Shown here in pieces: positions 1 to 30,429 of a stretch of DNA of 30,429 nucleotides. Positions within the stretch are counted from its first letter, which is position 1. Each line of letters begins with the position of its first letter. The notes beneath the pieces were generated by a model, which saw only the letters and a list, made by a program, of their open reading frames with translations, had not been told where the DNA came from and did no database searches. Origin of the DNA: a virus; IMG/VR virus record IMGVR_UViG_3300025669_000138, positions 1 through 30,429 of that record; one strand, 5' to 3'. The position numbers and the translations under genes are program-made.

Positions 1-2
1 GG

Positions 3-134
3 CGTCCCGGCGTGGACTCCGTACTGGAACGCTCACAGCTACCCGACAAGCGGGCGCTGCGTACCATGCTAGAAGAGTCGTGGGAGCGGCGGGCGCGGGG
101 TATGGCGTACGCAGGAGATAGCAGCGAAGGGTAA
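3..134 (+). CDS. 3' end of a gene cut by the left window edge (unknown product)
   Basis: The third forward frame is open from the first bases to a TAA at 132-134 and gives 43 residues of a charged, globular-looking C-terminus (for example LEESWERRARGMAYAG). Most third codon positions are G or C, as in the real genes downstream, whereas the second frame gives an Arg/Ala/Gly-rich product typical of a shadow frame and stops at 121. The gene ends before the promoter at 162-190, so it belongs to an earlier transcription unit. The piece is too short to assign a family. Confidence 0.45.
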   Translation, partial: RPGVDSVLERSQLPDKRALRTMLEESWERRARGMAYAGDSSEG

Positions 135-161
135 CCCCGCGAAATAATTTTGAGATTTCCC

Positions 162-190
162 TTGCATTCCTGCTCGGGATGTGGTATACT
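162..190 (+). promoter_or_regulatory. Strong sigma70-type promoter with extended -10
   Basis: A -35 element TTGCAT (162-167) and a -10 element TATACT (185-190) are separated by exactly 17 bp. The -10 is preceded by TGG, which matches the extended -10 (TGn). It lies in the gap between the end of the left partial gene and the first short gene at 236. It is the only convincing promoter noticed on the plus strand and probably drives the start of the whole rightward gene block. Transcription would begin near 197. Confidence 0.8.
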
Positions 191-197
191 TTAACCA

Positions 198-213
198 GTG
201 GCAATGGTGCCAC
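198..213 (+). promoter_or_regulatory. Short hairpin at the 5' end of the predicted leader RNA
   Basis: GTGGCA (198-203) and TGCCAC (208-213) form a perfect 6-bp stem with a four-base ATGG loop, placed at or next to the predicted transcription start. Hairpins at an mRNA 5' end often protect against decay; that role here is inference. The ribosome binding site of the first gene follows at about 225. Confidence 0.4.
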
Positions 214-235
214 GCTAGAAAAAGGGAGCAAAAAC

Positions 236-484
236 ATGCCGAAGTTAGAAGTGTATCAAGAAAACAAGCCAGAGGAAGCAGTAGTACGACTGCAGCTGGT
301 GCAAGAAGATGATTGTGTGACCCTGATCGCAGTTGACAAACACGGGGAGATGGTCAGCCGGGGTAACATTCTGACGATTAACTCAAATGGTACTATGACC
401 AGGATACCCTCAGTCAGACCAGACATCGGCTTCAAGCTGGATGACCTCGGGCGCATCGTTGAAGAAGAAGAAGACGAAGACTAG
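236..484 (+). CDS. Small acidic hypothetical protein, first gene after the promoter
   Basis: This is an 82-residue protein that I do not recognise. The ATG at 236 is chosen over the in-frame ATG at 179 because GGGAG lies a short distance upstream of it and because 179 falls inside the promoter. The sequence looks like a small beta-rich fold followed by a strongly acidic tail ending in about eight Glu/Asp residues (EEEEDED). Acidic C-terminal tails are common in phage proteins that mimic DNA or bind basic host proteins, but nothing more specific supports this. As the promoter-proximal gene it is probably made early and in large amounts. A 10-bp hairpin follows it at 495-527. Confidence 0.75.
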   Translation: MPKLEVYQENKPEEAVVRLQLVQEDDCVTLIAVDKHGEMVSRGNILTINSNGTMTRIPSVRPDIGFKLDDLGRIVEEEEDED

Positions 485-494
485 CATGTCTACC

Positions 495-527
495 GGCGAG
501 CAGCTAACCTCCTCCAGGCTGCTCGCC
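495..527 (+). promoter_or_regulatory. Perfect 10-bp inverted repeat with 13-base loop (attenuator or processing hairpin)
   Basis: GGCGAGCAGC (495-504) pairs perfectly with GCTGCTCGCC (518-527); one mismatch further out, two more pairs can form. The loop is 13 bases and contains CCTCCT, a copy of the anti-Shine-Dalgarno sequence. There is no T-run after the stem, so it is not a standard intrinsic terminator. It sits in the 75-base gap between two co-directional genes, where it could attenuate transcription, protect the upstream message or be an RNase processing site. Confidence 0.55.
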
Positions 528-559
528 CGTAATCGTGCTATCAGATAAGGAGAAAGAAC

Positions 560-784
560 ATGAAGAACATACCGGCCGAAGGCACCTGTATTGTGTTGTG
601 CAACGGGTACCTCAACGAATTCATCCCGGACGTGTGCGACTTCCAGGGCGGCACATATGAGGAAGCCCGCGCCTATGTGGACATAGAGCTTAACGCGTAC
701 CCGGACCTGCATTACTACATCTGCCCAATTACAGAGTTCCACCACTGTACCGTGACGCGGCACGTCCGCAAGATGGGGAGTTAA
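560..784 (+). CDS. Hypothetical protein, 74 residues
   Basis: This is a small soluble protein without a family I recognise. The ATG at 560 follows AAGGAGAAAG with good spacing, so the start is firm. It contains five cysteines spread through the chain and an aromatic, His-containing C-terminal part (YYICP, HHC), but these do not form a clear zinc-binding pattern. It ends two bases before the next start, so the two genes are probably translated together. Position in the early cluster suggests a small accessory or host take-over factor; this is inference from location only. Confidence 0.7.
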   Translation: MKNIPAEGTCIVLCNGYLNEFIPDVCDFQGGTYEEARAYVDIELNAYPDLHYYICPITEFHHCTVTRHVRKMGS

Positions 785-786
785 CA

Positions 787-1008
787 ATGGACAGCAGCGA
801 AAAACACACCTACCGAATCCTGGTGAAACAGGGTGACAAGTTCCGGGCTATCGCAGCCATGCAGCGTGGCATGCCGATCTGGGCAGCAAGTACTATAGAG
901 GAAGCCCGCCTGCGCGACGTCACCAAGGAACAGCTGATCAGGGAGCGAAAACGCGTGACCCGCAAGTACCCCGGGCACAGATTTAGCTACCGGAGAGTGG
1001 AGAGATGA
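787..1008 (+). CDS. Hypothetical basic protein, 73 residues
   Basis: This is a small Arg/Lys-rich protein with no recognised family. The C-terminal half is strongly basic (RERKRVTRKYPG), which would suit binding of nucleic acid. Its last codons overlap the ATG of the next gene by four bases (ATGA), a pattern repeated throughout this block and a sign of translational coupling. The reading frame is the only one open across this interval on the plus strand apart from shadows. Confidence 0.7.
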   Translation: MDSSEKHTYRILVKQGDKFRAIAAMQRGMPIWAASTIEEARLRDVTKEQLIRERKRVTRKYPGHRFSYRRVER

Positions 1009-1211
1009 CACCGGGCAGAACAAAATGGCAGTGTTTGGCGTGCGGGAAGTCGTGGACGAGCATCAACATCCCGAGTCTTCACCAGATCTGCCAATGCGGG
1101 AACAAACGGATCAAGGCAGTGGTCGCGGCACCTTCGGTCGTGTCCCCCCGTCTCACACTTAACCGATCCCTGAACTGGGGCATGGAACTGCTCCGCGAGG
1201 CCCAAGAATGA
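1005..1211 (+). CDS. Small zinc-ribbon protein
   Basis: This 68-residue protein carries CLAC at residues 10-13 and CQC at 29-31, the spacing of a small zinc ribbon (two Cys knuckles about 16 residues apart). The rest is an unstructured-looking linker and a short C-terminal helix. Such ribbons mediate binding of DNA, RNA or protein. It overlaps the preceding gene by four bases and the radical SAM gene by four bases, so it sits in a tightly coupled cassette. A link to the radical SAM protein is possible from this arrangement but is not shown by sequence. Confidence 0.7.
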   Translation: MTPGRTKWQCLACGKSWTSINIPSLHQICQCGNKRIKAVVAAPSVVSPRLTLNRSLNWGMELLREAQE

Positions 1212-1753
1212 AAACCGCAAGGATAATGGTGACAACCAAGTGCGACAGGGGGTGTAGCTACTGTTGCAACACACCCGAAAACCCGGCGATGCAGTCATGC
1301 ACGACTGTAAAGCGGTTGGGTGATATCCCCGATACGTACGATGCGTATGTGATCACGGGCGGGGAGCCATTTCGGGATAACTGTCATACTGCCAAACACT
1401 CCCGGGACGTAATCCAGCGACTGAACGCATGGCGGGCCAAGCCGGTATACCTATACACATCAGTATACAATACGAGCATACCGTTCCACGCGCTGAGTGG
1501 GATCACGTACACGTTGCACCATCCGTTCACAGATGCAGACAGAAATAGCTTCTGGGCAATGGAACTCTACAATCAGATGAGTGGGGTGAACCGGCCAAAC
1601 ATGCGGCTGATCATAAATGCAGATATACCCGCCCACTTGGTGCCCCTTGTAAATATGACGGCATGGGATACGGCCAAGTATATAAGGTTCGACCCGGACG
1701 GCATGTGCCCGCTCGGTGAGGGTGAGGATCTGTATCTGTTGGAGGGTGAATGA
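1208..1753 (+). CDS. Compact radical SAM protein
   Basis: This 181-residue protein has the radical SAM signature CxxxCxxC near the N-terminus (CDRGCSYC, starting at residue 13), which binds a [4Fe-4S] cluster, and a GGE motif (YVITGGEPF, about residues 49-57) that contacts S-adenosylmethionine. These are the two hallmarks of the AdoMet radical superfamily. It is short for the superfamily, so it probably has a reduced barrel. No C-terminal extra cluster domain is present. Phage radical SAM proteins include QueE-like enzymes of 7-deazaguanine synthesis and activases of class III ribonucleotide reductase, but neither partner gene is in this window. The substrate is therefore unknown. Confidence 0.85.
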   Translation: MKTARIMVTTKCDRGCSYCCNTPENPAMQSCTTVKRLGDIPDTYDAYVITGGEPFRDNCHTAKHSRDVIQRLNAWRAKPVYLYTSVYNTSIPFHALSGITYTLHHPFTDADRNSFWAMELYNQMSGVNRPNMRLIINADIPAHLVPLVNMTAWDTAKYIRFDPDGMCPLGEGEDLYLLEGE

Positions 1754-2016
1754 TGGCTAGAGTAGCGGATAACGCGCTGCCTATTTATAAGGTAGCCACG
1801 ACAACAAGCACTGTTTTAATAGCCACGCACGGGCTGGAACGCGCATACGAAATCAGCAACCGTATACAGGAACAGATCGTGAGTCACATCAAGCGTCAAA
1901 TCGAAAATCATCCTGACGAGTGGTCGACCAGGATCAAGAGGGAAGTGGCCGGGTTGCCACCCGTCCCACCCGTGCCGATCACCCCACCCGTGCCTGGAAC
2001 AACGAGCGTAGCGTAA
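1753..2016 (+). CDS. Small helical protein with a PPVP-rich tail
   Basis: This is an approximately 87-residue protein that I do not recognise. Two adjacent ATG codons (1750 and 1753) are possible; GGAGGG at 1741-1746 is better spaced for 1753. The central part is predicted helical and amphipathic. The last 25 residues are rich in proline, with PPVP repeated (PPVPPVPITPPVP). The same PPVP string occurs near the ends or linkers of several other proteins in this window (genes at 5821, 9801 and 10283, and as PPIP at 11265), suggesting a shared short binding motif. Confidence 0.7.
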   Translation: MARVADNALPIYKVATTTSTVLIATHGLERAYEISNRIQEQIVSHIKRQIENHPDEWSTRIKREVAGLPPVPPVPITPPVPGTTSVA

Positions 2017-2033
2017 CTAAGGAGAGCGTCAGA

Positions 2034-2462
2034 ATGTCAACAGCCGATGACAAACTATCACAGGACTTTTTGGATCAGTGCGTCCGCGATGGGCGCATTA
2101 CCCAGGAAGAGTGCGACGCTGTCGCTGTTGGCAGGGAGAGCAGTGGTTGCAAGCGGCCGGAGTGGCAGGTGTGGGGTGGATTCGATCCTAACTGGTGGAT
2201 GAAGGGCGGCAGCGATGTTACCCCGCAGGACTGCGAGATTTATATAAATTACCCCGCCTGGAATATGGGGGAAATAGCTGAACACTTAGGGCTCACCGTG
2301 GGCGCGGTGCGGGCCTCACTGGATCGGACGCGACGCCTGTTGCCATCGCTTCGGCGCGATCCGGCTGGGCGATTCGGCCTCCCAAAGCTGACGGACATGA
2401 AGCCGCTGGGGCTGCCCGGGATTCCAGGCCCAGTACTTGACGAAAATGATATCATTTTTTGA
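2034..2462 (+). CDS. Helix-turn-helix DNA-binding protein
   Basis: This 142-residue protein starts at the ATG at 2034 behind GGAGAG. An in-frame upstream codon at 1920 lies inside the previous gene and is rejected. Residues around 80-105 (IAEHLGLTVGAVRASLDR) match the sigma-factor or transposase type of helix-turn-helix, in which the second helix enters the major groove. The N-terminal half has several Trp residues and no family I know. A role as transcription regulator of phage genes is likely by domain; the target is unknown. Its TGA overlaps the ribosome binding site of the next gene. Confidence 0.7.
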   Translation: MSTADDKLSQDFLDQCVRDGRITQEECDAVAVGRESSGCKRPEWQVWGGFDPNWWMKGGSDVTPQDCEIYINYPAWNMGEIAEHLGLTVGAVRASLDRTRRLLPSLRRDPAGRFGLPKLTDMKPLGLPGIPGPVLDENDIIF

Positions 2463-2473
2463 GGAGTGTGGAG

Positions 2474-2953
2474 ATGAAAGAGGTAGACATTACAGAGTTC
2501 GCAGAGTCAATGACCAAGTTCGCAAGTGGGGCCACCCGCAGCGCCGACATGGGCAAATTAGACTACGAAGGTTTCTATCACCCGGCCGTGATGCGGCGGT
2601 ATGCACAGTACCTCAACAAGCATCGGGTTCAGGCTGATGGTAAAGTGCGGGATAGTGATAACTGGTCCCGCGGAATGCCCATCTGGCGGTACGTCAAGAG
2701 CTTATGTCGCCATACGCTGGACACGTGGTTGCACCACCGTGGGCAGGGGCACTTGGCTGAGTACGAGGACATGGAGGACTGTATCTGTGCCGGGCTGTTC
2801 AACTACCAGGGCTTACTCCTTGAGAAGCTGATCGAGCGTGGCGAGGTGAAGCGGACGCCCGCGGAGGATGAGGACTGCAAGGCTCTGGTCGCGGCTGCCC
2901 CGAACGGGGAGTTTATCCGCCTGTGCGAGAAGTGCTGCGGGAGCGTGAAGTGA
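2474..2953 (+). CDS. dATP/dGTP diphosphohydrolase N-terminal-domain protein (DUF5664-like)
   Basis: This 159-residue protein shows the conserved block of the phage family known as dATP/dGTP diphosphohydrolase N-terminal domain (formerly DUF5664): GATR followed by GKLDYEGF, then a YAQYLNKHR segment, DSDNW, and a conserved MPIWRYVKSLCRH helix. The ATG at 2474 is preceded by GAGGAG at seven bases. In this family the domain is associated with removal of phosphates from purine dNTPs, which would bias the nucleotide pool. It overlaps the next gene at TGATG. The C-terminus carries a cluster of cysteines (LCEKCCG) of unclear meaning. Enzymatic activity cannot be claimed from the N-domain alone. Confidence 0.75.
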   Translation: MKEVDITEFAESMTKFASGATRSADMGKLDYEGFYHPAVMRRYAQYLNKHRVQADGKVRDSDNWSRGMPIWRYVKSLCRHTLDTWLHHRGQGHLAEYEDMEDCICAGLFNYQGLLLEKLIERGEVKRTPAEDEDCKALVAAAPNGEFIRLCEKCCGSVK

Positions 2954-3087
2954 TGCGACGAGTAGTCCTGTGCTGTATGGTGACATCATTCGTAGCGTTG
3001 GGGCTCATCGATCTGTATGAGGGCAACACGCGAACCGGTGCGGCGAGTCTGTTGTTGGCCGCGGTGCAAACAATACTGTTTATGTAA
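2953..3087 (+). CDS. Very small membrane protein, 44 residues
   Basis: This short frame begins with an ATG sharing one base with the preceding TGA (TGATG) and ends with TAA at 3085-3087. It encodes two hydrophobic segments, one at about residues 4-19 (VVLCCMVTSFVALGLI) and one at 28-44 (AASLLLAAVQTILFM), joined by a short polar turn. This is a plausible two-pass inner membrane hairpin. Phage small membrane proteins act in superinfection exclusion, lysis or take-over of host membrane functions; the role here is unknown. Its support is position, coupling and hydrophobic pattern. Confidence 0.6.
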   Translation: MRRVVLCCMVTSFVALGLIDLYEGNTRTGAASLLLAAVQTILFM

Positions 3088-3096
3088 GGGGGTAGT

Positions 3097-3303
3097 ATGC
3101 TACATGAGATACCAGGATTTCCCGGGTACTATGTGAGCGGCAACGGGCGGGTATTTAGCGGGCCCCTTATCTACACCTACGGTACAGGATTATTTTCTCA
3201 GCAAGAGATAGGATCGTGGCACGGGGTACATCAGACAATCATAAGCAGCATTATAACCAAAAAGACTTGGGGGCATGTATGGCAACAACTTGCGTCTTCT
3301 TAG
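3097..3303 (+). pseudogene. Remnant of a NUMOD4-HNH homing endonuclease with the nuclease core deleted
   Basis: The 68-residue product starts with a NUMOD4-type DNA-binding segment (EIPGFPGYYVSGNGRVFSGP) and continues directly into a C-terminal helix-turn-helix segment (IYTYGTGLFSQQEIG, then KKTWGHVWQQ). Both halves match the intact gene at 9253-9810, which has about 110 residues, including the HNH catalytic part, between them. The junction is in frame, so this looks like a clean internal deletion that left only DNA-binding parts. The last 25 bases overlap the HAD gene that starts at 3279, as the intact copy overlaps its own downstream gene. It could still bind its old target site as a small repressor-like protein, but it cannot cut. 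Confidence 0.8.
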
Positions 3304-3866
3304 ATCTGGACGGTGTGCTAATCTCCTGGAATGCAGGCGTACACGCACGGCTCGGCATTGAACACGACTACGCAGCTTGGCCGTACGCCAAGGGTCGTGA
3401 GGGGTGGCACTGGCACAATGAAATCGGCAGGTCGTTTGCGGATATTGACGCTCTGTGCGACTTCGACCTGTGGGCCAACCTCCCGTGGATGCACGATGGC
3501 AAGTGGATTCTCGCCCACGTGGTGGCTGCCTTCGGCATGAATAACATCCGGCTACTCACTACGCCGATGCCTAACTGCATGTCGGCCAGCGGTAAGGTTG
3601 CGTGGGTGAAGAAGAACATACCCGCACTGGCCAGGAACCTCATCATCACGACGGCTCCCAAGGAAACACTGGCTGGGACACCGGACTCTGTGCTGATCGA
3701 TGACTCGTCGGACAACGTGGACAAGTGGCGCGAGGCCGGGGGTGGGGCTATCCTTGTCCCGAGGCATTGGAACGATGATCACGAGTTTGCCCTTAACACG
3801 GAGAAGATCGTGGCCGGACGGCTGAATTATTACTACGAGCGGCTCAGAAGGGAGGGGCGTGACTAG
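3279..3866 (+). CDS. HAD-superfamily phosphatase, 5'(3')-deoxyribonucleotidase-like
   Basis: This 195-residue protein opens with FLDLDGVL (residues 7-14), the DxDG motif I of haloacid-dehalogenase phosphatases, where the first Asp forms the phosphoaspartate. Later features are LLTTPM (motif II, Thr), Lys in the APKE region (motif III) and LIDDSSDN (motif IV, paired Asp for Mg). The layout and length fit phage nucleotidases related to 5'(3')-deoxyribonucleotidase, which dephosphorylate dNMPs. The start at 3279 is preferred over an in-frame GTG farther upstream because the DxDG strand must lie at the N-terminus and because the remnant endonuclease gene overlaps exactly there. The next gene starts immediately after its stop. 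Confidence 0.8.
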   Translation: MATTCVFLDLDGVLISWNAGVHARLGIEHDYAAWPYAKGREGWHWHNEIGRSFADIDALCDFDLWANLPWMHDGKWILAHVVAAFGMNNIRLLTTPMPNCMSASGKVAWVKKNIPALARNLIITTAPKETLAGTPDSVLIDDSSDNVDKWREAGGGAILVPRHWNDDHEFALNTEKIVAGRLNYYYERLRREGRD

Positions 3867-4151
3867 ATGACGCTAGAATATATCAGAACTGTTCGGTATA
3901 TGATCAAATGTTGTTATCACTACTACGTACTTGCCGAGCCGTGTATGGGTGACACTAGCTACGACAAGCTGGTTCATGCTGTGCGGGAGATTGAGGATGC
4001 CGACCTGGGTGAAGTTTTAGCGATGTCCCCCACTCAGAAGATCTGGGGCGACTGCGAGTCGCAGTACCCGGCATGGGCTAAGGAAGAACCAACTGTCGGA
4101 GAGATCGAAGCGGCGTTTGGTATCCTGAATAAGTATATGGAGACGCACTGA
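3867..4151 (+). CDS. Stand-alone domain Ia of NAD-dependent DNA ligase (LigA-like)
   Basis: This 94-residue protein matches the N-terminal domain Ia of bacterial LigA. It has YYVLAEP, then GDTSYDKL and later SPTQ, in the order and spacing of the ligase family (YYVLDEP, DAEYDxL, DSPTQ). By alignment to E. coli LigA it keeps Tyr22, Asp32, Tyr35 and Asp36, which bind the nicotinamide mononucleotide part of NAD; His23 is Tyr here, as in many ligases. The adenylation domain with KxDG is absent from this gene and from the window. It therefore cannot ligate alone and may bind NAD/NMN, pair with another ligase part, or interfere with host ligase. It overlaps the metallophosphoesterase start by one base. 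Confidence 0.75.
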   Translation: MTLEYIRTVRYMIKCCYHYYVLAEPCMGDTSYDKLVHAVREIEDADLGEVLAMSPTQKIWGDCESQYPAWAKEEPTVGEIEAAFGILNKYMETH

Positions 4152-5824
4152 TGGCAAAAGTCTTAGTTCTGGGGGACATACACGAGCCAGCGGCACATCC
4201 GGGCTACATGGCCTTCTGTAAAGATCTGCGTAAGAAGTACAAGACGGATACTACGGTCTTTATTGGCGACGTCGTGGATCATCAGGCCGTCAGCTTCCAC
4301 GCGGCCAACCCGCAGTGCGCCGGTCCAACAGATGAGTACATACTGGCTAAGCAGAAAATCAAGCGGTGGTATAAGGCGTTCCCCAACGCCACTGTAACGG
4401 TGGGTAACCATGACTGCGTAGGTCCCGAGACTGATGTATACGTACAGAAACGCGGTTGGGTGCCTATTCCAGATGTGACCTGTGACGATGCTGTCGCACA
4501 GCTGGATGGTACAGGTCACGTGGTGTTCGGCAAACCCAGCCGGGTACACCACAAGCCTGCCCCAAGTATAATGTACGAGATGTGCACACGTGGGCTGTCC
4601 ATGCGGACTACTGGCAATCATCGGGTACTACACCGTGCCGGGTCCGGGCGGTTTAAGTACACGGAGATGGCAGCGCTATCACAGAAAACCACACGAGTGC
4701 ACATTCCAGTCTGTGGCCCGTCCATGTTGCCGGATGCTGCTGTTTCGGATAGCTCTATCAGATTGGCCGCATGGGCATGTACGGATAGTCACAGGACACC
4801 AGGTGGCCAGTGGGTGTTCTACCAACGGCTGTCTAATGTGGATGTTGTAGAAAACGTACTTAGGGCCAACGGTGTGGAGTACCGGCGGAAGGACAGGAGT
4901 CGAGACATTACACAGATTTGCGGCGTAGTGCTGAAAAAACCGATTGAGGTCGCTTGCGAGATGTACCTAACCAGGAAATCGTCAAAGGTTGTGGACCGCC
5001 TTGTGTCCCCCCCTGGCTCGTGGCCCGAGTGGGTGGACACCCTATCCGACCGACAGTTTAACGTCTTCTTGGACAGCGTTGTTGAAGCTGATGGGACCAG
5101 GCACAAACGAAACCCGTACTCCTGGATGGTCTACAAGGGCGCTGCTTTCCTGGGTAGACTACAAGCGGCCTGTGCAATACACAACCTTCGGTCGTGGGTG
5201 ACTGAATACCGGCCGGGACATTTCCGGTTAAATATACACCTCGCCCGTAAGGTCTTTCGAGTAGATGGGTTCATAAGACACACCGAGGTAATGCCAAATA
5301 CGGACGATGTCTACTGCCTGACTGTTAAACATAGTAATTTCCTTTGTCGCCGTGAGGGCACCAGCTACTTCACCGGCAACTGTCGTGTCATCAGGCTTGC
5401 AGAGTCCGTGAACATCCCATCCAAGTACATCCGCGACTATAACGAGGTGTGGAAGACAAAGACGTGGACATGGGTGGATGAGGTTATCCTTGACGATGTG
5501 TACTACTTCCACGGCACCGGCCGCTCGGGTATGTATCCGGCATTCAACGCGATGAAGGACCTTCTGATGTCAGTTTGCATGGGACACTGCCATAGCCAGA
5601 GCGGTGTTAAGTGGCGGGCAAACCCGAGACAACGTACGTTCGGCTTAGACACCGGCTGCGGGATTGATGTCGACGCCTATCAATTTTCTTACGGAAAACA
5701 CATGAGATCCCGGCCGATTTTATCAGCAGCTGTGGTAGTAGACGGGATGCCGTACCACCATATCATGCCGTGTGGCGTGAAAGAGCGGTACCACAAGAGC
5801 CGTTTCGTGGGGGAGTCAACATGA
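4151..5824 (+). CDS. Calcineurin-like metallophosphoesterase interrupted by an intein
   Basis: The 557-residue precursor contains a 322-residue intein; the spliced product would be about 235 residues, normal for phage metallophosphoesterases. Metal-site motifs are visible: GDIH at residues 8-11, GDVVD at 39-43, GNHD at 85-88 and, after the intein, GHCH at 478-481. The intein sits directly after GNHD, one of the catalytic motifs, so the enzyme must splice to fold correctly. The family hydrolyses phosphomono- or diesters with two metal ions; substrates in phages range from phosphoproteins to cyclic nucleotides and DNA ends, and cannot be chosen here. The gene is coupled to its neighbours on both sides. 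Confidence 0.88.
   Translation: MAKVLVLGDIHEPAAHPGYMAFCKDLRKKYKTDTTVFIGDVVDHQAVSFHAANPQCAGPTDEYILAKQKIKRWYKAFPNATVTVGNHDCVGPETDVYVQKRGWVPIPDVTCDDAVAQLDGTGHVVFGKPSRVHHKPAPSIMYEMCTRGLSMRTTGNHRVLHRAGSGRFKYTEMAALSQKTTRVHIPVCGPSMLPDAAVSDSSIRLAAWACTDSHRTPGGQWVFYQRLSNVDVVENVLRANGVEYRRKDRSRDITQICGVVLKKPIEVACEMYLTRKSSKVVDRLVSPPGSWPEWVDTLSDRQFNVFLDSVVEADGTRHKRNPYSWMVYKGAAFLGRLQAACAIHNLRSWVTEYRPGHFRLNIHLARKVFRVDGFIRHTEVMPNTDDVYCLTVKHSNFLCRREGTSYFTGNCRVIRLAESVNIPSKYIRDYNEVWKTKTWTWVDEVILDDVYYFHGTGRSGMYPAFNAMKDLLMSVCMGHCHSQSGVKWRANPRQRTFGLDTGCGIDVDAYQFSYGKHMRSRPILSAAVVVDGMPYHHIMPCGVKERYHKSRFVGEST
4415..5380 (+). mobile_element. Intein with a DOD (LAGLIDADG) homing endonuclease domain
   Basis: The element covers residues 89-410 of the metallophosphoesterase precursor. 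Block A begins at Cys1 (CVGPETDVYV), block B contains TGNH (TTGNHRVLH), and the C-terminal blocks F/G read VYCLTVKHSNFLC to FTGN, followed by Cys+1. Between them are two DOD-like motifs: LAAWACTDSH (from about 4763) and FLDSVVEADG (about 5066-5095). The second keeps the acidic Asp-Gly pair; the first is degenerate with DS in place of DG, so cutting activity is uncertain. The penultimate residue is Gly rather than the usual His, which is tolerated in some inteins but may slow splicing. Confidence 0.88.
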
Positions 5825-6336
5825 AAATACCACCCCCACCAATACCACCCGTACCTAAACTGCCCCTGTTCGCAGGTGCCACGGAGAAACATCGGAACGA
5901 TCAGCTTGGTGCTGACATCCGGTCCATGTTTGACGACCTGCTGCGCGTGACATACGTACCGGCTTGGCAGGAGATGCTGATCAAGTTCAAGGGCGCGGTC
6001 AACCCGGGCGGCACGTTTGACCCGCAGCGGTTACCGTATCAGGCCGCGGGTCCGAACCTGGCAGGGGACAAGGGAGCGGGCCGACTGCCATCGCTGGCCT
6101 GCCTGTACACTCGGCTGTCGTGGATTATCCAGCTGTACTGGCGATTGGTTCTGACCGGCGACGGGAACGAAGGGCTCATCAGGCAGTACATGGCTGAGAT
6201 AGAGATTATGTTTGAACTCAGGGATGAGCGGGGCAACAGGTTGAAGCTGCAGCAAATTTTATCGCGGTGCTTTATCGAGGGTGATATACGCCATGGCTTC
6301 TGGATTTCGATACCGGAGGTGCCGAGTGGATCTTGA
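5821..6336 (+). CDS. Hypothetical protein with PPVP-rich N-terminus, 171 residues
   Basis: I do not recognise this protein. The ATG at 5821 overlaps the previous stop by four bases, and GGGGGAG lies just upstream. It begins with a proline-rich segment (MKIPPPPIPPVPKLP) that repeats the PPVP string seen in other genes of this block. The remainder is mostly helical and amphipathic without catalytic motifs. The end overlaps the polymerase start by 11 bases. Placement immediately upstream of the polymerase suggests a replication accessory protein, which is inference from position and from the shared proline motif. Confidence 0.7.
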   Translation: MKIPPPPIPPVPKLPLFAGATEKHRNDQLGADIRSMFDDLLRVTYVPAWQEMLIKFKGAVNPGGTFDPQRLPYQAAGPNLAGDKGAGRLPSLACLYTRLSWIIQLYWRLVLTGDGNEGLIRQYMAEIEIMFELRDERGNRLKLQQILSRCFIEGDIRHGFWISIPEVPSGS

Positions 6337-9274
6337 ACCCTACCAACAAGTTCTAGCCAAAGCCGGGTTCCCAACTGATGTATTGGTGTTAGACTGGGAA
6401 TCTTACTTTGCCGCGGACTACAACCTACGCCAGAAGCATATGGACATCCCACAGTATGTCGGCGACGCGCGGTTTGAAATCACGGGGCTTGGCCACGCCA
6501 CGCACGGGCTGGCGCGGGTAGGGTTCGAGCGACCCGGTAGCGTTAAGAGCTACCTGCTATACCTGCAGGATGCTTTTGGTGAGAACCTCGAACGTTGCAC
6601 AGTGGTAGGTCACAACCTGTTTTTCGACGCCCTGGTTCTGCGTGAGAAGTACGGCATCACGCCGCCATACACTGTCGACACCCGCGATCTGTCCCGGCAC
6701 CTGGACGCAAGGGACCATCACGACCTGGACCATCTAGCTAAGAAGTACGGGGCCCCGACGCCGAAGGGTGACACCGATCAGTTCAAGGGATTGCACGCGG
6801 CGGACATGTCAGAGTATGACCGGGGGGCCCTGTCCGAGTACTGCCGCAACGACATCGACATCACCGCGTTTCTGCTCAAGAAGCTGCTGCCACTGATCAC
6901 CCGACCCGAGATCGAGTTACGGCTGGCAGCCCAGACGCTGCGTATGTTCCTGGTGCCGAGCATCGTTGTCGACACCGAGCTTGGCGAGCGGCTTGTCACG
7001 GAGATGAGCGATCAGGTCGGCAAGGTGATCGAAGCTACGCATCAGCACGGTATCCTATCGTGTCAGCCGCCGCGATTCTTGAAGCGGTCCAGCAGACCCC
7101 CGGTGATCAGGCAGATAACGACTGAGGATATATCAAAGAACGCCTTACTGATCAACCTATTCAATCAGGTCCTGCCCGAGGGCGAGACAGTGCCTATGAA
7201 GGAGGGCAAGAAAGAGATGATCCCCGCGTTCTCCAAGGTGGACGACGGGTTCAAGTGGTTATTGAATCACCCGGTCCCCGCCGTACGGGCACTGGCTGAG
7301 GCCCGACTGGCTATCAAGTCATGGCCCAGCCATGTCAAGCGGGTGCAGCGTATCATGGCCCAGTCGCGGTGCCGGGGTGGGCTGCTTGGTATACCACTCA
7401 ACTACTATGGGGGGCACCTGGGTAGGTGGAGTGGTGCGGGAGGGATCAACGCTCAGAACTTCGGGGCCCGTGACGTTCACGAACTCATTAAGGAAGTGGG
7501 CAAGATGCTGCTTGCACCCCCTGGCTACCTGATGGGGGGTGGTGATCTTAAACAGATCGAAGCCCGCAAGGTTGCATGGCTATCAGGACAGACAGATCTG
7601 GTGGATGCGTTCGCTGCGGGTACTGATATCTATTCTGAGTTTGCCCAGGAGCACATCTTCCATGAGGAAACACACGACCCAACCAAGGAAGAGTGGGCAT
7701 CCAACCCGGAACTGGCCAAGCAACTATCTACCCGCCGTAGTTTTGGGAAGATGACAATTTTAGCTTGCCTGGCCGCAGGGTCTCCGGTACTAACAGATTC
7801 TGGGTATAAGGCAATCGAGGCAATAACCAAAGACGACCTGCTGTGGGACGGGGTAGAATATGTGAGCCACGGCGGTGTGGTGTGTAGGGGGGTAAAGGCA
7901 TGTGTAAATCTACAGGGCATATGGATAACACCAGATCACGAGATCCTAACAGACCAAGGGTGGTGCCTGGCGCACAGCCTAAGCATCAGCAGCCCAGCAT
8001 CGGAAGTGTGTACGGAGAGTTTACTGTCACGGCGGTTGTATATGGCCCGCGGGGCGGGATTAAGTCCGTGGAATGCCGCTGCTCCTGTGGTCGAACAGTA
8101 TCTCCGCACCGCGACAGCCTTATCGCCGGGAGCAGTACACGTTGTAACGTCTGTGCTAAAATTAAATCTGGCGTCTCTCAATCAATTGCTCCAGAGATAC
8201 CCGCAGCACACAGGAAACGATTACGCAACCGGATTTCTGCGATCATTAGCAGGTGTGAAAGACACAAACATAAACGATATGGCGGAAGAGGTGTCCGAGT
8301 GTGGCCTGTGTGGGTCACGGATAGAGCAGCTTTTCTTAGGTATCTGGTCACTATCCCTGGATGGGATGACCGAAGCCTTGAAATCGACCGCGTTAATAAC
8401 GATGCGGGATACAGGCCGGGAAATCTTCGGTTTGCAACACGATCAGAACAAATGCACAACACATGTAGAACCAGAAAAGATGGACACGGAACAACAAGCG
8501 TGTGTCTTGAGTGCGGGGGACAATTCACACGTAAACAAGCGGGACAGTCCCTATGTTCCAAGCGATGCGCTGGAAAATCATCTCACGTTCGATATCTTGG
8601 AAGCCGGTCCCCAGCACCGGTATCAAGCGGGACATGTGATCGTAGCTAACTGCGGATTTGGGATGGGTGGGCCAACATTCCACACGCGATGCCGGCAGGA
8701 TAAGCGTCTACGACCCCTGTTCGATGCGGGCACCTATGATCTATCGTTCTGCATCAAGCTGATCAAACTGTACCGCAACAGGTACACAAAAATAGTAGCG
8801 TTCTGGGGTGAATTGGAGCGGGCATATAAGTTCGTCACCAAGTACAAAGATCAGACTACGACGGTCAGCCACAACGGGCACGAGCTTGTGTTTTTCAATC
8901 AGGATGATACTACTATTATCGTGTTGCCGTCCGGTAGGTGTATATTCTACCCGATGGCACGTGTGTCAAGTGACGGTGACGCGTCTTACACAAGCGGTGG
9001 AACAAAGTACTACATCTATGGCGGCAAAAATTGTGAAAACGTAGTGCAGGCCAGCGCCCGCGATGTGTTCGGAGAGGGACTGTTGCGACTGGAGGACGAT
9101 GGGTTCCCGGTGCTGTTCTCCGTGCATGATCAAGCTATCACGCTGATACCAGATGACGACCGGGCTGAGGCCCAGTTAGCGAGGATGCATGCGATACAGA
9201 TTGTAGTACCGGACTGGGCAGGCGGGCTTCCAATTGCAGTGGAGGGCCGATTATGCGACCGATTCGAGAAGTAA
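6326..9274 (+). CDS. Family A DNA polymerase with 3'-5' exonuclease, interrupted by an intein
   Basis: The spliced product would be about 687 residues, close to T7 DNA polymerase. GTG 6326 is preferred as start because GGAGG lies six bases upstream; GTG 6281 and ATG 6293 are weaker. Exonuclease motifs: DWES (residues 23-26), GHNLFFD (95-101) and YCRNDID (172-178). Polymerase motif A is GDLKQIEAR (Asp 407). Motif B, the O-helix, is RSFGKMTILA, then after the intein CGFG; the position equal to E. coli Phe762 is Leu. Motif C is HDQ (934-936) instead of the usual HDE. The intein occupies residues 481-775. The gene copies the phage genome together with the primase-helicase at 14973. Confidence 0.95.
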   Translation: MDLEPYQQVLAKAGFPTDVLVLDWESYFAADYNLRQKHMDIPQYVGDARFEITGLGHATHGLARVGFERPGSVKSYLLYLQDAFGENLERCTVVGHNLFFDALVLREKYGITPPYTVDTRDLSRHLDARDHHDLDHLAKKYGAPTPKGDTDQFKGLHAADMSEYDRGALSEYCRNDIDITAFLLKKLLPLITRPEIELRLAAQTLRMFLVPSIVVDTELGERLVTEMSDQVGKVIEATHQHGILSCQPPRFLKRSSRPPVIRQITTEDISKNALLINLFNQVLPEGETVPMKEGKKEMIPAFSKVDDGFKWLLNHPVPAVRALAEARLAIKSWPSHVKRVQRIMAQSRCRGGLLGIPLNYYGGHLGRWSGAGGINAQNFGARDVHELIKEVGKMLLAPPGYLMGGGDLKQIEARKVAWLSGQTDLVDAFAAGTDIYSEFAQEHIFHEETHDPTKEEWASNPELAKQLSTRRSFGKMTILACLAAGSPVLTDSGYKAIEAITKDDLLWDGVEYVSHGGVVCRGVKACVNLQGIWITPDHEILTDQGWCLAHSLSISSPASEVCTESLLSRRLYMARGAGLSPWNAAAPVVEQYLRTATALSPGAVHVVTSVLKLNLASLNQLLQRYPQHTGNDYATGFLRSLAGVKDTNINDMAEEVSECGLCGSRIEQLFLGIWSLSLDGMTEALKSTALITMRDTGREIFGLQHDQNKCTTHVEPEKMDTEQQACVLSAGDNSHVNKRDSPYVPSDALENHLTFDILEAGPQHRYQAGHVIVANCGFGMGGPTFHTRCRQDKRLRPLFDAGTYDLSFCIKLIKLYRNRYTKIVAFWGELERAYKFVTKYKDQTTTVSHNGHELVFFNQDDTTIIVLPSGRCIFYPMARVSSDGDASYTSGGTKYYIYGGKNCENVVQASARDVFGEGLLRLEDDGFPVLFSVHDQAITLIPDDDRAEAQLARMHAIQIVVPDWAGGLPIAVEGRLCDRFEK
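7766..8650 (+). mobile_element. Intein in the O-helix of the DNA polymerase
   Basis: The 295-residue element starts at Cys1 (CLAAGSPVLTDSG, block A), has block B with TPDH (WITPDHEILT) and ends with DILEAGPQHRYQAGHVIVAN (blocks F and G), followed by Cys+1. It interrupts the nucleotide-binding O-helix between the positions equivalent to E. coli 763 and 764. The region between blocks B and F does not resemble any known endonuclease in the polymerase frame; instead the same DNA encodes an HNH enzyme in another frame (7900-8649). The penultimate residue is Ala, not the common His. Splicing must occur for the polymerase to be active. Confidence 0.9.
7900..8649 (+). CDS. HNH homing endonuclease nested out of frame inside the polymerase intein
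   Basis: This 249-residue frame overlaps the intein entirely but is read in a different phase. From about residue 32 it matches phage HNH enzymes: an N-terminal zinc module (GEFTVTAVVYG, CRCSCG, CNVC), then RYGGRGV, an FLRYL helix, and the HNH core EIDRVNNDAGYRPGN with FATRSEQMHN. A second Cys cluster follows (CLECGGQF, CSKRC). AGGGGGG at 7886-7892 lies seven bases before the ATG, so it may be translated on its own; ATG 7921 is an alternative start. The TAA stop (8647-8649) overlaps the intein's terminal Asn codon. Because this frame carries the recognisable homology, it is the constrained one, and the intein frame is the passenger over this stretch. Confidence 0.82.
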   Translation: MCKSTGHMDNTRSRDPNRPRVVPGAQPKHQQPSIGSVYGEFTVTAVVYGPRGGIKSVECRCSCGRTVSPHRDSLIAGSSTRCNVCAKIKSGVSQSIAPEIPAAHRKRLRNRISAIISRCERHKHKRYGGRGVRVWPVWVTDRAAFLRYLVTIPGWDDRSLEIDRVNNDAGYRPGNLRFATRSEQMHNTCRTRKDGHGTTSVCLECGGQFTRKQAGQSLCSKRCAGKSSHVRYLGSRSPAPVSSGTCDRS

Positions 9275-9810
9275 GGGAAATACCGGGGTTCCCAGGGTAC
9301 TCTATTACTGAGGGGGGTTCCATATGGAGCGGGCCGAGGCAGAATGCACGTGGGCGCACTCTCCGGGGCAGGTGGTTGAGGCCAGCTTTACAAATTAGGG
9401 GTTACCTAAAAGTATCATTATGCAGGGACAGTTGTGCGTATGATAGATATATCCACCGCCTCATTCTCGAAACCTACGTGGGCTCGTGTCCAGACGGTAT
9501 GGAGGCGTGTCATAACAATGGTGATAAGTTAGATAACAGGTTAGAGAATCTGAGGTGGGATACACGATCATCAAATAACCTGGATACTGTTAGGCATGGG
9601 AACTGCCCGCTCCTTGCCTCAAATTTCCCGCATGCTCAAGGGGAAAACCACAGCAGGGCTAAGCTAACTGAACAGCAAGTGCGACAGATTATCTACACTT
9701 ACGGGACTGGCTTGTTTACCCAGAAGAAAATTGGGGAGCAATACGGGGTGTCTGACGCGACGATAAACGGCATCACCCTAAAGAAAACATGGAAACACCT
9801 ATGGCAATAG
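9253..9810 (+). CDS. Free-standing NUMOD4-HNH homing endonuclease
   Basis: This 185-residue protein has a NUMOD4 segment (EIPGFPGYSITEGG, residues 9-22), an HNH nuclease core (IHRLILETYVG, then EACHNNGDKLDNRLENLRWDT, given here in part as ACHNNGDKLDNRLENLRW) and a C-terminal helix-turn-helix (KIGEQYGVSDATINGI, then KTWKHLWQ). This is the standard layout of phage HNH homing enzymes. The start lies inside the last 22 bases of the polymerase gene and the end overlaps the next gene's start (ATGGCA at 9801). It looks more AT-rich than its neighbours, as expected for an insertion. The remnant at 3097 is its relative. It probably cuts intein-less or endonuclease-less polymerase regions of rival phages. 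Confidence 0.9.
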   Translation: MRPIREVREIPGFPGYSITEGGSIWSGPRQNARGRTLRGRWLRPALQIRGYLKVSLCRDSCAYDRYIHRLILETYVGSCPDGMEACHNNGDKLDNRLENLRWDTRSSNNLDTVRHGNCPLLASNFPHAQGENHSRAKLTEQQVRQIIYTYGTGLFTQKKIGEQYGVSDATINGITLKKTWKHLWQ

Positions 9811-10286
9811 ATCGGGGACAAAAAAATGCAATCGATAGAGCACAGCTGGCAAGGCGTGCTAAGAAAATTGGGGAACTCATCACGGCCACCGCGAGGGCGC
9901 GACGTACCGGCACAGAGATACCCCCTGTGCCCACAGTGCCATCGCCCACCCCACGAGCACGCAAGCGTAAGCGAGCCGCAAAGAAAGACAGGGAGTCCAC
10001 TGCCCAACACGACTGTCTTAAGCGGTTGCATGAGAGGGGCGTATACGCCTGGAGAAACAACACCAGGACGCTCTGGATAGATGGACGGCCGATCAGCTTC
10101 GGGTATCCGGGGTCAGCGGACATCCTGGGTGTTCTACCTGATGGTAGGTTCCTCGGTGTCGAATGCAAGAGTGCGATAGGGAAACAGTCTGCAAAGCAGA
10201 AAAAATTCCAGGCGAATATTGAGGCTAATGGCGGGGTTTACATCCTGGCCCGTAACGTTGAGGATTTGGAGAGGGGACTGCCATGA
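9801..10286 (+). CDS. VRR-NUC domain nuclease
   Basis: This protein of about 161 residues carries the VRR-NUC (PD-(D/E)XK superfamily) core in its C-terminal half: GYPGSADILGVL with the catalytic Asp, then FLGVECKSA with the E-x-K pair, then SAKQKKFQ and a VYILAR strand. Such phage proteins act as structure-specific nucleases, probably on branched replication or recombination intermediates. The N-terminal third is basic and includes IPPVPTVPSPTP, one of the PPVP copies. ATG 9801 is favoured over 9789 because the upstream endonuclease ends precisely over it, as also happens at 3279. It overlaps the methyltransferase gene by four bases. Confidence 0.85.
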   Translation: MAIDRGQKNAIDRAQLARRAKKIGELITATARARRTGTEIPPVPTVPSPTPRARKRKRAAKKDRESTAQHDCLKRLHERGVYAWRNNTRTLWIDGRPISFGYPGSADILGVLPDGRFLGVECKSAIGKQSAKQKKFQANIEANGGVYILARNVEDLERGLP

Positions 10287-11032
10287 TAGAGATCATACAG
10301 GGTGACGCTATCAAGGTGTTGCCGACGCTGCCAAAAGCCAAGATGATCTTTGCTGACCCCCCGGATAACCTGGGCGTGGAGTACGATGGGTTCGAGGACA
10401 GGTGGCCCAGTGACGCGGATTACATATGCTGGTTGGGGCAGGTAGCCGCCAAGGCAGCGAACCACTGCGATGTATTCTGGCTGAGTTACTACTGGAAATG
10501 GGATGTACCATTGAAGAGCGAGCTTGGATGGATCGAGGACTGGTTCACGAACCACGACATCAAACCCTATGTCTGGTGGTACGCCTTCGGTCAGCATCAG
10601 CAAAAAGACAACGCTTCATGCTTCCGGCCCATGCTACGGTTCTCCGAGCACGGCACGAAGTGGAACACTGATGCTATCCGAGAGCCTTCGGATCGTCAGC
10701 GGATATACGGTGACAAGCGGGCTGATCCCAGGGGCAAGGTACCCGGTGATGTTTGGGATGGGGTATGGGAAGAGTCCCGCGTCTGTGGCACGTTCAAAGA
10801 GAAACGGAAGTGGCATAAAAATCAGCACCCCGAAGCACTACTAGAACGAATGATCCTGATGAGCACACAACCCGGGGACCTGGTCATCGATATGTTCGGG
10901 GGTACCTTCACAACAGCCCGGGTGTGCAAACGTTTGGGACGTGACTGCATCTCTATAGAGATCAGTAAGAACTACTGTAAACATGGACGCTCCGAGCTTG
11001 GAGTGACACCACCAGTACCGGAGGCAACATAA
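10283..11032 (+). CDS. DNA methyltransferase (beta-class amino-methyltransferase, divergent motifs)
   Basis: This 249-residue protein has the order of beta-class DNA N6-adenine/N4-cytosine methyltransferases: catalytic motif IV first (ADPPDNLG, residues 24-31) and the SAM-binding motif I late (DMFGGTFTT, residues 203-211). Motif IV has Asp where DPPY normally has Tyr, and motif I lacks the second Gly of FxGxG. The HPEALLERMI segment before motif I is typical. The enzyme probably modifies phage DNA against host restriction; no cognate endonuclease is visible in the window, so it appears to be an orphan. The C-terminus ends with TPPVPEAT, another PPVP motif. Confidence 0.85.
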   Translation: MIEIIQGDAIKVLPTLPKAKMIFADPPDNLGVEYDGFEDRWPSDADYICWLGQVAAKAANHCDVFWLSYYWKWDVPLKSELGWIEDWFTNHDIKPYVWWYAFGQHQQKDNASCFRPMLRFSEHGTKWNTDAIREPSDRQRIYGDKRADPRGKVPGDVWDGVWEESRVCGTFKEKRKWHKNQHPEALLERMILMSTQPGDLVIDMFGGTFTTARVCKRLGRDCISIEISKNYCKHGRSELGVTPPVPEAT

Positions 11033-11265
11033 TGGCAGCGTTAGGTGAAGTAGAAAATACCCAACGGGGCTTCCAGATCATCAATTTCAAAGACTTCTAC
11101 GGGGTGGAATGTTCGCTACAGCAAAGTAGTTTGTACCAGGGCGGGGAGGCCGGAGCGGATGCCTTATGGCTCGGCAATGGAGATACCAGAATGCACCTGA
11201 GTGTGGATAAATGTGAGGCTTTAGTCGAAGTACTAAGCCATTGGCTAGATACTGGGAGGTTTTAA
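11032..11265 (+). CDS. Hypothetical protein, 77 residues
   Basis: I do not recognise this protein. Its ATG shares one base with the preceding TAA (TAATG), and its own TAA shares one base with the next ATG, so it is tightly coupled between the methyltransferase and the PD-(D/E)XK nuclease. The sequence looks like a small alpha/beta protein with two beta strands and a C-terminal helix (KCEALVEVLSHWLD). Several phage genes of this kind with a strand-rich front and a terminal helix are known only as conserved unknowns. No function is proposed. Confidence 0.75.
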   Translation: MAALGEVENTQRGFQIINFKDFYGVECSLQQSSLYQGGEAGADALWLGNGDTRMHLSVDKCEALVEVLSHWLDTGRF

Positions 11266-12509
11266 TGGCCCTACGAGAACTCAGATTGTCAGCAAGTTCC
11301 AACGGCGATTTCCTTGCCTGTCAACGACGATACCAACTAGGGTACCTGTTCGGACTGGAGGCTGACAAGGACAAGGATAGCACCAGAGTGGGTAGCTTAT
11401 GGCATAAATGTCACGAGCACCTTGAACTGAAACCCGAAGCACTATGCCCCCGATGCGCACGCAGAGAGGAGGTTGACCCAGTATGCTACATGTGTGAGGG
11501 CACCGGACGCATCGCTGAGAACCGTATGGATATTGTAATGCGGTACCTCAACAAGCAATACAGCAAGACACCGGACAACAAGACAGCTGATGATTGGGCT
11601 GTCGAACAGGTCAGTGTGCTGCACTCACTGGTGGGACACCAATGGTACTACTCCGATACAGAGAATCGGTTTGAGGTGATCGGCAGCGAGCTAAAGTTTG
11701 AGGTCCCAATAACGAAGCAGGGTGGCAAACGTCGGGTACCAAAAGCCGTGTTCGTGATCAAGATCGACCGGATGGTACGCGAGATCGCTACTGGCCTGGT
11801 GTATGTGTGGGAGCGTAAGTCAACCGCCCGTTCACTGAACGCAGACTATTGGGACGCGCTGACGGATGGTGATCAGGTCACCGGGTACATCTACGGGGCA
11901 CGGCTGGCGCAGGCGAAGGGTCTGCTTGAGCCATATGGGGTCAAGGCCAGCGATCCCCCGGTAGCTGGTGCGTTCTGCGACGTGTGGCACAAGCCGACTA
12001 TCAAACCGAAGACCCTGAGTCAGGCTGATACGAAGGTGCTGATCGAGACCGGGGAGTACTGCAACGAAAAATTCATAGTAGAGTGTGCCGATAACGGTAA
12101 TGAGATCCTACGCGTTGTAGTCAATGGCGAGCCCGCCCTGATCATCCCAGGCAAAAAGGGCTTCGCCCTCCACGAGACTGCCGCACTGTACGGTGCCCGG
12201 CTTCTGGCGGATATCACGGAGCGGCCCGAGTTCTACTTTGAGCAGCGTATCGTGGCCCGCACGGATCAGGAACTACGCGACTTCGGCTATAGACTGCCGC
12301 ACATCGCACAGCAGATCCGGTACGTGGAGAGGAATAACATCTGGACAGCGAACAAAGGCACATGTACCGCCACGTATCGTTGTGAGTTCTGTGACCTGTG
12401 CAGGTCGGGCGTAGTTTATCAGCCCGGTGACAAGGCCCCTCCCGGGTATCGGCTGGGGTGGAGCTCAACACCGCCGATCCCGGTGGTAGAAGAAATTGAA
12501 TTGGGTTAG
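11265..12509 (+). CDS. RecB/Cas4-like PD-(D/E)XK nuclease with a zinc-knuckle insertion
   Basis: The start is ATG 11265 behind GGGAGG. The 414-residue protein shows the RecB-nuclease pattern: an N-terminal helix with Cys19 (FLACQRRYQ), GSLWH with His47, Asp168 (VIKIDRM), E-x-K at 183-185 (VWERKST) and Gln204 (DGDQVTGYIYGA). Near the C-terminus Cys373, 376 and 379 (CEFCDLC), together with Cys19, could hold an Fe-S cluster as in AddB and Cas4. An insertion at residues 61-81 has two CxxC knuckles ending in CEGTG, a DnaJ-like zinc module that is not part of the usual fold. It likely processes DNA ends for recombination with the Sak4-like protein at 12791. It ends with TPPIPVV. Confidence 0.85.
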   Translation: MALRELRLSASSNGDFLACQRRYQLGYLFGLEADKDKDSTRVGSLWHKCHEHLELKPEALCPRCARREEVDPVCYMCEGTGRIAENRMDIVMRYLNKQYSKTPDNKTADDWAVEQVSVLHSLVGHQWYYSDTENRFEVIGSELKFEVPITKQGGKRRVPKAVFVIKIDRMVREIATGLVYVWERKSTARSLNADYWDALTDGDQVTGYIYGARLAQAKGLLEPYGVKASDPPVAGAFCDVWHKPTIKPKTLSQADTKVLIETGEYCNEKFIVECADNGNEILRVVVNGEPALIIPGKKGFALHETAALYGARLLADITERPEFYFEQRIVARTDQELRDFGYRLPHIAQQIRYVERNNIWTANKGTCTATYRCEFCDLCRSGVVYQPGDKAPPGYRLGWSSTPPIPVVEEIELG

Positions 12510-12517
12510 GAGATACC

Positions 12518-12781
12518 ATGGGTATATACGCAGTGTGTGGCACAACTGTAGTAGATGGGGGCAGCTGGAATAGTGCTTACTTGGCCGCGATAGCCCGCGA
12601 ACGCAGACTAGCCCCAATCGTAGAGGGGCTAATGCAACTGGTCCAGCACGGGTCATTCACAGTATCGGAGGCAGCCCAAGTGTATAACCTGGTGTTCTCC
12701 GAGTATGGTGCCCATTTATACGGGACGTCCAGTAGTAAGTGCCTCGCGTTTATGAAGAGCGTCAACACGAAAACAAGTTAG
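12518..12781 (+). CDS. Hypothetical helical protein, 87 residues
   Basis: I do not recognise this protein. It is preceded by TTAGGAGATA with good spacing, and nearly the same ten-base leader (TTAGGAGATA) precedes the next gene at 12791. It is largely alpha-helical and hydrophobic-polar amphipathic, with no catalytic motif or membrane segment. Lying between the RecB-like nuclease and the Sak4-like ATPase, it may be an accessory protein of the recombination set; that is inferred from location alone. Confidence 0.7.
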   Translation: MGIYAVCGTTVVDGGSWNSAYLAAIARERRLAPIVEGLMQLVQHGSFTVSEAAQVYNLVFSEYGAHLYGTSSSKCLAFMKSVNTKTS

Positions 12782-12790
12782 GAGATAGCA

Positions 12791-13657
12791 ATGGCAAAAG
12801 CACCTGGCATCCCAAGGACACCATCAGCACCACCACCCGCTCCCCCGTTGAGCGCAGCGATACCGGTGTCCAACAAGACATTCACAGTAGCACCATGGAC
12901 CGGCGCGGGGGAGGGCGAGAAGATCATCCTGTACGGCCCCAGCGGGATGGGTAAGACCACACTCGCTGCGATGGCCCCGGACCCTGTGTTCATCGGCTGT
13001 GACGATGGTGGACGGAAGATCCGTAACCCACTCACCGGGGAGCCGGTACTGCACGTACCAGATATAGAAGTATTCGAGGATGTCCGGGCTGTACTTCGGT
13101 CCAGCGTGTTTGACGCCCACGAAACAGTGGTTATTGATACAGCCACTGTGCTACAAGACTGGGCTATCCCGTACATCATCAAAACGATCAGGCATGAGAA
13201 GGGACATGCGGTTCAACGGTTTCAGGATTACGGGTATGGCAAAGAATTCGGGCATTTGTTTGACACCCTGCACGCCATCCTTGCTGATCTTGATCGGCTC
13301 GTGCGACGTGGTAAGAACCTTGTCTTGCTGTGCCAGCTTCGGGGGTCCATGCGCGGTAATGAGGGGGGTGAGGACTATGTAAAGGCGGGGCCTGCCCTGT
13401 ACCCCGGTAGTAAGAAGGGTCTGTACAACATACAGGCTATGTATTGTGAGTGGGCGGACCACATCTTTCGGCTGGACTGGGCTAACGCCACGGTGACGGA
13501 CGGCAAGATCGCGCCCGTTAGTGAGCGTATGGTCCGGGTTCACCCGGATGCGACGTTTGAGGCCAAGGTGCGGGGTGACATGTTCAAGGACTACCCCGCC
13601 GTGGCGTTCGAGAGTAAGCAGGACGACTCACTTTGGAGGATTTTGTTCGATGGTTGA
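12791..13657 (+). CDS. Sak4-like RecA-fold ATPase (single-strand annealing/recombinase)
   Basis: This 288-residue protein has a Walker A motif GPSGMGKTT (residues 49-57) and a Walker B strand ending in VVIDTA (Asp116), followed by a conserved LVLLCQLRG strand. These and its size match phage AAA_24/Sak4 proteins, which are RecA-core ATPases that anneal or exchange single-stranded DNA together with an SSB. The first 30 residues are proline-rich and probably disordered. A probable SSB-like partner lies two genes downstream (14048), the usual arrangement. It overlaps the tiny membrane-protein gene by eight bases. Confidence 0.82.
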   Translation: MAKAPGIPRTPSAPPPAPPLSAAIPVSNKTFTVAPWTGAGEGEKIILYGPSGMGKTTLAAMAPDPVFIGCDDGGRKIRNPLTGEPVLHVPDIEVFEDVRAVLRSSVFDAHETVVIDTATVLQDWAIPYIIKTIRHEKGHAVQRFQDYGYGKEFGHLFDTLHAILADLDRLVRRGKNLVLLCQLRGSMRGNEGGEDYVKAGPALYPGSKKGLYNIQAMYCEWADHIFRLDWANATVTDGKIAPVSERMVRVHPDATFEAKVRGDMFKDYPAVAFESKQDDSLWRILFDG

Positions 13658-13757
13658 GTTTATGATAGTCATGTTAGTAGGGACCACCCTCGGTACGGCG
13701 GGAGCACTCCTGGGTGTTTACTGGGCATATTCTGATATGAAGAAGAGGGGGAGGTGA
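13650..13757 (+). CDS. Tiny single-pass membrane protein, 35 residues
   Basis: ATG 13650 lies inside the end of the Sak4-like gene and follows GGAGGA at 13635-13640. The product is a single hydrophobic helix (about residues 3-24, including MLVGTTLGTAGALLGVYWAY) followed by a short basic tail KKRGR that would sit in the cytoplasm. Its TGA is followed at once by the SEC-C gene. The compact overlap and clean transmembrane pattern support it as a real gene; its role is unknown. Confidence 0.6.
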   Translation: MVEFMIVMLVGTTLGTAGALLGVYWAYSDMKKRGR

Positions 13758-13760
13758 GTG

Positions 13761-14036
13761 GTGGATGACAGCAAGTTTCACAACGAGCCTGGACAAAAGC
13801 AGCCCATCACGGGTGGTCAGAAACCAGGACGCAACGATCCATGCCCGTGTGGGTCCGGGTCCAAATGGAAAAAATGTCATGGGTCTGCGGAGAAGCACAC
13901 CAAGGCCATGGCCGTAGCCAAGGAAGCCTATTACAATGAGATGGCACGGCTAGTGATGGAGGACGTAGCATCGAAAATGGACAGTACTGATACCAACGGA
14001 AAATCCGTATGGGATGTTGACAAGAAACCTGAGTAA
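13761..14036 (+). CDS. Small SEC-C zinc-motif protein
   Basis: This protein of about 91 residues carries an almost perfect SEC-C zinc motif ([19 protein letters not shown], about residues 23-41), with the CxC and CH zinc ligands. The motif was first known at the end of SecA, where it binds SecB and ribosomes, but it is also widespread alone in bacteria and phages. Two GTG starts are possible (13758 and 13761); 13761 is better spaced from GGAGG. The remainder is a helical segment ([15 protein letters not shown]) and a polar tail. It is likely a protein-binding adaptor; the partner is unknown. Confidence 0.82.
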
Positions 14037-14047
14037 GGGGAACACAC

Positions 14048-14920
14048 ATGGCGGCAATCGACAGAGTCGGCAGTTTCAGGGGCAAAGTAGTAGACCGCGG
14101 CATCGGCGAATCGTCCGGGGGTTTCCCGCAGGCGATTCTCCAGCTGGAAGCGGCTGAGATGTGGGACGTGGATAACGGCGTCTGGGTACCGTGGGAGTAC
14201 GAGGAGATCGAGACTATTGCGTACCTGATCCTCTTCGGCAAGAGCGGCAAGCCCACACTGAGCGCCCGTCAGCTGATGAAGTCCCTAGGGTGGGATGGCA
14301 CAGCGTTTCTGGATATCCAAGAGAGCGACACGCTCAACGGCCAGATCCAGTGGCGGATGGAAGAGAACACGTACGAGGGGAACACCACCATCCGGTGCCA
14401 GTGGATCGACCACTACGATGCCGTACCCGGGAAGAAGGTTCAGAAACTCGATAAGGCGGACATCCTACGGCTGGAGGCCAAGTTTGCAGCGGGCAAGCAG
14501 GTTCTGAGCGGCGGACCAAAACCCAAGGCCGCGCCCCCGAAAGCCGCTCCGAAGGCGACGCCGAAGGCGGACCCTGCCCCTACTGCCGAGACTGCGGACA
14601 CGCAAGAACCTGTGGAATTGGTTGGTCCCCCGAGGGCTGCTCCCGAGACGGGTAGCACTACCATAGTTGCCCCTGTTTTTGAGGCACCTGCTGCCCCCGA
14701 CCCCCCGAAGACTGAGAAGCCCAAACGGAAGGCCAGGGCTACCAAGCCCATCGACATGCAGAAAGCATGGGAGCAGTGCCACGCTGCCGGTAAAGAAGCG
14801 GGCAAGACCGATGTAGAGGTCAGCCAGATGTGGACGAAGCTGACTGTAGCGGCTGGTGGCAACGAGGCTGTCGGGGATGACTGGTCTGGTATCAAGGACG
14901 CATTCATCGCGGCTCTCTAG
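14048..14920 (+). CDS. Probable single-stranded DNA-binding protein (Sak4 partner)
   Basis: The N-terminal 150 residues are beta-rich with a conserved-looking block (NTTIRCQWIDHYDA) reminiscent of phage OB-fold SSB proteins that accompany Sak4-type ATPases. The middle (about residues 155-235) is a long low-complexity linker of Ala, Pro and Lys (PKAAPPKAAPKATPKA). A small helical domain closes the protein (about 240-290). A structured core with flexible linker and terminal interaction domain suits an SSB. Neighbouring genes (Sak4-like ATPase, primase-helicase) support this. The family is not recognised with certainty, so the SSB call is an inference. Confidence 0.55.
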   Translation: MAAIDRVGSFRGKVVDRGIGESSGGFPQAILQLEAAEMWDVDNGVWVPWEYEEIETIAYLILFGKSGKPTLSARQLMKSLGWDGTAFLDIQESDTLNGQIQWRMEENTYEGNTTIRCQWIDHYDAVPGKKVQKLDKADILRLEAKFAAGKQVLSGGPKPKAAPPKAAPKATPKADPAPTAETADTQEPVELVGPPRAAPETGSTTIVAPVFEAPAAPDPPKTEKPKRKARATKPIDMQKAWEQCHAAGKEAGKTDVEVSQMWTKLTVAAGGNEAVGDDWSGIKDAFIAAL

Positions 14921-14935
14921 CAAGCCTGTCTACTC

Positions 14936-14955
14936 GGGGAGAACGGAGGCTCCCC
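14936..14955 (+). terminator. Weak intrinsic-terminator-like hairpin
   Basis: GGGGAG (14936-14941) pairs with CTCCCC (14950-14955) across an eight-base loop and is followed by agATTTTgg. The T-run is only four bases and starts three bases after the stem, so termination would be partial at most. It lies in the 52-base gap before the primase-helicase gene, so it could lower downstream transcription or modulate access to the ribosome binding site at about 14963. Confidence 0.35.
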
Positions 14956-14972
14956 AGATTTTGGAGTAACAT

Positions 14973-17240
14973 ATGCCCGTGAACTTCGACAACTTGTATA
15001 CATCGCTACGGTCCAACATGCGACCAGCCATGGCAGAAGTCTTGGCTGATCAGCTTGGCCCGGCAGTGACGGTGGAAGCCATCAGCAAACTAGGTGTGGG
15101 GTTTTACCCCGCCGAAGATGCGTGGATCATCCCCGAGCGAGACGAAACGGGTAAGGTGGTGGGGCTTACTAAGCGTTACGAAAACGGTAGAAAGATAGCC
15201 TGGAAGGGCGGAAAGCGAGGACTGTCCTATGAATGTCTCGGTATTCTGCAAAGCGACGGGGACGTACAAGCCTGCAATTTCATTAGGGTATCCGAGGTCG
15301 AGGTTCCATGCCCTATATGCGGGCGGGAAAATGACGGGTGCCTGGTCAGTGACGACGACCCCGACGACCCTGGTGGGGTCATATGCGTACGAACGCCCAC
15401 TGGCGCGGCAAAGCAGATTCCGGGTTCTGGATACCTACATCACCGCCACACCGGATCTCGTGATGGACGACGGAGTGTCCAGGTATTACCTGCATCGGAT
15501 AAGCCCATTGTTATTACTGAGGGTGCGTCTGACGCAGCAGTTGCGATCTCGTTGGGCTACGTTGCGGTCAGCATACCGCAGGCTGGCGCAGGAGCATCAG
15601 CCCTGGCCGGGTTGGTGCCAGGACGTGAGGTTATCATCGTCGGAGATCGTGACGCGCATGGCGTCGGTCAGGCGAGTCTTGAAGGCGTGTTTCAAACGCT
15701 GCTGCCGGTTTGTAAGTCGGCCATAAAGGTACTCCCGCCCGAGCCGTTCAAGGATCTTCGGTCCTGGGCACCCACTATGGAAATATTCGAGGCGCATGTC
15801 AAGGAGGTAGGTGACTCACGCAAGGCCACAACGGTGTTAGATACCGATGCCCCGTACAACATGGTCAAGACATGGGTTCAGGACTGTCAGACCTACCGGG
15901 GCCAGCGGATAATCCAGTGCCTGCATGATGAGTTCTACCAGTGGGATGTCAACAAGTACCGCCTGGTCAGTAAGGCCGAGCTACGCGGCTGGTGGTATGA
16001 GTGGTTTGGCACCAGACAGATCGCGACACCTGCCAAGGATGGCACGAAGATTATAGAGATCAAGCCCGATGCCCGGTTCATGGCGAATATCACCGACGCG
16101 GCAGTAGCCTTCTGTAATGTGCGGGCTGATGAGTCGGCCCACGAACCGCTGATCCTAAAGACGGGCAAGAGCATGGATTTGGCCCGTGCTGTCGTGTTCA
16201 ACAATGGCATCTACTATGTCGGAGAACGGCAACTTGTACCGATGACACCGGATATTTTTCTGACCACGACGCTACCGTACAACTATGACTCACGTGCCGC
16301 GTGTGAGTTGTGGGAGTGGTTCGTAGCTGACATATTCAACGGGGATCAGGAGTGTATTGACCTGCTGCAGGAGTGGATGGGCTACTGTATGATCGCGTCC
16401 AACCACATGCAGTCTATGATGTTTTTCTTTGGTGTCCCCGGATCGGGCAAGTCGACAGTGGGCCGGGTCATCGAGGCCCTGCTTGGTAAGGCTCGCACTA
16501 CGGGGGCCAATACCAATAGTTTCAGGGACGTGTTCGGGCCTGCCACGCTGCTCAACAAATACGTGGCCATCATGTCTGAGTCACGCGACACCAACAAGGG
16601 TGATATCGACAAGCTGTTGCAGTCGTGGAAGGCTATCACAGGCGGTGATACACTGAGCGTGCGGAGGCTGTACAAGGCCGCGGTTGATGCCCGGCTGTTC
16701 TGTCGTCTGATATACATCGCTAATGAGGTGCTGCCCTTTGACGATGCCAGCCAAGCGATGGCGGGCAGGACAAATTTGCTGTATTTTTCCAACAACTACC
16801 GGTTGAGTAAGCCTGATCGCGAGATGGACAACAAGTTAATTACTGAGATACCGGGTATCGCGCTGTGGGCCATTGAGGGCCTGCGACGTCTGTTAGACCG
16901 GGATGCGTTCACACTGCCAAAGGTATCGCGGGAACATCTTGATGGCATCGCCGAGCTTACCAACCCGATTGGCCTGATGATCAGCGAGACTTGTAAATTC
17001 CACGTCGGTGCTGATTTCTTTCGGTACAATACTAACTGCAACACGCTGTACGAGTTATGGCTGGCATGGTGCAACACTACATGTACCCGCAACAACCTCA
17101 GCCGTATCGCGTTTGGTATGAAGCTGAGGGGCATGAGTCACCCGATCATACGTAAGCAGATTACGACTGCTGGCAAGCGTGAGTATATCTACGAGGGCCT
17201 GCAGATCGTGCCCGGGGTTATGGAACTGTATTTGAAATAA
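14973..17240 (+). CDS. TOPRIM primase / SF3 helicase fusion
   Basis: This 755-residue protein combines a primase front and a helicase rear. A four-Cys zinc site (Cys113, 116, 123 and 138; CPIC and then C...C) may recognise primer start sites. A TOPRIM domain follows, with the Glu in ITEGASDAA (Glu183) and the DxD in GDRDAHG (225-227). The C-terminal half is a D5/P4-type SF3 helicase: Walker A GVPGSGKST (487-495), then an acidic strand YVAIMSESRD, and the MAGRTNLLYFSN arginine-finger segment. It would unwind DNA ahead of the polymerase and lay primers. The zinc finger lies before TOPRIM but after an N-terminal alpha/beta part, which is slightly unusual. Confidence 0.93.
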   Translation: MPVNFDNLYTSLRSNMRPAMAEVLADQLGPAVTVEAISKLGVGFYPAEDAWIIPERDETGKVVGLTKRYENGRKIAWKGGKRGLSYECLGILQSDGDVQACNFIRVSEVEVPCPICGRENDGCLVSDDDPDDPGGVICVRTPTGAAKQIPGSGYLHHRHTGSRDGRRSVQVLPASDKPIVITEGASDAAVAISLGYVAVSIPQAGAGASALAGLVPGREVIIVGDRDAHGVGQASLEGVFQTLLPVCKSAIKVLPPEPFKDLRSWAPTMEIFEAHVKEVGDSRKATTVLDTDAPYNMVKTWVQDCQTYRGQRIIQCLHDEFYQWDVNKYRLVSKAELRGWWYEWFGTRQIATPAKDGTKIIEIKPDARFMANITDAAVAFCNVRADESAHEPLILKTGKSMDLARAVVFNNGIYYVGERQLVPMTPDIFLTTTLPYNYDSRAACELWEWFVADIFNGDQECIDLLQEWMGYCMIASNHMQSMMFFFGVPGSGKSTVGRVIEALLGKARTTGANTNSFRDVFGPATLLNKYVAIMSESRDTNKGDIDKLLQSWKAITGGDTLSVRRLYKAAVDARLFCRLIYIANEVLPFDDASQAMAGRTNLLYFSNNYRLSKPDREMDNKLITEIPGIALWAIEGLRRLLDRDAFTLPKVSREHLDGIAELTNPIGLMISETCKFHVGADFFRYNTNCNTLYELWLAWCNTTCTRNNLSRIAFGMKLRGMSHPIIRKQITTAGKREYIYEGLQIVPGVMELYLK

Positions 17241-17251
17241 GGAGAGTGAAG

Positions 17252-17476
17252 ATGAAGATAACAACTTTTGTTACTAATGAGCTACCGAAGCCCGAGTCGG
17301 AACCGGAGAGAGTATGTAAAATAGAACTCAGAAATGACTACCTTCGCAAGTGTGTGGATGTCTACATGGACGATGTATGTGTTGCGTGGTTTATAGTAGG
17401 AGGTGAGGGTGACCCCCGCTTTGATGTTCTGTCGGGCTCCCTGAGCCGACACGGTGTACGGCTAAATGTAAGGTAA
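17252..17476 (+). CDS. Hypothetical protein, 74 residues
   Basis: This is a short protein with no recognised family. GGAG at 17241-17244 is seven bases before ATG 17252, favouring it over the in-frame GTG at 17246. It appears beta-rich (VDVYMDDVCVAWFIVGG), resembling a small three- to four-strand domain. It is not overlapping its neighbours, but the gaps are short (11 and 22 bases) and each holds a ribosome binding site, so it remains part of the same operon. Confidence 0.7.
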   Translation: MKITTFVTNELPKPESEPERVCKIELRNDYLRKCVDVYMDDVCVAWFIVGGEGDPRFDVLSGSLSRHGVRLNVR

Positions 17477-17498
17477 TAATCTAAGAAGGGAGACATAC

Positions 17499-18161
17499 AT
17501 GCTTAACAGGGTCCTATCAACAGTACTACTGGTAGCCATCGTGGCTACCATGATAATCGGTGTCGGGTGCGCAGCCCTGTCCGACTACGCGACACCGGCA
17601 ACCATCGATCAGCGTGCCGTCGACCGTGTTGTTGACGCCGGATTGGCCGAGCCCAACGACTACGCTGGTTACGCCAACCTGTACAAGGCCAGGCTACTAC
17701 AGTTTTACGTAGCTGCCGCTCACGAGATCAACATGCTGAGGCTTGAGCAGCTGATGGAGGAAGAGCAGCTTGACTCCAATATACTACGGGGCGTAGTAGA
17801 ACGCAGCGTGAGCGAGGCAGTGGCACTGGAGGCGGCGATCTTTGACCCCACCACGGGTCTACTCACGGCTGGCCTCGGTGTGTTTGGCTTATCAGCTGGT
17901 GGCCTGATCGGTCTGATGCGTAAGCGTCCCGGTGACTGGGAGCCCGCTAAGGTGGAGACTGCTCTTGCTGAGGTTGGCGTCAAGGTCAGCATGAAGGAGA
18001 AGCAGTTCACCGAGGTGGTGAAGGGTGTGCAGCAGTTCATGGATAGCGGTAAGAAATCGGGTGAACCGAGTCTGCTGCTAGCTGTAGAACAGCTTAAATC
18101 CTTCCTGCGATCCCAGTCGACGGACACAGCTAACGCCGTGACAGCCGCCAAGAATGCGTGA
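17499..18161 (+). CDS. Predicted membrane protein or lipoprotein with central hydrophobic segment
   Basis: This 220-residue protein starts with a hydrophobic signal-like segment (residues 4-23) ending in GVGC at Cys24. This resembles a lipoprotein cleavage site but has Gly instead of the normal Leu/Val at -3, so lipidation is uncertain. A second hydrophobic stretch lies at about residues 122-142 (GLLTAGLGVFGLSAGGLIGL), after which the C-terminal third is helical and charged. Taken together it is a one- or two-pass membrane protein with a cytoplasmic helical tail. It may be linked to lysis or to remodelling of the envelope during infection, but no family is recognised. Confidence 0.7.
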   Translation: MLNRVLSTVLLVAIVATMIIGVGCAALSDYATPATIDQRAVDRVVDAGLAEPNDYAGYANLYKARLLQFYVAAAHEINMLRLEQLMEEEQLDSNILRGVVERSVSEAVALEAAIFDPTTGLLTAGLGVFGLSAGGLIGLMRKRPGDWEPAKVETALAEVGVKVSMKEKQFTEVVKGVQQFMDSGKKSGEPSLLLAVEQLKSFLRSQSTDTANAVTAAKNA

Positions 18162-18173
18162 GGAGTTTGACAT

Positions 18174-20129
18174 ATGAAACCGGATACTCCTGTATCCGAG
18201 TTGCGGGGAGCGGGGCCCAAACGGGTCCTCGCGCTCCGGCGGCTCGGCATAGAAACCGTGAAAGACCTACAAGGTCACTACCCTATGCGGGTGGGGTTTG
18301 CGCCGCCGCTATACAACTATTCGATAAATGGTCGACCTGCCCCGGAAGAGGCTATAACCTACGTGGGCGATGTTGCGTCTATAAATCGGCGAGGTTACAC
18401 AGACCGAGATTTTGGGATCTCATTCTGGAGTGGCCTGACAGTAAAATGGTTCAACGGTCGGCGTCTGTGTAATCAAATTTTCAAGGGCTCACGGGTTGTC
18501 GTATCAGGGACAGTGAGCGACAGTAGGTTTACTAATCCGGTGTTCAAGGTCCTAAAGACCGGGGAAGAACCCAACCTGGCTGACCTACGTGTGGTAACAT
18601 ACCCAGTGACCAACGGTATCACAAGCAAGGACATCAGCCGATTCGTCAAGCAGACGCTGCATCTGGCTGATGACACCGTGCGGGCCCTGCACAACCCGAA
18701 GGATCCGGCAGAGTACGACGCAGCAGTGAAGGCCGAAAAGTACCGCGAGTTGTTCTACATGCAGCTGGCGCTGGCCGTGCGGAAGCAGAGGCGGGAGTCG
18801 GAGCCTACGAATGTGCGGTGCATGATACCACCTGATGAGCAGTTTAGTAGGTACTTCCCGTTTGACCTAACTGTAGACCAATACGCAGCCATCAGGGATG
18901 TGCAACGTGACATGTGCAAGCCCGGTTCTATGAACCGCCTCTTACAAGGGGACGTAAGTTCTGGAAAGACGTGTGTAGCCGCCTACGCTGCCATGCTGAT
19001 GGCCTGCAACAGTGGACAGACCGCCATCCTATGCCCTACTCAGGTGCTCGCTGAACAACATTATCGATCTATCAGGGGGTTCTTCGATGCGGCGGGGCTA
19101 TGTTGCCGATTAGTAGTGGGGGCCAACAAGAATGACCCAGTGCATACGTCTCGTACTGCGGACGTAGTAATTGGCACAACGGCTCTGCTTAGTGATGATG
19201 AATCATTTAGTTACCTCGGCCTAGTCGTCGTTGACGAGCAGCACAAGTTCGGCGTCGAGCAACGCGCGGCTCTGCGTAAGCACGGTAACCCACACATCCT
19301 GCTAATGTCCGCAACGCCGATACCCCGTACCATCGCAATGACCGCGTTTGGTGACCTGGACGTGAGTGTGATCAAGACGATGCCACCGGGGCGATTGCCT
19401 GTTAAGACCCTATGGTGCAGGACTAATGAGCAAGAGGGGGTAGCCAGTAATTATGTAGCCGGGGAACTCCGACAGGGCCATCAGGTCTACGTCGTGTGCC
19501 CGCGTATCGAGGCCCTTGATGACGAGATGCGAGCGGTGGAGGAAGTAATGTTCGAGTACCGTGATAGGTTCCCAGGCGTACCTATAAGCTGTATACACGG
19601 TAGGCTTCATCGGGCAGACAAGCACCATGCCATAGACTGGTGGGGTACCCCGGACCCTCGTGGCAAAATACTCGTAGCCACCACGGTTATCGAGGTAGGT
19701 GTAGACAACCCCAACGCCACCGTGATGGTTGTAGCGGGGGCCGAACGCTTCGGCCTTGCCACCCTATGGCAACTGCACGGACGTGTAGGGCGTAGTGACA
19801 AGCAGTCATATTGTTTTCTCCTATCGGATACCGAGAGCGCCGAAGGACGTGCCCGGCTCAAAGCGATGGAAAAAGCTACGGATGGGTTTCAAATAGCGGA
19901 GATGGATTTGAGCCTACGCGGCCCCGGAAGTTTACTAAGCACGGAGCAGCACGGTCTCCCGAACCTCAAAATAGCAGACATGGTTGAGGACTTTGACCTG
20001 ATGGTCGAGGCTAGGGGCGATGCCCAGCTAGTAGCATCCTATAGTAGTGGCCATTGTAGCTACCGAAAGCACATGAAAGAACTCAATGCACGTTATGGTG
20101 ACGTGCTACACCTGGGGGACGTCGGATGA
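18174..20129 (+). CDS. recG-like: RecG-like ATP-dependent DNA helicase
   Basis: At 651 residues it is slightly shorter than bacterial RecG (near 690). The N-terminus has the helix-hairpin start of the family (GAGPKRVLALRRLGI, then DLQGHYPMR), followed by an OB-like wedge region up to about residue 130. Helicase motifs are complete: GDVSSGKT (259-266), DEQH (354-357), SATPIPRT (379-386) and a motif VI GRVGR. RecG drives fork reversal and branch migration, so a phage copy may restart stalled forks or process recombination intermediates with the nucleases upstream. The gene starts behind GAGGAG and overlaps the next gene by four bases (ATGA). Confidence 0.93.
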   Translation: MKPDTPVSELRGAGPKRVLALRRLGIETVKDLQGHYPMRVGFAPPLYNYSINGRPAPEEAITYVGDVASINRRGYTDRDFGISFWSGLTVKWFNGRRLCNQIFKGSRVVVSGTVSDSRFTNPVFKVLKTGEEPNLADLRVVTYPVTNGITSKDISRFVKQTLHLADDTVRALHNPKDPAEYDAAVKAEKYRELFYMQLALAVRKQRRESEPTNVRCMIPPDEQFSRYFPFDLTVDQYAAIRDVQRDMCKPGSMNRLLQGDVSSGKTCVAAYAAMLMACNSGQTAILCPTQVLAEQHYRSIRGFFDAAGLCCRLVVGANKNDPVHTSRTADVVIGTTALLSDDESFSYLGLVVVDEQHKFGVEQRAALRKHGNPHILLMSATPIPRTIAMTAFGDLDVSVIKTMPPGRLPVKTLWCRTNEQEGVASNYVAGELRQGHQVYVVCPRIEALDDEMRAVEEVMFEYRDRFPGVPISCIHGRLHRADKHHAIDWWGTPDPRGKILVATTVIEVGVDNPNATVMVVAGAERFGLATLWQLHGRVGRSDKQSYCFLLSDTESAEGRARLKAMEKATDGFQIAEMDLSLRGPGSLLSTEQHGLPNLKIADMVEDFDLMVEARGDAQLVASYSSGHCSYRKHMKELNARYGDVLHLGDVG

Positions 20130-20593
20130 AATTCGTTAAAGGCTCACCAGTAAAAGGTGATACAGGTAGTTACTGGTATCTGCACTTGTTGGGTGATAAG
20201 GCCCGAGTATTTGTTGCCGATCTCCTGAACGCCAATGCCACAGCATTTATGACTGACCCGCATGCTAAGTCTGACTATGCAGCCCACCTCGCGGCAACAG
20301 CATCGGCAACCCTTGCGACGGGTGTGCTGCTTGGCGAGCGGGACGGGTATTATGTAAACCCAAAAGGCGGGATGACACCAGAGCTATATGGTGTCACACA
20401 AACTATTAACGCTGCCAACTTCCCGGGGACGGCTAGGGTAAAGGTATCCGTATGGCCGCGGGGTACCCACTTCTACGCCAGGATAGACAATGTAGATGTG
20501 GTCGGTGCCCGCGGCCGGTATAAATGGAACACGGCTGCTGCCGCCAGGCAGGCCGCAAAAAGGTTTGCTAGACGTGAAGGGATACCCTTGTGA
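20126..20593 (+). CDS. Hypothetical protein, 155 residues
   Basis: I do not recognise this protein. Its start overlaps the end of the RecG-like gene (ATGA) and its TGA overlaps the GTG of the HD gene, so all three are probably made together. The first part is alpha/beta, with an Ala/Thr-rich stretch (AAHLAATASATLATG); the C-terminus is basic with a helix (AAAARQAAKRFARREG) that could contact nucleic acid. No catalytic motif is evident. Association with RecG suggests a recombination accessory role, an inference from position. Confidence 0.75.
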   Translation: MKFVKGSPVKGDTGSYWYLHLLGDKARVFVADLLNANATAFMTDPHAKSDYAAHLAATASATLATGVLLGERDGYYVNPKGGMTPELYGVTQTINAANFPGTARVKVSVWPRGTHFYARIDNVDVVGARGRYKWNTAAAARQAAKRFARREGIPL

Positions 20594-21195
20594 ATGAAGC
20601 AACTGTAGTATTCAGAGAGGAATTGGATCTGATAAAAAATCCTGTCATCAGGGATTTCGTGATCGACGTCATTGACACGATGGCCCCAGACTATTTTTGG
20701 AAAATTGCCGCATCAACCAGTGGTAGGTACCACCCGAAGATTTCGCTTGGCGAGGGTGGTCTCATCCGGCACACCAAGCTGGCTGTGTGGTGGTCGGCTG
20801 AGCTAATGCGCACCGAGGACTGGCACCAGGATGAACATGACGTTGTGATCGCCGCCCTAATACTCCACGATCTCAAGAAGAACGGCGACAAGCTGGTGGA
20901 CGGCAGGGCTACCGTGAAAAACTGTGTCAACATTCATGGTACAGTACTGGCCGACGAGATCCGTATGCGAAAGTTCCCGCCCGGCATGGCTGTACCGCAC
21001 GTGATAGACGCTGTACTAGACGGTATCGCCTACCATATGGGCCGGTGGACGTGCCCCGACTGGAAGACATCACCGCCCCGGTCCAGGGATTGGCAGATAG
21101 GCCGAATGCGTAGGACCGTTCACCTCGCCGATTACTGTGCGAGCCGCCGTGTGGATGTCAAGACGCAGGAGTTACAGAGGGGGGCAGTGGGATGA
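20590..21195 (+). CDS. HD-domain metal-dependent phosphohydrolase
   Basis: This 201-residue protein starts at a GTG overlapping the previous stop, behind GAAGG. Metal-binding residues of the HD superfamily are all in place: His61 (GGLIRHTKLAV), His93-Asp94 (LILHDLKK), His116 (IHGTVLADE), His149 (IAYHMGRW) and Asp181 (VHLADYC). HD enzymes of this size hydrolyse nucleotides or cyclic nucleotides; in phages, related proteins act on dNTPs. Together with the purine dNTP diphosphohydrolase domain at 2474 and the HAD phosphatase at 3279, it suggests control of the nucleotide pool, but the substrate is not readable from the sequence. It overlaps the small membrane gene at 21192 by four bases. Confidence 0.85.
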   Translation: MNEATVVFREELDLIKNPVIRDFVIDVIDTMAPDYFWKIAASTSGRYHPKISLGEGGLIRHTKLAVWWSAELMRTEDWHQDEHDVVIAALILHDLKKNGDKLVDGRATVKNCVNIHGTVLADEIRMRKFPPGMAVPHVIDAVLDGIAYHMGRWTCPDWKTSPPRSRDWQIGRMRRTVHLADYCASRRVDVKTQELQRGAVG

Positions 21196-21329
21196 ATTGG
21201 GTAGACTACGTCCACATTGCCATTGTCACGGTTCTAGCCGTGTCTCTTGGCGTGTATTGTGTATGGTGCTGTCGTCAACGACTACCGAGCCCAGGCGACC
21301 CACTTTACGACCCAGACTGGCGACCATAG
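21192..21329 (+). CDS. Small single-pass membrane protein, 45 residues
   Basis: The frame begins at an ATG overlapping the HD gene's TGA (ATGA) and ends with TAG at 21327-21329. The product has one clear membrane helix (VHIAIVTVLAVSLGVYCVWC, about residues 7-26), a Cys/Arg patch (CCRQR) just after it and a short Pro/Asp-rich tail (PSPGDPLYDPDWRP). Coupled overlap, codon pattern and a well-formed helix support it as genuine. The topology would be Nout-Cin with the basic patch inside. No function is known. Confidence 0.65.
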   Translation: MNWVDYVHIAIVTVLAVSLGVYCVWCCRQRLPSPGDPLYDPDWRP

Positions 21330-21348
21330 ATTTAAGGATGGAGATAAT

Positions 21349-21594
21349 ATGATGAAAGCCACAGTCAAAGTATACATGAAATATGGTGGGGCTACTTTTG
21401 AGTATGATATCGAGAGTACAGACTCAGCCTTGCTTACAGCCAAAGCTCGTGAACACCTAGCGGCGATAGCACAAGGCGGATATAGGCACTGTGCAGAGGG
21501 CATATTAGAGTGGTTCCCACCGCACTGGATTGACAAGGTTAAGGTCACTGGCGGCATAGGGACATCGTACCCGGATCGCTGTTCAGGCACATAG
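21349..21594 (+). CDS. Hypothetical protein, 81 residues
   Basis: This protein is not recognised. Two adjacent ATGs (21349 and 21352) follow GGATGGAG; the first is taken as start. The fold appears to be a beta hairpin (KATVKVYMKYGGATFEYDI) followed by a helix and a closing strand, an arrangement common in small phage adaptor proteins. The gap to the next gene is 11 bases and holds its ribosome binding site. Confidence 0.65.
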   Translation: MMKATVKVYMKYGGATFEYDIESTDSALLTAKAREHLAAIAQGGYRHCAEGILEWFPPHWIDKVKVTGGIGTSYPDRCSGT

Positions 21595-21605
21595 GAGTCG
21601 TAGAG

Positions 21606-21902
21606 ATGATCCACGCCGACTATCAGGTACTAGACTGGCTGAGAGCGCACTGCTCAAAAGACCGTGTGCTGTACAATGCGTTGAATAATCACAGCAATGG
21701 GCCCTCTTTTGATTACGCTGAGGAGGCTAGTTGGACAAAGGGTAGCAAAGGCTGGCGGGTGGTAGCCACCTGCACTAGTGGAAAGGTGATACTGGTGATA
21801 GTGGTACCGCACCCGGTTACACAGGAGCCGCATCACTACTACCGATGTAACGATCTCATGGAGGAGGTTGCAGACCGGGCGGTTGGGCCCAAGGATGAAT
21901 GA
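21606..21902 (+). CDS. Hypothetical protein, 98 residues
   Basis: This protein is not recognised. It starts with ATG behind AGGAGTCGTAG and overlaps the following HTH-like gene by eight bases. The middle carries a strand pair (KGWRVVATCTSGKVILVIVV) and an aromatic/His segment (HHYYRCNDLM), followed by a C-terminal helix. No metal-binding or catalytic pattern can be assigned. It is one of three small unknowns at the end of the rightward unit. Confidence 0.65.
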   Translation: MIHADYQVLDWLRAHCSKDRVLYNALNNHSNGPSFDYAEEASWTKGSKGWRVVATCTSGKVILVIVVPHPVTQEPHHYYRCNDLMEEVADRAVGPKDE

Positions 21903-22110
21903 ACGCCCACTCCCCTACAGTGACGTTGTCCCCATCGACGGAATACAGGACTACCTGTACCGCAAGACGGGGACGCTAATGAAGAAGCCCCGGATCAGTC
22001 AGTACGTGCGATCCGGGGCCATTAGGACAATAACCAGGCCGCGCCGTGCGGGTGGGGGAACCTTCACCCGGCAAGCCTGGCTGGATGGTTTTATTAAGGA
22101 GAACTCCTAA
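21895..22110 (+). CDS. Small winged-helix/excisionase-like DNA-binding protein (tentative)
   Basis: This 71-residue basic protein starts at ATG 21895 behind AAGG and is the last gene of the rightward unit. It reads as helix (IQDYLYRKTG), a second helix with ISQYVRSGAI, then a basic wing (RTITRPRRAGGGTFTR) and a closing helix (QAWLDGFI). This order resembles the small winged helix of excisionases and MerR-like regulators, where SGxI and a following Gly-rich wing contact DNA. Its coding sequence contains a 10-bp inverted repeat (21987-22019). Its TAA overlaps the TAG of the convergent gene. The regulator call is tentative. Confidence 0.6.
   Translation: MNERPLPYSDVVPIDGIQDYLYRKTGTLMKKPRISQYVRSGAIRTITRPRRAGGGTFTRQAWLDGFIKENS
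21987..22019. repeat. Perfect 10-bp inverted repeat near the convergent gene junction
   Basis: GCCCCGGATC (21987-21996) is mirrored by GATCCGGGGC (22010-22019) across 13 bases. Stem length and loop length are the same as in the inverted repeat at 495-527, although the sequence differs. It lies about 90 bases inside the end of the rightward unit and would form a GC-rich hairpin in RNA from either strand. There is no T-run, so a Rho-independent terminator is not supported; an operator or a roadblock hairpin is possible. Confidence 0.55.
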
Positions 22111-22295
22111 GCCGCCATGACCCTGGTGAGGGCAAAGATCATCCCGGCCTGGGCAAGGATAATAGAGACCGCGGTTGACATCAACACGAAACCCATCCGT
22201 CTGTGAAACGCAGCGTGTATGTCGACCCACTTCTCAAACCGATCCGTACGCTCATCCACTCTAATCAGTAGTTCCGCTTGTTCCTCGCGTGTCAT
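22107..22295 (-). CDS. Small XhlA/holin-like membrane protein, 62 residues
   Basis: The N-terminal half is a charged amphipathic helix (EEQAELLIRVDERTDRFEKW) and the C-terminal half one hydrophobic segment (about residues 34-56, FVLMSTAVSIILAQAGMIFA). This layout matches the haemolysin XhlA family of phage lysis accessory proteins, which insert in the inner membrane. GAGGAGAGG precedes the ATG. It follows the large virion protein with a four-base overlap and is the last gene of the leftward unit, a common place for lysis genes. No endolysin is visible beside it, so the lysis assignment is moderate. Confidence 0.65.
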   Translation of the reverse strand: MTREEQAELLIRVDERTDRFEKWVDIHAAFHRRMGFVLMSTAVSIILAQAGMIFALTRVMAA

Positions 22296-25200
22296 AATGC
22301 ACCTCTCCTCGGCACGGATGCCGATGACGTGTTATCCCCATACACTTGGACGGCCGCACCGAAGAACCCGAAGGTGGAGAATATAATACCCCGGGGTATC
22401 CCCTGATCATCGGCCGCTTTAAGGACATCGTCAAGTGACAGGGGTGTGACTACTTCCTTAGCAGCCCACTGCCACGTGAACGGGCCGTCAAATGCCGTTT
22501 GTCCCGATATACCGGACCAGGCTATACCGAGAGCCGGGGATAGCTTGTACCTAGCAAAGCGTTGAAGAAGCCGGTCCATGTCGTACCCGCTAAGATCCTG
22601 TATCTCACCGCTCTCCGTTTTACGCTGCGTATATGCCATGCGTTTGATCATTGTGAACGCCTGGGCAAATCCAGATGTTGGGTCTAGCCGTAGCTTACCG
22701 TACCGTTGTTTCCCGAAATCGGAAGACAACATGTCCCACTCAAATTCGGCCCCAGCTATCATGCCCAACATGGCCACAGTTACATACCCCAGTAGATACC
22801 TGGCCACCTCTTGCGCCATCATCCTACGCACGTGCCGACTTCCCCGCAGATGTACCTCTGGCTTCCACCGGGATTCGCCCTTCTTGTGGCTGTACTCCAG
22901 TTGTCCGCCTAGTGTGGCAATCATCTGGAACCTACTGATGGTTCGGCGCGGAGCCCACAGGACACCATTGAGTGTATTGACAGTGCTTTCCATGCCACGG
23001 ATGTTACCCCGGCCAGTGGACATGTTGACGAAGTCGGCGATAGCCTGGCCGTCAACATCAGTAAGCCCTGACTCGCTGGCGAAGGCACCGGCCATAGCGT
23101 CAAAGCTATCAGCACGAAGTATGTTGAGGGTGGTTGCAAAAGCACGGTTAGACGCCTTGATACCAGGTATGAAGTCTGCCCATGACTCCCGGTACTCCTC
23201 CTCCCGTTCGGTAAACGTGGAGGCATCGGATGCCTGAGTAAGACCCAGTCCATACTTCTGGTAGAGCGGGGCATTCGCCCGAGCAAGTATCTCCTGGTTG
23301 ATGAAGAACGCCCGCTTGTCAGACAGTGCCGCGCTGAATGCCTTTGGTATTGTCTTGAGCCCTTTTATCGGGTGACCAAGTACTGCAAACCCGCCCTGGT
23401 TGAATAGACCAGAATCGTCAAATGATGATTTCATAGACATTATGGACCGGGCCACGTTGGCACTACCGCGTCGGAGCGGCCCGTGTTGCTTGTTCTTTAG
23501 CCTGGCTATCCTTCGGCCAATCTCAGCATTCAGCTTGGCTGCCTCGTACTGCAACTTCAATGTGTGCTGGCTGGGCTTGAATGCATATGCCTGCTTTCTG
23601 TTGCCAAAATCCTTGGCTGCTAGGCGAGCGTTTAGGTAGGCAATCTGCTTTTCCAGTTTACGCTGTAGCCAGGGTTCGCTATCCCTCTGGAGCTTCTTTA
23701 TCTGACCCAGTACTTTCTGCAGATCCCGCACCACCCTATCATCAAGGCCAACAGCACCTGCCTCGCCATCCGGGAGCCGTCCCTCTTTCAACCAGTACAG
23801 TACATCATCAATGGATGTAAGTTTGTGTTTCTCCTTCTTCAACTGCTTGCGGAGATTGCGCAGCATGTATTCCATGCCAAACGTGTTCTTGGTTTTCCGT
23901 TGCTGTGCCCCGTCAAAGGCATCCACAATGTTGACGTGCGTCACAGCAGGGAGGTATTCCCGAACCTTCTTAACAACCGAGTCGATGGACGCCTTCGGAT
24001 CACGAGACGCCAGGTTCATAAAGATATCAGTCAGTACGATATCTGTCTGCTCGCGGCTAAGCAGATCCTGCAGCTGGGCGTCTTTGTCGGCGTCCGTCAT
24101 CTTGGCCAACCGCCCCAGCTTAGTAATCTTCTTCGCAGTATCCCGTAGGCGATTCTTAGCGTCAGTGCGACCAGAAGTATCAGCCGTAGTGCGGGCCTTG
24201 CGTAAACTACGGACCCGTCGCTTTAAGTCGTTCTCCAGTGCAGGGGTCAGGTCAGCACCGGTGGTATCCTTGGCGCGAGCTAGTACGCCCAGGATATCCC
24301 CGTTGTCGTCTAGCATTTCCTGCCGGGCCATACCAGTAGCGTGCCACTCTGTTCCACTCCACTTCCCAATCTGGTAGATGGTCTCGTAATCACGTCGCAC
24401 ATCATCCCACTTCTGCTTCGCCTCCTTGTACTCTACAGAGTCAACCGGTAGCTTTACCAGCTGATCATTCAGCCCGTTTGCTTCCGCTTTCAGAGTGATT
24501 AGCGCCGCGTTCATCCCATGTGATTCCAGGTCCGTAGCCGGTCTGGGATTCTCCAGGATATCCGCGGCCACTGCCCGTGCTCGCTCGGGCTCAGCCCAGC
24601 CTTCTCGCACTGCCTGTTCCTGTCGCTCCTTGACAGTACCGCGTGGTGCCATCTCCGGGGCGGCGGGCAGGCCCATAGCCTGGGCCCGCTGATCCAGGCT
24701 GGCGTTGTTGAAAGCCGCCCCCTGCTGCGGGCCGACAGAACCGGGACTATCTGTAGGTACTTGCCCGACAGTTTCAGCACCCACAGGAGCCATGGGCGAG
24801 AGATCCGCCGAAACCCGTTCGGCCGCAGCGGATACTGTCTCCTGGCCTTCTGGTACAGGGGATACAACCTCTGTGGGTCCAGTCGCCTGCGTAAGGGCAT
24901 CAGACGCTTCTCCAGGGGCCGGAACAGTTATAGGGGTGTCCACGCTAGGGGGGTCCAGTGGCTGGGCGTTACGGCGAAGGTGAGCCGCGTCGCTCTGCCG
25001 CTTGACCTCACCCACGACAGAAGCCCCGCCGCGGGCCATAGACACACCGCCGCTTAGGGCCTCACCCACGATGGCACCCCCAGTGAATGCGGAGCCAAGC
25101 CGGATCAGGTCAGCTGTCGGATCGAAGTCCCTGGCCAGCATAACCTCAGCGCCGATGCCAGTGCCCTCTTGGATCACTTCCTGTAGACCCTCACCAGCGG

Positions 25201-26044
25201 CTTTCATGGCGTGGTCAAATGTGATGTCGACACCGGCTACGGCCATCTTCTTAAACGCCCGGTCGCGGGCAGCCCGCACCAGTCGCTTGATTGCCTGTTT
25301 GTTGCCAATGCGGAGTACACCGTCGATCTGCCACTTCTCAACCAGGCCGATGATCGGAGCGGTAACCCATCGGGCTGTGTTGGCCTTCTCGTGGCTCACA
25401 CCGAGATCGGTAAGGTTCTGATATATCTCCTCGCCACCGACAGCGGCACTCGTGGCCACAACGCCAGCGGGTCCGCCGAGCATAGCGGCCACAGCGGATA
25501 CACCGAACTGCGGGATGGTCTCACCAACGAGATTTACCAGGAAGCCGGATGCGCCACCACGTCTCGCACGCAGTGATTCCACCTCTGACAGCCTGTAGAT
25601 ATCGTGGGCCTTGGTGCGGAGTTTCTTGATGGTCGCTTCCTGGTGTTCCTCCAGGCCCGGGACATTGGGTGCCCAGGAACCAGGGGCCCTCTTACCGGCC
25701 TCCATCAGGGTGGCGAGAGTACCAGGTACGGCAGCCATAGCCTTAATACCACCACGACCGATAGCGTGATACAGGTCGCCACGAAGCGTGGCACCAGGAC
25801 GGGGTGTGCCCGCTACGAAGTCCTCAGTCGGGCCCTGTGGCATAGGCGTACTGGCTGCTTGCCCGGCAACGGCACCCTCAATAGCGCCAGCAGTGCGAGC
25901 GTTGAAGTCCTGCGTCGGCCCCTGCGGTGCAGGCAGACCTGCAGCTTGACTGGACAATGCGCCCTGTACGGCTGACGACGTGGATCGGCGTAATAGCTCC
26001 CGCCGTGCCAACTCGGCATATGCCTGATCAGATGTAATAGGCAT
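22292..26044 (-). CDS. Large polyvalent virion protein with LPD38-like domain (probable ejected internal protein)
   Basis: This is a 1250-residue protein. The N-terminus is low-complexity with two copies of a 29-residue repeat (PxPQGPTxDF), followed at about 80-260 by helical, partly hydrophobic segments (GVSAVAAMLGGPAGVVATSA) that could enter a membrane. The middle (about 400-900) is highly charged and helical. Around residues 990-1045 the pattern IADFVNMSTGRGNI, then NGVLWAPRRTISRFQ, matches the large polyvalent protein associated domain 38. A further hydrophobic segment lies near 1110-1130 (YVTVAMLGMIAGAEF). Such giant proteins are packaged in phage heads and injected with the DNA. No lysozyme-like motif was found. 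Confidence 0.75.
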   Translation of the reverse strand: MPITSDQAYAELARRELLRRSTSSAVQGALSSQAAGLPAPQGPTQDFNARTAGAIEGAVAGQAASTPMPQGPTEDFVAGTPRPGATLRGDLYHAIGRGGIKAMAAVPGTLATLMEAGKRAPGSWAPNVPGLEEHQEATIKKLRTKAHDIYRLSEVESLRARRGGASGFLVNLVGETIPQFGVSAVAAMLGGPAGVVATSAAVGGEEIYQNLTDLGVSHEKANTARWVTAPIIGLVEKWQIDGVLRIGNKQAIKRLVRAARDRAFKKMAVAGVDITFDHAMKAAGEGLQEVIQEGTGIGAEVMLARDFDPTADLIRLGSAFTGGAIVGEALSGGVSMARGGASVVGEVKRQSDAAHLRRNAQPLDPPSVDTPITVPAPGEASDALTQATGPTEVVSPVPEGQETVSAAAERVSADLSPMAPVGAETVGQVPTDSPGSVGPQQGAAFNNASLDQRAQAMGLPAAPEMAPRGTVKERQEQAVREGWAEPERARAVAADILENPRPATDLESHGMNAALITLKAEANGLNDQLVKLPVDSVEYKEAKQKWDDVRRDYETIYQIGKWSGTEWHATGMARQEMLDDNGDILGVLARAKDTTGADLTPALENDLKRRVRSLRKARTTADTSGRTDAKNRLRDTAKKITKLGRLAKMTDADKDAQLQDLLSREQTDIVLTDIFMNLASRDPKASIDSVVKKVREYLPAVTHVNIVDAFDGAQQRKTKNTFGMEYMLRNLRKQLKKEKHKLTSIDDVLYWLKEGRLPDGEAGAVGLDDRVVRDLQKVLGQIKKLQRDSEPWLQRKLEKQIAYLNARLAAKDFGNRKQAYAFKPSQHTLKLQYEAAKLNAEIGRRIARLKNKQHGPLRRGSANVARSIMSMKSSFDDSGLFNQGGFAVLGHPIKGLKTIPKAFSAALSDKRAFFINQEILARANAPLYQKYGLGLTQASDASTFTEREEEYRESWADFIPGIKASNRAFATTLNILRADSFDAMAGAFASESGLTDVDGQAIADFVNMSTGRGNIRGMESTVNTLNGVLWAPRRTISRFQMIATLGGQLEYSHKKGESRWKPEVHLRGSRHVRRMMAQEVARYLLGYVTVAMLGMIAGAEFEWDMLSSDFGKQRYGKLRLDPTSGFAQAFTMIKRMAYTQRKTESGEIQDLSGYDMDRLLQRFARYKLSPALGIAWSGISGQTAFDGPFTWQWAAKEVVTPLSLDDVLKAADDQGIPRGIIFSTFGFFGAAVQVYGDNTSSASVPRRGAL
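25808..25981 (-). repeat. Tandem 87-bp (29-residue) repeat in the large virion protein
   Basis: Two adjacent units encode related peptides, one around LPAPQGPTQDFNART and one around TPMPQGPTEDFVAGT. DNA similarity is still visible, for example GAAGTCCT at 25817 and at 25904, exactly 87 bases apart. The units lie at the N-terminus before the ordered region and probably arose by a recent in-frame duplication. Confidence 0.75.
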
Positions 26045-27099
26045 TACTGACCTCCACCCGTAAGCCGTCGCAACTCGTCAATGGACAGCTGTGATACGTC
26101 CCTACGGGGTGTTGCAGGTGCCCGGCGAGGACTCTCTTTACCAACGTCGCTGGCCATGGTACTGGCAGCACCGGACAGGTTGGCTACACGCCTCCCGATA
26201 AGCTGACTAGCAGCTGCGTCGAGTGCTTCCTGGGCACCCGCATATTGCGTTAGCAAGTTTGCATATACAGCCTGCTGGTCCGGGTTGGCCAGTTCCCAGT
26301 CAGTGTCAAGAGAGCCAGTGGAGCCGGGCTTCATCACGTATAGGGCCTGCCGTTTTCTTTGGGTCTTTCCCCATCCTTTAGGATTGTGGGTATCCGTCTT
26401 AAAGCTGTCCAGCCGGTTCTTGAGTACCTTGAGCGTGCCCTGCGTCTCTTGTACAACCCTATACGGACTCTGGGATTTCGGTGGCCGGAACGCTGTCACT
26501 GGCACCTCGTACCCCAGTACCTTGTACTGTAGCGACTTTGCGGCGTCCTCGTTGATAAGGCCGTCTTCCGCCATTTTCGCGTATGTCTGGATCTCTTTCA
26601 TACGCAGGGCCTGATTGAGTATGATACTCTGCTGGGCGGCTGCCTTCTGCTTCTCTATCGCCTGCGTCTGCGGCTCTATCTTGCCTTGCAGACTGATCCA
26701 CTTCTTTTGGTAGTTGGCATTCAGCTGGCCGAGTCGTTGCCTTTGCTGGTCTTGTTCCATGCCAGAATTACGGATGGTCTCAACGTCAACCTGATACTGC
26801 TTGTACGATGTATTGAGTTGGTGCTGTACCGGGGCCTTTATCGTCTCCATCTGCCGGTCGAATACGGACAGTTGGGACACGGCCTGCTCCCCATGCCACT
26901 CCGCGAGCGTGATGGGATCGGATGTCTCTGGTGACGGGGTCTGCCCCTGCGATGGAGGGGCCCAGTTAGGCTCAACCCAGGACCTGCCCTGTGTGCGCAG
27001 TCTGGTGTCCATGTCTGCTTCAAGTGCTGCCCCAGATGCTGGTGCGGGCATGCCCTGCGTCTGTCCAAGGTTCGCTACTGGTAATCCGCCTATTGCCAT
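26044..27099 (-). CDS. Coiled-coil internal virion protein, 351 residues
   Basis: The protein is coupled by single-base overlaps to both neighbours. The first 70 residues are Pro/Gln/Ala-rich and disordered. Residues of about 75-200 form long, Gln-rich helices (for example KQYQVDVETIRNSGMEQDQQ and QTQAIEKQKAAAQQS) with coiled-coil character. The C-terminal part has a helix with many Ala and a Pro-rich tail ending in QLSIDELRRLTGGG. Gln/Ala-rich coiled coils next to a giant polyvalent protein fit the ejected core proteins of podovirus virions. No enzymatic motif was found and the family is not recognised. Confidence 0.65.
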   Translation of the reverse strand: MAIGGLPVANLGQTQGMPAPASGAALEADMDTRLRTQGRSWVEPNWAPPSQGQTPSPETSDPITLAEWHGEQAVSQLSVFDRQMETIKAPVQHQLNTSYKQYQVDVETIRNSGMEQDQQRQRLGQLNANYQKKWISLQGKIEPQTQAIEKQKAAAQQSIILNQALRMKEIQTYAKMAEDGLINEDAAKSLQYKVLGYEVPVTAFRPPKSQSPYRVVQETQGTLKVLKNRLDSFKTDTHNPKGWGKTQRKRQALYVMKPGSTGSLDTDWELANPDQQAVYANLLTQYAGAQEALDAAASQLIGRRVANLSGAASTMASDVGKESPRRAPATPRRDVSQLSIDELRRLTGGGQ

Positions 27100-28412
27100 T
27101 ATGTCATCTCCACTTTTCGGACGCCTTCATTGGTATCCTGATAGACTAGATACGTCTTGTTGTCGTCCGGGTCCCGCCACATTAGCAGTTCACCAACATC
27201 TACTTGAGTGGCCCCAGTACCATTAGTAGGTTCTGCACTTTGGGTGATGCGCCTGGGGTAGAAACCTGCGGTGCCCGCAAAAGAAACATCCCCCGTGGTA
27301 GAAACATCCAGGTAATTAGTACTGCCACCATTCTTGGAACCAATACTCTTAACCTTACCATTAACCTCAAGTTTCTCCGACGCGTCTGCAAAGCCGCCGA
27401 TGTAGACATCCCCGGCGTTATTGACGAATATTCTACGCGCCCCATTTTTTGCGTCGTAGATCGCGAACTGGTTGGATTGGGTTGTTGTACCGGGTGCATA
27501 CCCGCCACCGATTAGCTGATAGAGGCATACCATGGTATCTGGTGCCGCAGGGTTGGATTGGATAAAATCCATACCAGCACCGTTATTACCAGTCTGTACC
27601 CGCCAGATCCTACACTGGGCCCGGGAACCTATTACGTTAAACAAACGTGACCCGCGTGCCGAAGTATAGTACTCCCCGATGCCAATCTTATGGTTCGTAC
27701 TATCGACTACCAGTGTATTCGTATCAACTTTGAGATCTCCGTCTAAGACAAAAGCTTTGCCGGTGTATGGGGTCATGGTGATGTCGCCGGTGTAAGTAAA
27801 TCTCAATCTCTCACCAGCGGATGTATTGCTGCCGCATATTACGATCAGGTCGTGATCGGTCTCCGTGCCGAAGAGAAACGAACTTGCCTTTGCGGACACA
27901 AGGATACTCTGGTTGGCTGTTATCAGTGTAGCCGGGTACTGATCGTATGTTGAAGACGTGACTATCGAGTCAATGTAGGCTGTAGCCCCCGTAGCCAATC
28001 CAATGCGATGTATTGATAACGCCGCATCTCCAGCATTTGGATTACGCACAAGAGATACAACATCCCCGTTAATATCAGCCGTAATTGTAATGTTGGAAAA
28101 GGCAGGGCTGGCCCCAGCATGTATGTCCTGTGGTGTAGATAGAGTGATCGTTCCGTCGGTGTCGTCTGTAACAATGATCTGATTGGCCGTACCCGCGGCC
28201 CAGGCGAATAGATCGGAACTAGATATTTTTCCGTCAGCATCAGTGGATAGGAGGCGACTGGCCGTGGCGTCCTCCAACTCGATGGTTCCGAACGACGGAG
28301 CAGACCCCACCCCCAGCGAGTCGCGGATCTTACCCAATGCACGTATCACATCACTCTCAAACCTGGGCGAGCCGGGTGTAGGGATGCTGAATGTGTTGTT
28401 TAGGTCACTCAT
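27099..28412 (-). CDS. Tail fibre/spike protein
   Basis: This 437-residue protein is rich in Thr, Ser, Asn, Gly and Asp, with short beta-strand repeats typical of trimeric phage fibres. Characteristic phrases are TNHKIGIGEYYTSARGSRLF and NAGDVYIGGFADASEKLEVN, the pattern of phage tail fibre and tailspike shafts in which an (I/V)GIG turn precedes each registered strand. The N-terminal 90 residues would attach to the tail; the end (YLVYQDTNEGVRKVEM) is a typical terminal domain of such proteins. No chaperone domain with a catalytic Ser-Asp dyad was noticed. It recognises the host surface; the receptor is unknown. Confidence 0.8.
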   Translation of the reverse strand: MSDLNNTFSIPTPGSPRFESDVIRALGKIRDSLGVGSAPSFGTIELEDATASRLLSTDADGKISSSDLFAWAAGTANQIIVTDDTDGTITLSTPQDIHAGASPAFSNITITADINGDVVSLVRNPNAGDAALSIHRIGLATGATAYIDSIVTSSTYDQYPATLITANQSILVSAKASSFLFGTETDHDLIVICGSNTSAGERLRFTYTGDITMTPYTGKAFVLDGDLKVDTNTLVVDSTNHKIGIGEYYTSARGSRLFNVIGSRAQCRIWRVQTGNNGAGMDFIQSNPAAPDTMVCLYQLIGGGYAPGTTTQSNQFAIYDAKNGARRIFVNNAGDVYIGGFADASEKLEVNGKVKSIGSKNGGSTNYLDVSTTGDVSFAGTAGFYPRRITQSAEPTNGTGATQVDVGELLMWRDPDDNKTYLVYQDTNEGVRKVEMT

Positions 28413-29023
28413 ACTGATGGTCTCCGCAGCGTGGGTACTGGGCTGTTGTTGCTCTGTCCGCCGCCACTGCCGTATTTAAGCCGGGCGATGTACTTATTTA
28501 GGGCCTGATTGGCTTGGTTGGATGCAAAAGCCAGCCCCTGTCCCTGGGAAGTGACATCAGCCCCCATCTGTGCAGTCTGTATGGCAGTGCTACTACCAAC
28601 CTGCGTACCGTACACGTTAGCGGCGGTCTGCCCAAGGTTTTGCAGTACGCCAGCCTTCGCCTGGGCTAGCCCGATGTTCATACCTGGTCGCACTTCATTC
28701 TCGTACGCAAGCTCGGACGCGGGCATGTTGAGCGTATTCGCCATACCGGCATTGACAGACTGCATGGCGATGTTGCTCATGGTCTTACGCTTGCCGGCCT
28801 GATAGGTCTTCTCGATGTCACCGCTGGTACCGGACAGCGTGTCCAGGGCCTGCTTGAAGGGTTCTGCGACACTGGCGGGCGTTCCGCTGGCAGCAGCCTG
28901 GGAGGCCGGTGTAGCAGCAGGTGCCTTTTTCCCCCAGCCCCCCTTTGCACGCTGGTCAAATCGACGACTACGGTGCATACGTAGACTGAGTGCAGCGGCT
29001 GGTATAGTGCCTAATCCGGCCAT
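28409..29023 (-). CDS. Small virion-associated protein, 204 residues
   Basis: It overlaps the tail fibre gene by four bases and the tail gene by one. The sequence is Ala/Gln/Asn-rich and helical, with a basic N-terminus (LRMHRSRRFDQRAKGGWGKK) and many polar repeats (AKAGVLQNLGQTAANVYG and AFASNQANQALNKY). Low-complexity helical composition like this is common in internal or ejection proteins of podoviruses. AGGAG precedes the ATG at 29023. A structural role is supported by neighbours, not by a recognised family. Confidence 0.6.
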   Translation of the reverse strand: MAGLGTIPAAALSLRMHRSRRFDQRAKGGWGKKAPAATPASQAAASGTPASVAEPFKQALDTLSGTSGDIEKTYQAGKRKTMSNIAMQSVNAGMANTLNMPASELAYENEVRPGMNIGLAQAKAGVLQNLGQTAANVYGTQVGSSTAIQTAQMGADVTSQGQGLAFASNQANQALNKYIARLKYGSGGGQSNNSPVPTLRRPSV

Positions 29024-30429
29024 TATCTTAATCTCCTACCTGGTGCTCCTTGTTCGAGGATCATTTTCTCAAAACCCCACGTTTCACTCACAGTGCTGTT
29101 TCCTATTCGTATACCAGCATACGCCCCGCGCACACCGCGCCTGCGTTTGCCGCCGTGCTTTCGGCCGGGGCCGCTGAACGTTGTCGACAGTTTGTACCCT
29201 GTACCAGCTATCAGCTTCTCGTATAGCTCCCCGGACCCATCCTCGGCCCAGACGTACATGTATGCATCATCAGAATTATCCTCTGAACCACCCGAAGCAC
29301 CACCAGACAGCACTACGTCTATTGAGGACAGCGAGCCGTCGCGGCCATCCTTGGCAAGTGCCATGGGGCCATAGTCAACGAAGCTGTCGATAGCCACCCC
29401 ATCATCATTGGTTGCGGAACTATCCTCAACACGCAGGTACCCGTCCTTACACCCGCAAATTAGCCCACACAGATCAGGGTCGTTTGCAGCATAGTAGAAC
29501 TGACTGTATACGCCGTGGTCTGTAGAGGCATCAGTGTCGTAGAAAAAGCCCTGTGCCCGCAGGGAATACCAATACACCCGGCTGCTGCCGTCAGATAGCA
29601 GGGTGATACAAATCTTGATGCCGATGCGCTTTGGGTCATATCCCATGGTTATACGATGTGTCGACGGGTCCGCGGCTACATCACTAACAAGATCGGGAAG
29701 CGACTCCTTGTTCATCGTGCTGATAGTGAGGCCACCGCGGTCTATCATATGAAGCCCGCCGCTGCCCCAAAACCACGTGTTGCCGTCGCCGTCGAAACAC
29801 CAACTGGTGCCATCGAAGATACCGATAGTAGTATCAATCGCTACCAGACTACCACCCATCCCCGGATTGTCGATCATCATGTGCATTGAAGTAGCGCAGC
29901 CGAACAATAGCTGCCCATCACGGATCGAGATTACGGCTCGCACAACATCACCGATGGCCCCTGCATTTCCAGTGCCTATGGCAGTCGGCCTGTCAGCTGT
30001 GGTGCGGTTCAGGTTGAAGTCCCATGGGTTTCCAGAACCGGATGCCCGTGCCTGGTGCGGGTACTCCCTATCACCGGATAGGATCAGTCGCCCACCGGAG
30101 ACGGCGACGAGATATGCCTGATCAGGCATCTTCCCGTACAGGTCCTCGTCATTACCGTACACGGTCCAGTCGTACCAATGCGGGGCAGCTACCTCGTCTA
30201 CAGCGGTCATAGCAAAGCTGATCGCGTTGCTGTCGTCGTCAGTGCCGGTCACCGTCTCACCGGTGGAGAATGTAGCCGTAGTAGTTCGGTACCCGTATAG
30301 GACACAGGCGTCCGCCAACGACGTGACGTAGTCCACGATCATCTTGGCACCGCTACTGCCGCCAGTGAGAATGTTGCCCCGGTCGGGGGGGTTGGCCCCG
30401 AGTGCCGCCGTGGCGATCTTCGAGTTCTG
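29023..30429 (-). CDS. Tail tube/nozzle-like protein, 5' end cut by the window edge
   Basis: The frame stays open past the first ATG (30342) to the right edge, giving upstream residues such as ATAALGANPPDRGNIL, so the gene probably begins outside the window. At least 468 residues are present. The protein is beta-rich with repeated Gly-Asp/aromatic turns; RLILSGDREYPHQARASG and then NPWDFN resemble the propeller-like part of podovirus tail tubular proteins (T7 gp12-type nozzle or P22 gp10-type). A basic segment (RKHGGKRRRG) occurs near the end. The structural call is from pattern resemblance and neighbours. Confidence 0.65.
   Translation of the reverse strand, partial: QNSKIATAALGANPPDRGNILTGGSSGAKMIVDYVTSLADACVLYGYRTTTATFSTGETVTGTDDDSNAISFAMTAVDEVAAPHWYDWTVYGNDEDLYGKMPDQAYLVAVSGGRLILSGDREYPHQARASGSGNPWDFNLNRTTADRPTAIGTGNAGAIGDVVRAVISIRDGQLLFGCATSMHMMIDNPGMGGSLVAIDTTIGIFDGTSWCFDGDGNTWFWGSGGLHMIDRGGLTISTMNKESLPDLVSDVAADPSTHRITMGYDPKRIGIKICITLLSDGSSRVYWYSLRAQGFFYDTDASTDHGVYSQFYYAANDPDLCGLICGCKDGYLRVEDSSATNDDGVAIDSFVDYGPMALAKDGRDGSLSSIDVVLSGGASGGSEDNSDDAYMYVWAEDGSGELYEKLIAGTGYKLSTTFSGPGRKHGGKRRRGVRGAYAGIRIGNSTVSETWGFEKMILEQGAPGRRLR

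Follow-up and report, generated by a model that had tools for sequence, protein, structure and literature searches.

What a phage would do with a radical SAM enzyme of 181 residues is the question raised by the gene at positions 1208-1753 (+ strand) of the window, by which we mean the complete 30,429-base virus record analysed here, a stretch of 30.4 kb whose ORFs run off both ends. The ORF starts with ATG, and a sequence-only reading had picked it out by its CxxxCxxC and GGE motifs, which are indeed all in place. CDRGCSYCC supplies C12, C16 and C19 of the cluster motif and, directly after it, a fourth cysteine, C20; GGE corresponds to G51-G52-E53 and is part of ITGGEP at residues 49-54. Among 20,000 shuffles of the protein's own residues, none placed CxxxCxxC within residues 1-60 and GGE no more than 60 residues further on. 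Additional signature residues are H104, R133, W153, C167-P168 and E173. With CxxxCxxC and GGE on a predicted β/α barrel, the protein falls into the radical SAM superfamily, and this class assignment is well supported by its sequence motifs.

The gene product belongs to PHROG 31524, to whose profile it shows a full-length match (residues 2-176 of 181, E 8.1e-19); all 15 aligned members match the profile, with a best E of 1.2e-68. This family already exists, carrying no functional annotation, and one of its members, gp56 of crAss001, is already annotated as HxsC-like. Our literature search returned no paper on PHROG 31524; the accessible part of PMC10773633 links gp_34 of another phage to quorum sensing, and the word 'radical' does not occur in the accessible parts of PMC6235969, PMC10136315 and PMC10569736. 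In Pfam, 10 of the 15 members match Radical_SAM and 7 match Fer4_12, no SPASM match is listed across the 15, and the window protein itself lacks a Radical_SAM match at E <= 1.

Alignment A3 of the 15 relatives (15 rows) contains 24 invariant positions: R5, V8, T9, C12, C16, C19, C20, N21, Y44, I49, T50, G51, G52, E53, P54, T84, G98, H104, R133, L134, W153, C167, P168 and E173. When two distant sequences, a megaphage member and the diverged L035, are added to give a set of 17, the residues C12, C16, C19, C20, N21, TGGEP, G98, R133, L134, W153 and P168 are retained throughout; C167, H104 and E173 are kept in 16 and lost only in L035, which has Asp at C167 and Lys at H104. The earlier impression of a protein with 'little more' than its motifs has to be revised in view of the invariant positions and the barrel order of the model. 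'Minimal' is likewise inappropriate, as E. coli NrdG is shorter (154 aa) and the family signature, CxxxCxxCCN ... ITGGEP ... H ... RL ... W ... CPxxxxE, is well defined. Far from being a one-off, the product of 1208-1753 truly belongs to a family of phage enzymes that is as yet uncharacterised.

A tblastn search at E <= 0.01 detected the family in 32 of 50,697 phage records, namely 28 Bacteroides phages, one Phocaeicola phage, one Kehishuvirus and, twice, the cr112_1 genome, and in none of 72,556 plasmids with the L011 relative as query. A Lachnospiraceae query matched 12 phage records, among which are the megaphage LR756501, of 735 kb, and LR756503, a twin of that record. Scans of viral contigs provided the loci L002, L006-L018, L024-L031 and L050-L053, many of them on the same contigs and L053 being rejected, and two further scans found no relative. 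Five loci, L019-L023, came from genome contigs: L019 from a Candidatus Aegiribacteria MAG, with seven neighbouring gene families in common with the window phage, L020 from a Lachnospiraceae genome, and L021-L023 from Bacteroidaceae. Sampling of whole genomes gave 1/201, 3/348, 1/395 and 1/398 carriers at E <= 1e-10 and 1/42 at E <= 1e-8; each of these counts includes the centre genome, picked as a carrier, with only two new carriers overall, and in two of the samplings only the 8 best first-look candidates per genome were scored. Genes around L022 recur at the phage locus L011, the surroundings of L021 look similar, and L020 adjoins a presumably phage-type gene, DUF5131. We read the cellular copies as apparent prophages, more tentatively so for L023, L033 and L035. 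The isolated phages crAss001 and BI-TP1 carry the family, which so far has been found in phages and apparent prophages and is little-noticed.

The rejected locus L053 is a QueC-radical SAM fusion devoid of CC-N, GGE and the C-terminal motif, and was left uncounted. At 5422-7601 it joins a QueC-like PP-loop domain to a radical SAM domain in which GRE replaces GGE, and it is directly followed by a 291-aa protein with no Pfam match that, by eye, we take to resemble a TGT/DpdA-type enzyme.

Within the window, 4-nt overlaps link the ORFs 787-1008, 1005-1211, 1208-1753 and 1750-2016, each with the next. The upstream ORF (1005-1211, + strand, 68 aa) overlaps the radical SAM start and contains CxxC...CxC. 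The overlap with a zinc ribbon gene claimed earlier thus stands, but HMM scores (best Pfam E 0.33; NCBIfam Elf1 E 0.05) leave the product only zinc-ribbon-like, lacking strong support from any curated model, and the neighbour is inconstant across relatives. The downstream ORF (1750-2016, + strand, 88 aa), which overlaps the radical SAM stop, has no Pfam match at E <= 0.05; by eye, counterparts occur in L002 (4180-4473) and L019 (8961-9227). Genes further downstream in the window code for a 5'-nucleotidase-like protein, a metallophosphoesterase, a family A DNA polymerase and a DNA methylase, together with a PD-(D/E)XK exonuclease, a Sak4-like protein, a primase and a RecG-like helicase, and because of these replication and recombination genes we place the 1208-1753 gene on the replication side. 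The designation 'early' describes its position in the window only.

Some of these downstream genes appear to be interrupted. A probable intein of 322 aa (4415-5380) lies inside the metallophosphoesterase ORF 4151-5824, directly after the GNHD motif (..VGNHD|C ... TGN|CRVIRL..), and the L002 homologue (6353-7054) reads GNHDARVIRL and has no intein. The DNA polymerase ORF 6281-9274 codes for 997 aa versus 692 aa in L019 and probably also contains an intein: polymerase profiles cover 30-497 and 826-997, separated by a stretch with an endonuclease-like match; the 1287-aa polymerase ORF of L002 has two inteins by appearance.

No gene family is common to the neighbourhoods of all lineages, and since these neighbourhoods differ between lineages, the context names no substrate. 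In 6 of 16 loci the gene directly upstream of the radical SAM gene codes for <150 aa and carries two C-x(1,2)-C motifs, versus 16 of 311 background genes, a nominal binomial result of 9e-5 for loci that are related and not independent. Of the 17 loci given, L015 was uncounted, having no usable gene, and L010, with no upstream gene, was scored as a miss. One of the six neighbours is 883 bp away, their ribbon sequences differ by eye, and the nearest relative, L002, has no zinc-ribbon-like gene upstream; a partnership between this gene and the radical SAM enzyme is a lead only. Other neighbours are confined to particular lineages. In the L011/L022 lineage the adjoining gene is annotated as a DNA methyltransferase in BI-TP1, and DNA-methylase neighbours occur in some lineages only, as does an ASCH gene (annotated in BI-TP1; by eye in L008 and L025). 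A metallo-β-lactamase-fold gene lies upstream in L050 (by eye) and L051 (Pfam), and in L020 a DUF5131 gene (8540-9322, Pfam E 5e-51), presumably of phage type, starts 2 nt after the radical SAM gene ends. A Band-7 (SPFH) lipoprotein-like gene is found at most 1.5 kb away in L011, L020, L022 and L028 (three lineages); as a constant neighbour it was dropped, PF01145 being present in only 4 of 13 records, 3 of them over the cut-off. The context suits an early, possibly nucleic-acid-linked role.

AlphaFold modelled the window protein with a pLDDT of 83.4 and a pTM of 0.81, and the crAss001 homologue gave the better model (pLDDT 92.2, pTM 0.88). In the window model, strands and helices succeed one another as they do in a radical-SAM barrel. 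According to the DSSP strings, GGE, T84 and H104 lie where core strands 2, 3 and 4 end or immediately beyond, and the loop that follows strand 6 contains C167. Radical-SAM barrels have their active site on the strand-end side that bears such loops. From the strand order only, we infer that C167 would lie in the active site; the mean pLDDT of block 161-170 is 65 in the window model, where the C167 loop is the least certain part apart from the last residue (block 11-20 is similar at 64), and 82 in the crAss001 model, in which the C-terminal cysteine is C165.

At Foldseek E <= 0.001 the window model retrieves no solved structure, and from viral structures a 179-aa unnamed viral protein (2.1e-6) and a radical SAM protein (3.2e-4). 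Its VIA-align Z scores are close to ties (viperin 9.5, EpeE 9.5, NifB 9.2, QueE 9.0). Viperins or viperin-like proteins account for each of the 17 Foldseek matches that the crAss001 model has at E <= 0.001 (best 2.6e-5), and for this model VIA-align ranks EpeE top (Z 11.1, rmsd 3.1, 154 residues aligned), followed by viperin-like 9.7, BtrN 9.6, QueE 9.2, ChlB 9.2 and PflA 9.0; the VIA-align lists leave out families ranked low by Foldseek, and absence there is no proof. An EpeE C223A structure is among the structural matches. The predicted models thus match known radical-SAM structures moderately, with EpeE and viperin nearest, and a shared fold is no demonstration of function.

A strong match to QueE or NrdG would have refuted the sequence-only reading; the matches to both are weak and cover no more than the N-terminal part. 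In NCBIfam the window protein has weak, N-terminal matches to HxsC (20.4 bits, cut-off 267.9), NrdG2 (14.2, cut-off 131.15) and MoaA (13.5, cut-off 325.25), the NrdG model TIGR02491 is not listed for it, and neither is any QueE model at E <= 10. Over the 15 members, HxsC is matched by 14 (best E 1.9e-8), MoaA by 12 (8.1e-4), NrdG2 by 7 (1e-4), viperin by 5 (0.0091), TIGR02491 by 3 (0.0014), QueE-gams by 2 (0.0037) and QueE_Clost by 1. In PHROGs, 5 of the 15 match the QueE-like phrog_2076 (best 0.027) and 4 match phrog_626, the anaerobic ribonucleotide reductase small subunit (best 1.2e-4). Aligned by hhalign to single E. coli proteins, the family reaches probabilities of 81% for QueE (40 columns), 90% for NrdG (71 columns) and 89% for MoaA (49 columns), and 7% for PflA. 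PflA was rejected on this value, and MoaA because its alignment is short and N-terminal.

Partner genes were looked for in 13 phage records with a family member, including the window; several of these records are fragments. NrdD occurs in only one of them, that of the L010 phage, where it stands beside a 162-aa NrdG3-like protein (E 8e-44; its 149.1 bits fall slightly short of the 151.7-bit cut-off) that is separate from the small radical SAM enzyme; a host NrdD could also serve as partner. QueC is found in none of the 13. In the window no NrdD or QueC match was detected, in line with the earlier statement that it holds no queuosine or ribonucleotide reductase partner; such absence is weak evidence in a record of this length that is open at both ends. 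The ribonucleotide reductase of crAss001 has a Ribonuc_red_lgC barrel, and the L006 record (102,679 bases, the same length as crAss001) has no NRDD match. A Bacteroides oleiciplenus genome with a family member possesses its own NrdG. The locus of a phage NrdD with its adjoining NrdG3-like activase is L046 (2072-4802), whose record likewise holds a PHROG 31524 protein. NrdG is unlikely because NrdD is absent from 12 of the 13 records and the thirteenth has its own NrdG3-like neighbour, and QueE because QueC is missing from all 13 and the model matches are weak; the 1208-1753 product is most probably neither.

We therefore favour, at about an even chance for all parts jointly, a stand-alone radical SAM enzyme of PHROG 31524 that abstracts hydrogen by a radical, involves C167 and is neither NrdG nor QueE. 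The gene would encode an authentic, phage-borne enzyme beside replication and recombination genes. Judging from the motifs, C12, C16 and C19 would bind a [4Fe-4S] cluster, GGE would help to hold S-adenosylmethionine, and reduction would cleave this cofactor to a 5'-deoxyadenosyl radical; such cleavage followed by hydrogen abstraction is standard for the radical SAM superfamily. The radical would act at the open top of the short barrel and take hydrogen from a substrate there, no SPASM or other auxiliary-cluster domain having been found in the protein. The nearly invariant C167 most likely participates, for example by returning a hydrogen atom; active-site cysteines are the hydrogen donors in EpeE and spore photoproduct lyase. 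That L035 has Asp at the C167 position and Lys at H104 weakens the case for a catalytic role. Since the barrel is uncapped and the protein has 181 residues, a macromolecule (protein, peptide or nucleic acid) is mildly favoured as substrate over a small metabolite. The chemistry may be new, as was suggested earlier. We offer more tentatively, and with some doubt, the idea that PHROG 31524 is a separate phage-borne subgroup with a reaction unlike that of any characterised family, in which the CC-N loop and the C-terminal Cys perform hydrogen transfer such as epimerisation on a macromolecule of the host or the phage while anaerobic bacteria are being infected, sometimes with the zinc-ribbon-like protein as partner or target.

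Other readings have to be weighed against this proposal. That the gene is a degenerate, non-functional remnant, as the shortness of the protein and its missing Pfam match might suggest, is scarcely credible: the cluster and GGE residues are kept in all 17 members, the ORF is intact in the loci read except L015, where it runs to the contig end, and dN between the window and L002 genes is 0.35 with synonymous sites saturated. A glycyl-radical-enzyme activase of the NrdG or PflA type, with NrdD or some other enzyme of the host as its target, would agree with the small uncapped barrel, with the hhalign, NrdG2 and phrog_626 matches, and with Bacteroides and Phocaeicola, which are anaerobes, as hosts of the isolated phages. 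Yet the only NrdD among the records is accompanied by an NrdG3-like neighbour of its own as well as by the small enzyme, NrdG2 attains a fraction of its cut-off for the window protein, PflA is hardly recognized, and the B. oleiciplenus carrier has its own NrdG, which makes this activity very unlikely.

A RiPP-type enzyme that matures a small peptide, either HxsC-like or an epimerase of the EpeE/YydG kind, could explain why HxsC (TIGR03977) is the commonest NCBIfam match, why EpeE heads the VIA-align list for the crAss001 model by 1.4 over the next family and draws level with viperin when the window model is used, and why gp56 received its annotation. We nevertheless judge it rather unlikely, as HxsC scores 20.4 bits against a cut-off of 267.9 in the two members checked and covers residues 4-56 and 6-63 only, three His-Xaa-Ser units in a row occur in none of 3,793 mechanical ORFs from 17 loci, no small ORF adjoins the enzyme constantly across lineages, and SPASM is unmatched. 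Modification of a nucleotide or nucleic acid by a viperin-like or new enzyme, for host takeover or genome modification, draws on the fact that several lineages carry the gene close to others for replication, recombination or DNA methylation and on the viperin-like Foldseek matches of the crAss001 model. Moreover, in a comparison with sequences of solved structures, the viperin-like 9dfn extends furthest (profile positions 9-154 of 177, E 0.0023), ahead of MoaA (4-66) and YydG (2-108, E 0.24). Viperin keeps its CTP-binding lysine at the position after the equivalent of W153, but in A3 this position is taken by D, N, K, Q or T. Only a third of the members match the viperin NCBIfam model, which is absent from the window protein's matches at E <= 10; VIA-align places EpeE above viperin for the crAss001 model, and the window model lacks any Foldseek match to a solved structure at E <= 0.001; we regard this reading, too, as improbable.

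Returning to the proposed stand-alone enzyme of PHROG 31524, its occurrence in isolated phages of gut bacteria opens the reaction to study in laboratory phages, and its residue signature can be used to assign further members. If the reaction is new, it adds a phage-encoded radical modification; if it is not, the HxsC-like annotation still deserves correction. Compared with known systems, the family shares with NrdG (TIGR02491, TIGR02826) a small radical SAM domain and, with the E. coli protein, C-x3-C-x2-C followed by one residue and Asn; unlike NrdG, it has a CPxxxxE tail, and one phage encodes an NrdG3-like protein in addition to it. With QueE it has in common a compact radical SAM domain, at VIA-align Z scores of 9.0 and 9.2, and it differs in its weak model matches, the 40-column hhalign alignment and the missing QueC partner in 13 records. 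The likeness to HxsC (TIGR03977) lies in the N-terminal cluster and GGE part, whereas that model spans 292 residues compared with 181 in the window protein, and no His-Xaa-Ser peptide was found nearby. Viperin and EpeE (YydG) are the nearest solved folds to the crAss001 model, but identity over the aligned residues is 7-17% and the solved chains are longer (253-323 residues). crAss001 gp56 differs from the window protein in its neighbours and in sequence, with 33% identity in alignment A1 and 30% in A3, and equals it in size, in signature residues and in a match over the full length.
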